Source: Pseudomonas hefeiensis (GTDB taxonomy: Bacteria; Pseudomonadota; Gammaproteobacteria; Pseudomonadales; Pseudomonadaceae). Taken from it: a stretch of DNA of 64,000 nucleotides. Below are positions 1 through 64,000 of the stretch, one piece after another (within the stretch, counting starts at the first letter, position 1; every line of letters begins with the position of its first letter). Location: NCBI RefSeq assembly GCF_030687835.1, contig NZ_CP117449.1, positions 4,960,001-5,024,000 of the forward strand, written 5' to 3'. The notes beneath the pieces are model-generated. The model was not told the DNA's origin. It made no database searches and was given only the letters and a program-made list of their open reading frames with translations. The position numbers and the translations under genes were made by a program.

Positions 1-60
1 CAAGTCAATGTCCAGGGGCACGCCGGCCGGGCGTTTGTCATTCCAGAAATCAGGCTGCAT
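1..60 (-). CDS. fadD2: Long-chain fatty-acid--CoA ligase, N-terminal fragment
   Basis: Only the first 20 codons lie in the window; the gene runs off the left edge. The start ATG is the complement of 58-60 and the peptide begins MQPDFWNDKRPAGVP, which I recognise as the start of the pseudomonad FadD acyl-CoA ligases that activate fatty acids for beta-oxidation. It is divergent from a hydrolase gene followed by phaJ, the same neighbourhood as the fadD1-fadD2 locus of P. aeruginosa. The assignment to FadD2 rather than FadD1 rests on that gene order and on the remembered N-terminus, since no catalytic motif is visible in this fragment. Confidence 0.7.
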   Translation of the reverse strand, partial: MQPDFWNDKRPAGVPLDIDL

Positions 61-296
61 TGTTTTTATCCTCTTTACCTGAACGTGTCCGGGCCGCTTC
101 TGTGGCTCTTGCACAGGCGGTGCTCTTGGGACACTAGCAGCTATGGCCAATCAGGCAAATATGGCGACCTGCGTCATAGATTGTGTGAATCTTCCTGCCT
201 CGACGTAGCCTGATCAGGCGAGACGCAACGGATGCGCTATACAATGCAGCGACGCTGTGTTTGCCCTTGTGTATGCCCGTGAGTAAAGGAATGACC

Positions 297-1241
297 ATGA
301 TCCACCAAACGTTCATGCTCAGCGCCACCGACCACAGCCGCCTGTTCGTCAATCAGTGGCTGCCTGAAACCGCCCCTGAAGCGGTGATCATGCTGGCCCA
401 CGGCATGGCCGAACACAGCGGCCGCTACGCGCGTCTGGCCCAGGCGCTGTGCGATGCGGGCTACGGTGTCTACGCGCCGGACCAGCGCGGCCATGGCAAA
501 ACCGGCGAAGCAGGGACGCTCGGCCATTTTGCAGACGAGGATGGCTGGGCCAAGGTGGTCGGCGACCTGGCCAGCCTCAATCAACACATCGGCCAGCAAC
601 ATCCCGATGTCCCCATCGTGTTGCTGGGCCATAGCATGGGCAGCTACATCGCCCAGGGTTACCTGCTGCATCACAGCGCCAGTCTGCACGGAGCAATTCT
701 CAGCGGCTCGAATTTCCAGCCCGTGGCGCTCTATCGTGCCGCGCGCCTGATCGCCCGTTGCGAGCGCAAGCGCCAGGGCTCCAAGGGCCGCAGCGCCCTG
801 ATCGAGTGGCTGTCCTTCGGCAGTTTCAACAAAAAATTCAAACCCACGCGTACGCCCTTCGACTGGCTCAGCCGCGACCCGGCCGAAGTCGACAAGTACC
901 TTCACGACCCGCTGTGCGGCTTTCGCTGCACCAATCAATTGTGGGTCGACCTGCTCGGCGGGTTGCAGCAAATCAGCAAAGCGTCCAATCTCGCCCAGAT
1001 CGATCCGGGCCTGCCCCTGCTGGTGATCGGCGGTGAATGTGATCCGGTGAGTGAAGGCAGGCGTCTGAAGGATCTGGCTGACGCCCTGCGCGGCGCCGGT
1101 AGCCAGCACTTACAATTGACGATTTACCCGCAAGCCCGGCACGAACTGTTCAACGAAACCAACCGCGATGAAGTGACGGCCGACGTGCTGGCCTGGATTG
1201 CCCAGGCCCTGAGTCACAAGCGACCGCCACGCAGCGAATAG
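297..1241 (+). CDS. Alpha/beta hydrolase, lysophospholipase/monoacylglycerol lipase type
   Basis: This 314-residue serine hydrolase (Hydrolase_4 type) has an oxyanion-loop motif LAHGMAEHSGRY near residues 33-44, a nucleophile elbow GHSMG with Ser113, a later Asp in GGECDP and a His in QARHE, completing a Ser-Asp-His triad. The likely substrates are monoacyl lipids or other esters; the true substrate cannot be read from sequence. There is no signal peptide, so it should be cytoplasmic. I chose the ATG at 297 because AAAGGA ends six bases upstream; the upstream ATGs at 261 and 291 have no usable ribosome site. It lies 40 bp before phaJ in the same direction and divergent from fadD2, which suggests a role in fatty-acid turnover. 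Confidence 0.85.
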   Translation: MIHQTFMLSATDHSRLFVNQWLPETAPEAVIMLAHGMAEHSGRYARLAQALCDAGYGVYAPDQRGHGKTGEAGTLGHFADEDGWAKVVGDLASLNQHIGQQHPDVPIVLLGHSMGSYIAQGYLLHHSASLHGAILSGSNFQPVALYRAARLIARCERKRQGSKGRSALIEWLSFGSFNKKFKPTRTPFDWLSRDPAEVDKYLHDPLCGFRCTNQLWVDLLGGLQQISKASNLAQIDPGLPLLVIGGECDPVSEGRRLKDLADALRGAGSQHLQLTIYPQARHELFNETNRDEVTADVLAWIAQALSHKRPPRSE

Positions 1242-1281
1242 GTTTGCAGCGTTTTCCTTTACTCGTCACAGGATTTGATAG

Positions 1282-1752
1282 ATGACCCAGGTTACCAACA
1301 TCCCCTACGAAGCCCTCGAAGTCGGCCAGACCGCCAGCTACAGCAAGACCGTCGAAGAGCGCGACATCCAGCTGTTCGCCGCGATGTCGGGCGATCACAA
1401 CCCGGTGCACCTGGATGCCGAATTCGCCGCGGCGAGCATGTTCAAGGAGCGCATCGCCCATGGCATGTTCAGCGGTGCGCTGATCAGCGCGGCGGTGGCC
1501 TGCGAGCTGCCTGGGCCTGGCACCATTTATATCGGCCAGCAGATGAGCTTCCAGAAACCGGTGAAGATTGGCGACACCCTGACTGTACGCCTGGAAATCC
1601 TTGAGAAACTGCCGAAATTTCGCGTACGCATTGCCACTCGAGTGTTCAATCAGCGCGACGAACTGGTGGTGGACGGCGAAGCTGAAATCCTCGCGCCACG
1701 CAAGCAGCAAACCGTGACCTTGCCGACGCTGCCGGCGATTACTGTCGGTTGA
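1282..1752 (+). CDS. phaJ: (R)-specific enoyl-CoA hydratase, MaoC family
   Basis: The 156-residue protein is a single hot-dog MaoC domain. The catalytic hydratase motif appears as SGDHNPVHLD with Asp38 and His43 (the D-x4-H spacing of PhaJ), followed by ERIAHGMFSGALIS. PhaJ converts trans-2-enoyl-CoA from beta-oxidation to (R)-3-hydroxyacyl-CoA, which feeds medium-chain polyhydroxyalkanoate synthesis. Length and N-terminus (MTQVTNIPYEALEVGQ) look like PhaJ1 of P. aeruginosa, which also sits beside fadD genes. CAGGA lies upstream of the ATG at suitable spacing. It probably forms an operon with the hydrolase gene. Assignment to the PhaJ1 subtype is from memory of that family. Confidence 0.88.
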   Translation: MTQVTNIPYEALEVGQTASYSKTVEERDIQLFAAMSGDHNPVHLDAEFAAASMFKERIAHGMFSGALISAAVACELPGPGTIYIGQQMSFQKPVKIGDTLTVRLEILEKLPKFRVRIATRVFNQRDELVVDGEAEILAPRKQQTVTLPTLPAITVG

Positions 1753-1778
1753 TTCACCCGCATTTACGGTGGATGACT

Positions 1779-1903
1779 TGTGGCGAGGGGATTTATCCCC
1801 GTTGGGCTGCGAAGCAGCCCCCTGCGCTCGGGCTGACACCGCAGTGATATTGAGGTGTTGGGGCCGCTTCGCGCCCCAGCGGGGATAAATCCCCTCGCCA
1901 CAA
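1779..1903. repeat. Long inverted repeat, GTGGCGAGGGGATTTATCCCC type (copy 1)
   Basis: The outer arms TTGTGGCGAGGGGATTTATC and their complement bracket inner arms (GCTGCGAAGCAGCCCC against GGGGCCGCTTCGCGCCCC) around a loop of about 30 bp. Two more full copies lie at 7241 and 34169, with a decayed half copy near 12453. It fills the gap between two convergent genes (phaJ and the HlyD-like gene) and may fold and stop transcription both ways. It is distinct in sequence from the REPINs of this window. Confidence 0.85.
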
Positions 1904-1905
1904 AG

Positions 1906-2769
1906 TTATTGCGGGTCTTCGCGCACCTGCACACTCGCTGTCATCCCCGCGCTCAGGTTCACCCCTTCCGGTACCTTGTCCAGCTTGATCCGCACCGGAA
2001 TCCGCTGGGCCAGGCGCACCCAATTGAAGGTCGGCTCGACCTCCGCAAGCAACTGCGCATCGGGATTGGTATTGCGGTCGGTGATGCCGCGGCTGATGCT
2101 TTCGACGTGACCTTGCAGGGCATGACCGGCGCTCATCAACCAGACGTTGACCGGATCGCCCACGCGGATCCTGGGCAGTTTGGTTTCTTCGAAATAGGCC
2201 TGCACATAAAACGTTGAATCGTCGATCAGCGCCATGACCGGTTGCCCGGCATTCACGTAGTTGCCCTCGGCCAGGCGCAGGTTGGTGATATGGCCGCCCC
2301 GTGGGGCCAGGACCTGGCTGCGGGCCAGGTTGAGTTCGGCGACCTTGGCCTCGGCCTGGGCCTCGCGCAGTTCGCCCCGGGCGATGCCGGCGTTGATCTG
2401 GGCGTTTTCCCGCAACTCGGCGCTGATAGCCTGGGGCCCCAGCGCGGCGCGTCGACTGGCTTCGTGTTCACGCAAACTCAGTTGCTGCTGCCGGGTCTGG
2501 ACCACCGCCCGGGCTTTCTCCAGCGCGGCCTCGAAACGTTCGCGATCGATGCTCAGCAATAAATCACCGGCCTTGACCTGCTGGTTATCCACCGCCTTGA
2601 GCTCGCGCACCCAACCCGACACGTCGGGCGCGATCACCACCACGTCGGCGCGAATCCGCGCATCCCGGGTCCAGGGCGTGAGCATGTAGTACTGCCACAG
2701 ATGAAACCCGGCGAAGATCGCCACAGCCACCACGCTCAGCGTGACGGCAACACGTACGGAAGTACGCAT
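1906..2769 (-). CDS. HlyD-family membrane fusion protein of an AaeAB-like efflux pump
   Basis: The 287-residue protein has one N-terminal membrane helix (VAVTLSVVAVAIFAGFHLW), then the biotinyl-lipoyl-like start IAPDVSGWVRELKAVDNQQV, a coiled-coil hairpin rich in Glu/Ala/Arg/Gln (about residues 85-150), the second lipoyl half and a beta-barrel domain. It would bridge the inner-membrane pump to an outer-membrane channel. I prefer the ATG at 2769, which AGGAG precedes by six bases; a TTG two codons earlier is less likely. It is the last gene of the three-gene operon with the DUF1656 and FUSC genes. AaeA is the closest named relative; the substrate (aromatic acids in E. coli) is inference. Confidence 0.85.
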   Translation of the reverse strand: MRTSVRVAVTLSVVAVAIFAGFHLWQYYMLTPWTRDARIRADVVVIAPDVSGWVRELKAVDNQQVKAGDLLLSIDRERFEAALEKARAVVQTRQQQLSLREHEASRRAALGPQAISAELRENAQINAGIARGELREAQAEAKVAELNLARSQVLAPRGGHITNLRLAEGNYVNAGQPVMALIDDSTFYVQAYFEETKLPRIRVGDPVNVWLMSAGHALQGHVESISRGITDRNTNPDAQLLAEVEPTFNWVRLAQRIPVRIKLDKVPEGVNLSAGMTASVQVREDPQ

Positions 2770-2779
2770 GTTCAACTCC

Positions 2780-2986
2780 TTATAGCGGTCCGAGGACCAC
2801 GGTAATAACAGTCAGGACACAGACATACAGGGCGCAGTCGAACAAGGCTTCATGCCAGATCCAGCGCCCGGCCGGCACGAGGCTGAGCAACAGGCGTAGC
2901 CCACCGGTCACCAGCAAGGCCAGCACCACATAAATCAAAAACGGGCTGAGCAATACCCCGCCTATCGACCACTCACGCAAGCCCAT
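2780..2986 (-). CDS. DUF1656 (AaeX-like) small inner-membrane protein
   Basis: A 68-residue protein with two predicted membrane helices (GVLLSPFLIYVVLALLVTGG and ALYVCVLTVITVVLG). DUF1656 proteins regularly lie between FUSC pump and HlyD genes; their function is unknown. The ATG at 2986 is preceded by GGGAG eight bases upstream and overlaps the last 14 bases of the pump gene, a sign of translational coupling. The longer reading frame from 3013 has no ribosome site. Confidence 0.82.
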   Translation of the reverse strand: MGLREWSIGGVLLSPFLIYVVLALLVTGGLRLLLSLVPAGRWIWHEALFDCALYVCVLTVITVVLGPL

Positions 2987-4973
2987 GGCTGTGCTCCCGT
3001 TGTTCAGGTTCACGCTGACGACACCAGGCGCGCCAGCTGTTCTGCAATTGCACCACCGCGCCTTGGGCCAGTTTCAGCGCATCGCCGGGCGGTTGCGTCG
3101 ACAACACATTCAGGAACTCGTCGCTCGCCGGGCCCAGTGCTTCGGCCCGATCAACAGCCGGACCGCGCTCAAGCACCTGCTCCAGCGTTTCAAAGTAACG
3201 GCGCTGGGCCCGGTTGTCGGGCATTTGGGCAACGGCCAGACTCAAGCGCAGATGCAGCAACTCGTCACCCATGTCCAGGCCAAGCAATCCGTCATCCCAA
3301 CGGCTACGCGCCGGCACCGGCAGTTCGGGATAGTGCCGCGCCAGTTGCAACAGCCGATCGGCCATGCGCCCACCGAACCAGCTCTCGGCGCCCCGCAGGT
3401 TACGGCGCGTCAGACGCACCAGATCGTCAAGCGTGGCGGCCAACAGGCGACGGCTATGCCAGGCTGGATCGCGCAGAATCAGCAGATTGAATGCCAGCAC
3501 CGCCGCGCCAACACCGATCATCATCGCCTGAGCATTGTTGAAGAACGCCGCCACGTCATATTTCATGGCATTGAGAGGCGATATCAGCACCACGAAATGC
3601 AGGCAAAACGAGGTGGCCGTGGCGAAAATCTGCGGCTTGGCCATGCACAGCGCCCCCAGGAACAGCGGCACGCCCATGGCCATGGCCAGCATCGCGAAAC
3701 TGCTCCACTGCGGCAGCAAAATCTCGCCGATCACAAACGCCGTCGGCACCGCCAACACAATTCCCCGAAGAAAGCTCATGCCGATCTGCGCGCCGTTTTC
3801 ACGACTGGCGAACAGACTGCACACCACACAGGTGAGCACCAGCGCGCCTGAGGCGGCGGGCCAGGCAGTCGCCAGCCAGAAACAGGCGACCGCCAGAAAC
3901 GCCAGGGCGCTACGCGCACCGAACACCATGGCCAGAGGCAAGTCACGATGGGGCGCCAGGGTCCGCGGCGGATCCACCGCCTCCCTGCCCTCTTGCACCG
4001 CCGTCAAGGCGGCGCAGGCCGCCAGAGCGGTATCGAGCAACAAGGCGAAGCGGGCCAGGCAATAACTTTGCGCCGAGCTGATCTGTGGATCGTGGGATGC
4101 ATCCAGTACCCGAGGCCGCAGGGCTTGCAGGGTCGCTCTGTCGGCTTCGAGGGCTTGTTGCACCTCGCTCATCCACGGCTTGAGGGCCTCGGCCTCCGCG
4201 GGGTCGAGTTGGTTCCACTGCCGACGCACCGAGCGGGAGATGCGCAGCAGCATCAACAATTTCTGGCTCAGAGCGCTGATGGCCCGGGCCCGCTGCCGAC
4301 CCAGGCTGCCTTCGAACCAGGCGTGTTCACGCTGGGCATCCACGGCGACGATCTTGCCGAGGATTTCCAGCAACCCTTTACGGGCCTGGGCATCGCCCGT
4401 CAGTGTCGCACGGGCCGCCTGCATGCCGCTCTGCCAGGCGGCACGGGCCTGATCGGCCAATTGCCGCTCGACCCGCAACGGCCAGAGCAACGCGCTGGTC
4501 GCGGTCGCGCAGACGATGCCCAGGCTGATCTCCGTACAGCGCGCCACGGCCTGATCGAATACCCCCAGCGGATGGGAAATCGCCGGCAAGGCAATGATTG
4601 CCACCGTGTACCCGGCCAGCACGAAGGAATAGGACCAGGCGCTGCGCAGCAGTGTGGAGCAGGCCGTGCACAAGCCCAGCCACAGGGCCAGCGCCAGCAG
4701 GAACAACCAGGGCGCCTGGCCGAACAGTCCCATGAACACCACGGACATGGCGGTGCCGACCAACGTTCCTAGCAGCCGCGCCAAGCCTTTCTGCACCACC
4801 ATCCCGGACAGTGGTTGCGCCACGATGATCGCGGTCATCAATGCCCATGAAGGCTGCTCCAGCCCCCAGCGCAAGGCCAGCCAAAGCGCCAACCCGCCAC
4901 CGAGCACGGTCTTGATGGCGAATTGCACAGCGAGGCGGTCGGGAGCGAACAGGGCCTGGAAAGTAATGGGCAC
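2973..4973 (-). CDS. FUSC-family inner-membrane transporter (AaeB-like)
   Basis: About 666 residues with the FUSC layout: an N-terminal block of membrane helices beginning FAIKTVLGGGLALWLALRW, a soluble helical stretch (about 170-340), a second membrane block from about 355 (SALAFLAVACFWLATAWP) and a C-terminal soluble domain. Such proteins export hydroxylated aromatic acids (AaeB) or other lipophilic compounds by proton motive force. I start at the GTG 4973 (MPITFQALF), with AGAAGAG upstream; the frame remains open to 5036 but those residues look non-native. It heads the operon with DUF1656 and HlyD genes. No outer-membrane factor or LysR regulator is adjacent, unlike E. coli aaeR-aaeXAB. 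Confidence 0.83.
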   Translation of the reverse strand: MPITFQALFAPDRLAVQFAIKTVLGGGLALWLALRWGLEQPSWALMTAIIVAQPLSGMVVQKGLARLLGTLVGTAMSVVFMGLFGQAPWLFLLALALWLGLCTACSTLLRSAWSYSFVLAGYTVAIIALPAISHPLGVFDQAVARCTEISLGIVCATATSALLWPLRVERQLADQARAAWQSGMQAARATLTGDAQARKGLLEILGKIVAVDAQREHAWFEGSLGRQRARAISALSQKLLMLLRISRSVRRQWNQLDPAEAEALKPWMSEVQQALEADRATLQALRPRVLDASHDPQISSAQSYCLARFALLLDTALAACAALTAVQEGREAVDPPRTLAPHRDLPLAMVFGARSALAFLAVACFWLATAWPAASGALVLTCVVCSLFASRENGAQIGMSFLRGIVLAVPTAFVIGEILLPQWSSFAMLAMAMGVPLFLGALCMAKPQIFATATSFCLHFVVLISPLNAMKYDVAAFFNNAQAMMIGVGAAVLAFNLLILRDPAWHSRRLLAATLDDLVRLTRRNLRGAESWFGGRMADRLLQLARHYPELPVPARSRWDDGLLGLDMGDELLHLRLSLAVAQMPDNRAQRRYFETLEQVLERGPAVDRAEALGPASDEFLNVLSTQPPGDALKLAQGAVVQLQNSWRAWCRQREPEQREHSHGLA

Positions 4974-5088
4974 GCGAAAAACTCTTCTGGGGACGCAATA
5001 ACGATAGATGCAATAAAAGGGTGATGGAGGGTGCAATTATTAGCTGGCTATCTATTTGAGTCCAGAGCCGCAGTTACATGATCGGCAC

Positions 5089-5118
5089 AAAAAAACGCCA
5101 GACAGGCTGGCGTTTTTT
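5089..5118. terminator. Bidirectional rho-independent terminator
   Basis: CGCCAG and CTGGCG form a stem around a 5-base loop, with seven A on one side and six T on the other, so it can end transcription on either strand. It directly follows the DUF2383 gene on the minus strand. Confidence 0.85.
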
Positions 5119-5133
5119 GTTCAGTGCGTGTGT

Positions 5134-5598
5134 TTAGCTGGCGCGCGCCTGGTTCCGCAGGGCTTTTACCTGGTCATGGTTACGTTGCACGCCATGGTAC
5201 TGACGCTCAACCAGGTCGCGAATGCCAACCAGGTTGTGCTTGCTGATCTTCTCCATGGCTTGCTTGTAAGCCTTGAGGGCATGGTCTTCACCGCGCTCGG
5301 CTTCGTTGAGCACCGCTTCTTCGTCCTTGCCAGTGAATACGGCTTTCACGTCGACCCAACGGCGGTGCAGGTCACCGGACACGCTGGTCGAGGTTTCCGG
5401 GTCGCCGCCCAGCGAGCGTACGGCAGCTTGCAGCTCAGCCGCGGCGGTGGCGCAGTCTGCGGCACGCTGGACGAACAAAGCCTTGAGTTGGGGATGCTTG
5501 ATGTCTTCAGCGCAAGTCTTGAAACCTTCCTGACCATCTTTGCTGGTCTCGATCAGGTCGTTCAGGACGGAGATGGATTCTTTATTGATGTCGGTCAT
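5134..5598 (-). CDS. PA2169-family four-helix-bundle protein (DUF2383)
   Basis: 154 residues, almost all helical, with a ferritin-like pattern of two helix pairs (SISVLNDLIETSKDGQEGFK, then ALFVQRAADCATAAAELQAAV, then EEAVLNEAERGEDHALKAYKQ). This matches the DUF2383/PA2169 family, whose members are often stress- or stationary-phase-induced; whether they bind metal is not settled. It is a single gene with its own terminator. The AT-rich stretch 5600-5800 upstream probably carries its promoter. Function unknown. Confidence 0.75.
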   Translation of the reverse strand: MTDINKESISVLNDLIETSKDGQEGFKTCAEDIKHPQLKALFVQRAADCATAAAELQAAVRSLGGDPETSTSVSGDLHRRWVDVKAVFTGKDEEAVLNEAERGEDHALKAYKQAMEKISKHNLVGIRDLVERQYHGVQRNHDQVKALRNQARAS

Positions 5599-5803
5599 TT
5601 TTCAATTCCTTTGCTTGGTGAATAAAAAACCTACAAGGAATATTGCATCGGTCGTGCCAGCCGCCACACCAAATAAAATTATTAAAAATCAATTACTTAC
5701 ATAACAACCCAATAACTGTATCCGTGTTCTTTGCATGATCTGTCATTTGGCCTGCATGCAGAATGCCTGTATTTTCCAGGTTGACTGAATCAAGACCTCT
5801 ACC

Positions 5804-6040
5804 ATGAACCCGGAAAAGCTCGAACTGCTGGTGACACGCCAGATGCCCTTCGGCAAATACAAAGGCCGAATCCTGGCCGACCTGCCCGGGCAATACCTAA
5901 ACTGGTTTGCTCGCGAGGGTTTTCCGCACGGGGAACTCGGCGGTTTGCTGGCGCTGATGCAGGAGATCGACCACAACGGTCTGTCGGACCTGCTTGACCC
6001 TCTGCGGGCCAAACACGGCAAACCCAAGCCCCAACATTGA
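5804..6040 (+). CDS. DUF3820 family protein (putative quorum-sensing-regulated factor fold)
   Basis: A 78-residue basic protein with the family core MPFGKYKGRILADLPGQYLNWFAREGFP. The fold is annotated in Pfam as a putative quorum-sensing-regulated virulence factor, but no biochemical role is established that I know of. The core motif resembles a small nucleic-acid-associated domain, which is only an impression. Its stop codon ends 12 bases before the aminotransferase ATG, so the two genes are probably co-transcribed. It is divergent from the DUF2383 gene across about 200 bp of AT-rich DNA. Confidence 0.75.
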   Translation: MNPEKLELLVTRQMPFGKYKGRILADLPGQYLNWFAREGFPHGELGGLLALMQEIDHNGLSDLLDPLRAKHGKPKPQH

Positions 6041-6052
6041 TTGAGCCCCGCC

Positions 6053-7240
6053 ATGCCCGAGAACACCCTGCGCGCCCACGATGAAGCTTTCTGGGAGACT
6101 TTCGTGGGTCGCTACGATGTCGACCCCAATGGGCCGCTCAATCTGGAAAACGGCTACTTCGGCCGCATGTCCCGGACGGTGGTCGAGGAGTACCAACGCA
6201 ATATCGAGTTCGTCAACCGCGGTAACTCGGTGTACGTGCGCCAGCATTTCGACCGGGACCATGGCGAAGCGATTCGCCAGCAAGTGGCGCAACTGATCCA
6301 CGCATCTCCCACTGGCGTAGCGCTGGCCAACAGTGCCGGAGACGCCCTGCAAACGCTGATTCGCAACTACAACGGCCTCAAGCCTGGCGATCAGGTGCTG
6401 ATCTGTGATCTGGAATACGCGTCGGTCAAAAGCGCGATGCGCTGGCTGGCCCGGCAGCGTGGCGTGCAAGTGATTGAACTCGTGCACCCGTACCCCGCCA
6501 GTTTCGAAAGTCTGGTGGGCACTTATCGCCAAGCGTTCATTCGCTACCCGCGCCTAAAGCTGATGGCGCTGACCTACGTCAACCACCTCACCGGGCTAGT
6601 GATGCCGGTCCAGGCCATTGCCGAGACCGCTCGCGAGTTTGGCGTCGATATCATTCTCGACGGTGCCCACGCGCTGGGCCAGGTCGATTTCGATCTGAAG
6701 AAGCTCGGTATCGAATTTGCCGGGTTCAACCTGCAGAAGTGGATCGGCGGGCCACTGGCCCTGGGCTTTTTGTACATCGCACCGCAACGGCTGGCCGACA
6801 TCGACCCGGACATGGACGAAGATCATTATCCTGCCACTGACGTGCGCTCGCGAACGCCCCACAGCACACCCAATATCCCTGCCTTGCTCACCCTGCCCCT
6901 GGTCTTCGAAGAACACCGGGCCCTGGGCGGCGCTTCGGCCAAAGGCGCACGCCTCTGTCATCTGCGCGACCTGTGGGTGAGCGCCGTACGCGATGTACCG
7001 GGCATCGAAGTCATGACTCCGCAGGACCAGCGTCTCTATTGCGGGATCACCGCGATGCGCTTCACCGCCCAGGCCGATCAACAAGCGATGGCTGATCGAT
7101 TGCTCAATGAGCATGGCATTTTCACCGTGGTGCGCCATACCAGCGTTGGGCCGTGCATTCGCATTACCCCAGGGTTGATCACCTTGGCGAGTGATATCGA
7201 GCGGTTGACTGCGGCGCTGATTAACCTGAGCCGAATGTAG
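6053..7240 (+). CDS. Class V aminotransferase (PLP-dependent, isopenicillin N epimerase-like)
   Basis: 395 residues with the fold-type I PLP pattern: substrate and phosphate-binding stretch VALANSAGDALQTLI, the Asp of ILDGAHALGQVDFDL that contacts the pyridine nitrogen, and the Schiff-base lysine in GFNLQKWIGGPLALGF. Class V enzymes include cysteine desulfurases, kynureninases and epimerase-like proteins; the surroundings here (no SufS-type active Cys loop seen) favour the CefD-like group with unknown substrate. The ATG at 6053 begins MPENTLRAHDEAFW; an in-frame TTG at 6041 is possible. It follows the DUF3820 gene closely. The stop is followed at once by a long inverted repeat. Confidence 0.82.
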   Translation: MPENTLRAHDEAFWETFVGRYDVDPNGPLNLENGYFGRMSRTVVEEYQRNIEFVNRGNSVYVRQHFDRDHGEAIRQQVAQLIHASPTGVALANSAGDALQTLIRNYNGLKPGDQVLICDLEYASVKSAMRWLARQRGVQVIELVHPYPASFESLVGTYRQAFIRYPRLKLMALTYVNHLTGLVMPVQAIAETAREFGVDIILDGAHALGQVDFDLKKLGIEFAGFNLQKWIGGPLALGFLYIAPQRLADIDPDMDEDHYPATDVRSRTPHSTPNIPALLTLPLVFEEHRALGGASAKGARLCHLRDLWVSAVRDVPGIEVMTPQDQRLYCGITAMRFTAQADQQAMADRLLNEHGIFTVVRHTSVGPCIRITPGLITLASDIERLTAALINLSRM

Positions 7241-7374
7241 TTGTGGCGAGGGGATTTATCCCCGCTGGGCAGCGCAGCAGCCCCAGCAAGGTGGACTTAA
7301 CCTATCTGACGCACCGAGATGTCAGGTTTCGGGGCCGCTGCGCGCCCCAGCGGGGATAAATCCCCTCGCCACAA
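7241..7374. repeat. Long inverted repeat, GTGGCGAGGGGATTTATCCCC type (copy 2)
   Basis: Same outer arms as the element at 1779, with inner arms GGGCAGCGCAGCAGCCCC and GGGGCCGCTGCGCGCCCC and a different loop. It starts on the base after the aminotransferase stop codon, between two convergent genes. Confidence 0.85.
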
Positions 7375-7413
7375 ATCCAGCGTTCATCCAGCGCGGTACG
7401 ATAAAACCCAGGC

Positions 7414-7445
7414 AAAAAAAAACGGCGCGCCGACCAAGCGCACCG
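7414..7445 (-). terminator. Rho-independent terminator of the zwf-pgl-eda operon
   Basis: On the minus strand an 8-bp stem CGGTGCGC/GCGCGCCG (one G-U pair) with loop TTGGTCG is followed by nine T. It lies about 40 bases past the eda stop codon. Confidence 0.8.
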
Positions 7446-7484
7446 CAAAACCGTAGAACACCCAACGAAGGTTCGGTAAGACAA

Positions 7485-8150
7485 TCAGTCCAGCAGCGCC
7501 AGCGCCTCGGCGGTGCACTCCTGGATGCGGGTCCAGTCGCCATTCTTGATCCACTCAGGATCAAGCATCCAGCTACCGCCCACGCACATCACGTTTTTCA
7601 ACGCCATGTAGCTCTTGATATTGGCCGGGCTTACGCCGCCGGTCGGGCAGAACTTCACTTCGCCGAACGGGCCGCCCAGGGCCTTGATGGCCGCGACACC
7701 GCCGCTGACTTCCGCCGGGAACAGTTTGAAGCGGCGATAGCCCAGGCCATAGCCCTCCATGATGCCGGAAGCGTTGCTGATGCCCGGCAGCAACGGGATC
7801 GGGCTGTCGACGCTGGCCTCCAGCAGATCACGGGTGATGCCTGGGGTGACGATGAACTGCGAACCGGCAGCCTCGGCAGCGGCCAGCATATGGCGGTCCA
7901 ACACCGTACCGGCACCGGTCACCAGCTCCGGACGTTGCTCGCGCAGCACCTGGATGGCCTTGAGGCCGTACTGCGAACGCAAGGTCACTTCCAGCGCCGT
8001 CAGGCCGCCGGCGGCCAGGGCATCAGCCAGCGGCAGGATGTCCTGTTCACGGGCAATGGTGATCACCGGCAGGATCCGCGCCTTGGCGCAGAGGCTGTCG
8101 ATCAGGGTAACTTTGTCCGCCATGGAAACGGTCGGGGATGGGTTTTTCAT
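7485..8150 (-). CDS. eda: 2-keto-3-deoxy-6-phosphogluconate (KDPG) aldolase
   Basis: A 221-residue class I aldolase. It carries the Glu motif GLTALEVTLRS, the central GTVLDRH, and the Schiff-base lysine in RRFKLFPAE, followed by the phosphate-binding CPTGGVS. It cleaves KDPG to pyruvate and glyceraldehyde-3-phosphate, the last step of the Entner-Doudoroff pathway. I start at ATG 8150, with AAGGA ten bases upstream; an earlier in-frame ATG overlaps the pgl stop. It is the last gene of zwf-pgl-eda, which is expected to be repressed by HexR encoded divergently. Confidence 0.95.
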   Translation of the reverse strand: MKNPSPTVSMADKVTLIDSLCAKARILPVITIAREQDILPLADALAAGGLTALEVTLRSQYGLKAIQVLREQRPELVTGAGTVLDRHMLAAAEAAGSQFIVTPGITRDLLEASVDSPIPLLPGISNASGIMEGYGLGYRRFKLFPAEVSGGVAAIKALGGPFGEVKFCPTGGVSPANIKSYMALKNVMCVGGSWMLDPEWIKNGDWTRIQECTAEALALLD

Positions 8151-8167
8151 AGCGGCTGATCCTTGGT

Positions 8168-8881
8168 TCATGGGCACCAGTAAATCTCTAACGTTGGTTG
8201 CAAAAACGCGCGAATCGGCATTTCGGCGACGTTGTCACCGGCCACCGCAGCGTTCAGGGTGGTCAATTTCGACTGACCGGAAATCGACAGCACTTTGTGT
8301 TTCGCTGAGGCCAGCAAGGCGCGACTCATGGTCAGGCGCTGGTGCGGCACGGTGGGCGCCAGCATTGGCCAGCAACGGCGGACACCGTTGGCATCCAAGG
8401 CTTGGGCCAGGTTCGGGCTATCAGGGAACAGCGAGGCGGTGTGCCCGTCATCACCCATGCCCAGTACCAGTACGTCAATGGGCGGCAGCTCGGCCAGCAA
8501 ACGATCAGCCTGCTCGGCTGCGGCTTCCAGATCGGCGCTGGCGCTGTAGAGGCTCAGGAACTGGGCCTTGGCCGCCGCACCTTGCAGCAGATAACGCTTG
8601 AGCAGACCGGCATTGCTGTCGGCGTGTTCAACCGGCACCCAGCGCTCGTCGGCCAGGCTCACCACCACGTTCGACCAGTCCAGCGTCTGTTTGGCCAGGC
8701 TCTGGAAAAACGCCACTGGGCTGCGACCGCCGGAGACCACCAGGGTCGCCGTGCCGCGCGCCTCAATCGCCGCGCGTAATTGCTCGGCCACCTTCAACGC
8801 CAAGCCCTCAGCCAGCAGCACCGGGTTTTTGAATGCGTGGGCGCTGACGCCCTGCGGCAGTTTCACTTCAGATATCGCCAT
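8168..8881 (-). CDS. pgl: 6-phosphogluconolactonase
   Basis: A 237-residue NagB/DevB-type lactonase with [16 protein letters not shown] near the N-terminus (phosphate-binding), [16 protein letters not shown] and [17 protein letters not shown], the last being the signature of the family. It hydrolyses 6-phosphogluconolactone from Zwf to 6-phosphogluconate. The ATG at 8881 has GGAGG seven bases upstream and overlaps the zwf stop by 14 bases, so translation is probably coupled to zwf. The frame continues five codons further up without a better ribosome site. Confidence 0.95.
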
Positions 8882-10337
8882 ACCATGACCTCCCATCCCG
8901 CGTGATCAGTGCAATGGAGCTCATCGGCCCCCAGGACCCGGCCGCATACGGCTTGGGCGCATCGCCGGACTTCTTCCATCCGGCAATCAACTGGTCACAC
9001 CACGTCCACGCGGCTTCAATTTCATCTTTACGGACAAACAGGTTCTGATTGCCGTTCATGACTTCCAGCAACAACCGCTCGTAGGCATCGGGAATCCGTG
9101 CGCTGCGATAGGTGTCGGAAAAGTTGAGTTGCAACGGACCGCTGCGCAATTGCATGCCCTTGTCCAGGCCTTGCTCCTTGGTCATCACCCGCAAGGAAAT
9201 GCCTTCGTCCGGTTGCAGGCGGATGATCAGCTTGTTGCTGATCTGCAAGCGCTGCTCGGGGGCGAAGATGTAGTGGGACGGTTCCTTGAAGTGAATGACG
9301 ATCTGCGAGAGTTTCTGCGGCATCCGCTTGCCGGTGCGCAGGTAAAACGGAACCCCGGCCCAGCGCCAGTTGCGAATGTCGGCGCGCAGGGCCACGAAGG
9401 TTTCGGTATCGCTCTGGGTGTTGGAGTTAGGCTCTTCCAGGTACCCCGGCACCGACTTGCCTTCGCTGTGGCCGGCGATGTACTGACCGCGCACCACCTG
9501 AGTCGTCAGACCTTCCGGGCTGATGGGCGCCAGGGCCTTAAGCACTTTGACTTTCTCGTCACGGATGCTGTCGGCGGACAGGTCGGCCGGCGGGTCCATA
9601 GCAATCAGGCAGAGCAACTGCAGCAGGTGATTCTGGATCATGTCGCGCAGTTGGCCGGCCTTGTCAAAATAGCCCCAGCGGCCTTCGATGCCGACCTTCT
9701 CGGCGACGGTGATTTCCACATGGGAAATGTAATTCTGGTTCCACTGGGTTTCGAACAGGCTGTTGGCGAACCGCAGCGCGATCAGGTTCTGTACCGTCTC
9801 TTTGCCCAGGTAGTGGTCGATGCGATAGGTGCGGTTTTCCGGGAAAAACTGCGCCACGGCGTCGTTGACCTTGCGCGACGATTCCAGGTCCGAGCCGATG
9901 GGTTTCTCCAGCACGACACGGGTGTTTTCGCACAAACCGACCTTGGCCAGGTTCTCGCAGATTGCTCCGTACACCGCCGCCGGGGTGGCAAAATAGGCAA
10001 TGACTTGCTGGGCCGAGCGGGCCTGCTCGGCCAGGGCAACATAGTCCTCGGCCTTGAGGAAATCCACGTGCAGGTAAGTCAGTCGCCCCAGGAAGCGTTC
10101 GACCACGGTTTCGTTCAGGTCCTTGTCGCCCACGTAGCGGCGCAACTCAGCAGCGATGAACGCCAGGTGCTGTTGCTCACTGCCCAGCTCCCGGGCCAGG
10201 GCTATGATCCGCGTGTCCTCGTGCAGCAGGTCCGCGCCATCGAGCTGATAAAGGGCAGGAAACAGCTTGCGCAAGGCCAGGTCGCCCAACGCGCCGAACA
10301 AGGCGAAGGTGCACGGTTCAACCGTAATCGAATGCAT
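8868..10337 (-). CDS. zwf: Glucose-6-phosphate 1-dehydrogenase
   Basis: 489 residues. The coenzyme site is [16 protein letters not shown] (residues 15-30; pseudomonad Zwf has Leu where many have Ser), then EKPIG (144-148) and the active-site RIDHYLGKE (172-180) with the catalytic His. It oxidises glucose-6-phosphate to the lactone, generating NAD(P)H and feeding the Entner-Doudoroff route. First gene of zwf-pgl-eda, divergent from hexR. A HexR-like operator lies about 70 bp upstream and an AAGAACAA motif of Hfq/Crc type lies six bases before the start codon. Confidence 0.96.
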
Positions 10338-10342
10338 GATGT

Positions 10343-10350
10343 TTGTTCTT
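10343..10350 (-). promoter_or_regulatory. AANAANAA (Hfq/Crc catabolite-activity-like) motif at zwf
   Basis: Reads AAGAACAA on the minus strand, six bases upstream of the zwf ATG. It matches the A-rich motif where Hfq with Crc represses translation in pseudomonads. Short motif; functional status is inference. Confidence 0.4.
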
Positions 10351-10404
10351 TTATCAAGTTAAGCTACAAATACCTTTTTTCAAGGCATCACTCAAGGAAA
10401 AATG

Positions 10405-10419
10405 TAGTAATAACCACAA
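10405..10419. promoter_or_regulatory. Predicted HexR operator upstream of zwf
   Basis: TAGT-N7-ACAA, one mismatch from the TTGT-N7/8-ACAA consensus described for P. putida HexR; the surrounding TGTAGTAATAACCACA (10403-10418) is an imperfect inverted repeat with a four-base spacer. It lies between the divergent zwf and hexR genes and could control both. Confidence 0.6.
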
Positions 10420-10524
10420 CATTTTCCGAAAATACCGATTCCGAGTGGTGGTACACCGGAGCCATCAGTAGGATAGGCCACCGCAAAGGGTCGTATCAAA
10501 GACCCGTCTTTCTAGGAATCTTGT

Positions 10525-11394
10525 ATGGACCGCGTGCGAAATTTACTGGAACAGATCCAGAGTCGCCTTGAAGACCTGAACAAGGCAGAACGCAAAGTGG
10601 CCGAAGTGATCCTGCTCAACCCACAGCAGGCCACCCGCTTCAGCATCGCCGCCCTCGCCCAGGCCGCTTCGGTCAGCGAACCCACCGTGAACCGTTTCTG
10701 CCGTTCATTCGGCGTCAGCGGCTACCCGGAACTCAAGCTGCAACTGGCCCAAAGCCTGGCCAGCGGCGCCGCTTATGTCAGTCGGGCGGTGGAGGCCGAT
10801 GACAACCCGGAAGCCTACACCCGGAAAATCTTTGGCAGTGCCATTGCCTCATTGGACAGCGCCTGCCAGGCCCTTGATCCCAATTTGATCAGTCGTGCCG
10901 TGGACCTGCTGATCCAGGCCCGGCAGATTCACTTCTTCGGCCTTGGTGCTTCGGCACCGGTGGCGCTGGATGCCCAGCACAAGTTTTTCCGCTTCAACCT
11001 GGCGGTGACCGCCCACGCCGATGTGCTGATGCAGCGGATGATCGCGTCGGTGGCTCACACGGGGGAGCTGTTCGTGATCATTTCCTACACCGGACGCACC
11101 CGCGAGTTGGTGGAAGTGGCGCGCATCGCCCGGGAGAACGGCGCGTCGGTACTGGGGCTGACTGCTGAAGGTTCGCCCCTGGCCAAGGCCAGCACCCTGA
11201 GTCTGAACATCCCGCTGCCCGAAGACACCGACATCTATATGCCGATGACCTCGCGGATCATCCAGCTCACCGTGCTGGACGTGCTCGCCACCGGCATGAC
11301 CCTGCGCCGCGGCGTGGACTTCCAGCCGCATTTGCGCAAGATCAAGGAAAGCCTCAATGCCAGCCGGTATCCGGTGGGGGATGAGTTCAACTGA
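10525..11394 (+). CDS. hexR: HexR, RpiR-family transcriptional repressor of hexose metabolism
   Basis: 289 residues: an N-terminal HTH_6 domain (about 1-77; [20 protein letters not shown] is the DNA-binding helix pair) and a C-terminal SIS sugar-phosphate domain (about 125-260; [18 protein letters not shown] and [16 protein letters not shown]). HexR is released from DNA by KDPG and represses zwf, edd and gap1 operons in P. putida. The divergent position next to zwf-pgl-eda and the matching operators at zwf and at edd/gap1 support the same role here. Confidence 0.93.
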
Positions 11395-11429
11395 TTCGAT
11401 TCAGAATCTTCGGCGTCTGATAGTCCGTC

Positions 11430-11520
11430 TTCGCGAGCAAGCCCGCTCCCACAAGGTCCATGTTGATCACAAGTTATGTGAACAACTCGAACCCCATGTG
11501 GGAGCGGGCTTGCTCGCGAA
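11430..11520. repeat. REPIN (paired REP)
   Basis: TTCGCGAGCAAGCCCGCTCC and its complement stand in opposite orientation about 45 bp apart, between the convergent hexR and mutarotase genes. REP doublets of this kind are mobilised by RAYT transposases; none is encoded in this window. Confidence 0.9.
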
Positions 11521-11550
11521 GGCGCCAGTCGCCACACCAGAGATCCTGAG

Positions 11551-12405
11551 CTAAGCCCCCACCCGCGCCTGCAAACTCAAATGCGCCCGCTCCCCCGGTG
11601 CCAGGCACAAGCTGTCGGTGCCGCCACTGGCCGCCTCGACGCAAATGAATTCGCTGATTTCATCCCAACTTACCCCCAACAAAGGCCGGGCCCCGGGATG
11701 CCACACCACGGTATCGGCGCTGGCGCCGGTGTCGATGCACAGCTCACGCTGCCAGGCGTGGTCCTTGAGCTGCAATTCACCTTCATGCTGAAAAACCCGC
11801 TGACAGCCGCCCTCGACCCGCAAATCACCTTCCTGCTGACAAGCCGCACGGCTCAGTTGGTCGTAACCCTGCGCGCCCTCGAGCCCAGACAGCGCTATCT
11901 CACCGACGTCACCAATACGCCAATAGGCGTGCAGAGCCTGGCTCAATTGGCACGGCAGACTGTCTTGATGCTCGGTGCTCAAGCGTAATTCCATGCGTTC
12001 GCCCAAGTCGGCGTACAGATCGACCTGCCAGTCGCACAACTGGAGCTGCCAGTGCAGGTGCACACCGTCTTCATCGCTGCGGCTGTCGAGCAGTTTCCAG
12101 TCGATCAACCGTGCCCAGCCATGGGACGGCCAGGCGTTTTCGCTCGGATGACGGCCATACCACGGCCAGCACACCGGCACCCCACCGCGTATCGCACCGA
12201 CTTGCGGCCACTTGGCGGCACACCACAACCAGGGTTTCTGACCCCGCGGTTGAAAGTGCAATAGTTGCGCGCCCTGGCGACTGAACACCGCCTGGCACAG
12301 CGGATGATCGATCACCAGCACATCGCGTTGCTGATAGCGCTCCCACGCAAATACCGGGCGCTCGCGCAAGGATCTGAAAAAGCGTTGTAGCGGATGCTCA
12401 TGCAT
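11551..12405 (-). CDS. D-hexose-6-phosphate mutarotase (YeaD family aldose epimerase)
   Basis: 284 residues of galactose-mutarotase-like beta-sandwich. Seen motifs are GGVPVCWPWYG with the following HPSENAWPSHGWAR (sugar-binding His), the LHAYWRIGDV segment and VVWHPG, all typical of the YeaD group. It interconverts alpha and beta glucose-6-phosphate, supplying the anomer used by Zwf. It is the last gene in the run oprB-gts on the minus strand, but a terminator and REPIN separate it from oprB, so it probably has its own promoter. Confidence 0.88.
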   Translation of the reverse strand: MHEHPLQRFFRSLRERPVFAWERYQQRDVLVIDHPLCQAVFSRQGAQLLHFQPRGQKPWLWCAAKWPQVGAIRGGVPVCWPWYGRHPSENAWPSHGWARLIDWKLLDSRSDEDGVHLHWQLQLCDWQVDLYADLGERMELRLSTEHQDSLPCQLSQALHAYWRIGDVGEIALSGLEGAQGYDQLSRAACQQEGDLRVEGGCQRVFQHEGELQLKDHAWQRELCIDTGASADTVVWHPGARPLLGVSWDEISEFICVEAASGGTDSLCLAPGERAHLSLQARVGA

Positions 12406-12450
12406 GAGCTGCGGTCCTGGAAATCATTGAACTGGATTGATGCGACAGCT

Positions 12451-12570
12451 TTTTGTGGCGAGAGGATTTATGCCAGTAGACCTGTGGGAGCAAAGCTTGC
12501 TCGCGATGCAGGCGACTGGGTGCTCTGGAAGACCGCGTCATCTTCATCGCGAGCAAGCTTTGCTCCCACA
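12451..12570. repeat. Half copy of the GTGGCGAGGGG repeat joined to a REPIN
   Basis: TTTTGTGGCGAGAGGATTTA (12451-12470) is a decayed single arm of the long inverted repeat seen at 1779, 7241 and 34169. It runs into a REPIN of the GTGGGAGCAAAGCTTGCTCG subtype (12483-12570). Confidence 0.8.
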
Positions 12571-12573
12571 CCC

Positions 12574-12604
12574 CAAAAAAAAGCGGACAGCCTTGGCCAT
12601 CCGC
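12574..12604 (-). terminator. Rho-independent terminator of the gts-oprB operon
   Basis: On the minus strand GCGGA and TCCGC pair, with an inner GCC/GGC pair, and are followed by eight T. It lies just past the oprB stop codon. Confidence 0.8.
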
Positions 12605-12641
12605 AATATGCGCACATTGAGAGAAGCTTATCGCAACAGCG

Positions 12642-13994
12642 TTAGAACACCGACTGAATTTTCAGGCCGGCGACCAGCGCATCGTCGACTTCATTCACAC
12701 CACCCGGATGAGTGATGTATTGCAGGTTAGGGCGTACGGTCAGCCAGTTGGTCACGTGGAAACCATAGTTGATCTCGTAGTTGTATTCGGTGCCACGCAA
12801 CGGCGAAAACAACGGATCGTCGTAGTCGCTGACACCATTGGCTGCGTTGACCAGCTCGGCGTTTTTCTTCACATCTTCGTTGACATGGATACGGGAGAAA
12901 CCGATCCCGACGTCATCTTTAGGACGCGCATTGAACGGTCCCTTGTACACGAACATCAGCGACTGGTAGTTGTCGACGACGTTGGTTTCCTTGTCATGGA
13001 AGGTGGCGTTGGCCGCAATGTTCAGACCGCGCGAGGCGTCACCGTTGTGGGTGGTGAGCTGTTGCTGCGCCACGAACCAGTAGCCATCCTTGCTGCTGTG
13101 ACTGCGGTAGGCGTTACCGGTTGTCGCGGCATCCTGGCCATTGTCATCTTCGCGGACGTCATCAGCCTTGGCCGTACTTTTGTAGTAACCAATACGGTAT
13201 TCGCCCGGCAGGCTGTTGAGCTTGGGCGACCAGACCAACTCGATCGGAATGAGCGTGCCCTTGGTGCCACTGCCGCTGAGCTTGTAGCGGTTTCCGTTTT
13301 CCAGTTGCGAAGGGTTCTGGTTGTAGGCACCGATCTGCGCATAGAGTTCGGGCGTGAGGTTGTACTTCACGCGAATCGCCGCCTGCATGATCGGCCAGTT
13401 GTACCAGATGCCGGTTGCCCAGTTACCCGCTTGCGAACCGCAGAACGCCAGGTTCTGGAACTCGCACGGGAACGTGTTGAAGTCTTCGCCGACCCCGTAA
13501 TAACCGGCTTTGACATCCAGCTTGTTGTCGAAATACTGCTGCTTGATCCACAACTGCGTCAGACGGGTGGTTTGCCCACGGCCCCAGACTTCCTGGGAAG
13601 AACTGAGGGTGCCGGCACGTGGATCACCGATACGGTCGTTGGAGATGTTGCGACCGTCACGGCGAGTGAATTGAATCTTGGCCGTGGTGTCACCCCAACC
13701 TGCCAGTTTTTCCAGGTCGAGGGCTACGCCCAAGCCAAACTGCTGGGACCAACGCGCAGTCTTGTCATCGTTGTAGCCGCCGTCGAGGTTGGCCCCCATC
13801 TCACCGACGAAATCAGCCTTGATGTCGATACCTTGCTCGATCAGTCTGGTCCGCTCGCCACCCCAGTCGCCCGTCATCCACTGTGAGTCGGCGCTGAAAG
13901 CGTCAGCCGCGTGCACGCCGCCAGCCAAAGTCATCGCCGCCGCAAGCGCCGAAAGTTGGCAGATGCGCCGGGCGTTGGTGTTGTTCTTCTTCAT
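12642..13994 (-). CDS. oprB: OprB carbohydrate-selective outer-membrane porin
   Basis: 450 residues: a basic N-terminus and signal peptide ending GGVHAADA, then the OprB mature start FSADSQWMTGDWGGERTRL, many amphipathic beta strands and a terminal aromatic residue (KIQSVF) for barrel assembly. It lets glucose and related sugars into the periplasm, where GtsA binds them. It lies 144 bp downstream of gtsD in the same direction, so it may be read from the gts promoter as well as its own. An AACAATAA motif of Hfq/Crc type lies before the ribosome site (GAGGAAG). Confidence 0.94.
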   Translation of the reverse strand: MKKNNTNARRICQLSALAAAMTLAGGVHAADAFSADSQWMTGDWGGERTRLIEQGIDIKADFVGEMGANLDGGYNDDKTARWSQQFGLGVALDLEKLAGWGDTTAKIQFTRRDGRNISNDRIGDPRAGTLSSSQEVWGRGQTTRLTQLWIKQQYFDNKLDVKAGYYGVGEDFNTFPCEFQNLAFCGSQAGNWATGIWYNWPIMQAAIRVKYNLTPELYAQIGAYNQNPSQLENGNRYKLSGSGTKGTLIPIELVWSPKLNSLPGEYRIGYYKSTAKADDVREDDNGQDAATTGNAYRSHSSKDGYWFVAQQQLTTHNGDASRGLNIAANATFHDKETNVVDNYQSLMFVYKGPFNARPKDDVGIGFSRIHVNEDVKKNAELVNAANGVSDYDDPLFSPLRGTEYNYEINYGFHVTNWLTVRPNLQYITHPGGVNEVDDALVAGLKIQSVF

Positions 13995-14010
13995 CCCTAC
14001 TTCCTCGTCT

Positions 14011-14018
14011 TTATTGTT
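14011..14018 (-). promoter_or_regulatory. AANAANAA (Hfq/Crc-like) motif at oprB
   Basis: Reads AACAATAA on the minus strand 17 bases before the oprB ATG, just 5' of the ribosome site. Confidence 0.4.
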
Positions 14019-14138
14019 ATTAACTGTTTTTATCTAACGCGGTTTACAACGATTGCGCCGGGTGGTCCCCCACTCGCCGCATACTCCTTCCTGCGGGAGA
14101 GAGCTTTGCTCCTACAAGCCCCCTCCCCCATTTGTTCT

Positions 14139-15299
14139 TCATCGGCCTTTGAACTGCGCCACGTTCGCCGACCGGGCATCGGCTTGCGGCTGGCCGGCAA
14201 CGCCCAGGCGTTCGCCGGACTTGGCGTCGAACAGCAGCACTTTTGATGGATCGAATTGCAGCGTGAGGGTCTCCCCCACCTGCGGCGCCACGTCCGGCGC
14301 CAGGCGACAGCAAACCTTGGTGTCGTTAAGGTTGACGAACACTAGGGTGTCCGGCCCGGTAGGTTCGGTGACCTGGACTTCAGCGCGAATGGTTGGCAAA
14401 CCATTGGCCTCGTTGCCCGCCAGCATGATCTGTTCCGGGCGCAGGCCGAGGATCACTTCGCGGTCTTCCAGGCCTGCGTCCTGCATGCCCATCGGCAGTT
14501 CGCAACGGGCCTGACCACTGTCGAGCAGTGCCAGCAGACGGCCGTCCTTGCGTTGCAGGCGCAAAGGGATGAAGTTCATCGGTGGTGAACCGATGAAACT
14601 CGCCACGAACAGGTTGGCCGGGTTGGTGTAGATGTCTTTCGGCGTGCCGAACTGCTGGATGATGCCGTCCTTCATCACCGCCACTTTGTCGCCCAGGGTC
14701 ATGGCTTCGATCTGATCGTGGGTGACGTACACCGTGGTGGTCTTCAGACGCTGGTGCATCAGTTTCATTTCGGTGCGCATCTCGACCCGCAGCTTGGCGT
14801 CGAGGTTGGACAGCGGTTCGTCGAACAGGTAGATCTTCGGCCGCCGCGCCAGCGCCCGGCCCATGGCCACGCGCTGTTGCTGGCCGCCAGAAAGTTGGCC
14901 GGGCTTGCGGTTAAGCAAGTGTTCGATCTGCAACAGCTTGGCCACCCGGGTGACTTCTTCGTCGATGGCGGCCTGGTTCATCTTGCGAATTTTCAGGCCG
15001 AACTCGATGTTCTCGCGCACGCTCATGGTTGGGTACAGCGCGTAGGACTGGAACACCATGGCGATGTCGCGATCCTTCGGGCTCATGCCGCTGACGTCCT
15101 GGTCACCGATCATGATCGCGCCGCCGGTAATGGTTTCAAGGCCGGCGATGCAGTTCATCAGCGTCGACTTGCCGCAGCCCGAAGGACCGACGAGGATCAG
15201 GAACTCACCCTCCTTGATCGACAACTCGATGTTCTTCAGGGTGTCCGGCAGGCCGGCACCATAGGTCTTGTTTACGTTGCGAAGTTCGAGCGTTGCCAT
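14139..15299 (-). CDS. gtsD: GtsD, ATPase of the glucose/mannose ABC importer
   Basis: 386 residues. Walker [10 protein letters not shown] (about 39-47), Q-loop VFQSYALYP, signature [14 protein letters not shown], Walker [14 protein letters not shown], switch His in VTHDQ, then the C-terminal TOBE/MalK-type regulatory domain (about 240-386). It drives sugar uptake through GtsB and GtsC. The gene starts 2 bp after gtsC, confirming the operon gtsABCD. Close relatives are called UgpC/MalK; the neighbours oprB, glk, edd and gltRS make glucose the likely substrate. Confidence 0.93.
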
Positions 15300-15301
15300 G
15301 A

Positions 15302-16147
15302 TTACCCCTTGACTGCGCCGGCCGTCAGACCGCGCACGAAATACTTGCCTGCCACCACATAGACCAGCAGGGTCGGCAGCCCGGCGATCATCGCCGCCGC
15401 CATATCAACGTTGTATTCCTTGGCCCCGGTGCTGGTATTGACCAAGTTGTTCAGCGCCACTGTGATGGGCTGCGAATCGCCGCTGGAGAACACCACGCCA
15501 AACAGGAAGTCGTTCCAGATCTGAGTGAACTGCCAGATCAGGCAGACCATGATGATCGGCGTGGACATCGGCAGGATGATCCGCCAGAAAATGGTGAAGA
15601 AACCCGCACCGTCCAGTCGCGCCGCTTTCACCAGCGCATCGGGAATGCTCACGTAGTAGTTACGGAAGAACAGCGTGGTGAACGCCAGGCCGTAGACCAC
15701 ATGTATGAACACCAGACCCGTGGTGGTACTGGCCAGGCCCATCTTGCCGAGCGTGAACGACGCCGGCAGCAGGACGGTCTGGAACGGCAGGAAGCAACCG
15801 AACAGCAACAGGCCGAAGAACAACTGCGAACCGCGAAAGCGCCACATCGACAATACGTAGCCGTTCAATGCACCGATCGCGGTGGAGATCAGCACCGCCG
15901 GGACGGTGATCTTGATCGAGTTCCAGAAGTACCCGTCAACGGTGGCCCAGGCCTTGACCCAACCGATGCCGGTGACCACGGTCGGCCAGCTCAGCAGGTT
16001 GCCGGTGCTGATGTCTTCCGGTGTCTTGAAGCTTGTCAACAGCATGACCACCAACGGCACCAGGTAAAGCAATACGGCAACGATCAGTACCGCGTAGATC
16101 GCGATACGACTCAGGCTGATGGAAGGTTTGGCAGCGAGACTAGTCAT
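15302..16147 (-). CDS. gtsC: GtsC, inner-membrane permease of the glucose importer
   Basis: 281 residues with about six membrane helices (IAIYAVLIVAVLLYLVPLVV first) and the MalG-type EAA loop around DALVKAARLDGAGFFTIFWR, where the conserved Gly contacts the ATPase. Together with GtsB it forms the sugar channel. Its start overlaps the last eight bases of gtsB, which suggests coupled translation. Confidence 0.92.
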   Translation of the reverse strand: MTSLAAKPSISLSRIAIYAVLIVAVLLYLVPLVVMLLTSFKTPEDISTGNLLSWPTVVTGIGWVKAWATVDGYFWNSIKITVPAVLISTAIGALNGYVLSMWRFRGSQLFFGLLLFGCFLPFQTVLLPASFTLGKMGLASTTTGLVFIHVVYGLAFTTLFFRNYYVSIPDALVKAARLDGAGFFTIFWRIILPMSTPIIMVCLIWQFTQIWNDFLFGVVFSSGDSQPITVALNNLVNTSTGAKEYNVDMAAAMIAGLPTLLVYVVAGKYFVRGLTAGAVKG

Positions 16148-17048
16148 GACGCTTGGTCCTCAGCTCGGAGTACAGGTAAGGCACGATGATTGCGAGAATC
16201 GCACCGAGCATCAGAATCGCGCTGGCCGAGCCCATGCCCATCTGGCCGCGACTGAACGTGAAGGAGTACATGAACATGGCAGGCAGGTCAGAGGAGTAAC
16301 CCGGGCCGCCGGCCGTCATCGCCGCCACCAGGTCAAAGCTCTTGATCGCGATGTGCGCCAGGATCATCACGGCGCTGAAGAACACCGGCCGCAGGCTCGG
16401 CAGCACCACTTTCCAGTAGATGCGCGGCATGCTCGCGCCATCGATCTGCGCGGCACGGATGATCGATTGATCCACCCCACGCAGACCGGCCAGGAACATC
16501 GCCATGATGAAGCCCGAGGCCTGCCATACCGCGGCGATCACCAGGCAATACACCACGCGGTCCGGATCGATCAGCCAGTCCAGGCGAAAGCCTTCCCAGC
16601 CCCAGTCACGCAACAATTTGTCCAGGCCCATGCCCGGGTTGAGCAACCACTTCCAGGCCGTACCGGTGACGATCATCGAGAGCGCCATCGGATACAGGTA
16701 AATGGTGCGGATGAAACCCTCGCGACGAATGCGCTGGTCAAGAAACACCGCCAGCAGTACGCCGATCACCAGGGTGATGCCGATGAACATGCCGCCAAAG
16801 AGCGCCAGGTTCTTGCTCGCCACCCACCAGCGGTCGTTCTCCCACAGCCGCGCGTATTGCGCCAGACCAGCCCACTTGTAGTTCGGCAGAAAGGTCGAGG
16901 TGGTGAACGACAGGACGAACGTCCACAAGATATAACCGTAGAAGCCCACCAGAACGATGAACATGCTCGGCGCCAGCACCAGTTTTGGTAGCCAGCGCTG
17001 CAATGCATCGAACGGCGAGGCCTTGCTGAACACAGCAACAGAACTCAT
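16140..17048 (-). CDS. gtsB: GtsB, inner-membrane permease of the glucose importer
   Basis: 302 residues, MalF-type permease with about six helices; the first spans LVLAPSMFIVLVGFYGYILW, and the EAA loop lies in IIRAAQIDGASMPRIYWKVV. It pairs with GtsC. A 182-bp gap holding a multi-arm REP element separates it from gtsA upstream; such hairpins usually protect upstream mRNA, which would raise binding protein over permease. Confidence 0.92.
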   Translation of the reverse strand: MSSVAVFSKASPFDALQRWLPKLVLAPSMFIVLVGFYGYILWTFVLSFTTSTFLPNYKWAGLAQYARLWENDRWWVASKNLALFGGMFIGITLVIGVLLAVFLDQRIRREGFIRTIYLYPMALSMIVTGTAWKWLLNPGMGLDKLLRDWGWEGFRLDWLIDPDRVVYCLVIAAVWQASGFIMAMFLAGLRGVDQSIIRAAQIDGASMPRIYWKVVLPSLRPVFFSAVMILAHIAIKSFDLVAAMTAGGPGYSSDLPAMFMYSFTFSRGQMGMGSASAILMLGAILAIIVPYLYSELRTKRHD

Positions 17049-17090
17049 GGGAAGATCCAGTACTTGAGAAAAAAGACTACTCGCATCCCT

Positions 17091-17210
17091 TGTGGGAGCT
17101 GAGCTTGTGTGGGAGCAAAGCTTGCTCGCGATAAAGGCGCCTCGGTCTTTCTAACGACCGCGTTATCGTTCATCGCGAGCAAGCTTTGCTCCCACAGGCT
17201 CGCTCCCATA
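17091..17210. repeat. REPIN with extra REP arms between gtsA and gtsB
   Basis: A GTGGGAGCAAAGCTTGCTCG pair is flanked on both sides by additional partial arms (TGTGGGAGCTGAGCT on the left, GGCTCGCTCCCATA on the right), giving nested hairpins within an operon. Confidence 0.85.
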
Positions 17211-17230
17211 GGGGGTCGCGGTGCTAACGG

Positions 17231-18532
17231 TTACTTGGCAGACTGAACCGCTGCACCAAGCTTCTTGGCGGCGTCGGCAGGGTCGGCTTTCGGGTCGTTG
17301 ATGAAGTTGGTCACCACATCGAAGAACGCGCCCTGTACTGCCAGCGTGGTCGCCATGTTGTGCGCCATGCTCGGCTGCAAGCCACCGGACTTGGCGTCAG
17401 CCAGGAAGTCCTTGGCGGCGGTCTGGGCGCAGGAATCGAAACCGTACTTGGCCATGTCGGCCAGCATGTCGTTGCGCACCGGGATCGACCCCTTGTTGAT
17501 GCTGAAGACTTTCTGGAAGTTCTCACCCAGCACGACCTTGGCGATATCCTTCTGACCGGCCGCGGTGCCTTCGTCTTTCTGCTTGAACACCGCCAGGGAG
17601 TCGATGTTGTAGGTGAAGGCCTTGTCGGTGCCCGGGAAAGCTACGCACTCGTAGTCCTTGCCGGCGACTTTCTTCGCGGCAGTCCATTCGCTCTTGGCCC
17701 AGTCACCCATGATCTGCATGCCGGCCTTGCCGTTGATGACCTTGGCCGCTTCCAGGTTCCAGTCCTGCCCCTTGCCATCAACGTCCATGTAGGTCGCGAC
17801 TTTCTTGAGCTCGGTCAATGCCTTGACCATGTCCGGCCCGGTCAGGGCCTTGTTGTCCAGGTCGACCAGGGCTTTCTTGTAGCCATCAACGCCCATGACC
17901 GAGAGCACCACCGCTTCGAACACGGTGCTGTCCTGCCAAGGCTGGCCGCCGTGGGCCAGCGCAATGAAGCCTGCAGCCTTGAGCTTGTCGCCAGCGGCGT
18001 AGAATTCTTCGAGGGTGGTCGGGTTTTTGGTGATACCGGCTTTCTTGAAGACTTGCGGGTTGATCCACAGCCAGTTGACGCGGTGGATGTTCACCGGCAC
18101 GGCGACGTAATCACCTTCGTACTTCACGGTATCGGAGACTTTCTTGTCGAGCAGGCTGTCCCACTTCTCTTCTTTGGCAACATCTTTCAGGACGTCGGTG
18201 TCGAGCAGTCCGGTAGACGCCCACTCCTGGATGTCCGGGCCTTTGATCTGGGCCACACCCGGTGGGTTACCGGCCACGGCACGGCTCTTGAGTACGGTCA
18301 TGGCAGTGGAGCCACCACCACCGGCAACAGCGCCATCCTTCCAGGTAAAGCCGTCTTTCTCTACCTGGGCCTTGAGCACATCGACCGCGGCTTTTTCGCC
18401 TCCGGACGTCCACCAGTGAACGACTTCCACACTGCCTTTGGATTCGGCGGCAAGGGCGCTGACAGGGAATGCTGCGACGGGAAGCAGGGAAGCAAGAGAA
18501 ATGACAGTAGCGAGGCGAGAAATCGCATTCAT
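17231..18532 (-). CDS. gtsA: GtsA, periplasmic glucose/mannose-binding protein
   Basis: 433 residues: signal peptide ([17 protein letters not shown], cut before AES), then a family 1 solute-binding protein fold starting [20 protein letters not shown], with sugar-contacting Trp residues such as [10 protein letters not shown] and GDWAKSEW. It captures glucose in the periplasm for GtsBCD. It heads the gts operon; an AACAACAA motif of Hfq/Crc type lies immediately before the ribosome site AAAGG. It lies 116 bp downstream of the isomerase gene. Confidence 0.94.
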
Positions 18533-18547
18533 CTAGAAGTACCTTTC

Positions 18548-18555
18548 TTGTTGTT
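18548..18555 (-). promoter_or_regulatory. AANAANAA (Hfq/Crc-like) motif at gtsA
   Basis: Reads AACAACAA on the minus strand, 15 bases before the gtsA ATG and just 5' of AAAGG. Confidence 0.45.
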
Positions 18556-18648
18556 ATGCATGCAAGTCTGATGCTTGCGCTGCATGGATTCTAAACAGGG
18601 GAAATCCCTTCGCAGGTAACGAAGGGACGCGTAAATGTCACAGCATGG

Positions 18649-19908
18649 TTACACAGGTGCGGGACTGGAGAGTTTCGCCAACGCCGTCGCCATGCTGGGC
18701 GCCAGGGGCAAGCGCGGAATCAGCACCGCCTGCCAGGCGTGATACAGGTCCGGTTTGCCCGGCCAGATGTCGGCGCTGGGGCGGTTTTGCGGATCGAGTT
18801 CGTGGTGCCAACTGCCGTCGCAACGGTCGATGAAATGTTTGTCACAGAACTCCCATAACTGCCGGTACCAGGCTTCGAATTGCGCCTCATCGGTGCGCTT
18901 GAGCAAGGCGCTGGCGGCGGCCGCTGCTTCGGCATGCACCCAGTGCAGGCGATGGCGAACCACGGCGCGGTTGTCCCAGTCCAGGGTGTAGACAATGCCT
19001 GGGGCACCATCGACTTCCCACCCGTGACGGCAGTTCTGCTCAAAAAGTTTTTGCGCATCCTGGGCCAGCCAGCCGGGCGTCAACATGCCGATCTGCACCC
19101 GTGCGGCTTCAAGGTGCAACAACAGCCGCGCCCATTCGAAACCGTGGCCGGGCGTGGTGCCGTAAGGGCGAAAACCGTCGGCAGGATTGTCGTGGTTGTA
19201 CTCACGCAACGGCTGCCAGTCGCGGTCGAAATGCTCCACCACCAGATAGTCATTGGCGGCGGCGTGACCATGGATCACCCGTTCAACGATGCGCAGCGCA
19301 CGGACCAGCCAGCGGGGGTCGTCCGTGACATCGGCCAGGGCCAGGAAGGCTTCGGTGGCGTGCATGTTGCTGTTGGCGCCACGATAGGCCTCCTCCTCGC
19401 TCCAGTCGCGGTTGAAGGATTCGCGCAGGGCGCCCTCTTCTTCGCTCCAGAAGTGCGCATCAATCACCCGCACGGCTTCATCCAGCAGCGCCTGGGCGCC
19501 GGGACGTTGGGCCACCACCGCGGAACTGGCCGCCAAGGCGACAAATGCGTGCAGGTAGGCGGCCTTGCCGGAGTCCTTCTCATGGGGTTGCGCCGTGGCG
19601 AACCAGCCGCCGTGCTCGGCGTCCCGCAGGGGGCCGCTGAGGGCCTCGATACCGTGATCCACCAGCTCGGAGAAACCCGGCAGCCCCTGGATGTGGGCCA
19701 TGGCGAAGCTATGGGTCATGCGCGCGGTGTTCATGGTTTCGGCCCGGGCATCGTCCGGCAGACGACCCTGGTCGTCCAGGTTGCCAAAGCCGTCCGGCAG
19801 CCTTGAGGCCTTGGCGAACGCCAGCAGACGCAAGCCTTCAGCGGCAAGCCATTGCTGGTGGGCAGGCGCATTCAGCCAACTGCTGAAGGCCGGTTGGAAG
19901 GTGTCCAT
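18649..19908 (-). CDS. AGE-family sugar isomerase, probable D-mannose isomerase
   Basis: 419 residues of an (alpha/alpha)6 barrel. Conserved blocks are ANSNMHATEAFLAL, the catalytic-His segments GHGFEWARLLLH and HWVHAEAAAAAS, and the C-terminal WPGKPDLYHAWQAVLIPRLP. This set fits the mannose isomerase/YihS branch rather than N-acylglucosamine 2-epimerase, so it probably converts mannose to fructose. It lies directly upstream of gtsA on the same strand. The Gts system imports glucose and mannose, so the enzyme gives mannose a route into central metabolism. An AACAACAA motif precedes its start. Confidence 0.8.
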   Translation of the reverse strand: MDTFQPAFSSWLNAPAHQQWLAAEGLRLLAFAKASRLPDGFGNLDDQGRLPDDARAETMNTARMTHSFAMAHIQGLPGFSELVDHGIEALSGPLRDAEHGGWFATAQPHEKDSGKAAYLHAFVALAASSAVVAQRPGAQALLDEAVRVIDAHFWSEEEGALRESFNRDWSEEEAYRGANSNMHATEAFLALADVTDDPRWLVRALRIVERVIHGHAAANDYLVVEHFDRDWQPLREYNHDNPADGFRPYGTTPGHGFEWARLLLHLEAARVQIGMLTPGWLAQDAQKLFEQNCRHGWEVDGAPGIVYTLDWDNRAVVRHRLHWVHAEAAAAASALLKRTDEAQFEAWYRQLWEFCDKHFIDRCDGSWHHELDPQNRPSADIWPGKPDLYHAWQAVLIPRLPLAPSMATALAKLSSPAPV

Positions 19909-19922
19909 GGGAATACCTTTTT

Positions 19923-19930
19923 TTGTTGTT
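19923..19930 (-). promoter_or_regulatory. AANAANAA (Hfq/Crc-like) motif at the mannose isomerase gene
   Basis: Reads AACAACAA on the minus strand, 14 bases before the ATG and next to the AAGG ribosome site. Confidence 0.4.
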
Positions 19931-20042
19931 TTGACGCAGGGAGTCTAAACAAGGGTTGGCGAGGGGCAGGTAACGAAAGGGGTGAGTTATGTCACCAAGC
20001 TGTGACATTCCCCCGGGGATGTGTGTCGATGCTACTGACGCC

Positions 20043-20122
20043 TTCGCGAGCAAGCCCGCTCCCACATGAAACAACATGCGTAAACACCACAGATCCAATG
20101 TGGGAGCGGGCTTGCTCGCGAA
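20043..20122. repeat. REPIN
   Basis: TTCGCGAGCAAGCCCGCTCC and its complement about 35 bp apart, between gltS and the isomerase gene. Confidence 0.9.
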
Positions 20123-20141
20123 GAACGATAACGCGGTCTAA

Positions 20142-21611
20142 TCAATCCACACTGCGAGGCAACTGCAACGTCACCCGCAACCCACCTTCGCGCAGGTTTT
20201 GCAGGCTGACTTCGCCGCCATGGCTATGGGCGATGTTGCGGGCGATGCCCAGTCCCAATCCATACCCCTGCTGCTGCCCGGCCAGGCGAAAGTGCGGTTC
20301 GAAGACTTGTTCCAGCCGCTGCTCCGGCACGCCCGGCCCCTCGTCGTCGACGTGCAGGATGAATGCGGTTTCATCGTCATCGATGTGCAGGTGGGCGTTC
20401 TGTCCGTACTTCAGGGCGTTATCAATCAGGTTACCGATGCAGCGCTTGAGGGCCAGCGGCTTGCCAGGATAAGGCGCCAGCGCCCGGCCATCCTGGGTCA
20501 CCCGACCGTTGCCATTGGGCGCCAGGTACGGTTCGACCAGGCAGTCGAGCACATGGTTGAGGTCCACCGGCTCAATGTTTTCGTGGATGTCGGTGTCCTT
20601 GACGCATTGCAGAGCGCCTTTGACCAACAGCTCCAGTTCGTCCAGGTCCCGGCCAAACTTAGCCTGCAGGTTTTCGTCTTCCAGCAACTCCACTCGCAGC
20701 CGCAGACGGGTAATGGGCGTGCGCAAGTCGTGGGAAATCGCGCTGAACAATTGGCTGCGTTCGGTCAGGTAACGGCTGATGCGCTCACGCATGGCATTGA
20801 ATGCCCTGCCCACTTCCACCACTTCGCTGCCGCCGCCTTCGGCTACCGGCTCCACTTCGGCGCCCAGGGACATGTCGCGTGCTGCCCGGGCCAGACGTTT
20901 GAGGGGGCGGCTCTGCCAATGCACCAGCAAACCGATGAACAGCAACAACAGGCTGCTGGTCAGCACGATGAAACCGACCTGCTGCGCTGGCAGGCTCTGC
21001 TCTTCAAGGCTGGTGTAGGGTTCGGGCAGCAGCGAGGCGATGTACAGCCATTCGCCCGGGGCCATCTGGATTTGCGTGACCAGCACCGGCGGGTTCACCG
21101 GCTCAAGCGTCAAGGCGTAGTGAGCCCAGGAACGCGGCAATTCATCAAGCTTCAGGCCGCCGTTGAAAATCCGCAGGTCTTCGGGGCTGACAAACTTCAC
21201 CGAGATGTCGGCGCTATTGCCCAGGGATTTTCGTAGTACGTCGTCCACCGCCTTGAGCACCGCCAGCTTGCGCGGCGTAACCGGCAGCACGTCCATGCCC
21301 AGGGGTTTGTCGTTGAGCGTAACGACAAACCGCGTGCCGCCCATGCTGCGCAACTGATCCAGCACCAATGGCCGGTAAGCCACCGGCAACGAGCGTAGAT
21401 AGCTGACACTGGCAGTCATCGAATGGGCCAGGCTACGGGCGCTGGTGACCAGGCCTTCGAGCTGGGTGGCGCGCAGTTGCGAGACCCAGATCAGACTGGA
21501 CAGGGTCTGAGCGAACAGCACCACCAGCAGGGTCAGCAGCAGCATTCTTCCGAGCAACGAACGCGGCACCGGCACCCGGCGGGCGATTTTCTTGACCCAG
21601 TCAATGACCAT
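20142..21611 (-). CDS. gltS: GltS/GtrS, glucose-responsive sensor histidine kinase
   Basis: 489 residues: membrane helix 1 (MLLLTLLVVLFAQTLSSLIW), a periplasmic sensor domain of about 140 residues, helix 2 (VGFIVLTSSLLLLFIGLLVH), HAMP, the phosphoacceptor His in SAISHDLRTPITRLRLRVE, the N box GNLIDNALKYGQ and G boxes VDDEGPGVP and GYGLGLGIA. In P. aeruginosa the GtrS partner senses 2-ketogluconate and 6-phosphogluconate. I start at ATG 21611, which overlaps the gltR stop; the frame extends 12 codons upstream. Expected to phosphorylate GltR. Confidence 0.88.
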   Translation of the reverse strand: MVIDWVKKIARRVPVPRSLLGRMLLLTLLVVLFAQTLSSLIWVSQLRATQLEGLVTSARSLAHSMTASVSYLRSLPVAYRPLVLDQLRSMGGTRFVVTLNDKPLGMDVLPVTPRKLAVLKAVDDVLRKSLGNSADISVKFVSPEDLRIFNGGLKLDELPRSWAHYALTLEPVNPPVLVTQIQMAPGEWLYIASLLPEPYTSLEEQSLPAQQVGFIVLTSSLLLLFIGLLVHWQSRPLKRLARAARDMSLGAEVEPVAEGGGSEVVEVGRAFNAMRERISRYLTERSQLFSAISHDLRTPITRLRLRVELLEDENLQAKFGRDLDELELLVKGALQCVKDTDIHENIEPVDLNHVLDCLVEPYLAPNGNGRVTQDGRALAPYPGKPLALKRCIGNLIDNALKYGQNAHLHIDDDETAFILHVDDEGPGVPEQRLEQVFEPHFRLAGQQQGYGLGLGIARNIAHSHGGEVSLQNLREGGLRVTLQLPRSVD

Positions 21612-22332
21612 TGCTGGCAACCACACTGGCCGCCAGTTGATAACCACTGCCGCGCACCGTGCGGATCAGCCTTGGCGGCTTGTCGGTGTCACGCAGGCGC
21701 TGACGCAGGCGACTGACCGCCATGTCGACGATTCGGTCCAGGGGCATCAACTCACGACCGCGAGTGGCGTTGCCAATGGTGTCGCGGTCGAGGATTTCCT
21801 GAGGATGGTCGAGAAACAGCTTGAGCAAGGCGAAATCGGCGCCAGAGAGGATCACCTCTTCGCCGTCGGCATGGAACAGCCGATGACTGACCATGTCCAG
21901 CCGCCACTCGTCGAAGGCCAGCACTTCGCCGCCGGAGCGTTCCTGGCCAAACTGCGCCCGACGCAGCAAGGCCTTGATGCGCGCCTGTAATTCACGCGGA
22001 CTGAAGGGCTTGCCCAGATAATCATCGGCCCCCAGCTCCAGGCCAATGACCCGGTCAGCCTCGTCGGAACTGGCGGTGAGCATGATGATCGGCACGTGGG
22101 CCTGGCGCGGGTGCTGGCGAACCCAGCGGCAGAGGCTGAAGCCGTCCTCGTCGGGCAACATCACGTCGAGGATCACCAGATCGCTGGGGCCTTCGTTCAG
22201 TGCCTGGCGAAACCCGGCGCCATCAGGGGTAGTACGCACCTGGAAACCCGCGCGACTGAGGTACGCGTCCAGCAGCTCGCGAATCTCCTGGTCGTCGTCG
22301 ACCAACAAAATCGATTTGTTCACTGAACTCAC
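21601..22332 (-). CDS. gltR: GltR, OmpR-type response regulator of glucose transport
   Basis: 243 residues: receiver domain with acidic pocket DDD near the start, phosphoacceptor Asp in LVILDVMLPDEDG, conserved Thr/Ser in MLTAS and Lys in LGKPFSPREL, then a winged-helix DNA-binding domain (about 140-235). GltR controls oprB and gts genes in relatives. The start is a GTG (22332), preceded by GAGG. An AACAACAA motif lies just upstream, so sugar-uptake control itself may be under carbon catabolite repression. Confidence 0.9.
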   Translation of the reverse strand: MSSVNKSILLVDDDQEIRELLDAYLSRAGFQVRTTPDGAGFRQALNEGPSDLVILDVMLPDEDGFSLCRWVRQHPRQAHVPIIMLTASSDEADRVIGLELGADDYLGKPFSPRELQARIKALLRRAQFGQERSGGEVLAFDEWRLDMVSHRLFHADGEEVILSGADFALLKLFLDHPQEILDRDTIGNATRGRELMPLDRIVDMAVSRLRQRLRDTDKPPRLIRTVRGSGYQLAASVVASNGH

Positions 22333-22344
22333 GGGGCCTCGTCC

Positions 22345-22352
22345 TTGTTGTT
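22345..22352 (-). promoter_or_regulatory. AANAANAA (Hfq/Crc-like) motif at gltR
   Basis: Reads AACAACAA on the minus strand, directly 5' of the GGACGAGG ribosome site of gltR. Confidence 0.4.
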
Positions 22353-22407
22353 TGGGTTGGAGCGGATTATGCCTGATGGACGGAATCTACAAACACCACA
22401 GAACCTT

Positions 22408-22553
22408 TGTGGGAGCGGGCTTGCTCGCGAAAGCGGCGCATCAGTCACCGACTGATGTTGAATGACACACCGCCTTCGCGAGCAAGCTTTGCTCCCACAG
22501 TGCTCACCCGCAAGATCACGCACATCTTGTGGGAGCAAGGCTTGCCCGCGATG
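22408..22553. repeat. REPIN plus a third REP arm
   Basis: A paired REP (22408-22500) is followed by a single arm of the GTGGGAGCAAGGCTTGCCCG subtype, between gltR and glk. Confidence 0.88.
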
Positions 22554-22567
22554 CAAGCGACTCGGTC

Positions 22568-23518
22568 TTAACTTTGCTCCAACGCCACACCCGCGCCCAT
22601 CAGCCCGGAATACGGTGCCGTCACCAGCCAGACCGGGATGCCCTTGAAGTAATCGCTCATGCAGCCCTTGTCGGCGAAGCAACGGGCGAAACCGCTTTCA
22701 AGGAAAAAATCGGCGAATCGCGGGACCACCCCGCCGACGATGTATACACCGCCACGCCCACCCACCGTCAGCACATTGTTACCGGCCACGCGCCCCAGCC
22801 AGCGGCAGAACTGCTCGAGTACTTCCAGGGCAATGGGGTCTCCGGCCAGACCGGCGGCGGTAATGGATTCGGGCGTGTCGAGCACCGGCGTATGGCCATC
22901 CACCGCGCAGATGGCACGGTACACCCGAGGTAACCCGCTGCCGCTCAGGGCGGTTTCGGCGCTGACATGACCGATCTCGTCGTAGATGTGCTGCCAGAGC
23001 TGGGTTTCCCGCGGGCTGCTCATGGGCAGGTCGACATGCCCGCCTTCGCCCGGCAACGCCGCAAACCGGCCCTCACCCAAGTCCAGCAACGTACCGACGC
23101 CCAACCCGGTGCCTGGACCAATCACCACCGCCGGCCGCAACGGCTCCGGCGTGCCCTCACAGACAACCCGGTATTCATCGGGACGCAAGCGCGTCATGCC
23201 CAGGGCCATGGCCGAAAAGTCATTGACCAGCAGCAGCTTCTCGACCTCCAGGGTCTTGCAGAATGCCAGGTTGCTCAAGCGCCAGTGATTGTTGGTGAAG
23301 CGAAACTCATCGCCGCTGACGGGCCCCGCCACCGACAGGCACACCGAACCGATAGAACCCGGTTTCATGCCCATACCGCTCAGGTAAACCTTGATGGCAT
23401 CTTCGGGGCAGGCATAATCCGCGGTCGCCAGCACCTGGATATTTTCCAGGTTGTGGTTCTTCCACAAGGCGAACCGTGCGTTGGTCCCCCCGATGTCACC
23501 GACCAAAGCCAGTTTCAA
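22568..23518 (-). CDS. glk: Glucokinase
   Basis: 316 residues, Glk family: N-terminal phosphate loop [14 protein letters not shown], catalytic Asp in [15 protein letters not shown]-site GPGTGLGVG and substrate residues [12 protein letters not shown]. It phosphorylates glucose brought in by Gts. The reading frame opens with a TTG whose last two bases are shared with the edd stop TGA, so initiation is probably by coupling to edd; I see no closer ATG or GTG start that would keep the phosphate loop intact. Confidence 0.93.
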
Positions 23519-25341
23519 TTAAGCGTCTCCAGGGCAGAAGTGAAGGCGCTGGCACCCTGCTCTGCCGAGCTGAAGGCCATGCGCATGAAACCAAACAGCT
23601 CGCGACCGGTGCCAATGTTGTTGCCCAACAAGCCCTTGGCCGGTGTGCGCGCAGCGAATTCCTCGGCGTCCACTTTCAATTCCAGAGTGCCTTTGACGCC
23701 ATCGACGCGGATGATATCGCCCTCCTGCACCCGGGCCAATGCACCGCCGACATAGGCTTCCGGGCTGACGTGGATAGCCGCCGGAATTTTCCCCGACGCG
23801 CCGGACATGCGCCCATCCGTCACCAACGCCACTTTGAAACCGCGATCCTGCAACACGCCGAGGAACGGTGTCATCTTGTGCAGCTCCGGCATGCCGTTAG
23901 AGCGCGGGCCCTGGAAGCGCATCACCGCGACAAAATCTTTTTCCAGCAGGCCAGCCTTGAACGCATCGGCCAGGTCCTGTTGATCCTGGAAGACCATGGC
24001 CGGAGCTTCGACGACCTGGTTTTCCAGAGCCACTGCCGAGATTTTCATCACGCCGCGCCCCAGGTTGCCTTCCATCACCCGCAACCCGCCCTCGGCTGAG
24101 AACGCACGGGCCACCGGGCGCAGGATGTTTTCATCGAGGCTTTCGATCGGGCCTTCGCGCCATACCAGTTCGCCGTCTTCGAGAAACGGTTCCTGGGTGT
24201 AGCGGCTCAAGCCGTGACCGAGCACGGTGTTGACGTTTTCGTGGAGCAAGCCGGCTTCCAGCAATTCGCGGATCAGGAACGACATGCCGCCCGCCGCCTG
24301 GAAGTGGTTGATGTCGGCCTTGCCGTTCGGGTAGACGTGACTCAGGGTCGGCACCACCTCGGAGAGGTCGGCCATGTCCTGCCAGGTAAGCTGAATGCCG
24401 GCGGCCATGGCAATGGCCGGCATGTGCAAGGTGTGATTGGTGGAACCGCCGGTGGCGTGCAGCGCGACAACAGAATTGACCAGCGACCGCTCGTCGACGA
24501 TTTCGCCGATAGGCATGAAGTTGCCGCTCTGCTTGGTCAGGCGCGTGACCTGGAACGCCGCTTCGCGGGTCAGGGCGTCACGCAACGGCGTGTTCGGGTT
24601 GACGAACGAGGCACCCGGCAAATGCAGGCCCATCACCTCCATCAACAACTGGTTGGTGTTGGCGGTGCCGTAAAAGGTGCAGGTGCCGGGGCTGTGGTAG
24701 GACTTCATCTCCGACTCCAGCAGCTCCTCGCGGGTGGCCTTACCCTCGGCATAGCGCTGACGTACATCGGCTTTCTGCTTGTTGGAAATGCCCGAGACCA
24801 TGGGCCCGCCCGGCACGAAAATCGTCGGCAAATGACCGAAACGCAGCGCGCCCATCATCAGGCCCGGCACAATCTTGTCGCAAATGCCGAGCATCAGCGC
24901 GCCGTCAAACATGTTGTGGGACAACGCCACCGCCGTCGACAGCGCGATCACTTCGCGGCTCGGCAGGCTCAGCTCCATCCCCGCCTCACCTTGGGTCACG
25001 CCATCGCACATGGCCGGCGTGCCACCGGCGAACTGGCCGACCGAGCCAATCTCGCGCAAGGCTTTCTTGATCTGTTCCGGGAAGGTTTCGTAGGGCTGGT
25101 GGGCCGAGAGCATGTCGTTGTAGGAAGACACGATGGCGATGTTGGCAGCGTTCATCATCCGCAGGTGATGCTTGTCTTCGGTACCGCAACCGGCCACGCC
25201 GTGGGCGAAGTTGGCGCATTGCAACTTGCCGCGCATCGGACCGTCGCTGGCTGCACCGCGGATCAATGCAAGGTAAGCCTGACGCGTGGCGCGGCTGCGG
25301 GCGATAAGCCGTTCGGTGACCTCAAGAACGCGGGGATGCAT
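23515..25341 (-). CDS. edd: 6-phosphogluconate dehydratase
   Basis: 608 residues of the IlvD/Edd family, an iron-sulfur dehydratase making KDPG from 6-phosphogluconate. Cluster-binding cysteines are seen in [15 protein letters not shown] and in GICDKIVPG, and in the [13 protein letters not shown] motif; the C-terminal [21 protein letters not shown] is also typical. First gene of edd-glk-(gltRS). The divergent region with gap1 carries two exact HexR operator matches, so both directions should be repressed by HexR. Confidence 0.95.
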
Positions 25342-25461
25342 GTGTAGAACTCCAGGCTAACGGGTGTGGCGACCTGATTGTCTATGCTGGTCAAAACCCC
25401 GCCACGCATTGGGCGACAGCGGATTTCTTGACCATTCGGACCAGTTGATTCAGGTCACTCG

Positions 25462-25476
25462 TTGTAGATAAAACAA
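25462..25476. promoter_or_regulatory. Predicted HexR operator 1 in the edd/gap1 region
   Basis: TTGTAGATAAAACAA matches TTGT-N7-ACAA exactly. It lies 121 bp from edd and 85 bp from gap1. Confidence 0.65.
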
Positions 25477-25523
25477 AATATTGCCACTAAAAAGGCTTGT
25501 TTTCTATTTTTATGCGAATAATC

Positions 25524-25538
25524 TTGTAATTCCAACAA
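25524..25538. promoter_or_regulatory. Predicted HexR operator 2 in the edd/gap1 region
   Basis: TTGTAATTCCAACAA matches TTGT-N7-ACAA exactly and ends 22 bp before the gap1 ATG. An overlapping AACAACAA (25534-25541) could instead be read as an Hfq/Crc motif in the gap1 leader. Confidence 0.65.
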
Positions 25539-25560
25539 CAAATCGACGGCGGCGCAGTTA

Positions 25561-26562
25561 ATGACTCTTCGAATCGCAATCAATGGTTTTGGCCGCATCG
25601 GCCGCAACGTCCTCCGTGCACTGTATACCCAAGGCTATCGTCGCGACTTGCAGATCGTCGCCATCAACGACCTGGGCGACAGTGCAATCAATGCTCATCT
25701 GCTCAAGTTCGACACGGTCCATGGCACCTTCGATGCCGAGGTGCAGCACGATCACGAAAGCCTGACGGTCAATGGCGACCGTATCTCGGTCAGCGCCATC
25801 CGCAACCCGGCCGAACTGCCTTGGGCCGCCGAAAAGATCGACGTCGTGTTCGAATGCACCGGTCTGTTCACCGACCGCGCCAAGGCCGCCGCCCATATCA
25901 GCGCCGGCGCCCGCAAGGTGATCATCTCGGCCCCGGCCAAGGGTGCCGACGCCACCGTGGTGTACGGTGTGAACCACGATATTTTGCGCCAGTCTCACCA
26001 GATCATTTCCAACGCGTCATGCACCACCAACTGCCTGGCCCCGGTGGCTCAAGTGCTGCACCGCGAACTGGGCATCGAAAGCGGCCTGATGACCACGATC
26101 CATGCCTACACCAATGACCAGAACCTGACCGACGTCTATCACAGCGACCCGTACCGCGCCCGTTCGGCCACCCAGAACATGATCCCGAGCAAGACCGGCG
26201 CGGCCGAGGCGGTGGGCCTGGTGTTGCCGGAACTGGCAGGCAAGCTGACCGGCATGGCCGTGCGCGTACCGGTGATCAATGTGTCGCTGGTGGATTTGAC
26301 CGTGCAGCTCAAGCGTGAAGCGTCGGCCGAAGAAGTCAACGAACTGCTGCGCCAGGCCAGCCAGCATTCGAAGATCCTCGGCTACAACACCCTGCCGCTG
26401 GTCTCCAGCGATTTCAACCACAATCCGCTGTCGTCGATTTTCGACGCCAACCACACCAAGGCCAGCGGCAAGCTGCTCAAGGTACTGGCCTGGTATGACA
26501 ACGAATGGGGCTTCTCCAACCGCATGCTGGATAACTGCCTGGCGTTGTGTAACGCCGAGTAA
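25561..26562 (+). CDS. gap1: Glyceraldehyde-3-phosphate dehydrogenase, type I
   Basis: 333 residues. NAD site [15 protein letters not shown], active-site Cys in [13 protein letters not shown] with the downstream HAYTNDQ, and C-terminal [13 protein letters not shown]. It oxidises the glyceraldehyde-3-phosphate made by Eda. Divergent from edd, with HexR sites between, as in P. putida gap-1. A large REP-derived repeat array follows 16 bp after the stop codon. Confidence 0.95.
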
Positions 26563-26578
26563 CCCACTGCAGGCCAAT

Positions 26579-26895
26579 GTGGGGCGAGCCTGTAAGAACA
26601 AAGCTGTGTGAGCAGGCCTGTGGGGGGCAAAGCTGTGAGAGCAAACCTGTGGGAACAGGCCTGTGGGAGCAAAGCTTGCTCGCGATAGCGATTTCAAAGC
26701 CAGCACAGGTGCTGCATGTGACGATGTCATCGCGAGCAAGCTTTGCTCCCACAGGTTTGCTCACACAGAATTGCCCCCACAAGCCTGCTCCCACAGCTTT
26801 GCTCACACAGGATTGCCCCCACAAGCCTGCTCCCACAGGTTTGCTCACACAGCTTTGCCCCCACAAGCCTGCTCCCAAGGTTTGCTCTCACATGG
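26579..26895. repeat. Higher-order tandem array of REP-arm monomers around a REPIN core
   Basis: The centre (about 26662-26755) is an ordinary REPIN. On its right the arm unit is tandemly repeated: three 42-bp periods (26753-26794, 26795-26836, 26837-26878) and a partial fourth, each period made of three 14-bp monomers such as CACAGGTTTGCTCA, CACAGAATTGCCCC and CACAAGCCTGCTCC. On its left about six complementary monomers (for example TGTGAGCAGGCCTG) run in the opposite sense. The whole can fold into one long imperfect hairpin. It ends 37 bp before the Fur box of the sigma-factor gene. Confidence 0.9.
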
Positions 26896-26932
26896 ATTCG
26901 GCGTGGTGAAATGAAGACTTGACCTACCCGAT

Positions 26933-26953
26933 AGATGATAAGCATTATCATCT
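26933..26953. promoter_or_regulatory. Fur box upstream of the heme-uptake sigma factor
   Basis: AGATGATAA-GC-ATTATCATCT is a near-perfect 21-bp palindrome close to the classical Fur consensus GATAATGATAATCATTATC. It lies 25 bp before the GTG start of the ECF sigma gene, where iron-loaded Fur would block transcription. Confidence 0.85.
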
Positions 26954-26977
26954 AGTCAAACCAGATCGGGCCCTACC

Positions 26978-27496
26978 GTGAGTCAATCGCGCTTTCATCA
27001 CGTCTTCCTTGCCCAGCGTACGCCACTGCTGCGCACCCTCCAGCGCATGGTCAACAACCCCAGCACCGCCGAAGACCTGCTTCAGGAAACCTACCTGCGG
27101 GTCACTCGTGCCTTGGGCGAGCGCACGGTCGAGCATCTCGAACCCTTCGTTTTCCAGACTGCCCGTAACCTGGCGCTGGACCACTTGCGTGCGCGGCGTA
27201 TTCAGTCCCGGACCCTGCTGGACGACGTGCCGCAGGCAGTTGTCCACAACGTGGTCGCTCCCCAAAGCAGCGCCGAGGACGCGGCCCATGCCGAGCAGAT
27301 GCTCGAACGCCTCAATCTCAGCCTGCAAGCGCTAAGCCCGCGACAGCAGCAGATTTTTATCCTCAGTCGCCTGCATGGTCACAGTTACCAGGACATCGCC
27401 AAACAACTGGACGTGTCGCTGAGCACCGTGCAGAAGGAACTGAAGCTGATCATGGCGATCTGTGTGGGCGTGGCAGAACGCCTTGGTTGCGACTGA
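26978..27496 (+). CDS. ECF sigma factor of a heme cell-surface signalling system (FecI/HxuI-like)
   Basis: 172 residues with sigma region 2 (about 8-75; NNPSTAEDLLQETYLRVTRAL, then the region 2.4 motif FQTARNLALDHLRARR) and region 4 (about 110-160; LSPRQQQIFILSRLHGHSYQDIAKQLDVSLSTV). Starts with GTG. It should be released when the downstream receptor binds heme and then transcribe the receptor gene. The order sigma, FecR, receptor, heme oxygenase resembles hxuIR-hxuA of P. aeruginosa and the PP_1005-1008 cluster of P. putida. A strong Fur box covers its promoter. Confidence 0.88.
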   Translation: MSQSRFHHVFLAQRTPLLRTLQRMVNNPSTAEDLLQETYLRVTRALGERTVEHLEPFVFQTARNLALDHLRARRIQSRTLLDDVPQAVVHNVVAPQSSAEDAAHAEQMLERLNLSLQALSPRQQQIFILSRLHGHSYQDIAKQLDVSLSTVQKELKLIMAICVGVAERLGCD

Positions 27497-27608
27497 GCCT
27501 GTAAGGATTTTCTCTAAGAGGCCGTCGCCGATTGCGCTGGCCTGCGGCCCTGCTAGGCTTGGTCGCTGACGCTAAATAGCCGTGCAAAAGACACTGCGAG
27601 GAACCACC

Positions 27609-28571
27609 GTGACAGACAAACAACGTGCCCCTGAGCACGCTGCGGCGCAGGACACCGCCCATGCCATGGAACAGGCGCTGGACTGGCTGATTCTGCTGGA
27701 CCACCCCAGCGAGGAGCAGACCCGGCAGTTCGAGGCCTGGCTGGCGGCCGATCCGCGCCATGGTCAGGCATTCAAGCGGGCCCAGGCGATCTGGAACGGC
27801 CCGCAAGTGATGCAAAGCGCCCGGCAACTCAAAGCCCGTCCCCAAACCAGCGCACTGTCACGCTTGCGCGCCCATTGGAAACCCTTGGCCACCGCTGCAG
27901 TGCTGTTTCTGGGCCTGTTCAACTTCAGCGACCTGCCCCTGCGTCTGCAGGCCGATCACCTGACCGTGGTCGGTGAACGCCAGCGCCTGCAACTGGAGGA
28001 CGGCTCCAAGGTCCTGCTCAACACCGATTCGGCCTTCTCCAGCAGTTTCAACGAACAACAGCACATGGCCCGATTGTACAAAGGTGAGGCGTTTTTCGAA
28101 GTCCCGGACACTCGCCACCTGCCTCTGCAAATCGACGCCGGGCCGGTCATCGCCAGCGTCAGCAACACCACCTTCGCGGTGCGCTACCTTGATGGCGTGA
28201 CGCAGGTACAGGTGCAGCGCGGTGATGTGGATTTGCGGGCCACGCGCTATGACGCCCACGTCAGGTTGTCGGCCGGGGAAAGCATCCGCATCGGCCCCAA
28301 CGGCTTCGACCGCCCTGCCCGGATGGATGCCAGTACCGATCTGGCGTGGGTCCAGGGGCGACTGGTGTTCGAGAATCAACCGCTGAACCAGGTACTGGCC
28401 GAGCTACGACGCTACTACCCCGGCTGGATCATCAACAACAACGCACAGTTGGCCCAGGTCGCAGTGACTGGCAATTACCGCCTCGACCAGCCGCTGGACG
28501 TGGTCCGCTCTTTGGCCCACATCACCTCTGCCCGTCTCCAGGAATTCCCGGCGCTGGTGATCCTGAACTAA
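27609..28571 (+). CDS. FecR-type anti-sigma factor/transmembrane sensor (HxuR-like)
   Basis: 320 residues: N-terminal DUF4880 domain that binds the sigma factor (AMEQALDWLILLDHPSEEQTRQFEAWLAADPRHGQAF), one membrane helix (PLATAAVLFLGLFNFSDL, about 87-104), the periplasmic FecR domain (about 110-215) and a C-terminal DUF4974/STN-like part that contacts the receptor signalling domain. I chose the GTG at 27609 with GAGGA upstream rather than the GTG at 27582. It lies 112 bp after the sigma gene. Confidence 0.88.
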   Translation: MTDKQRAPEHAAAQDTAHAMEQALDWLILLDHPSEEQTRQFEAWLAADPRHGQAFKRAQAIWNGPQVMQSARQLKARPQTSALSRLRAHWKPLATAAVLFLGLFNFSDLPLRLQADHLTVVGERQRLQLEDGSKVLLNTDSAFSSSFNEQQHMARLYKGEAFFEVPDTRHLPLQIDAGPVIASVSNTTFAVRYLDGVTQVQVQRGDVDLRATRYDAHVRLSAGESIRIGPNGFDRPARMDASTDLAWVQGRLVFENQPLNQVLAELRRYYPGWIINNNAQLAQVAVTGNYRLDQPLDVVRSLAHITSARLQEFPALVILN

Positions 28572-28587
28572 ATGAGAATTATTTTTA
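28569..28587. promoter_or_regulatory. Fur-box-like site before the heme receptor
   Basis: TAAATGAGAATTATTTTTA resembles the TGAGAATnATT core of pseudomonad Fur boxes but has one weak half. It could give the receptor gene independent iron control besides the sigma factor. Confidence 0.4.
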
Positions 28588-28689
28588 CTCGATAGGCCTC
28601 GCTGGTTCGTCTCGTTATAGCCAATGCAATTGATTCGCATCTAGCGAGATCATCTGCACCTATAACAGATGCGACACGGAGCGCTATCG

Positions 28690-31284
28690 ATGTCCTCTCG
28701 TCTTACCCGCCGGTCCCTTGCCCCTGCCTGCACGCTGTCGTTGCTGACCGCCGCCATCCTGATGGCCGGCACCGCGCCGGCCGCCCTGGCCGCCACCGCC
28801 GTGCAGCCACCTGCGCGCAATATCGGTGATTACACCTTTGCCATTGCCCAGCAACCGCTGGTCTCGGCGCTGAATGCGTTCACCGCCGTCACAGGCTGGC
28901 AGGTCGGCTTGCCCGCAGAACTGGCCGAAGGCGTTGCGTCGCCGGGCGTCAACGGCTCGCTGCCAGCGGAAACAGCCCTGGAGCGCCTGTTGGTGGGGAC
29001 CAACCTGAGCTACCGCAAGCTGGGCAACACCAGCATTGTTCTGCAAAAACACAGCACCAGCAGCGTCCTGAACCTGCAACAGGTGACTATCAGCGCCACA
29101 CGCCAGGAACAGGAGATCGCCAGCGTTCCCAGCACTGTCTCCGTCCACGACCGGCGGGAACTGGACCGCAACAACGTCAACACCCTCAAGGATCTGGTGC
29201 GCTATGAACCCGGTGTTTCGGTGGGAGGTGCGGGCCAGCGCGGCGGCATCAGCGGCTACAACATTCGCGGAATCGACGGCAACCGGGTCCTGACGCAGGT
29301 CGACGGGGTGGAAATTCCCGATGGCTTCTTCAACGGCCCGTACGCCAAGACCCAGCGCAATTACGTGGACCCGGAAATCGTCAAGCGCGTGGAGATCCTC
29401 CGCGGCCCGGCCTCGGTGCTGTACGGCAGCAATGCCATCGGCGGTGCCGTCAGCTACTTCACCCTCGACCCGGACGACATCATCAAGCCTGGCAAGGACG
29501 TCGGCGCCCGCCTGAAGACCGGCTACAGCTCCGCCGACGAAAGCTGGCTCAAGTCCGCCACCGTCGCCGGCCGCAGCGGGCCGTTCGACGGCCTGTTGCA
29601 TTACAGCCAGCGCGACGGCCATGAAACCGAGTCCTACGGCAATAACAACGGCACCGGCCTGGACCGCACCGCGGCCAACCCGGAAGACGTGCGCACCCAC
29701 AATGTGCTGGCCAAGCTCGGCTGGAACTACAACGATGACTCGCGCCTGGGCCTGGTCTACGAGAAGTACAAGGATGACCGAGACACCGATCTGAAAAGCG
29801 CCTATGGCGGCCCCTACTCCAACGGCCAGCCGGCGATTCCTGACTTTGTGCTGCCCGGCGGCATGTATCAGTGGCGCACCGGTAACGACACCATCAGCCG
29901 CGAGCGCTTCGGCCTGGAGCATAGTTTCGCCCTCGACAGCCTGCTGGCCGACAACGTGAAGTGGAGCCTGAACCACCAGATCGCCAAGACCGACCAGAGC
30001 ACCGCCGAGTTTTACTTCCCCATCACCCGCCAGGTGCTACGTACCCGAGAGACCCTCTACGAAGAAAAACAGTGGGTTTTCGACGCCCAGTTGGACAAGG
30101 CCTTCAGCCTCGCCGACACCGATCACGCGCTGACCTACGGCACCACGATCAAGCAACAGAAAGTCACCGGTTCGCGCAGCGGCAACGGCGTCTGCCTGGC
30201 CGTCGGCGTGGGTTGCTCCGCCGTCGGTGCCACCAGCACCCGGGACGTACTGGAAAAAGCCAGTGACTTCCCGGACCCGACCATCAACACCTACAGCTTG
30301 TTCGCCCAGGACCAGATCAGTTGGAACCGGTGGACTTTCACGCCGGCCCTGCGTTACGACTACACGCGGCTCAAGCCGCACCTGACCGAGGCATTCCTCA
30401 ACACCGTGGACCCCACCAGCGGCGGTGAAGTCAGCGACACGAACAAGACCTGGCATCGCGTCTCGCCCAAATTCGGCCTGACCTACGCCCTGACCGACCA
30501 GTACACCTGGTACGGCCAGTACGCCGAAGGCTTCCGCACGCCAACCGCCAAGGCCCTGTATGGTCGTTTTGACAATCCCGGCGCCGGCTACAGCGTAGAA
30601 CCCAACCCCGATCTGGAACCGGAAAAAAGCAAAAGCTATGAGACTGGCCTGCGGGGCCGTTTCGATTCCGGTTCATTCGACGTGGCAGTGTTCTACAACA
30701 AGTACCGCGATTTCATCAACGAGGACGCCATCACCCCCGGCGCCGACCAGTTGACCTTCCAGAGCAACAACATCAAGCACGCCACCATCAAGGGGGCCGA
30801 GGTCAAGGGACGCCTGAACCTGGATCTGTTCGGCGCACCACAAGGCCTGTACACCCAAGGTTCGGTGGCCTATGCCTACGGTCGCAATAACGACACCGGC
30901 GAGCCGATCAACAGCGTCAACCCGCTGACCGGCGTGTTCGGCCTGGGTTACGAGCAGGACCGGTTCGGCACGTTGCTCAACTGGACCCTGGTCAGGAAAA
31001 AAGACCGTGTCGACGACAGCAACTTCAACTCGCCCGATGGCGTCAGCAGCCAGTTCAAGACCCCGGGCTTCGGCATCCTCGACCTGACCGGTTTCTACAA
31101 GGTGACCCACGACATCACCGTCAGCGGTGGTCTCTACAACCTCACCGACAAGAAGTACTGGCTGTGGGATGACGTGCGCGGCTACGACAGCGTTGGCGAA
31201 GCCGCGGTACTGAGCCCCGCCAACCTCGACCGGCTGACCCAGCCTGGGCGTAACTTCGCGGTCAATCTGATCTGGGATATCTGA
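28690..31284 (+). CDS. TonB-dependent heme/hemoglobin receptor with N-terminal signalling domain (HxuA/HasR-like)
   Basis: 864 residues: signal peptide ending AALAATA, an STN signalling domain (about 45-115; FAIAQQPLVSALNAFTAVTG), plug domain (ATRQEQEIASVPSTVSVHD through LRGPASVLYGSNAIGGAV) and a 22-strand barrel. The barrel has the heme-receptor pair FRTP and NPDLEPEKS at about 600-660, the FRAP/NPNL region of HasR/HemR proteins, and ends in an aromatic-rich strand (NFAVNLIWDI). It imports heme and signals to the FecR protein. ATG 28690 has GGAG nine bases upstream. Confidence 0.9.
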   Translation: MSSRLTRRSLAPACTLSLLTAAILMAGTAPAALAATAVQPPARNIGDYTFAIAQQPLVSALNAFTAVTGWQVGLPAELAEGVASPGVNGSLPAETALERLLVGTNLSYRKLGNTSIVLQKHSTSSVLNLQQVTISATRQEQEIASVPSTVSVHDRRELDRNNVNTLKDLVRYEPGVSVGGAGQRGGISGYNIRGIDGNRVLTQVDGVEIPDGFFNGPYAKTQRNYVDPEIVKRVEILRGPASVLYGSNAIGGAVSYFTLDPDDIIKPGKDVGARLKTGYSSADESWLKSATVAGRSGPFDGLLHYSQRDGHETESYGNNNGTGLDRTAANPEDVRTHNVLAKLGWNYNDDSRLGLVYEKYKDDRDTDLKSAYGGPYSNGQPAIPDFVLPGGMYQWRTGNDTISRERFGLEHSFALDSLLADNVKWSLNHQIAKTDQSTAEFYFPITRQVLRTRETLYEEKQWVFDAQLDKAFSLADTDHALTYGTTIKQQKVTGSRSGNGVCLAVGVGCSAVGATSTRDVLEKASDFPDPTINTYSLFAQDQISWNRWTFTPALRYDYTRLKPHLTEAFLNTVDPTSGGEVSDTNKTWHRVSPKFGLTYALTDQYTWYGQYAEGFRTPTAKALYGRFDNPGAGYSVEPNPDLEPEKSKSYETGLRGRFDSGSFDVAVFYNKYRDFINEDAITPGADQLTFQSNNIKHATIKGAEVKGRLNLDLFGAPQGLYTQGSVAYAYGRNNDTGEPINSVNPLTGVFGLGYEQDRFGTLLNWTLVRKKDRVDDSNFNSPDGVSSQFKTPGFGILDLTGFYKVTHDITVSGGLYNLTDKKYWLWDDVRGYDSVGEAAVLSPANLDRLTQPGRNFAVNLIWDI

Positions 31285-31328
31285 TCCAGCGTTCAGGCAA
31301 AACAAACTACCTGTGGTGAGGAGCGTCA

Positions 31329-31416
31329 TGTGGGAGCAAGGCTTGCCCGCGATGAAGGTGATGCGGTCTTTGAAGAAATCGAGGCGCCTGCTTCGCGAGC
31401 AAGCTTTGCTCCCACA
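31329..31416. repeat. REPIN inside the heme operon
   Basis: GTGGGAGCAAGGCTTGCCCG and an opposing arm TTCGCGAGCAAGCTTTGCTC stand between the receptor and heme oxygenase genes. The two arms belong to different REP subtypes. Confidence 0.88.
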
Positions 31417-31467
31417 GCCCAGCGCAGATCCCCGTCGCCACAATGTTTTCATAACAAGGAATTTTTC

Positions 31468-32058
31468 ATGACCACACAACGCCCCGTTTCACGCGCCCAA
31501 CGCCTGAACCAGATCACCCACGAGCCCCACAGCAAGCTCGACGCGCTGGTCAAGGCTCATGCCCCGTTCGAAACCCCGGCCAGCTTCGCCCGTTTCGTCG
31601 TCGCCCAGTACCTGTTCCAGTCGGAGCTGGTGGCGCTGTACAACGACGCAGAACTCTCCGCACTGATTCCCGACCTGCCGGCCCGTTGCCGGGCAGAAGC
31701 AGCCAAGGCGGATCTGGCAGACCTGGACACCGCAGTGCCTGCACCGGTGGCCGGCGCGGTAAAAAATCCGACCCAGGCCGAAGCCCTGGGCTGGTTGTTT
31801 GTCTCCGAAGGCTCCAAGCTCGGTGCTGCATTTTTGATCAAGCGTGCCGTGGGCCTGGGGCTGAGCGAAACCTTCGGCGCCCGGCATTTGGCAGAACCTG
31901 CTGGCGGGCGCGCCGAAGGCTGGAAAACCTTCACCCGCACCCTCGACGGCCTGGCCTTCACCGAACAGCAGGAAGCCGAAGCGGACAAAGGCGCGCTGGA
32001 TGCCTTCAATCGGTTTACGGTGTTGCTAGGGCACGCCTATGAAGCTGAACTGGCCTGA
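31468..32058 (+). CDS. hemO: Biliverdin-producing heme oxygenase
   Basis: 196 residues, all helical. The proximal heme-ligand His is most likely His21 in THEPHSKLDALV near the N-terminus, and the distal-helix GWLFVSEGSKLGAAFL carries the conserved Gly/Ser-rich segment. It opens imported heme to biliverdin, CO and iron in the cytoplasm, completing the uptake system encoded upstream. AAGGA precedes ATG 31468; the long frame upstream of it is only REPIN sequence. Symbol hemO is by family; bphO is the alternative name where a phytochrome is linked, but none is seen here. Confidence 0.88.
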   Translation: MTTQRPVSRAQRLNQITHEPHSKLDALVKAHAPFETPASFARFVVAQYLFQSELVALYNDAELSALIPDLPARCRAEAAKADLADLDTAVPAPVAGAVKNPTQAEALGWLFVSEGSKLGAAFLIKRAVGLGLSETFGARHLAEPAGGRAEGWKTFTRTLDGLAFTEQQEAEADKGALDAFNRFTVLLGHAYEAELA

Positions 32059-32076
32059 CAATTCACCACTATTCCC

Positions 32077-32166
32077 TGTGGGATCGGGCTTGCTCGCGAA
32101 GGCGGAGTGTCAGTTAGCGAATATGTTGGCTGACACACTGCCTTCGCGAGCAGCTTTGCTCCCACA
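32077..32166. repeat. REPIN
   Basis: TGTGGGATCGGGCTTGCTCG pairs with TTCGCGAGCAGCTTTGCTCC; the second arm has lost one base (AGCAGC for AGCAAGC). Confidence 0.85.
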
Positions 32167-32212
32167 CTCAATCTCCAGTGAACACAAAATTCAATGTCCG
32201 ACACAGAACCAC

Positions 32213-32302
32213 TGTGGGAGCGGGCTTGCTCGCGAAGAGGCCAGCACATTCAACATCCTCGTCGACAGCAATACCGCCATCGCGAGCAAGCCCGCTCCCA
32301 CA
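32213..32302. repeat. REPIN, second of a tandem pair
   Basis: A GTGGGAGCGGGCTTGCTCGC arm and its complement follow the previous REPIN after 46 bp; the two fill the 272-bp gap between hemO and the DUF454 gene. Confidence 0.9.
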
Positions 32303-32330
32303 GGGAAATGTGCATGACTGAAAAACGCTG

Positions 32331-32756
32331 ATGAACCGCCCCTCGAAAATCACCCAACTGCTCTTCGCCCTGCTCGCCTACACAAGCCTGGCCATCGGCC
32401 TGATCGCCATCGTCGTGCCCGGCCTGCCGACCACCGAGTTCATCCTCCTGGCCGCCTGGGCCGCGACCCGCAGTTCGCCACGCCTGAGCACCTGGCTGGA
32501 GAACCATCGACTGTTCGGGCCGATGCTGCACAACTGGCGCAACGGCAAGGTCATCCCGCGCAGGGCCAAGGTCGGTGCCACCGCCAGCATGCTGTTCTGC
32601 GCCGGTTTGATGCTGCTGATGCTCGACCACGGCTGGCCAATTTACCTGGCGCTCGCGGGCATGGGCCTGGGCAACCTGTGGATCTGGTCGCGACCGGAAC
32701 AGGTGTCGTGCGCTTGCTCCCGCTGGAACACGCAACGGCCCCCAACGGATTTTTGA
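32331..32756 (+). CDS. DUF454 (YbaN-like) inner-membrane protein
   Basis: 141 residues with an N-terminal helix pair (LLFALLAYTSLAIGLIAIVVPGLPTTEF) that carries the DUF454 signature GLIAIVVPGLPTTEFILLAA, then a cytoplasmic stretch and two further helices (ATASMLFCAGLMLLML, IYLALAGMGLGNLWIW). YbaN relatives have no defined biochemical role; in several bacteria they neighbour heme or iron genes, as here. Function unknown. Confidence 0.82.
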   Translation: MNRPSKITQLLFALLAYTSLAIGLIAIVVPGLPTTEFILLAAWAATRSSPRLSTWLENHRLFGPMLHNWRNGKVIPRRAKVGATASMLFCAGLMLLMLDHGWPIYLALAGMGLGNLWIWSRPEQVSCACSRWNTQRPPTDF

Positions 32757-32790
32757 TCTATGATCGCCCTCTCGTACTGGAGGGCTTTCG

Positions 32791-34137
32791 ATGTCAGATC
32801 TGCTCACGTCCATGCAAGCCGCGCTGGGTTTGCCCACGACCCCGATCACGTTTACCGGCGACGGTGGCCTGCCCTCGGCGTTCGCGGTCACGGAGCTGGC
32901 TTGCGCCAGCGTCGCCGCGGCCGGCCAAGCCGCCGCCGAGCTGATCCATCAGCAAACCGGCCGCCTGCCGCCTGTCGAGGTCGACCGACGGCTGGCCTCG
33001 TTCTGGTTCTCCACTTCCCTGCGCCCCCTCGGCTGGAGCGTACCGCCGATGTGGGATGCGGTGGCTGGCGACTACGCTACCGCCGACGGTTGGATTCGCC
33101 TGCACACCAACGCGCCGCATCATCGTCTGGCGGCGCAAACAGTCCTCGGCACCTGCAACGACCGCGCCGACATGGCGGCCAAAGTGGCCCTCTGGAACAA
33201 AGCCGAACTGGAACACGCGGTGGTCCAAGCCGGTGGTTGCGCCGCCGAAATGCGTTCGTGGCAGGCGTGGCAGATTCATCCCCAAGGCAGGGCGGTGAAT
33301 GCCGAGCCGCTGGTTCATCTGGAGGCAACCGCCGGTCAACAGCCCAAGCCCTGGCTCGGCACCGTGGCCCAGCCATTGGCCGGCCTCAAGGTGCTGGACC
33401 TGACCCGCGTGCTGGCAGGCCCCATCGCCAGCCGTTTCCTCGCGGGCCTGGGAGCCGACGTCCTGCGCATCGACCCGCCGGGCTGGAGCGAACCCGGCGT
33501 GGTGCCGGAAGTCACTCTCGGCAAACGCTGCGCCCGCCTCGACCTGCATCAGCCGGACGACCGCGTCGCATTCGAGGCATTGCTCATGGACGCCGATATT
33601 CTCCTGCACGGCTACCGCGCTGATGCGCTGGAACGCTTGGGTTACGGAGCCGAACAACGCCAGCGAATAGCGCCTGGCCTGATCGATGTCAGCCTCAACG
33701 CCTACGGCTGGAGCGGTCCATGGCAGAACCGCCGCGGCTTCGACAGCCTGGTGCAGATGAGCAGCGGCATCGCCGAGGCCGGCATGGGCTGGAAACAGAC
33801 AGATAAGCCGACCCCGCTGCCGGTGCAGGCCCTGGACCACGGCACCGGATACCTGATGGCCGCCAGCGCGATTGTGTTGTTGTCCCGTCGATTGGCGAGC
33901 GGCCAGGGCGGCTCGGCACGTTTGTCACTGGCGCGCACAGCGAAACTGCTGATCGAGCATGGCGCGGGGGACCCGACCCTATTGCGGGCCGAGGCCGAGG
34001 ATGATCAGGGACTGGTGGTCGAACAGACGCCGTGGGGACCGGCCCATCGACTGCAGGTGCCCTTGAAAATCACCGGGACGCCGCTGCAATGGACCTTGCC
34101 GGCGGCGGAATTGGGCGCGCATCGGGCACGGTGGTGA
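32791..34137 (+). CDS. Family III CoA-transferase (CaiB/BaiF) with apparent circular permutation
   Basis: 448 residues. The usual N-terminal motif of this family, here PLAGLKVLDLTRVLAGP, occurs only at residues 195-211, and the likely catalytic Asp in RRGFDSLVQ is Asp318. Residues about 85-166 (ADGWIRLHTNAPHHRLAAQ, DRADMAAKVALW, QAWQIHPQG) look like the segment that is normally C-terminal. So the two halves are in swapped order. Members move CoA between carboxylic acids; substrate unknown. It lies 34 bp after the DUF454 gene and ends before a long inverted repeat. Confidence 0.78.
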   Translation: MSDLLTSMQAALGLPTTPITFTGDGGLPSAFAVTELACASVAAAGQAAAELIHQQTGRLPPVEVDRRLASFWFSTSLRPLGWSVPPMWDAVAGDYATADGWIRLHTNAPHHRLAAQTVLGTCNDRADMAAKVALWNKAELEHAVVQAGGCAAEMRSWQAWQIHPQGRAVNAEPLVHLEATAGQQPKPWLGTVAQPLAGLKVLDLTRVLAGPIASRFLAGLGADVLRIDPPGWSEPGVVPEVTLGKRCARLDLHQPDDRVAFEALLMDADILLHGYRADALERLGYGAEQRQRIAPGLIDVSLNAYGWSGPWQNRRGFDSLVQMSSGIAEAGMGWKQTDKPTPLPVQALDHGTGYLMAASAIVLLSRRLASGQGGSARLSLARTAKLLIEHGAGDPTLLRAEAEDDQGLVVEQTPWGPAHRLQVPLKITGTPLQWTLPAAELGAHRARW

Positions 34138-34168
34138 CGACCCATGCCTGTGTGTCGACGACAGTTCA

Positions 34169-34304
34169 TTGTGGCGAGGGGATTTATCCCCGCTGGGGCG
34201 CGAAGCGGCCCTGAAACCTGGCGCCTCGGTGTGCCAGGCAAATCACCAAGCTTTTTTGCGGGGGGGCGCTTCGCACCCCAGCGGGGATAAATCCCCTCGC
34301 CACA
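34169..34304. repeat. Long inverted repeat, GTGGCGAGGGGATTTATCCCC type (copy 3)
   Basis: Same arms as copies at 1779 and 7241 with inner arms CTGGGGCGCGAAGCGGCCC and GGGGCGCTTCGCACCCCAG. It sits between the convergent CoA-transferase and arcD genes. Confidence 0.85.
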
Positions 34305-34331
34305 GGAATCGCCTCAACATCGCGATAAGCC

Positions 34332-35759
34332 TCACAACGCCAAAAACCCACTGTACAACCCATACGCCGCCACCCCCGCCCCGGCCATCACACACGCAAA
34401 GACCCCCTTCTCGACGTGAGTGAACAAGGGCTGTCCCTGTTCTCGCTTGGCCTGGGCAAACAAAATCACCCCTGGCGCATACAGCAGCGCCGACAACAGC
34501 AGGTATTTCACCCCGCCGGCGTACAACAGCCACACCGCGTAGCACAGCGCGACGCCACCGATGCACAGGTCTTTCATGCGCCGGGCCGAGGCCTGCTCGT
34601 AGGTTTCCCCGCGGGCGCACAGCAGCACCGCATAGGCCGCCGACCACAGGTACGGCACCAGGATCATCGAGGATGAGAGGTAGATCAGGCTGGTATAGGT
34701 ACCGGCGGAAAACAGCGTGATCAGTAAAAACAGCTGGATCATCCCATTGGTCAGCCACAGCGCGTTGACCGGCACATGGTTGGCGTTCTCCCTGGTCAGG
34801 AACGCCGGCATGGTCTTGTCCCGGGCGGTGGCGTAGAGGATTTCCGCGCACAGCAGTGCCCAGGACAGTAATGCACCCAGCAGCGACACAGCCAACCCCA
34901 GGCTGATCAGCAACGCGCCCCAAGGTCCGACTACGTGCTCCAGCACCCCGGCCAAGGACGGATTCTGCAACCGCGCCAGTTCCGGCTGGCTCATGATGCC
35001 CAACGACAACACGTTCACCAGCACCAGCAGCGCCAGCACCCCGAGAAAACCGATGACCGTCGCCCGGCCTACGTCCGCACGCTTGTGCGCCCGCGCCGAA
35101 TACACGCTGGCCCCTTCGATGCCGATGAACACGAACACCGTCACCAGCATCATGTTGCGCACCTGATTCATCACGCTGCCCAGGTCCGGGTTCATCGCCC
35201 CCCAGATATCCCGGGAAAACACCTCGGCCCTGAACGCCACGGCGGCGATGACAACGAACATCACCAGCGGTACCACCTTGGCGATGGTGGTCACCAGGTT
35301 GATGAACGCGGCTTCTCTGATGCCCCGCAGCACCAAAAAATGCACCGCCCACAGCAGCAACGACGCGCAAGCGATGGCCACCGGCGTGTTGCCCTGGCCG
35401 AACACCGGAAAGAAATACCCCAAAGTGCTGAACAACAGGACGAAGTAGCCGACATTGCCCAGCCAGGCGCTGATCCAGTAGCCCCAGGCCGATGAAAAGC
35501 CCATGTAGTCGCCGAACCCGGCCTTGGCGTAGGCGTACACCCCCGAGTCCAGTTCCGGCTTGCGGTTGGCCAGGGTCTGGAATACGAAGGCCAGGGTCAA
35601 CATGCCCACCGCGGTGATCCCCCAACCGATCAGCACCGCACCGACATCGGCCCGAGCCGCCATGTTTTGCGGCAGGGAAAAGATCCCGCCGCCAATCATC
35701 GAGCCCACCACCAGTGCGATCAATGCACCGAGTCGGAGCTTTTGCATCGGCTGCGCCAT
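34332..35759 (-). CDS. Arginine/ornithine antiporter ArcD paralogue 1
   Basis: 475 residues, APC superfamily, about 12-13 helices, opening KLRLGALIALVVGSMIGGGIF with the GSMIGGGIF substrate-binding bend. It is nearly colinear with, and largely identical to, the antiporter at 36159, the same length and with the same start motif. It is transcribed away from the arc operon, sharing a 399-bp intergenic region with arcD. It may exchange arginine for ornithine at a different affinity or move another basic amine. No operon partner follows it. Confidence 0.85.
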   Translation of the reverse strand: MAQPMQKLRLGALIALVVGSMIGGGIFSLPQNMAARADVGAVLIGWGITAVGMLTLAFVFQTLANRKPELDSGVYAYAKAGFGDYMGFSSAWGYWISAWLGNVGYFVLLFSTLGYFFPVFGQGNTPVAIACASLLLWAVHFLVLRGIREAAFINLVTTIAKVVPLVMFVVIAAVAFRAEVFSRDIWGAMNPDLGSVMNQVRNMMLVTVFVFIGIEGASVYSARAHKRADVGRATVIGFLGVLALLVLVNVLSLGIMSQPELARLQNPSLAGVLEHVVGPWGALLISLGLAVSLLGALLSWALLCAEILYATARDKTMPAFLTRENANHVPVNALWLTNGMIQLFLLITLFSAGTYTSLIYLSSSMILVPYLWSAAYAVLLCARGETYEQASARRMKDLCIGGVALCYAVWLLYAGGVKYLLLSALLYAPGVILFAQAKREQGQPLFTHVEKGVFACVMAGAGVAAYGLYSGFLAL

Positions 35760-35955
35760 ATTTTTCTCGCTACTAATTAATTAGATAAAGCGTCATAACG
35801 TTTTTAAATAACGACATCCATTTAAAGTCTGTAAGTTTATTAACGCAGTCAACAGCCGAAAATAACAATGAAAAAGACCAAAATGGCAGATTCATTCTGT
35901 CATGAAAGCAACCTACAAATAGTTGCCAACTCGTAAAAACCAACTAACGTGAATA

Positions 35956-35971
35956 TTCCGATGCCGCGACA
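35956..35971 (-). promoter_or_regulatory. Possible ArgR half-site
   Basis: On the minus strand TGTCGC-N8-AA matches the half-site described for pseudomonad ArgR. A convincing second half-site at 21-bp spacing is not seen, so the call is weak. Confidence 0.3.
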
Positions 35972-36082
35972 GGACTGCTTGCCCACCCTGGAAAACCTCT
36001 CTAAGCCGGACATCACAGCCCCACCTTGATCTTCCCACCAGGGACATTAAGTCTTTCATTAACAATGGAATGTTGTCATGCA

Positions 36083-36096
36083 CTGATCCAGATCAG
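36083..36096. promoter_or_regulatory. ANR/FNR-box-like palindrome upstream of arcDABC
   Basis: CTGAT-CCAG-ATCAG is a perfect palindrome with the TGAT-N4-ATCA core of the ANR box (TTGAT-N4-ATCAA), 63 bp before the arcD ATG. arcDABC of P. aeruginosa is induced by low oxygen through ANR. Confidence 0.5.
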
Positions 36097-36158
36097 CTAT
36101 TCAATTTTCAAATCGACTTAGTCTGTTGACTCTCTTCTCCTGCACTGGAGTCTCGCAA

Positions 36159-37586
36159 ATGTCTGATACCCCCGGAAAACTTCGATTGGGTGCGCTGGTT
36201 GCACTGGTGGTCGGTTCAATGATCGGCGGGGGAATTTTTTCCTTGCCACAAAACATGGCGGCCAGTGCCGATGTCGGCGCCGTACTGATCGGCTGGGCGA
36301 TTACCGCCGTCGGCATGCTGACCCTGGCCTTCGTGTTCCAGACCCTGGCCAACCGTAAACCCGATCTGGACGGCGGTGTATATGCCTATGCCAAGGCCGG
36401 TTTTGGCGACTACATGGGCTTCTCGTCGGCCTGGGGTTACTGGATCAGCGCCTGGCTGGGCAACGTCGGTTACTTCGTGTTGCTGTTCAGCACCTTGGGC
36501 TACTTCTTCCCGATTTTTGGCGAGGGCAACACCGTAGCCGCAGTGATTGGCGCCTCGGTATTGTTGTGGGCGGTGCATTGGCTGGTGCTGCGCGGCATCA
36601 GAGAAGCCGCGTTCATCAACCTGGTAACCACCGTCGCCAAGGTCGTGCCGCTGGTGCTGTTCGTGCTGATTGCAGTGTTCGCCTTCAAGCTCGATATCTT
36701 CACCGCCGACATCTGGGGCCTGAAGAACCCAGACTTGGGCAGCGTGATGGATCAGGTACGCAACATGATGCTGGTCACCGTGTGGGTGTTCATCGGCATC
36801 GAGGGCGCGAGTATTTTTTCCGCCCGCGCCGAAAAACGCACCGACGTGGGCAAGGCCACCGTCATCGGCTTCATCACCGTGCTGCTGTTTCTGGTGCTGG
36901 TGAACGTGCTGTCGCTGGGGATCATGACTCAGCCTGAACTGGCAAAACTGCAAAACCCGTCCATGGCTGCGGTGCTGGAGCATGTCGTCGGCCATTGGGG
37001 CGCGGTGCTGATCAGCGTCGGCCTGATCATCTCGCTGCTCGGCGCCCTGCTGTCCTGGGTGCTGCTGTGCGCCGAGATCATGTTCGCCGCCGCCAAGGAC
37101 CACACCATGCCGGCGTTCCTGCGTAAAGAAAACGCCAACCACGTCCCGGCCAACGCCCTGTGGCTGACCAACGCGATGGTCCAGGTGTTTTTGGTCATCA
37201 CCCTGTTTTCGGCCAGCACCTACTTGTCGCTGATCTACCTCGCCACCTCGATGATCCTGGTGCCGTACCTGTGGTCAGCCGCCTATGCGCTGCTGCTGGC
37301 GGTGCGCGGCGAGACCTACGAGAACGCGCTGGCCGACCGCCGCAAGGACCTGACGGTTGCGGCGATCGCCCTGATCTACGCGGTGTGGCTGCTGTATGCC
37401 GGCGGGATCAAATACCTGCTGCTTTCCGCCCTGCTCTACGCCCCCGGCGCGATCCTGTTCGCCAAGGCCAAGCGCGAAGTGGGCAAACCGGTTTTCACCT
37501 CTGTCGAGAAGCTGATTTTCGCCGCAGTGATCGCAGGCGCCGTGGTGGCTGCCTACGGGCTCTACGACGGCTTCCTGACTCTGTAA
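36159..37586 (+). CDS. arcD: Arginine/ornithine antiporter
   Basis: 475 residues of the APC basic-amino-acid antiporter group, about 12-13 helices, with LRLGALVALVVGSMIGGGIF at the N-terminus and YWISAWLGNVGYFVLLF. It exchanges external arginine for ornithine without energy cost, feeding the arginine deiminase pathway. I start at ATG 36159 with TGGAG eight bases upstream; the frame is open for 11 more codons. First gene of arcDABC, 33 bp before arcA, with an ANR-like site upstream. A close paralogue lies divergent. Confidence 0.93.
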   Translation: MSDTPGKLRLGALVALVVGSMIGGGIFSLPQNMAASADVGAVLIGWAITAVGMLTLAFVFQTLANRKPDLDGGVYAYAKAGFGDYMGFSSAWGYWISAWLGNVGYFVLLFSTLGYFFPIFGEGNTVAAVIGASVLLWAVHWLVLRGIREAAFINLVTTVAKVVPLVLFVLIAVFAFKLDIFTADIWGLKNPDLGSVMDQVRNMMLVTVWVFIGIEGASIFSARAEKRTDVGKATVIGFITVLLFLVLVNVLSLGIMTQPELAKLQNPSMAAVLEHVVGHWGAVLISVGLIISLLGALLSWVLLCAEIMFAAAKDHTMPAFLRKENANHVPANALWLTNAMVQVFLVITLFSASTYLSLIYLATSMILVPYLWSAAYALLLAVRGETYENALADRRKDLTVAAIALIYAVWLLYAGGIKYLLLSALLYAPGAILFAKAKREVGKPVFTSVEKLIFAAVIAGAVVAAYGLYDGFLTL

Positions 37587-37619
37587 CCGACTGATTGTTT
37601 TATCTGGAGGATCTTTGTA

Positions 37620-38876
37620 ATGACCACGGAAAAAGTGAAGTACGGCGTCCATTCCGAAGCCGGCAAACTGCGCAAAGTCATGGTGTGCTCCCCAGGCCTG
37701 GCCCATCAGCGGCTGACCCCTAACAACTGTGACGAGCTGCTGTTCGACGATGTGATCTGGGTCAACCAGGCCAAGCGCGACCACTTCGACTTCGTCACCA
37801 AGATGCGCGAGCGTGACGTCGATGTGCTGGAGATGCACAACCTTCTGACCGACATCGTCGCCATCCCCGAGGCGTTGGACTGGATTCTTGAGCGCAAGAT
37901 CACCCCCAACTCGGTGGGCCTGGGCCTGGTGCATGAAGTCGATTCGTGGCTGCGCAGCCTGGAGCCGCGCCACATCGCCGAATTCCTGATCGGCGGTGTT
38001 TCCGCCGATGATTTGCCGGACAGTTTCGGTGGCAAGACCATCCAGATGTTCCGCGACTTCCTCGGCCACTCCAGCTTCATCCTGCCGCCATTGCCCAACA
38101 CTCAATTCACCCGCGACACCACCTGCTGGATCTACGGCGGCGTGACGCTCAACCCGATGTACTGGCCGGCGCGCCGCCAGGAAACCCTGCTGGCCAGCGC
38201 CATTTACAAGTTCCACCCGGAGTTCACCCAGGCTGACTTCCAGATCTGGTACGGCGACCCGGACCAGGAGCATGGCAACGCCACCCTCGAAGGCGGCGAC
38301 GTGATGCCCATCGGCAACGGCGTGGTGCTGATCGGCATGGGCGAACGCTCGTCCCGCCAGGCCATCGGCCAACTGGCGCTGAACCTGTTCAAGAACAAGG
38401 CCGTGGAGCAAGTGATCGTCGCCGGCCTGCCGAAGTCCCGCGCAGCCATGCACCTGGACACCGTGTTCAGTTTCTGCGACCGCGACCTGGTCACGGTATT
38501 CCCCGAAGTGGTGAGCCAGATCGTCGCTTTCTCCCTGCGCCCCGACGAGAGCAAACCCGGCGGTATCGACGTGCGCCGCGAGGAAGGCAGTTTCCTCGAT
38601 ACTGTGGCCGCCGCCCTCAAGTTGCCGACGCTGCGCGTGGTGGAAACCGGCGGCAACAGCTTTGCCGCCGAACGCGAGCAATGGGACGACGGTAATAACG
38701 TGGTGGCCCTGGAACCGGGCGTGGTGATCGGCTACGACCGCAACACCTACACCAACACCCTGCTGCGCAAGGCCGGCGTGGAAGTCATCACCATCAGCGC
38801 CAGCGAGCTGGGCCGAGGCCGTGGCGGCGGTCATTGCATGACCTGCCCAATCATTCGCGACCCGATCGACTACTGA
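37620..38876 (+). CDS. arcA: Arginine deiminase
   Basis: 418 residues of the guanidino-group-modifying fold. N-terminal [18 protein letters not shown], the [20 protein letters not shown] block, the acidic/His segment [16 protein letters not shown] and the active-site Cys in [15 protein letters not shown] are all present. It hydrolyses arginine to citrulline and ammonia. GGAGG lies upstream of ATG 37620. Second gene of the arc operon. Confidence 0.96.
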
Positions 38877-38945
38877 CCTTTGAGCCTGGGTTGCTGTTTA
38901 TCCAACACAACCCAGGGGATAACCGAACCCAAGGAGATCCACATC

Positions 38946-39956
38946 ATGGCTTTCAACATGCGCAACCGCAGCCTGCTGAGTTTGATGCACCACACCAACC
39001 GCGAGCTGCATTATCTGCTGGACCTGTCCAGGGACCTCAAGCGTGCCAAATACACCGGCACCGAGCAGCCACACCTCAAGGGCAAAAACATCGCGCTGAT
39101 CTTCGAGAAAACCTCGACCCGCACCCGCTGCGCCTTCGAAGTCGCAGCCCATGACCAGGGCGCCCACGTCACCTACATCGACCCTGTCTCTTCGCAGATC
39201 GGTCACAAAGAGAGCATGAAAGACACCGCCCGGGTGCTGGGACGGATGTTCGATGCCATCGAGTATCGCGGCTTCGAGCAGGAGATCGTCGAGGAGCTGG
39301 CCAAGTTCGCTGGCGTGCCGGTGTTCAACGGCCTGACCGCTGAATTCCACCCCACCCAGATGATCGCTGACACCCTGACCATGCGCGAACACAGCGATAA
39401 ACCGCTGCACGACATCAGCTACGCCTATCTGGGCGATGCCCGCTACAACATGGGCAATTCGCTGCTGATGATCGGCGCCAAACTGGGCATGGACGTACGC
39501 ATCGGTGCGCCAAGAGCCCTGTGGCCGCACCAGGATTTCATCGACCAGTGCCAGGCCTTCGCCGCCGAAAGCGGCGCACGCATTACCATCACCGAAGACC
39601 CGCAGGAAGCCGTCAAGGGCGTGGACTTCATCCACACCGACATCTGGGTGTCGATGGGCGAGCCGGTGGAGGCATGGGACGAGCGCATCGAGCAACTGCT
39701 GCCGTATCAGGTCAACGCAAAAATGATGAAAGCCTCGGGCAACCCCCGGGTGAAATTCATGCACTGCCTGCCGGCTTTCCATAACAGTGAGACCAAGGTC
39801 GGCAAAGACATCGCCGCCCGTTATCCGAACCTGGCCAATGGCGTGGAAGTGACCGAAGAGGTCTTCGAATCGCCGGCCAACATCGCCTTCGAGCAAGCGG
39901 AAAATCGCATGCATACCATCAAGGCGATCCTCGTGTCGGCGCTGGCGGATATCTAA
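38946..39956 (+). CDS. arcB: Catabolic ornithine carbamoyltransferase
   Basis: 336 residues, the usual length of ArcB. Carbamoyl-phosphate loop [33 protein letters not shown], and ornithine-site HCLPAFHN are intact. It runs in the catabolic direction, converting citrulline and phosphate to ornithine and carbamoyl phosphate. AAGGAG precedes ATG 38946; the frame upstream is untranslated leader. Third gene of the operon; a REPIN separates it from arcC. Confidence 0.95.
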
Positions 39957-39991
39957 AGACCCACCCGGCCCCATGTTGGAATGCGATCCAG

Positions 39992-40081
39992 TGTGGGAGC
40001 GGGCTTGCTCGCGAAAGCGGTGTATCAGTCTAAATAAATGTTGCCTGTAACACCGCCTTCGCGAGCAAGCCCGCTCCCACA
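39992..40081. repeat. REPIN between arcB and arcC
   Basis: TGTGGGAGCGGGCTTGCTCG and its complement flank a loop of about 40 bp in the middle of the arc operon. Confidence 0.9.
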
Positions 40082-40122
40082 GGGGACTGCGTTGTTCGTT
40101 CCATTTTTGAAAGGACAGCATT

Positions 40123-41052
40123 ATGCGCATCGTCGTAGCCCTGGGCGGAAACGCCCTCCTGCGTCGGGGTGAACCCCTGACCGCCGACAACCAACGCAGC
40201 AACATCCGCACGGCGACCGAACAGATCGCGAAAATCCACCCTGGCAACCAACTGGTCATCGCCCACGGCAACGGCCCCCAGGTCGGTCTGCTGTCGCTGC
40301 AGGCCGCGGCCTACACCTCGGTCACGCCGTATCCGCTGGACGTGCTCGGCGCCGAGACCGAGGGCATGATCGGCTACATCATCGAACAGGAACTGGGCAA
40401 CCTGCTGGACTTCGAAGTGCCGTTCGCAACGCTGTTGACCCAGGTCGAAGTGGACGCCAACGACCCGGGGTTCCAGAACCCCACCAAGCCCATTGGCCCG
40501 GTCTACACAAAGGCTGAGGCGGAAAAACTCGCGGCCGAAAAAGGCTGGGCGATTGCCCCGGACGGTGACAAGTTCCGCCGCGTGGTCGCAAGCCCCAGGC
40601 CCAAGCGCATCTTCGAAATCCGCCCGATCAAGTGGCTGCTGGAAAAGGGCAGCATCGTGATCTGCGCCGGCGGTGGCGGTATCCCGACGATGTACGACGC
40701 CGACGGCAAGCTGCAGGGTGTCGAAGCTGTGATCGACAAAGACTTGTGCTCGGCGCTGCTGGCTGAACAACTGGAAAGCGATCTGCTGGTGATCGCCACC
40801 GACGTCAACGCCGCGTTCGTCGATTTCGGCAAGCCAACCCAGCAAGCCATTGCCCAGGCCCACCCCGATGAAATGGATAAGCTGGGGTTTGCCGCCGGTT
40901 CCATGGGGCCGAAAGTCCTGGCCGCCTGCGAGTTTGCCCGCAACACTGGCAAGGTCGCGGTGATCGGCTCACTCTCGGACATCGAAGCCATCGTCCAAGG
41001 CAGCGCCGGTACCCGTATCAGTACGGCCCAACCTGGCATCGCTTATCGGTAA
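40123..41052 (+). CDS. arcC: Carbamate kinase
   Basis: 309 residues. N-terminal phosphate motif [42 protein letters not shown] and the ATP segment [13 protein letters not shown]. It transfers phosphate from carbamoyl phosphate to ADP, the energy-yielding step of the pathway. AAAGGA lies upstream of ATG 40123. Separated from arcB by 166 bp containing a REPIN. Confidence 0.95.
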
Positions 41053-41116
41053 CAGGAAACTTGCAGGGCGGACTCACGGTCTGCCCTACACCCACGCCTT
41101 CGAAGGAGAGTCGTTT

Positions 41117-41476
41117 ATGGCCATGTTCGAACCCGGTCACCTGCACATGGAACGCCACGCGCTGAGCAAGGATGATTTCAGCTACAACCTGTGTATCGAC
41201 TATCAGGTTGAGCAAGATCCCAAGGAAGGTCAGGGCATGTCATTCCGGTTGCACGGCACGGTCGAGGACAAAACCGTGGACGAGACTTTTTTCCTGGCCA
41301 AGGACCAGGCCTTCGACTTCGCCCGCCATGCCACGCGCATCGCTCAGACATACGGCATGCCCAAGAGCGCCAGCATTGGCTCGATGCACAAGTATTACGA
41401 CGAGATGTTCGAAGACGTACGCAAACAACTGGACGTCAAGCCAGGGGATCCGATGAAGCCCGAACACCTGGAATAA
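41117..41476 (+). CDS. DUF5064 family small protein
   Basis: 119 residues, soluble, starting MAMFEPGHLHMERHALSKDDFSYNLCIDYQV, a form I associate with the Pseudomonas DUF5064 proteins. No catalytic motif or membrane segment is visible. AAGGAG lies eight bases before ATG 41117; it follows arcC by 64 bp and may be co-transcribed, though no functional link to arginine use is known. Function unknown. Confidence 0.65.
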   Translation: MAMFEPGHLHMERHALSKDDFSYNLCIDYQVEQDPKEGQGMSFRLHGTVEDKTVDETFFLAKDQAFDFARHATRIAQTYGMPKSASIGSMHKYYDEMFEDVRKQLDVKPGDPMKPEHLE

Positions 41477-41501
41477 TCGCCCGAAAGCCCCTACTCCCTG
41501 T

Positions 41502-41632
41502 TTGTGGGAGCAGATGTGTGGGAGCAGACCTGTGGGAGCAAGGCTTGCCCGCGATGGCATCGCCTCGGTCTATCAGTTACACCGAGGTGTTTGCATCGCG
41601 GGCAAGCCTTGCTCCCACAAATCGGCTCCCAC
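41502..41632. repeat. REP element with multiplied arm units
   Basis: TTGTGGGAGCAGATG, TGTGGGAGCAGACC and TGTGGGAGCAAGGC stand head to tail at 14-bp steps on the left, with a GCAAGCCTTGCTCCCACAAA arm and a further GGCTCCCACC on the right. It is a small version of the array at 26579. Confidence 0.88.
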
Positions 41633-41755
41633 CAACAGGGCGTTATCAGCGTTCTGAATATCGGGTTACACACAAAGCCTGGCTGACTGGCAACCCGCTA
41701 CGGCTGACCTATGCTGAAAGTAGTACCCCCGGGTATTCGTTCAGAGGTCACCGCC

Positions 41756-41932
41756 ATGAACATCAAAACAAGAAGACGCCTCGCCATTTTTGTCACCTGC
41801 ACCGCCACGCTTGCGCTGTATGGCACGGCGGCCTATCGGGTCGAACAGGCCAGGCAGTTGCCGCGTGAATACGCCAGTTGCAACTTCGAACGCTGCATCC
41901 CTCACACTGCGACCCTGAACGCCCTGCGCTGA
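41756..41932 (+). CDS. Small predicted membrane protein, 58 residues
   Basis: MNIKTRRRLAIFVTCTATLA opens a short basic segment and one membrane helix (about 8-24), followed by a soluble tail with two Cys (ASCNFERCIPHTAT). GAGG precedes the ATG by eight bases. A signal-anchor or short secreted peptide is possible. I do not recognise the family. It ends seven bases before the stop codon of the convergent pobR gene, with no terminator between. Confidence 0.5.
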   Translation: MNIKTRRRLAIFVTCTATLALYGTAAYRVEQARQLPREYASCNFERCIPHTATLNALR

Positions 41933-41939
41933 GGCGTGC

Positions 41940-42833
41940 TCAGTCGTCCGGCTGATCGGTCTTGAGCCGGTCACGGAAAGCCTTGGGGGAAATGCCAACC
42001 CGCCGGCGAAACAACCGGGTGAAATTGGTCGGGTCGGAAAAGCCGAGGATTTCGGAAATCTCGTAAATCGTCATGCCCGTGTAGGTCAGCAGCCGCTTGG
42101 CCTCCAGCAGTTGACGCTCATGCATGATCTGCAGGGCCGGCTGCCCCGCCAGCTCCCGGCAAGTGCCGTTGAGGTGCGACACCGAGATGCCCAAGCGATG
42201 GGCCAGGTCTTCGACCTTGACATGCTGGCGATAGGTTTCTTCCACCAACTGAATGAACCCGTTGAGGTACTCGCGCGCGCGTTGTGGGCGCTGGGCCTGC
42301 GTGCGCCGCTGCATCACCTGACGACTGACCCAGACCATGATCACGCTGACCAAGGCATGCATCAGCATTTCCCGGGCCGGTTGATGCCCACTGTATTCAG
42401 CCTGCAAGGCGCTGAACAGGCTATTGAGGTATTCGGCATCTTCCAGGGCCGGGTAGCTTTCGGCCTGGGCCAGCACGTTGACCGAATGGCCCAACTGCGA
42501 TTGCAGGTGCGTCACCAACGGTGCCGCCAGGGTCACCACGTAACCCTGCACATCCTCGGAAAAACGGAAGCCATGCACCGACAACGGCGGCAGGATCTGC
42601 ACTGCCGGCTCGTCGAGCCGTGTGCGCTGGCCTTCGATTTCCAGCTCCGCCTGGCCCTTGAAGACAAACAACAACTGACAGAGATCGGCATGCCGATGGG
42701 GTTTGATCTCCCATTGGTGCTCTCGGCTGCGCTTGGAAATGGTTTCACAGTGCAGCAGGTCCGGCGTCGGCCAATCCAGGCTCTCGCCGTAGAGCTTGAA
42801 TACCGGGATTGAAGGCAGGTCTGTTTTTTTCAT
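41940..42833 (-). CDS. pobR: AraC-family activator of p-hydroxybenzoate catabolism
   Basis: 297 residues: an N-terminal cupin sensor domain (about 25-110; HQWEIKPHRHADLCQLLFVFKGQAELEIEG) and a C-terminal double HTH (about 195-290; VEDLAHRLGISVSHLNGTCRELAGQPALQ and YEISEILGFSDPTNFTRLFRRRVGISPKAFR). PobR activates pobA when p-hydroxybenzoate is present. The start is ATG 42833 (MKKTDLPSIPVFKLYGE); upstream frame lies within the divergent pobA promoter. Divergent from pobA by 163 bp. Confidence 0.9.
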   Translation of the reverse strand: MKKTDLPSIPVFKLYGESLDWPTPDLLHCETISKRSREHQWEIKPHRHADLCQLLFVFKGQAELEIEGQRTRLDEPAVQILPPLSVHGFRFSEDVQGYVVTLAAPLVTHLQSQLGHSVNVLAQAESYPALEDAEYLNSLFSALQAEYSGHQPAREMLMHALVSVIMVWVSRQVMQRRTQAQRPQRAREYLNGFIQLVEETYRQHVKVEDLAHRLGISVSHLNGTCRELAGQPALQIMHERQLLEAKRLLTYTGMTIYEISEILGFSDPTNFTRLFRRRVGISPKAFRDRLKTDQPDD

Positions 42834-42918
42834 CACGAGGATCGGCCTGGGTTGCGGGCGATAATCGCACCGATTGGTAGAAAGTACAGGTATCGGCTCA
42901 GTTTTCCCCTTCAATTGA

Positions 42919-44187
<1,269 letters not shown>

Positions 44188-44235
44188 CCGGCTATCGACT
44201 TAAACTGCGGGCAGTCCCTTCGCCACCCAGGCGTG

Positions 44236-45771
44236 ATGCCCGCAGGTTCTGCCTTGACTCAAGCCCATACCCCCCAAGCCCCACAGCCCGCCATCCGTAG
44301 TGTGCTAGTAGCCCTGATGCTGGCGATTTTTCTCGGTGCACTGGACCAAACCATCGTTGCCGTCTCGATGCCGGCCATTTCCGCCCAATTTGGCGATGTC
44401 AGCCTGCTGGCTTGGGTGATTTCCGGCTACATGGTCGCCATGACCGTGGCGGTGCCGATCTACGGCAAGCTCGGAGATCTCTATGGACGGCGGCCGTTGA
44501 TGCTGTTCGGCATGGGGCTGTTCACCCTGGCCTCGCTGTTCTGTGGTCTGGCGCAAAACATGGAACAACTGGTGCTGGCGCGCATTTTCCAGGGCATCGG
44601 CGCCGGCGGGATGATTTCCGTGAGCCAGGCCATCATCGGCGACATCGTGCCGCCGCGCGAACGCGGCCGCTACCAGGGGTATTTCAGCAGCATGTACGCG
44701 GTGGCCAGCGTGGCCGGGCCGGTGTTGGGCGGCTACATGACCGAGTACCTGTCCTGGCGCTGGGTATTCCTGATCAACCTGCCCCTGGGCCTGGGTGCCT
44801 GGCTGATTGCCCGGCGCACCCTGGTCGGGTTGCCGGTGCCGCACCGTAAGCCGATCATCGATTACCTGGGTACCGTGCTGCTGATCATCGGCCTGACCGC
44901 GCTGCTGCTGGGGATTACCGAGGTTGGCCAGGGCCACGCCTGGCACAGCCGCGACGTCCTGGGGCTGCTGAGTTGTGCCGTGATGGCGTTGGGAGTGTTC
45001 GTCTGGCAGGAGCGCCGGGCCCGGGAACCGTTGTTGCCGATGCACCTGTTCCTCAACCGCAGCGCGGTGTTGTGTTGGTGCACGGTGTTTTTCACCAGTT
45101 TTCAGGCCATTTCCCTGACGGTGCTGGTGCCGTTGCGCTATCAGAGCGTGACCGGTGCTGGCGCTGACAGCGCAGCGTTGCACCTGTTGCCATTGGCGAT
45201 GGGGTTGCCGATGGGTGCGTATTTCGCCGGACGCCGTACCTCGATCACTGGCCACTACCAACCGATGATCCTCAGCGGCGCCCTGCTCTTTCCGTTCGCC
45301 ATCCTCGGCATGGCCTTCACCCCGCCCGGCGCGTTCTGGCTCAGCAGCCTGTTCATGCTGCTCAGCGGCATCGCCTCCGGCATGCAGTTCCCGACTTCGC
45401 TGGTGGGGTCGCAAAATTCGGTGCAACAGCACGACATCGGGGTCGCCACCAGCACCACCAACCTGTTCCGCTCCCTCGGTGGCGCCGTGGGCGTGGCGCT
45501 GATGTCGGCGTTGCTGCTGGCCTTGCTGCAGGATTCAGGCTTTGCCCAACTCGCCGGTTCGTCGCCGATGGGTGAAGGACATTCCGGCAATGTGTTGCTG
45601 GATGGATTGAACGCTGCACCCGGCGAAGCACAGCACGCCTTGCGTCAGGAGTTGCAGACAACGTTCCGGCATTTGCTGCTGATCAGCGCAGCGGTGTCGT
45701 TGTTGGGGCTGGCGGCGGCAGTGGCGATGCCCAATCACGTGTTGCGTGGGCGGGATGACAAGGTTCGGTAG
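44236..45771 (+). CDS. DHA2-family MFS exporter (EmrB/QacA type)
   Basis: 511 residues with about 14 membrane helices. The motif FLGALDQTIVAVSMPAIS in helix 1 and the loop GKLGDLYGRRPLML (motif A) define the DHA2 family of proton-driven multidrug exporters; the motif C region GPVLGGYMTEYLSWRW is also present. Start ATG 44236 is chosen; an upstream GTG is possible. It follows pobA by 48 bp in the same direction and may be co-transcribed, but I see no membrane-fusion partner. Substrate unknown. Confidence 0.87.
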   Translation: MPAGSALTQAHTPQAPQPAIRSVLVALMLAIFLGALDQTIVAVSMPAISAQFGDVSLLAWVISGYMVAMTVAVPIYGKLGDLYGRRPLMLFGMGLFTLASLFCGLAQNMEQLVLARIFQGIGAGGMISVSQAIIGDIVPPRERGRYQGYFSSMYAVASVAGPVLGGYMTEYLSWRWVFLINLPLGLGAWLIARRTLVGLPVPHRKPIIDYLGTVLLIIGLTALLLGITEVGQGHAWHSRDVLGLLSCAVMALGVFVWQERRAREPLLPMHLFLNRSAVLCWCTVFFTSFQAISLTVLVPLRYQSVTGAGADSAALHLLPLAMGLPMGAYFAGRRTSITGHYQPMILSGALLFPFAILGMAFTPPGAFWLSSLFMLLSGIASGMQFPTSLVGSQNSVQQHDIGVATSTTNLFRSLGGAVGVALMSALLLALLQDSGFAQLAGSSPMGEGHSGNVLLDGLNAAPGEAQHALRQELQTTFRHLLLISAAVSLLGLAAAVAMPNHVLRGRDDKVR

Positions 45772-45804
45772 GCAGAATGCACGAAATACCTGCCAAGAGG
45801 GATC

Positions 45805-45910
45805 TGTGGGAGCAAAGCGTGCTCGCGAAACAGGCGCCTCGGTTTTCTGAAAGACCGCATCGCTTTCATCGCGGGCAAGCCTTGCTCCCACACAAAGCTT
45901 GCTCCCACAG
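45805..45910. repeat. REP element, one side with a doubled arm
   Basis: TGTGGGAGCAAAGCGTGCTC on the left opposes CGGGCAAGCCTTGCTCCCAC and a second, shorter arm AAAGCTTGCTCCCACAG on the right. Confidence 0.85.
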
Positions 45911-45916
45911 ATGCTA

Positions 45917-47266
45917 TCAAGCCGGCGCCACCACTCCCTCCAGCGGCGCCACCCCACTCATCCCATCCTTCATCCGCTTGGCATCACGCACGAAACAGCG
46001 CGACGCCAGGAACAGGAACACCATGGTCAGGAACAGCGCCACCGGGATCAGGAACATCGCGTCATGCAAGCCAATGGCCTTGAACGCCTCGGTCATCTGC
46101 GGAGCGCTGGCCGCAGCCATGGCTGCATGGGCAAAGTAGTCAGACAAACCACCCACCACCACCGGCCCCATGCCTCCGCCCAACAGATACAACCCGGCAA
46201 AGAACAACGCCATCGCCGTGGCCCGCAGGCGCGGTTCGACTACGTCCTGGATCGCCGTGTACACGCAAGTATAAAAGGTATAGGCAAACAGCCAGCCGAC
46301 ACTGAACACCGCGACGAACACACCAATTTCAATCCGCCCGGCATACAACGCCCAAGCCGTGGTGGCCGTCGAGATCACCAGGCTGAACGCGGCGAACAGC
46401 AGGCGTCCGTTGGGTACTCGTTGGTGAATCTTATCGGCAATCCAGCCGCCCAGGGTCAACCCGAACAGCCCGGTCACGCCCACCATGATCCCGGTGGCAA
46501 CCGCCGCGTCGTGCAGCGGCATCAGGAAGTAGCGCTGCAACATTGGCACCAGAAACGAGTTACAGGCATAGGTGGCGAAGTTGAAACACAACCCCGCCAG
46601 CACCAGCCATAGGAAAGTAGGAATCGCCAGCACCCGCCGGATCGGCCTGTCGATTTTTTCCTGGGATATCTGCACCGCTTCCGCCGCGCCGCGCTTGGGT
46701 TCCTTGATGAAAAACATGAACACCGCCAGCACCAGTCCCGGCACCGCCGCGATAAAGAACGGCGCGCGCCAGCTGTCGAAGGCCTTGACCATCGCCCCGA
46801 TGGTGAAGAACGCCAGCAGCAAACCGATCGGCAGCCCCAGCATGAAAATGCCCATGGCCCGCGCCCGGCGGTGGGCCGGAAACAGATCGCCGATCAGCGA
46901 ATTGGCCGCCGGCGCGTAACTGGCTTCACCGATCCCCACGCCCATGCGTACCACCAAAAACGCCCAGAAACTGCCCACCAAACCATTGACCGCCGTCAGC
47001 CCGCTCCAGGTCGCCAGGCCCCAGCCCATCAACTTGCTGCGCGAACCGGTATCGGCCATGCGCCCCAGCGGCAGCCCGGCGATGGCGTAGACGATGGTGA
47101 AGGCGGTGCCGATGATGCCGATCTGGAAGTCGCTCAGACTCCATTCCATGCGGATCGGCTCGATGATGATCGCCGGGATGGTGCGGTCAAAGAAGTTGAA
47201 CAGGTTGGCCAGGAACAGCAGGAACAGAATGCGCCAGGCATTCGCCGCTTGGGTCGAGTTCTGCAT
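45917..47266 (-). CDS. Spinster-type MFS transporter
   Basis: 449 residues with 12 predicted helices. N-terminal ILFLLFLANLFNFFDRTIPA and the loop GLPLGRMADTGSRSKLMGWG fit the major facilitator superfamily; GEASYAPAANSLIGDLFPAHRRARAMG is typical of the spinster-like group. Exported or imported substrate unknown. It faces away from the following tubulin-like gene. An AACAATAA motif lies 12 bases before the ATG, which suggests carbon-catabolite control and hence an uptake role, by inference. Confidence 0.82.
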   Translation of the reverse strand: MQNSTQAANAWRILFLLFLANLFNFFDRTIPAIIIEPIRMEWSLSDFQIGIIGTAFTIVYAIAGLPLGRMADTGSRSKLMGWGLATWSGLTAVNGLVGSFWAFLVVRMGVGIGEASYAPAANSLIGDLFPAHRRARAMGIFMLGLPIGLLLAFFTIGAMVKAFDSWRAPFFIAAVPGLVLAVFMFFIKEPKRGAAEAVQISQEKIDRPIRRVLAIPTFLWLVLAGLCFNFATYACNSFLVPMLQRYFLMPLHDAAVATGIMVGVTGLFGLTLGGWIADKIHQRVPNGRLLFAAFSLVISTATTAWALYAGRIEIGVFVAVFSVGWLFAYTFYTCVYTAIQDVVEPRLRATAMALFFAGLYLLGGGMGPVVVGGLSDYFAHAAMAAASAPQMTEAFKAIGLHDAMFLIPVALFLTMVFLFLASRCFVRDAKRMKDGMSGVAPLEGVVAPA

Positions 47267-47584
47267 GGGTCCGTCTCTTTATTGTTATGGGGCACGGCGA
47301 GGCGTCCGAACCCGGAGTCTGCAATCTAGACAGCGGCGCGCGCGCTGTCTCCAATCATTCGCATGGCTGATACCCGCCCATGGCGGGCGGCGTGTTTAGT
47401 GACTATGGTCAATTCCCTGAAGCAATTGACATCATTTTGCCTTATTTCGACTAAAGATCGCCTTCTGATGGCCGATTCAACCTATCAGGAAAAGATTTTC
47501 CCGAGCGCTGCTCAGGCTGCCCCCTGAACGCTTGGGCCGACCTTCGCGCCACCAAGGGCGCGAGCTCCCATCCTCGACGGTCCG
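47267..47584. other. Divergent intergenic region between MFS and tubulin-like genes
   Basis: 318 bp with no supported gene and no REPIN, unlike most gaps here. It holds a perfect 8-bp-arm hairpin AGACAGCG-N7-CGCTGTCT (47328-47350) and a TTGACA hexamer (47426-47431) about 160 bp before the tubulin-like gene, without a clear -10. Confidence 0.55.
47279..47286 (-). promoter_or_regulatory. AANAANAA (Hfq/Crc-like) motif at the spinster-type MFS gene
   Basis: Reads AACAATAA on the minus strand, 12 bases before the ATG. Confidence 0.35.
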
Positions 47585-49807
47585 ATGACAGCGCTCATCG
47601 AACCGACCAGTTCAGGCATATGGCGCACAATGACCTCTAAAAAAACAGCCACTGCAGTATCCGATCTGACGCTGAGCCCGGCGGCCAACGGCCCTGAAAC
47701 CTCGAAACCATCGAGCAGCTCGCGTCCCCTGGCGACTCAGCAGTATCTGTATTTCACCGAAACCAACACCGACCGCATCCTCGACAACCTCGACGGCCTG
47801 CGTAACAGCGTGTTCCCGCGCCCGCCGCACCTGGTGGACGACGAAAGCGAACGCGACCAGCAGGAGTTCCCGTCCGTGTGCCTGATCGGCCTGGGCCGCT
47901 GTGGCTCCAACATCGCTCTGGACGTAGCCGAGCTGGTGTACAACGCCCGCAAGTTCTATCTCAACGAATTCAACGCCGAAGACAAAGGCTACAACGACAA
48001 GGGCTACAGCCCGGCGCAGTGGATCCGCAACAACCTGCGCCTGGGCGCCAGCAAGGCGAGCAAACCGGTGTTCCTGGTCGAGCCGCTGGTGATGCTCGGC
48101 GACCTGGACAAGGATATTGCCGGACGCATCCGTTTTTCGCGCAAAGGCGAAAAAAGCGGCTTTTTGCGCGACTACAGCAAGATGAAAATCATGGACCTGT
48201 CAGAAGTCCACGCCGGCGGCGCGGGTAACGCGCCGATCCTGGGCCAGTACCTGGCCAAGATCATCCTGAACAAGGACACCCAGCGCTTCTCCAGCCCCGA
48301 CTGGAAAATGATCCACTCGTACCTGATCGACAGCTGCGGCATCAAGGCCAACCAGTCGCGCCTGTATTTTTCGATCTTCAGTGCCGGCGGCGGGACCGGT
48401 TCCGGCATGGCCTCGGAGTTCGGCCTGGCCCAGCAGTACTCGTACATGAACAAGACGTTCGACACCAAGCCGATGGACGAACACGACAGCAAGAGCGGTC
48501 ATTCCTTCGTCTTCGAGCCGATCTTCACCAGCGGCATTTGCGTACTGCCGAACATTTCCGATCACCGCAGCGAAATGTCCGAAGCGCTGCACATCAACGC
48601 CGGACGCCTGCTGTGCAAGTACCTGTCCGAAGAATGGGATTTCTCGTACAACTTCGCCAACGAAGACAGCAGCGAAGCCAGCGTCATGGGCCGAATCCGC
48701 CCCTGGAACGCGATGATGCTGATCTCCAACGACATCATGCGCTACGCCGAAGAGAGCGATGACGGCAACATCCAGAACATTGACGTCAATGCCATGGAGA
48801 AACACGCCAACCAGTACATTTCCCAGCAGATTTTCAACATCCTCACCGCCCAGGCCGTGACCACCGACTACGACCAGAACTATTTCCGTCGTGCTGGAAT
48901 CGACATTGGCGAGACCATCCGCCTGGACGCCAACGACCTGTTCATGAGCCTGGCCGGCCCAGTGGCGATTGCCTATGCCGAGTCCGTCGTTCCGGAGACC
49001 CCGGCGCCCAGCGGCGACAAGTTCAAGGTGTTCGAGAAAGAGCCGCCACGCCTGAATATCGATGACCTGTTCTTCCGCTCCATCGACCTGCCGCACTTCA
49101 ACAAGGTCACCCAGGCGATCGAAGGCATCAGCCTGTTGCCAATTGAATCCAAGCGCTACCGGGCCTCGCTGGAGCAATACAAGAACTCCGGTTATGACGC
49201 CGCCGCACTGCATGACCTGCACTTTTTCAAGAACTGCTCGTCGGTGGTCTCGATCGTCTCGTTGCCCAAGGACTACAAACTGTCCTACATGGACCTGAAC
49301 CGGCTCAAGACCCACCTCAACAGCCTGTTCCCCAACACCACCCTCAAGCGCTACGCACTGGTGATCGGCGCCTCGGCCAACCTGTCGCTGACCACCCTGA
49401 TCGCCAAGAGCCCCTGCCTGTCGGATGACTTCCTGACCCTGATCGTGGCATTCATCAAGCGCTGCTTTGCCCGCACCCCGTATCGCTTCGATGAGACCCT
49501 GGACAACTCGATCCTGGACTTCATCATCAATGAAGACTTCGACGAAGAGCGCATCGACGATCTGCTCAACGAGTTCGAAAACCCGGCGAAGATCCTCGAC
49601 ACCAACTGGTACGCGATCAAGCCGATGTACGAGAAGAAATACCGCGAGCTGATCAGCGACAAAGACAAGTTCGTCTCGATCAACGACATCCGCCTGTCCC
49701 GCGACTGCGTGAAGAAATCCATCAAGTACCTGCGCGAGATCTACCGTCACCGCATTGGCAAGACCAAGGTTATTTCGCTTAATAACCATACGGGCAAGAC
49801 TTATTGA
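47585..49807 (+). CDS. Tubulin/FtsZ-superfamily (Tubulin_2-like) GTPase, 740 residues
   Basis: Residues 99-109 (CLIGLGRCGSN) match the first FtsZ/tubulin nucleotide loop. HAGGAGNAP (209-217) matches the GAGxxP loop T3, AGGGTGSG (267-274) is the tubulin signature loop T4, GICVLPNISDHRSE (317-330) resembles loop T5, LISND (379-383) the guanine-contacting Asn-Asp, and RLDANDL (446-452) the catalytic T7 loop with both acidic residues. The N-terminal 50 residues are low-complexity; the last 250 are of unknown fold and strongly charged. Start 47585 or 47630 cannot be decided (no good ribosome site at either). It is a lone gene with resident codon use and no phage or division gene nearby. Role unknown. 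Confidence 0.72.
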   Translation: MTALIEPTSSGIWRTMTSKKTATAVSDLTLSPAANGPETSKPSSSSRPLATQQYLYFTETNTDRILDNLDGLRNSVFPRPPHLVDDESERDQQEFPSVCLIGLGRCGSNIALDVAELVYNARKFYLNEFNAEDKGYNDKGYSPAQWIRNNLRLGASKASKPVFLVEPLVMLGDLDKDIAGRIRFSRKGEKSGFLRDYSKMKIMDLSEVHAGGAGNAPILGQYLAKIILNKDTQRFSSPDWKMIHSYLIDSCGIKANQSRLYFSIFSAGGGTGSGMASEFGLAQQYSYMNKTFDTKPMDEHDSKSGHSFVFEPIFTSGICVLPNISDHRSEMSEALHINAGRLLCKYLSEEWDFSYNFANEDSSEASVMGRIRPWNAMMLISNDIMRYAEESDDGNIQNIDVNAMEKHANQYISQQIFNILTAQAVTTDYDQNYFRRAGIDIGETIRLDANDLFMSLAGPVAIAYAESVVPETPAPSGDKFKVFEKEPPRLNIDDLFFRSIDLPHFNKVTQAIEGISLLPIESKRYRASLEQYKNSGYDAAALHDLHFFKNCSSVVSIVSLPKDYKLSYMDLNRLKTHLNSLFPNTTLKRYALVIGASANLSLTTLIAKSPCLSDDFLTLIVAFIKRCFARTPYRFDETLDNSILDFIINEDFDEERIDDLLNEFENPAKILDTNWYAIKPMYEKKYRELISDKDKFVSINDIRLSRDCVKKSIKYLREIYRHRIGKTKVISLNNHTGKTY

Positions 49808-49833
49808 GGCAGGCGCAACACCGCGTCGCCCCT

Positions 49834-49916
49834 TTCGCGAGCAAGCCCGCTCCCACCGTGGACCGCATTCTTTCTGAAGAAACGCGGTTCCATGTGGGAG
49901 CGGGCTTGCTCGCGAA
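49834..49916. repeat. REPIN
   Basis: TTCGCGAGCAAGCCCGCTCC and its complement about 37 bp apart, between the tubulin-like and DUF2288 genes, which are convergent. Confidence 0.9.
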
Positions 49917-50105
49917 GGCGGCCTTGAACACACCATCGAGACAACATTCAGAAACAATTAAGCAGCCCACCGGCTGCCCCATAAACTGTTCCCGTTACGT
50001 ATACGTCACCCTCCCCTGTGGCGTTTCACCACGGCAGGGTGCCATCACGCTACTCACCTACACACTTTTAGCCCGGAGGAAATACGAACCAAGTTGGTGC
50101 GCAAA

Positions 50106-50411
50106 TTAAATCGACGCCCTTTCCTGGATCATAATCCACGGCGAAACCACCACGGCCCATAGCTGCGGATCGCGCTCGAAAAAATCCAGCGCCCGCGTTT
50201 CAGACAGCTTGGCGAGCTGGTCGGCAGCCAGCCAGGCGGCGACTTTGGTACCTTCGTCCCGGGCCACGGCCTCGGCGGCAACGATCAAATCCAGGGCCGG
50301 ATCGACCCACAATAGGGCACCCTTGGCAAAGAACGGCTCCAGCTCCTTCCAGGTGATGGATGCGGTTTCACCAAGCAGTTTGGCATAGAGGGTGCTAGGT
50401 TCTTGATTCAT
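50106..50411 (-). CDS. DUF2288 family protein
   Basis: A 101-residue soluble protein; KLLGETASITWKELEPFFAKG and WVDPALDLIVAAEAVARDEG, with the Trp-rich LWAVVVSPWIMIQE near the end, are the DUF2288 pattern. No catalytic motif is visible; function unknown. It is divergent from braC with 338 bp between. Confidence 0.75.
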   Translation of the reverse strand: MNQEPSTLYAKLLGETASITWKELEPFFAKGALLWVDPALDLIVAAEAVARDEGTKVAAWLAADQLAKLSETRALDFFERDPQLWAVVVSPWIMIQERASI

Positions 50412-50749
50412 GGGAGCTGTCCGGAAAAGAAATCGGCGCGAATGATAACGTCGGTGGTCTGGCAGAAAAACCCGGTAGCAATTGGAGTACCGATTGAAAA
50501 GCGCAGGAAAGCCAGGGATTGCCGATTTGTCCGACGAACCCCGCCGCCATTCTGTCTTTTTCTTTCAATTAAGCGACACCCTCAGGTTTTGCCCCCAAGC
50601 GCCAGCTTCCCTTGCCAACAATCGGCGCTCTACACTGTACCGGTACAGTTGCCGGGGGCATTTTCCGCGAGGATATCCAAGATATCTGACCCGGTTCTGC
50701 TGCTTCGGCGCCAGGACTATAAAAACTACAACAGCATGAGTGGAGCACT
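50412..50749. other. Promoter region of the branched-chain amino acid operon
   Basis: No gene is supported in these 338 bp. It contains the 16-bp palindrome at 50634-50649 and, closer to braC, a GC-rich stretch and the ribosome site GGAG. A second ATG at 50737 is too short to be a gene start. Confidence 0.55.
50634..50649. promoter_or_regulatory. Perfect 16-bp palindrome upstream of braC
   Basis: ACTGTACCGGTACAGT reads the same on both strands and lies about 100 bp before the braC ATG. Its length and symmetry suit a dimeric repressor of TetR or similar type, but I cannot assign the regulator. Confidence 0.5.
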
Positions 50750-51877
50750 ATGACTAAGGCTACTAAGCAGATTTCCAAACTGTTTGCCGCTATGGTTCTG
50801 GCCGGGGTTGCCAGCCATTCGTTCGCCGCCGACACCATCAAGATCGGTATCGCCGGCCCTAAGACCGGCCCCGTAGCCCAATACGGCGACATGCAATTCA
50901 GTGGCTCCAAAATGGCCATCGAGCAGATCAACGCCAAGGGCGGCGTCAACGGCAAGCAACTGGTCGCCGTTGAATACGATGACGCCTGTGATCCAAAACA
51001 AGCGGTCGCGGTGGCGAACAAAGTCGTCAACGACGGCGTCAAGTACGTGGTCGGCCACCTGTGCTCCAGCTCCACCCAACCGGCTTCGGACATCTATGAA
51101 GACGAAGGCGTGATCATGATCACCCCGGCCGCTACCAGCCCGGACATCACCGCTCGCGGCTACAAGATGATTTTCCGCACCATCGGCCTGGACAGCGCCC
51201 AAGGCCCTGCGGCCGGTAACTACATCGCCGACCACGTCAAGCCGAAGATCGTCGCGGTTCTGCACGACAAGCAGCAATACGGTGAAGGCATCGCCAGTGC
51301 CGTGAAGAAAACCCTCGAAGACAAAGGCGTCAAGGTTGCCGTGTTCGAAGGCGTGAACGCCGGCGACAAAGACTTCTCCTCGATGATCGCCAAGCTCAAG
51401 CAAGCCAACGTCGACTTCGTCTACTACGGCGGCTACCACCCGGAGCTGGGCCTGATCCTGCGTCAGTCCCAGGAAAAAGGCCTGAACGCCAAATTCATGG
51501 GTCCGGAAGGCGTGGGTAACGACTCGATCTCGCAGATCGCCAAGGAAGCTTCCGAAGGCCTGCTGGTGACCCTGCCGAAATCCTTCGACCAGGATCCGGC
51601 CAACATCGCCCTGGCTGACGCGTTCAAGGCCAAGAAAGAAGACCCGAGCGGTCCGTTCGTGTTCCCGTCCTACTCGGCCGTTCAAGTGATTGCCCAGGCC
51701 ATCACCGAAGCCAAGAGCGAAGACCCGGAAAAAGTGGCTGAAGCCATCCACGCCGGTACTTTCAAGACCCCGACCGGTGACCTGAGCTTCGATGACAAGG
51801 GCGACCTGAAGGACTTCAAGTTCGTGGTTTACCAGTGGCATTTCGGCAAACCTAAAACCGAAGCTTCGCCTCAGTAA
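50750..51877 (+). CDS. braC: Branched-chain amino acid-binding protein
   Basis: 375 residues: signal peptide (KLFAAMVLAGVASHSFA, cut before ADT), then the type I periplasmic binding fold with IKIGIAGPKTGPVAQYGDMQ, VVGHLCSSSTQPASDIYEDE and YYGGYHPELGLILRQ. It binds leucine, isoleucine, valine and often alanine for the Bra importer. GGAG lies six bases before ATG 50750. First gene of braCDEFG; a strong hairpin follows. Confidence 0.94.
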   Translation: MTKATKQISKLFAAMVLAGVASHSFAADTIKIGIAGPKTGPVAQYGDMQFSGSKMAIEQINAKGGVNGKQLVAVEYDDACDPKQAVAVANKVVNDGVKYVVGHLCSSSTQPASDIYEDEGVIMITPAATSPDITARGYKMIFRTIGLDSAQGPAAGNYIADHVKPKIVAVLHDKQQYGEGIASAVKKTLEDKGVKVAVFEGVNAGDKDFSSMIAKLKQANVDFVYYGGYHPELGLILRQSQEKGLNAKFMGPEGVGNDSISQIAKEASEGLLVTLPKSFDQDPANIALADAFKAKKEDPSGPFVFPSYSAVQVIAQAITEAKSEDPEKVAEAIHAGTFKTPTGDLSFDDKGDLKDFKFVVYQWHFGKPKTEASPQ

Positions 51878-51898
51878 GGCCTGGCCTGACTGACTGCC

Positions 51899-51933
51899 AA
51901 CAAAGCCCACGGCGTGCCGTGGGCTTTGTTTTA
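51899..51933 (+). terminator. Hairpin terminator/attenuator between braC and braD
   Basis: A perfect 15-bp stem AACAAAGCCCACGGC with loop GT is followed by T. Read-through from braC would lower permease transcription relative to the binding protein. Confidence 0.85.
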
Positions 51934-52107
51934 AATGTATTGGGCCGCGCTGGCGTGATCCGCCAGTCTCCCCACCTGAAAATCTCAAAACCGTCATCAG
52001 CGGTTCGCTGGCAAACCTCGTGCTCGAAGTGGATGCAGATCCATGGGGCCCGGGCGGGAAAATGACTCCACCAGTGAAATGCGTATCAGGTTTTTAGGAG
52101 CGCTGTA

Positions 52108-53031
52108 ATGCCTGACATCTATCACTTCTTCCAACAGCTGGTTAACGGCCTGACCGTTGGCAGCACGTATGCCCTGATCGCCATCGGCTATACGATGGTT
52201 TACGGCATCATTGGAATGATCAACTTCGCCCACGGCGAGGTGTACATGATCGGCTCCTACGTGGCGTTCATCGCCATCGCCGGGCTCGCCATGATGGGAC
52301 TCGACAGTGTCCCGCTGTTGATGACCGCGGCTTTCATCGCGAGCATCGTGGTCACCAGTTCCTATGGCTACAGCATCGAACGGATCGCCTACCGCCCCTT
52401 GCGCGGCAGCAACCGTCTGATCCCGCTGATTTCCGCCATCGGCATGTCGATCTTCCTGCAGAACACCGTTCTGCTTTCGCAAGACTCCAAGGACAAATCC
52501 ATTCCCAACCTGATTCCGGGTAACTTTACCTTCGGGCCAGGGGGGGCACAGGAAGTGCTGATTTCCTACATGCAAATCGTGGTGTTCGTGGTGACCCTGG
52601 TCGCCATGCTCGGCCTGACGCTGTTCATCTCCCGTTCCCGCCTGGGCCGCGCCTGCCGCGCCTGTGCCGAGGACATCAAGATGGCCAACCTGCTGGGCAT
52701 CAACACCAACAACATCATTGCCCTGACCTTCGTCATCGGCGCGGCCCTGGCGGCCATCGCCGCGGTGCTGCTGAGCATGCAATACGGTGTGATCAACCCC
52801 AACGCCGGTTTCCTCGTGGGCCTCAAGGCCTTCACCGCCGCGGTACTGGGCGGCATCGGCAGCATCCCCGGAGCCATGCTCGGCGGGCTGGTGCTGGGCG
52901 TGGCGGAAGCCTTTGGCGCCGACATCTTCGGCGATCAATACAAGGACGTCGTGGCGTTCGGCTTGTTGGTTCTGGTGCTGCTGTTCCGGCCGACCGGCAT
53001 CCTGGGCCGTCCGGAGGTTGAGAAGGTATGA
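52108..53031 (+). CDS. braD: Branched-chain amino acid ABC permease BraD (LivH)
   Basis: 307 residues, about eight membrane helices, with the LivH start [41 protein letters not shown] and the C-terminal EAA-like segment [28 protein letters not shown] precedes ATG 52108. Forms the channel with BraE; stop overlaps the braE start. Confidence 0.93.
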
Positions 53032-54284
53032 CTAAACATCTTAAATCGGCGCTCTTCAGCGCGCTGTTGGTCTGGGCGGTCGCGTACCCGGTACTCGGCC
53101 TGAAACTGACCATCGTGGGCATCGACCTTGAAGTACACGGCACCAGCCCGGCCATCCTGGCGACCATCGCCATGTGTTCGGTGCTGATGTTCCTGCGTGT
53201 GCTGTTCAGCACGCAGATCAGCGCCGCCTGGAAGGCATCGCCCGGCCTGCCGATAGTCCCGGCCAAGGCCAGTAACTTCCTGACCCTGCCGACTACCCAG
53301 CGCTGGATCATCCTGGCCCTGGTCGTCCTGGCACTGGTCTGGCCGTTTTTCGGTTCTCGCGGTGCGGTGGACATCGCCACGCTGATCCTGATCTACGTGA
53401 TGCTGGGGCTGGGCCTTAACATCGTGGTAGGTCTGGCCGGTCTGCTGGACCTGGGTTACGTCGGCTTCTATGCCGTCGGCGCCTACAGCTACGCGCTGCT
53501 ATCGCATTACTTCGGCTGGAGCTTTTGGATCTGCCTGCCAATCGCCGGGATGATGGCCGCCACCTTCGGTTTCCTGCTGGGTTTCCCGGTGCTGCGCTTG
53601 CGCGGCGACTACCTGGCAATCGTGACCCTGGGTTTCGGCGAGATCATCCGTCTGTTCCTGCGCAACCTGACCGACATCACCGGCGGCCCGAACGGCATCA
53701 GCAACATCGAGAAGCCAACGTTCTTCGGCCTGACCTTCGAACGTAAAGCCGCTGAAGGCCTGCAGACCTTTCACGAGTACTTCGGGTTGCCCTACAGCTC
53801 GATCAACAAGGTGATTTTCCTCTACCTGGTGGCGCTGTTGCTGGCCCTGGCCGCATTGTTCGTCATCAACCGCCTGCTGCGCATGCCTATCGGCCGTGCG
53901 TGGGAAGCGCTGCGTGAAGACGAGATCGCCTGCCGTGCCCTGGGTCTCAATCCTACGGTGATCAAGCTGTCGGCCTTCACCCTCGGTGCCGCTTTCGCCG
54001 GTTTCGCCGGTAGCTTCTTTGCCGCCCGTCAGGGTCTGGTGACGCCGGAATCCTTCACCTTCATCGAGTCGGCAATCATCCTCGCCATCGTGGTGCTGGG
54101 CGGGATGGGCTCGCAGTTGGGTGTGATCCTGGCGGCGATCGTGATGATTCTGTTGCCCGAAATGATGCGTGAATTCAGCGAATACCGCATGTTGATGTTC
54201 GGCGCCTTGATGGTGCTGATGATGATCTGGCGTCCTCAAGGTCTGCTGCCTATGCAACGCCCACACATGGAGCTGCGCAAATGA
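53028..54284 (+). CDS. braE: Branched-chain amino acid ABC permease BraE (LivM)
   Basis: 418 residues. An N-terminal extension of about 120 residues with several helices precedes the LivM core ([73 protein letters not shown]). Four-base ATGA overlap with braD, and again with braF, indicates tight coupling. Confidence 0.93.
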
Positions 54285-55048
54285 GCCGCGAGATCCTCAA
54301 GGTTGAAAATTTAAGCATGCGCTTCGGCGGCTTGCTGGCGGTCAACGGCGTGGCCCTGACCGTAAAAGAGAAACAGGTCGTTGCATTGATCGGGCCCAAC
54401 GGCGCGGGCAAGACCACGGTGTTCAACTGCCTGACCGGCTTCTACCAGCCCACCGGCGGCACCATTCTGCTGGACGGCGAGCCGATTCAGGGCCTTCCCG
54501 GCCACCACATCGCCCGCAAGGGTGTGGTGCGTACCTTCCAGAACGTGCGGCTGTTCAAGGACATGACGGCGGTCGAGAACCTGTTGATCGCCCAGCATCG
54601 TCACCTGAACACCAACTTCTTTGCCGGCCTGTTCAAGACCCCGGCGTTTCGCAAGAGCGAACGCGAGGCCATGGAGTTTGCCGAGTACTGGCTGGAGAAG
54701 GTCAACCTCAAGGAGTTCGCCAACCGTACCGCCGGGACTCTGGCCTACGGTCAGCAACGGCGCCTGGAAATCGCCCGCTGCATGATGACCCGTCCGCGGA
54801 TCCTCATGCTCGACGAACCGGCCGCCGGCCTGAACCCGAAGGAAACCGAAGACCTCAAAGCGCTGATCGGCGTGCTGCGCGAGGAGCACGATGTCACCGT
54901 GTTGCTGATCGAGCACGACATGAAGCTGGTCATGAGCATTTCCGACCATATCGTCGTGATCAACCAGGGCACGCCGCTGGCCGACGGTTCGCCGGAACAG
55001 ATCCGCGACAATCCTGAAGTGATCAAAGCCTACCTGGGGGAAGCGTAA
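54281..55048 (+). CDS. braF: Branched-chain amino acid ABC ATPase BraF (LivG)
   Basis: 255 residues: Walker [15 protein letters not shown], signature [15 protein letters not shown], Walker [14 protein letters not shown], switch His in IEHDM. It powers uptake with BraG. Overlaps braE by four bases; braG begins on the next base after its stop. Confidence 0.94.
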
Positions 55049-55750
55049 ATGCTGCAGTTCGAAAACGTTTCCACCTTCTATGGCAAGATCCAGGCCCTGC
55101 ACAGCGTCAACGTCGAAGTCCGCCAGGGCGAAATCGTGACACTGATCGGCGCCAACGGTGCCGGCAAATCCACGCTGCTGATGACGCTCTGCGGTTCGCC
55201 CCAGGCTCACAGCGGCAGCATCCGCTACATGGGTGAGGAACTGGTGGGCCAGGACTCTTCGCAGATCATGCGCAAGAGCATCGCCGTAGTGCCGGAAGGC
55301 CGTCGGGTATTTGCCCGGCTGACTGTGGAAGAAAACCTCGCCATGGGCGGTTTTTTCACCGACAAGGGCGACTTTCAGGAGCAAATGGACAAGGTGCTGC
55401 ACCTTTTCCCACGCCTGAAAGAACGCTTTAGCCAACGCGGCGGCACCATGTCCGGCGGCGAACAGCAAATGCTTGCCATCGGCCGTGCGCTGATGAGCAA
55501 GCCCAAGCTGCTGCTGCTCGACGAACCTTCCCTGGGCCTGGCGCCGATCATCATCCAGCAGATCTTCGACATCATCGAACAGTTGCGCAAGGATGGCGTG
55601 ACGGTGTTCCTGGTGGAGCAGAACGCCAACCAGGCGCTGAAAATCGCTGACCGGGCGTACGTGCTGGAGAACGGCCGCGTGGTGATGCAAGGCACCGGTG
55701 AAGCGCTGCTGACCGATCCGAAAGTACGCGAGGCGTATCTGGGCGGTTGA
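55049..55750 (+). CDS. braG: Branched-chain amino acid ABC ATPase BraG (LivF)
   Basis: 233 residues: Walker A IGANGAGKSTLL, signature MSGGEQQMLAIGRALM, Walker B LLLLDEPSLGLAP, switch VEQNAN, as in LivF proteins. Last gene of the operon, ended by a UUCG-loop terminator. Confidence 0.94.
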   Translation: MLQFENVSTFYGKIQALHSVNVEVRQGEIVTLIGANGAGKSTLLMTLCGSPQAHSGSIRYMGEELVGQDSSQIMRKSIAVVPEGRRVFARLTVEENLAMGGFFTDKGDFQEQMDKVLHLFPRLKERFSQRGGTMSGGEQQMLAIGRALMSKPKLLLLDEPSLGLAPIIIQQIFDIIEQLRKDGVTVFLVEQNANQALKIADRAYVLENGRVVMQGTGEALLTDPKVREAYLGG

Positions 55751-55767
55751 GTCTGTTGCTGCATGAG

Positions 55768-55793
55768 AAAACGGCCTTCGGGCCGTTTTTTTT
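55768..55793 (+). terminator. Rho-independent terminator after braG
   Basis: ACGGCC-TTCG-GGCCGT stem with a UUCG tetraloop and a run of eight T, 18 bases past the braG stop codon. Confidence 0.9.
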
Positions 55794-55879
55794 GTGGGAG
55801 CAAGGCTTGCCCGCGATGAAGATGATGCGGTCTCTCGGCAATCGCGGCGCCTGTTTCGCGAGCAAGCTTTGCTCCCACA
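55793..55879. repeat. REPIN
   Basis: TGTGGGAGCAAGGCTTGCCC against GCAAGCTTTGCTCCCACA, abutting the braG terminator. Confidence 0.88.
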
Positions 55880-56016
55880 AAAACAACCTCTATCGCCACA
55901 AATTTCAGGGCGACCAAAAAAAATCGAGAACCTGCTGTAACGCATTCCCCCACCCCCTCTCTAGTTCAGCAGACCGGCGCTGTCGCCGGTTCATTTCCTG
56001 AACCTGGAGAATCATC

Positions 56017-56322
56017 ATGACTGCTTCGACCCGCACCCTGTCCGCCGCTGCCCTGGCCCTGGCCCTTGGCTCCGCCTTGAGCATGACAGGCGTCTCGACT
56101 GTCCATGCCGCTGACGACACCATGGAAAAATGCTTCGGTGTCGCCCTCAAAGGCAAGAACGACTGCGCCGCCGGCGCTGGCACCACCTGTGCCGGCACCG
56201 CGAAAATGGACTATCAGGCCAACGCCTGGAAATCGGTCCCTAAAGGCACTTGCACCACCATGGAAAGCAAAACCTCCCCGACTGGTTTCGGCCAGCTCGA
56301 AGCGTTCAAAGCCAAGTCCTGA
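56017..56322 (+). CDS. BufA1/DUF2282 bufferin-type RiPP precursor
   Basis: 101 residues: Sec signal peptide ([20 protein letters not shown], probable cut after VHA), then a core with exactly four cysteines (Cys39, 50, 58, 79) in the pattern MEKCFG, NDCAAG, TTCAG and GTCTTM. This is the DUF2282 (BUF) family: secreted peptides whose Cys are modified in the cytoplasm by the neighbouring MNIO enzyme and which chelate copper in the periplasm of other proteobacteria (established for related bufferins). GGAGA precedes ATG 56017. First gene of a four-gene operon. Confidence 0.85.
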
Positions 56323-56347
56323 TCGCATCTGCCTGAGGCCAACCTCC

Positions 56348-57217
56348 ATGTCGAAAGCCCCCTCCCTCGCCACCGATACCCGGCTACCGCCAAGGGCTGG
56401 GTTGGGGCTCAAGACCGAGCATTTTCGTGAAGTGCTCCAGACCCGACCGGATCTGGGCTTCTTCGAAGTGCATGCGGAAAACTACATGGTGGCCGGCGGG
56501 CCGTTTCATCACTTCCTGGGGCGGATACGCGAACAGTATCCGCTGTCATTGCACGGCGTCGGTTTGTCGATCGGTGGGGAGGGACCGCTGGATGTTGCGC
56601 ACTTGCAACGCCTGGCCACACTGATCGAACGCTATCAGCCCCAGTCTTTTTCCGAACACCTGGCCTGGTCCAGCCATGGCCCGGTGTGTCTCAACGATCT
56701 GCTGCCCCTGGCCTACGATGAAACGACGCTCAAGCGCGTCTGCGAGCACGTCGATCAGGTCCAGTCCAGCCTCAAATGCACGCTGCTGCTGGAAAACCCA
56801 GCCACTTATCTGGCGTTCGAGGATTCAACCCTCGACGAGCCTGACTTCATCAGTGAGGTCATCCGTCGCACCGGCTGCGGACTGCTGCTGGATGTGAACA
56901 ACGTCTACGTTTCATGCATCAACCATTGTCGTGATCCCTTGGCTTACCTCGACGCACTGCCTCTGCAGGCCACCGGGGAAATTCATCTGGCCGGATTCGC
57001 CGAAGACACCGACAGCCTGGGCGAGCGTTTACTGATCGATGACCACGGTGCGCCAATCGATAATGAGGTCTGGCGCTTGTATCGCACGGTATTGGCACGG
57101 ACCGGGCCGGTCGCCACGCTGATCGAGCGTGACAACCGCATCCCGGCGTTGGAAGTGCTGCTGGCCGAAGCCGGTCAGGCCGACCAACTGTTAAACGCCG
57201 CTGGGGTCCGGCCATGA
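56348..57217 (+). CDS. MNIO-family (DUF692) multinuclear iron enzyme, BufB-like
   Basis: 289 residues of a TIM-barrel. Candidate iron ligands are His69 (SLHG), Glu103/His104 (FSEHLAWS), Glu149/Asn150 (LLLENPATY), Asp182 (LDVNNVYV), His213 (EIHLAGF), Asp231 or His233 (LIDDHG) and Glu260 (TLIERDN), the set of the MNIO group. MNIO enzymes oxidise Cys or Asp in peptides, such as thiooxazole formation in bufferins. GAGG lies nine bases before ATG 56348, 25 bp after the precursor gene. Its stop overlaps the next gene by four bases. Confidence 0.85.
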
Positions 57218-57984
57218 GCCGCTACAGCGAATTCGCCGCCGCCCTGCTCGACCCGCGCAGGGCGTGTCCGCAGGGTTTGACCTGCGCCACTGGCGCCGAT
57301 CCAGAGAGCCGGTTCGCGGTGTATCGCAACAACGTGCTCAGCTCATTGATCAAGGCCCTGGCCGACAACTATCCGGTGGTGGCGCAACTGGTGGGTGAGG
57401 AGTTTTTCGGCGCCATGGCCGGAACCTACGTCCAGTCGGCCGCACCGCAAAGCCCGGTGATGAGTGACTACGGGGCCGACTTTGCCGGCTTCATCGAACA
57501 TTTCGAACCCGCCGCCAGCGTACCTTACCTGGCGGATGTCGCCCGACTGGAGCGACTGCAGGTGCAGGCCTGGCACGCCGCCGACGCCCGGCCCATGGAC
57601 GCACAACAGATCATGCAAGGGCTGTCATCGCCCGCCGCCCATGATCATCTGAGGGTCGGTCTTCACCCGTCACTGCACCTGTTGCAGTCGTCCTTCGCCG
57701 TGGTGGCGATCTGGGCGGCCCATCAACAAGAGCCCGTCGTGCCGTTCGACCCCTTCTCACCGCAATGCGCCCTGGTGCTGCGCAACCACCTGGACGTGGA
57801 AGTGTTTGCGATCAGTCCCGGTGCCCACGATTTCATCAAAGACCTGCAGCAAGGCTTGTCCCTGGCCGCCGCCATTGATGCCTCAACCGGGCGCGACACC
57901 GATCTGGAACTGGAACACACCCTGGCGCAGCTCATCAGCCACCAAGCCATCACTCATCTGTTAGCCGAGCAGGTATTACCATGA
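57214..57984 (+). CDS. BufC-like (DUF2063) partner protein
   Basis: 256 residues. The N-terminal DUF2063 domain (about 1-95; [32 protein letters not shown]) was first annotated as putative DNA-binding but in MNIO operons the protein acts as a partner of the DUF692 enzyme, probably presenting the precursor peptide. The C-terminal part shows no motif I know. Translationally coupled to the enzyme gene (ATGA overlap) and to the DoxX gene downstream. Confidence 0.8.
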
Positions 57985-58457
57985 ACTCCATGATTACTCG
58001 CGCCATTCAATGGCTGGATAAAATCCCTCACAGCCTGATCGCCTTCGTGGGACGATTTTCCATCGCTGCGGTGTTCTGGAAATCCGGCCAGACCAAAATC
58101 GAGGGATTGGCTATCGATCTGGTCGACGGCACTTTTCAGCTCGGCCTACCACGGCTGGCGGACTCAACCATTCCCCTGTTCAAAAGCGAATACGCCTTGC
58201 CGCTGCTGTCGCCAGCGCTGGCGGCACATCTGGCAGCCGTGGCCGAGCATGTGTTCCCGGTCCTGATCCTGTTTGGCCTGGCGACACGTTTCTCGGCCCT
58301 GGCCCTGCTGGGCATGACCATAACCATTCAACTGTTCGTCTACCCCGCTGCCTATCCGACCCATGGCACCTGGGCGGCGGTATTGCTTTATCTGATGGCG
58401 CGCGGGCCGGGCAAACTGTCAATCGACCACCTGATTGCCAGGCGCTACGCCCATTGA
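57981..58457 (+). CDS. DoxX-family membrane protein of the bufferin-type operon
   Basis: 158 residues with about four membrane helices (IAFVGRFSIAAVFWKSGQTKIE, VFPVLILFGLATRFSALALLGMTITIQLF), DoxX pattern including the Lys-Ser-Gly of WKSG. DoxX proteins travel with DUF692 and DUF2282 genes in metal-induced (gig-type) operons; role unknown, perhaps redox. ATGA overlap with the preceding gene. A REPIN follows. Confidence 0.82.
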   Translation: MNSMITRAIQWLDKIPHSLIAFVGRFSIAAVFWKSGQTKIEGLAIDLVDGTFQLGLPRLADSTIPLFKSEYALPLLSPALAAHLAAVAEHVFPVLILFGLATRFSALALLGMTITIQLFVYPAAYPTHGTWAAVLLYLMARGPGKLSIDHLIARRYAH

Positions 58458-58473
58458 TTACGACCAGGACTCC

Positions 58474-58563
58474 TGTGGGAGCGGGCTTGCTCGCGAAGGC
58501 GGTGGGTCAGCTTGCATAAATACTGGATGTACTACTGCCTTCGCGAGCAAGCCCGCTCCCACA
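58474..58563. repeat. REPIN
   Basis: TGTGGGAGCGGGCTTGCTCG and its complement, between the convergent DoxX and LysR genes. Confidence 0.9.
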
Positions 58564-58600
58564 TAGACTTGTCCAACAGTCGGATTACAGCCCCAGGCTA

Positions 58601-59515
58601 CTATCGCTGAAGCCGATCCAGCGCCTCGCCACTGCGCTTGAACCAGTCGATCAAATAGTCCGCCAGCACCTGGGTGCGCTTGGGCAAACCACCCTGGTAC
58701 GGGTGCACGAGGTACATCGGCATGCGCCGGGTCTGAAAATCCCTTAGCAACCAGCGCAATCGTCCGTCAGCCAATTCTTCATGCAACAGATAGGACGGTA
58801 AACGGGCGACCCCAGCGCCGGCCAGGGCGGCTTTTTTCAGCAAGCTGTAGTGGTTGCTGGCGAACGGCCCCGATACCCGTACCCGCAACAATTCGTGTTG
58901 CTGGTGATAGAGCCATTCCTCCCGACCGCTGTAATGACTGTTGAGCAGGCAACGGTGTTCCGCCAGACCCTGGGGGGTGAGGGGTTCACCGTAGTGTTCG
59001 AGGTAAGCCGGGCTGGCGCAGGTCAGCGCATGCCAGGCGAGCAACGGACGCGCCACCAGGCGCTCATCGAGGGCGGCGTCGGAACGGATCGCCAGGTCGA
59101 AGCCATCGCGGGTCAGATCCCGGTAGCCGTTGTTGAGCTCCAGTTCGATCTGCACGTCGGGGTAGCGCTGGGCGAACTCCGTCAGCAACCCCTCAAAGAA
59201 AGTTTCGCCCAACGACACCGGAACCGTCATACGCACCGGCCCGGAAATTTCATCCTTCAGGCGAGCCAGCGCCTGACGCGCCCTTTGCACCTGCACCAAC
59301 AATGCCTGGGCCTGGGGCAATAACGCAGCCCCCGCTGCCGTGAGACTCAAGCGCCGCGTGGTGCGCTGTAGCAACACCACTGAAAACCGACTCTCCAGCA
59401 GGCTGATGCGCTTGGACAACTGGCCCTTGCTGCAGCCCAATTGCTGGGCCGCCAGGGTGAAACTACCCGCCTCTATCAACACGGCGAACGCTGCCAGATC
59501 GTCCATTTCGCTCAT
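58601..59515 (-). CDS. LysR-family transcriptional regulator
   Basis: 304 residues: N-terminal winged helix (about 1-62; AFAVLIEAGSFTLAAQQLGCSKGQLSKRISLLE) and a periplasmic-binding-like effector domain. The CrgA/PP2-like group is suggested by the LysR effector start GPVRMTVPVSLGETFFEGLL. Effector unknown. I start at ATG 59515 (MSEMDDLAAF). It is divergent from the SDR gene, which it may control. Confidence 0.88.
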   Translation of the reverse strand: MSEMDDLAAFAVLIEAGSFTLAAQQLGCSKGQLSKRISLLESRFSVVLLQRTTRRLSLTAAGAALLPQAQALLVQVQRARQALARLKDEISGPVRMTVPVSLGETFFEGLLTEFAQRYPDVQIELELNNGYRDLTRDGFDLAIRSDAALDERLVARPLLAWHALTCASPAYLEHYGEPLTPQGLAEHRCLLNSHYSGREEWLYHQQHELLRVRVSGPFASNHYSLLKKAALAGAGVARLPSYLLHEELADGRLRWLLRDFQTRRMPMYLVHPYQGGLPKRTQVLADYLIDWFKRSGEALDRLQR

Positions 59516-59619
59516 CGGATTGTTTCCAATTGAAAACCAAAGGTTGCCTATTACCACGATTATCAACAGAAAAAACCTCTCTAGACTGCAATCTCATCCA
59601 GCCCATTGAGGAACAGCTA

Positions 59620-60219
59620 ATGAAAATCCTGTTGATCGGCGCCAGCGGCACCATCGGTTCGGCCATTGATAACGAACTGTCGCCGCGTCACGACATTGTC
59701 CGTATCGGCCGTCACAGCGGCGACCTGCACGTGGATATCAGCGACAGCACTTCGATCCGTGCCCTGTTCGAAAAGACCGGCCGCTTCGATGCGCTGGTCT
59801 GTGCAGCGGGAAACGTCACGTTCGCGCCCTTGGACGAGATGACGCAGGACAGCTTCGCCCTGGGCTTGAAAGACAAGTTGATGGGCCAGGTCAACCTGTT
59901 GCTGATCGGCCGCGAATTCGCCAACGACGGGGCGTCCTTCACCTTCACCACTGGTGTGCTCAGCCACGACCCGATCAGGAGCGGCGCGTCGGCAGCGCTG
60001 GTCAACGGCGCCCTGGACAGTTTCGTGCGTGCCGCGGCAATCGAATTGCCCCGGGGCTTGCGGGTCAACTCGGTGAGTCCGAACGTGCTGCTCGAAGCCA
60101 TGGACAACTATGCCCCGTACTTCCGTGGCTATAAGCCGGTGCCAGCGGCCGATGTCGCATTGGCCTACGCCAAGAGTGTCGAAGGACTGCAGACTGGCCA
60201 GACCTTTCACGTCGGTTGA
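59620..60219 (+). CDS. Short-chain dehydrogenase-like protein without the catalytic Tyr-Lys
   Basis: 199 residues with the SDR nucleotide motif LLIGASGTIGSAI and the NAG-like CAAGNVTFAPL. Where SDRs have the YxxxK of the active site, this protein reads SGASAALVNGAL, with Ser for Tyr and Ala for Lys. The same loss is known in the Lin1944-like SDR group. It may bind NAD(P) without ordinary oxidoreductase chemistry, or have a different role. GAGG precedes ATG 59620. Divergent from the LysR gene. Confidence 0.8.
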   Translation: MKILLIGASGTIGSAIDNELSPRHDIVRIGRHSGDLHVDISDSTSIRALFEKTGRFDALVCAAGNVTFAPLDEMTQDSFALGLKDKLMGQVNLLLIGREFANDGASFTFTTGVLSHDPIRSGASAALVNGALDSFVRAAAIELPRGLRVNSVSPNVLLEAMDNYAPYFRGYKPVPAADVALAYAKSVEGLQTGQTFHVG

Positions 60220-60275
60220 CCCCTTGTGATGCAGGATCAGTCTGCGTAACGTGGCGGCACTTGTCTGGAGACTCA

Positions 60276-60953
60276 ATGATGCGTGCCGCCCGTTCCCTGC
60301 TGTTTGTTGCCGTCCTGCCGCTCTTCGCCGGCTGCCAGTTGCTCGACGCTCCACGCCAGAGCGTCTCCCATGCAGGCCAGATGCGCATGCAGGGCGAACT
60401 TACGGCGGCCGATGGCCAACTGGTGTTCCAGCCGTGCCAGGAACAGCGTCGCTACATCGTCAACGACAGCGGCGGCACCAGCGTACTGCAACAGGCCGCC
60501 AACCTGGCCGATGACCAGGGCAAACTGTTTGCCGATGTGCGAGGCCGTATCGTCACCAGCGCAGCGGCCGGTACCGACAGCCAATTGAACCTGGAACAAC
60601 TGTATCGCCTGGAGCGCTCGGGCAGCGCTTGCGACGACGCCGACTTCAAGCGGCTGCTCCTGCGCGCCACCGGCCATGGCCCCGAGTGGAATCTGGAGGC
60701 CAGCGGCAAGGGCCTGGTGCTCGAACGGGAAGGCCAGCCGCCGCTGGCGGTGCCTTTCATTGAAGAACAACTGGGCGATGGCCGCTTCAACCTCGGCACC
60801 GAAGCCAACGGCCAGAAAGTCGAGCTGTGGGTCACTCCCCAGCGCTGCGTCGACAGCGTGACCGGCAGCGTGCAGCACATGAGCGCCGAGCTGCGGGTCA
60901 ACGGTCAGGTCCAGCGCGGCTGCGCTTACTTCGGCGGTGCGCGTAACGACTGA
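60276..60953 (+). CDS. Predicted lipoprotein, COG3650-like
   Basis: 225 residues: signal peptide with lipobox LFAGC (modified Cys20), so it is probably anchored in the outer membrane. The C-terminal half (GPEWNLEASGKGLVLEREG... CVDSVTG...GCAYFG) resembles the COG3650/META-like domains that follow a similar HGPEW motif; three Cys remain after cleavage. Function unknown. GGAG precedes ATG 60276; it follows the SDR gene by 56 bp and may be co-transcribed. Confidence 0.7.
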   Translation: MMRAARSLLFVAVLPLFAGCQLLDAPRQSVSHAGQMRMQGELTAADGQLVFQPCQEQRRYIVNDSGGTSVLQQAANLADDQGKLFADVRGRIVTSAAAGTDSQLNLEQLYRLERSGSACDDADFKRLLLRATGHGPEWNLEASGKGLVLEREGQPPLAVPFIEEQLGDGRFNLGTEANGQKVELWVTPQRCVDSVTGSVQHMSAELRVNGQVQRGCAYFGGARND

Positions 60954-60970
60954 TTAGAAGGTTTTTGGCT

Positions 60971-60976
60971 TATAAT
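60971..60976 (+). promoter_or_regulatory. Candidate -10 box (TATAAT) before the flavoprotein gene
   Basis: A perfect TATAAT, 52 bp before the flavoprotein ATG, with no good -35 at 17 bp. It overlaps nothing coding (the lipoprotein stops at 60953). Confidence 0.4.
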
Positions 60977-61027
60977 CGCCGCCTCACGCCCTGGCGCAGT
61001 TGTGCGTCCCGCGAACCGGATCCTGTC

Positions 61028-62641
61028 ATGTTACGAATCACCGAACTCAAGCTGCCAATCGACCATCCCGAAGAAGACCTGCGCCCAGCCATCCTGCAAC
61101 GCCTGGGCATCGCCAGCGATGACCTGCTCGACTTCACCCTGTTCAAACGCAGCTACGACGCGCGTAAAAAGTCCTCTGAACTGTGCTTCATCTACACCAT
61201 CGACCTGACGGTGCGCGATGAAGCCAGCTTGCTGCGCAAGTTCGCCGATGACCGTAACGTCAACCAGGCACCGGATGTCAGCTACAAAGTGGTCGGCCAG
61301 GCGCCCGCCGACCTGAGCGAGCGGCCGATCGTGGTCGGCTTCGGCCCGTGCGGGATCTTCGCCGCCATGTTGCTGGCGCAAATGGGCTTCAAGCCGATCA
61401 TCCTCGAGCGCGGCCCCGAAGTGCGCCAGCGCACCAAGGACACTTGGGGCCTGTGGCGCAAAAGCGTGCTCAACCCCGAATCCAACGTGCAGTTCGGCGA
61501 AGGCGGTGCGGGGACGTTTTCCGATGGCAAGCTCTACAGCCAGATCAAGGATCCCAAGTTCCTGGGTCGCAAAGTGCTGCACGAATTCGTCAAGGCCGGC
61601 GCGCCGGAAGAGATCCTCTACGTCAGCAAGCCGCACATCGGTACGTTCCGTCTGACAGGCGTCGTGGAAAACATGCGTGAGCAGATTCGCGCCCTGGGCG
61701 GTGAAGTACGCTTCCAGCAGCGGGTCACGGATGTGTTGATCGAGGACGGCCAGCTGGTCGGTGTTGAGCTGGCCAGTGGCGAACGTATTCATTCAAAACA
61801 TGTGATTCTGGCCCTGGGCCATAGCGCCCGGGACACCTTCCGCATGCTCCACAGCCGCGGCGTGTACATGGAAGCCAAGCCGTTCTCGGTGGGTTTCCGT
61901 ATCGAACACCCGCAATCGCTGATCGACAGCGCGCGCCTGGGCAAATATGCCGGTCACCCGAAGCTTGGCGCCGCCGATTACAAACTGGTGCACCACGCCC
62001 GCAATGGTCGCTCGGTGTACAGCTTCTGCATGTGCCCGGGCGGCACCGTGGTGGCGGCCACCTCCGAGCCGAACCGCGTCGTGACCAACGGCATGAGCCA
62101 GTATTCACGCAACGAGCGCAACGCCAACTCCGGTATCGTGGTGGGCATTACCCCGGAAGTCGATTACCCCGGAGGCCCGCTGGCGGGCATCGAATTGCAG
62201 GAGCGTCTGGAATCCCACGCTTTCGTGCTCGGTGGCAGCAACTACGAGGCCCCGGCGCAACTGGTGGGCGATTTCATCGCCGGCAAACCGTCCACAGCGC
62301 TGGGCAGCGTCGAACCGTCCTACAAACCGGGGGTGTCTTTGGGCGACCTGGCCCTGGCCCTGCCCGACTTCGCCATCGAAGCCATCCGCGAAGCCCTGCC
62401 GGCGTTCGAAAAGCAGATTCGCGGCTACTCGCTGCACGACGCCGTGCTGACCGGCATTGAAACCCGTACCTCGTCGCCGCTGCGCATCACCCGCGACGAA
62501 ACGTTGCAAAGCCTGAACGTCAAGGGCTTGTTCCCGGCTGGCGAAGGCGCCGGCTACGCGGGCGGGATTCTGTCGGCGGGCGTGGACGGGATCCGGATTG
62601 CCGAGGCGGTGGCACGGGATATCCTGGGTCTCAAGGCCTGA
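61028..62641 (+). CDS. FAD-dependent oxidoreductase, COG2509-like
   Basis: 537 residues. FAD motif VVGFGPCGIFAAMLLAQMG after an N-terminal 100-residue extension; GEGGAGTFSDGKLYSQI near 160, and FPAGEGAGYAGGILSAGVDG near the C-terminus complete the COG2509 pattern. The substrate is not known; relatives are annotated only as NAD(P)/FAD-dependent. ATG 61028 is preceded by a TATAAT element but a weak ribosome site. Confidence 0.8.
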   Translation: MLRITELKLPIDHPEEDLRPAILQRLGIASDDLLDFTLFKRSYDARKKSSELCFIYTIDLTVRDEASLLRKFADDRNVNQAPDVSYKVVGQAPADLSERPIVVGFGPCGIFAAMLLAQMGFKPIILERGPEVRQRTKDTWGLWRKSVLNPESNVQFGEGGAGTFSDGKLYSQIKDPKFLGRKVLHEFVKAGAPEEILYVSKPHIGTFRLTGVVENMREQIRALGGEVRFQQRVTDVLIEDGQLVGVELASGERIHSKHVILALGHSARDTFRMLHSRGVYMEAKPFSVGFRIEHPQSLIDSARLGKYAGHPKLGAADYKLVHHARNGRSVYSFCMCPGGTVVAATSEPNRVVTNGMSQYSRNERNANSGIVVGITPEVDYPGGPLAGIELQERLESHAFVLGGSNYEAPAQLVGDFIAGKPSTALGSVEPSYKPGVSLGDLALALPDFAIEAIREALPAFEKQIRGYSLHDAVLTGIETRTSSPLRITRDETLQSLNVKGLFPAGEGAGYAGGILSAGVDGIRIAEAVARDILGLKA

Positions 62642-62654
62642 CACATTATCCCAA

Positions 62655-62678
62655 TGTGGGAGCAAGCTTGCTCCCACA
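62655..62678. repeat. Single REP hairpin, perfect 24-bp palindrome
   Basis: TGTGGGAGCAAG-CTTGCTCCCACA: two arms joined without a loop, lacking the CGCGA tails. It lies between convergent genes and can act as terminator for both. Confidence 0.85.
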
Positions 62679-62702
62679 AAGGAACTCAGTGTTTTCAAGT
62701 AT

Positions 62703-63797
62703 TCAGATATTGGCCCGGAGCACACTTTCCGGCAGCGCTTCACCTCGCTCGACACTCGCCGCCACGGCGTCCATCAATCCACTCAACTCATAGCCCTGGG
62801 CCTTGAGCCACGCCGGATCGTAATAGGTCGTGGCATAGCGCTCTCCGCCGTCACACAAGATTGCCACGATCGAGCCCGTCTCCCCTGCTTCCACCATTTG
62901 CCTGGCGGCGATTAGTGCACCGATCAGGTTGGTGCCGCTGGATCCGCCGACCCGTCGGCCCAATTGCTGGGCCAGGTAGTGCATGGCTGCCAGCGACAAG
63001 GCATCCGGCACTTTGACCATCGCATCGATCACCTTGGGCAAAAACGACGCCTCGACCCTTGGCCGGCCGATACCTTCGATCCGCGAACCGCAATCCAGGC
63101 GCAGGCTTGCATCGCCGCTGCGGTAGTAGTCGAAGAACACCGAACGCTCGGCGTCGGCACACAGCACACGGGTACAGTGCTGGCGGTAGCGTACGTAACG
63201 CCCCAGGGTCGCGGTGGTGCCGCCCGTGCCAGGGCTGGAAATCAGCCAGCTCGGCTCCGGATGCCGCTCGAAACGCATCTGCTGGAAGATCGATTCGGCA
63301 ATGTTGTTATTGGCGCGCCAGTCCGTGGCGCGCTCGGCGTAGGTGAACTGGTCGATGAAGTGGCCGTCATGCTCACGGGCCAAGCGCTCGGACTCGGCGT
63401 ATATCTGTGTAGGATCGTCCACCAGATGACTCTGGCCACCATAGAAGGCGATCTGTGCGATTTTTTCCCTGGAAGTGGTCGCCGGCATCACCGCAATAAA
63501 GGACAAGCCCAGCAACCTCGCGAAGTAAGCCTCGGAAATGGCCGTCGATCCGCTTGAAGCCTCGATCACCGGGGCACCAGGCTTGAGCCAGCCATTACAC
63601 AACGCGTAGAGAAACAGCGAGCGGGCGAGTCGATGCTTGAGGCTGCCGGTGGGGTGGCTGGACTCATCCTTGAAGTACAACTCGATACCCGGCAGCCCTG
63701 GCAGCGCCAATGGAATCAGATGGGTGTCGGCGCTGCGCTGGAAGTCAGCCTCAATGATACGGATCGCTTCACGCGCCCACTGGCGGTGGTCATTCAT
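62703..63797 (-). CDS. PLP-dependent cysteine synthase-family enzyme, Cds1-like (probable L-cysteine desulfhydrase)
   Basis: 364 residues, fold-type II. The Schiff-base Lys is in [15 protein letters not shown], with [19 protein letters not shown] as the substrate-carboxylate loop and [17 protein letters not shown] as the phosphate-binding Gly loop. [16 protein letters not shown] near the C-terminus matches the Mycobacterium Cds1 group, which degrades cysteine to pyruvate, ammonia and sulfide. Cysteine synthase or cystathionine beta-synthase are alternatives; no CBS regulatory domain is present. Confidence 0.78.
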
Positions 63798-64000
63798 GGT
63801 GTCTTCTCACTGGATCAATGCGACGCGGGGGTAACCTGACATTCAGGCAGGCACGACTTGTCTCGGAAAAACCAGTCGCAAGCTTAGGAAAAAACCGACA
63901 TCACGCACAGGTACAGCTAAGGTCCAATATGGCCTGTCACTGCCTGACCACGGGCTGCACGCGTTGTAACGACATATAACAAAAAAGAATATAACTTTTG
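63798..64000. other. Right-edge non-coding region
   Basis: 203 bp of AT-rich DNA upstream of the PLP-enzyme gene; I see no ribosome site or gene start on either strand, and no repeat. Confidence 0.5.

Follow-up and report, generated by a model that had tools for sequence, protein, structure and literature searches.

Bufferins form a large class of RiPPs that was recognised recently. In Caulobacter, the SigF-NrsF sigma/anti-sigma pair drives the Buf1 cluster, a second DUF692 (MNIO) cluster and MsrPQ; copper induces the response, and mutation of sigF renders the cells sensitive to the metal (PMC8224329). We read the second SigF-driven MNIO cluster as a Buf2 cluster. In Cupriavidus metallidurans, rpoQ and an anti-sigma gene lie near the gig operon and have been tied to copper/thiol homeostasis (PMC13192273). 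In the clusters described in the family survey, sigma/anti-sigma genes were found within Buf1 clusters and not within Buf2 clusters (PMC12452194), and a homologous operon was recorded in P. fluorescens in 2017 (PMC5413113). An operon unlinked to any sigma gene would be left without a regulator by a survey of gene neighbourhoods.

The window, that is, the whole 64,000-nucleotide stretch of Pseudomonas hefeiensis DNA that was analysed, contains a Buf1 bufferin operon (bufA1, bufB, bufC and bufD) at positions 56017-58457, identified with curated models and the predicted fold of BufC (Table 1). Its gene families (DUF2282 precursor, MNIO enzyme, DUF2063-type partner and DoxX protein), the four cysteines and the signal peptide are shared with the Buf1 operon of Caulobacter vibrioides and with the gig operons known from Cupriavidus and Legionella. 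BufA1 (101 amino acids, with cysteines at positions 39, 50, 58 and 79) matched PF10048 (DUF2282) with 87.5 bits (Pfam cut-off 22.4; E-value 5.8e-25), and no NCBIfam family matched the precursor. Its Sec signal, judged by eye, consists of a hydrophobic run followed by VHA ahead of ADD. The bufB gene starts 25 bases past the bufA1 stop codon, and the bufB/bufC and bufC/bufD overlaps are of four bases each. BufB scored above the cut-offs of both PF05114 (347.8 bits, Pfam cut-off 25) and the NCBIfam model NF050167, MNIO_BufB (379.8 bits, cut-off 310), and its ligand-type residues in the MNIO core (H69, H104, E149, D182, N184, H193, H213, D231, H233 and E260) were invariant in nine sequences; we take the metal-binding members among them from MbnB/TglH. 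BufC matched PF09836 (88.2 bits, Pfam cut-off 27.2), and a sequence-profile search of the PDB with BufC yielded no match. The AlphaFold2 model of this protein (pLDDT 92.4) had three matches in the PDB with E-values below 0.001, to the TglHI entries 8hi7 and 8hci and to 3dee (NGO1945), with values of 1.7e-7 to 1.7e-5. This fold agrees with the DUF2063-RRE partner protein described in the bufferin survey (PMC12452194). The Pfam wording for the family, a DNA-binding regulator, was ruled out for BufC, the predicted fold agreeing with MNIO partner proteins. BufC also diverges much faster than its neighbours, many relatives being ~50-60% identical, versus ~80% for bufB and ~98% for livF. BufD matched PF07681 (53.4 bits, Pfam cut-off 23.6) and remained below the NCBIfam cut-off for HvfX (43.5 of 80 bits). 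The initial annotation had proposed a bufferin-type operon with an MNIO enzyme, a partner and a DoxX protein, a precursor with a signal peptide and four cysteines, and four-base overlaps at the DUF2063 and DoxX genes; the positions of the four same-strand genes, Pfam families, curated models and the predicted BufC fold bear this out, with the signal peptide judged by eye. By analogy with its relatives, the operon very probably makes a copper-binding peptide of a known kind. Its content is already known and ordinary; the variant part is its regulation.

Table 1. Features of the bufferin locus, its neighbours and the candidate sigma gene (window positions, except for the sigma gene, which is given on contig C1 of the genome containing the window, G000)
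Feature	Position	Strand	Basis or remark
livF-like ABC ATPase, conserved upstream neighbour	55049..55750	+	synteny marker, outside the system
ECF-type promoter box TGTAAC-N16-TCTCTAG	55936..55964	+	footprinting; -35 = 55936-55941, -10 = 55958-55964
Likely 5' leader stem-loop, ACCGGCG/CGCCGGT in the window copy	55973..55990	+	
bufA1: Buf1 bufferin precursor, signal peptide and DUF2282, four Cys	56017..56322	+	PF10048
bufB: MNIO bufferin maturase	56348..57217	+	NF050167 MNIO_BufB, PF05114
bufC: DUF2063 and RRE-type partner protein	57214..57984	+	PF09836, predicted fold
bufD: DoxX-family membrane protein	57981..58457	+	PF07681
LysR-family regulator, conserved convergent downstream neighbour	58601..59566	-	probably outside the system
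Candidate ECF sigma	G000:C1:4769191-4769799	minus	PF04542 and PF08281 above cut-off (sigma-70 regions 2 and 4)

The genome containing the window (6.45 Mb, one contig, completeness 99.98%) has bufA1 as its sole DUF2282 match and two MNIO matches. The second MNIO gene, at ~3.66 Mb (L225/L003), adjoins an EGKCG/EF-hand precursor, and no [TGC]GTAA was found within 260 bases upstream of that operon. Across the genus, DUF2282 was present in 235 of 398 genomes and NrsF (PF06532) was matched in 61 of 396. The bufA loci fetched fell into two main types, with a few fitting neither. In the loci of type A, a divergent ECF16-like sigma gene and NrsF lie next to bufA; those of type B, including the window copy, usually lie between livF and lysR and have neither an ECF16-like sigma nor NrsF. 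The operon lies between REP-like inverted repeats (GTGGGAGC...GCTCCCAC) at 55794-55878 and 58474-58563, the downstream one giving the only Rfam match, far under the family threshold. Elsewhere in the window, positions 26978-31284 carry, as judged by eye, a FecI-like sigma gene, a FecR-like gene and a TonB-dependent receptor, unrelated to the operon.

The initial annotation had reported neither a visible metal-responsive promoter box nor a sigma/anti-sigma pair beside the operon, and had left its induction open. The latter point stands: no such pair is adjacent to the operon, and NrsF had no match in the whole genome, the Caulobacter positive control being detected. The statement on the promoter has to be revised, because an ECF-type box precedes bufA1 and the genome offers a candidate sigma at another place. 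The box starts 81 bases ahead of the bufA1 start codon and was conserved in 69 of the 75 non-duplicate loci with livF no more than 3 kb upstream (59 of 63 with a tighter distance limit). It was missing from L059, L102, L184 and L185 and from both Marinobacterium loci (L219 and L220). Markov-shuffled upstream sequences, used as a control, gave two matches in 12600. The box has the spacing of -35 and -10 elements, with a -35 hexamer equal to that of the promoters linked to ECF16/NrsF. None of the 14 NrsF-bearing loci had the box itself, and L086-L095 carried TGTAACC-N16-CGAA[CT]TA in place of TGTAAC-N16-TCTCTAG. The only perfect match in the genome containing the window was the one upstream of bufA1; four further sites had one mismatch, and none of them adjoins a sigma gene of the region-4 list. 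Three bufA1 upstream regions from outside Pseudomonas (L194, L199 and L219) carry an ECF-like TGTAAG...CGACTA, and the stretches retrieved for these loci gave no match to three sigma/anti-sigma queries.

A stem-loop likely follows the box in the 5' leader. It was examined in an alignment (A1) of 64 of the 79 distinct leaders, nine similar ones not being entered and six (L057, L099, L148, L152, L166 and L181) being excluded because the leader was of a different kind or its start was wrong; the invariance of the promoter columns in A1 is due in part to selection, because the leaders were picked by the box pattern. Over the 64 leaders, 86.4% of the cells in the stem were paired, with one of the seven pairs failing in 30 rows, and 47 cells were altered on both sides, versus 17.4 in shuffles. 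The covariation score was 0.341, compared with a shuffled mean of 0.186 and values of no more than 0.162 for slid-partner controls. Two of the five measures were not clear of the shuffles, of which 344/500 and 55/500 reached the observed values. The leader had no match in Rfam. RNAalifold predicted an unrelated four-pair helix rather than the stem, and we therefore grade the hairpin as likely, on the basis of counts for the named structure and single folds. The bufA2 leaders described below folded weakly (z-scores of 0.1 to -3.5).

A scan of the genus for TGTAAC-N16-YCTCTAG gave matches in 149 of 396 genomes, with a second recurring site besides that of bufA1. All 20 such sites fetched, chosen by eye among the matches listed, preceded a short six-cysteine precursor resembling BufA2. 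The one precursor scanned scored 93.8 bits against NCBIfam BufA2 (cut-off 60). An MNIO frame followed the precursor in 18 of the 20 stretches, the exceptions being L269, in which it lay further on, and L276. Because the same box precedes both, the BufA1 and BufA2 precursor families, encoded at unlinked places, appear to share one promoter.

The candidate for reading this promoter is an ECF sigma gene 246 kb from the operon. It overlaps by seven bases a gene for a candidate anti-sigma of 78 residues, with a zf-HC2 zinc finger (HX3CX2C) and, by eye, no evident membrane segment; a porin-like gene follows the pair. The anti-sigma scored above the cut-offs of PF13490 and NF052368 and matched TIGR03988 (antisig_RsrA) weakly (23.8 bits, cut-off 62.5). 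The HX3CX2C motif was present in all 48 anti-sigmas extracted from 61 loci (13 were not extracted, four HvfA-like loci among these). The ECF sigma itself was absent from the matches of the ECF16 query in the genome containing the window. The link to bufferins comes from relatives, in which the pair adjoins Buf1 operons at two loci, a Buf2 operon at one and HvfA-like operons at six. The order in L061 (G135, with one match to the candidate ECF listed) is bufABCD, ECF (82% identical), anti-sigma, box (17-base spacer), bufA2 and MNIO. In L192 (Pseudomonas sp. C2B4), the ECF gene (77% identical) and the anti-sigma gene come after bufABCD, and the bufA1 promoter reads CGTAAC-N16-TCTCTAC. The six HvfA-like loci (L325, L328, L331, L334, L335 and L339), all in DUF2282-negative genomes, have the order ECF, anti-sigma, box, precursor and MNIO, with CGTCTAG as the -10 element in four and [CT]GTCCAT in two. 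The two HvfA-like precursors scanned scored above the cut-off of the HvfA KCG domain and below that of the HvfA equivalog. These loci come from a search of 40 of the 45 DUF2282-negative genomes with the ECF, from which 30 loci were obtained. Within the flanks retrieved, 8 of the 61 ECF loci adjoined a metallophore operon, two of them linking the ECF to Buf1. In P. aeruginosa, an MNIO gene, PA3283, presumably lies near an ECF gene, PA3285.

Several other sigma genes were considered and rejected. For SigX, no [TG]GTAAC was found on the minus strand, which is that of the genes, in the 10-kb sigX-oprF stretch. The ECF gene within the window (26978-27496) has a single TGTAAC, 430 bases upstream, not followed by the -10 element. 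At the remaining sigma genes examined, TGTAAC and CTCTA never occurred together, L118 having CTCTA alone. An algU-like sigma gene (G000:C1:4823338-4823941; L224:3339-3942, minus strand) is split over several frames in the assembly, which a genuine frameshift and an error of sequencing would explain alike.

The distribution of the candidate ECF was compared with those of DUF2282, NrsF and the box over 396 genomes of the genus (G000-G395), with kinship confounding the counts; the underlying lists name 235 genomes for DUF2282, 61 for NrsF, 149 for the box and 227 for the ECF. The ECF was found in 174 of the 177 genomes with DUF2282 but without full NrsF; where DUF2282 and full NrsF occur together it was found in 8 of 56 genomes, and where DUF2282 is missing in 45 of 163. 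Weak or partial NrsF rows (G051, G079, G085, G169 and G390) were tallied as no full NrsF. Thus tallied, the candidate ECF and NrsF nearly exclude each other across the genus. Fisher values for this co-occurrence are not to be taken as probabilities, because related genomes are not independent. The strict box was missing from 30 of the 174 genomes with the ECF and DUF2282 but no full NrsF. Three genomes with DUF2282 had neither full NrsF nor the candidate ECF: G035, a draft of about 530 contigs, G085, which has a partial NrsF, and G395.

We consider it quite unlikely that a different sigma factor or an activator protein reads the box, with the ECF/zinc-finger pair being a mere neighbour of these operons in some lineages. 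Such an arrangement would be consistent with the absence of a box upstream of the candidate ECF gene in the genome containing the window, with the 37 matches to sigma region 4 in that genome, many of which are other ECF genes, with the tracking of clades by the distributions and with the 53 of 61 ECF loci that adjoin no metallophore operon within the flanks retrieved. It accords poorly with the position of the box, which lies directly after the pair, between it and the operon, in 7 of the 7 loci in which a metallophore operon follows, and a box-like site precedes the ECF gene itself in 4 of the 61 loci (L312, L316, L317 and L318). None of 13 other sigma genes examined had TGTAAC and CTCTA together upstream, a further three (L114, L115 and L121) had no TGTAAC in 400 bases, and the box has the spacing and -35 hexamer noted above. 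Control by SigF-NrsF encoded elsewhere in the genome, as documented for Caulobacter (PMC8224329), would suit the 56 DUF2282 genomes of the genus with full NrsF. It is highly improbable for the window copy: SigF-NrsF is not the switch here, because this almost complete genome has no NrsF match. Its best match to an NrsF-linked ECF is 28% identical, and the -10 elements, CGAA[CT]TA in L086-L095 and TCTCTAG at the bufA1 gene of the window, are unlike each other.

The metal is a separate matter. Gold as well as copper triggers a gig promoter in the experiments reported (PMC5413113), the survey discusses DoxX as a guard against other stresses (PMC12452194), and the zinc finger of the anti-sigma is of a thiol-sensing type, from which sensing would be expected. 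The operon might, on these grounds, serve another metal or oxidative/thiol stress, with copper secondary, which we regard as unlikely. Caulobacter Buf1 is reported to chelate copper (PMC12452194), and of the four bufA2 loci that were read through completely, two (L261 and L270) have, ahead of the box, a gene that by eye resembles one for a metal P-type ATPase.

We therefore return to the candidate ECF and its zf-HC2 anti-sigma, by which, judging from sequence comparisons, the Buf1 operon of the window is in our estimation very likely to be run from the box upstream of bufA1, as part of a shared metallophore switch. The window copy would be a distant target of this switch rather than an operon without regulation, because relatives appear to use this pair and box for Buf1, Buf2 and HvfA-like operons alike. 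Transcription of bufA1 most likely begins at the ECF-type promoter, with the ECF factor encoded on the minus strand at 4769191-4769799 as the most likely sigma. The anti-sigma would restrain this sigma through its zinc finger and release it when copper, thiol stress or a soft metal other than copper acts on the finger; the freed sigma would then transcribe bufA1 from the box. As suggested by the family, BufB and BufC should oxidise the two central cysteines of BufA1 to thiooxazoles ahead of Sec export, and the exported peptide would buffer excess periplasmic copper. More broadly, it seems probable that a single dedicated ECF sigma, held by its small zinc-finger anti-sigma, replaces SigF-NrsF as master switch of the BufA1, BufA2 and HvfA-like families of MNIO copper metallophores in much of Pseudomonas, lying near the operons or, as for the window copy, far from them. 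If so, the same peptide response would be set off by a cytoplasmic rather than an envelope signal. The box and the pair provide a named candidate switch for Pseudomonas operons unlinked to a sigma gene, place Buf1, Buf2 and HvfA-like operons in a single predicted regulon and bring the inducing signal within reach of a test.

Compared with Caulobacter Buf1 and the gig operons, the operon of the window lacks an adjacent sigma gene, resides in a genome without NrsF and is placed between livF and lysR. Most precursors syntenic with that of the window carry the 16-residue C-terminal tail of BufA1 (56272-56319; not in L099 and L102), which is unseen in the NrsF-linked precursors listed. In the SigF-NrsF regulon, one ECF sigma governs Buf1 and a second MNIO cluster, as proposed here; the candidate ECF protein is a different one, its anti-sigma is a small zf-HC2 protein rather than NrsF, and HvfA-like operons would be included. 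The RpoQ system, likened here by description, likewise has an ECF gene and its anti-sigma gene close to a bufferin operon. With the RsrA-type zinc anti-sigmas, the candidate anti-sigma has the HX3CX2C zinc finger in common, with metal or thiol sensing presumed, but it falls outside the TIGR03988 equivalog. The control logic is thus known from Caulobacter and Cupriavidus; the differences here lie in which pair would regulate, in the promoter and in the predicted reach to HvfA-like operons.
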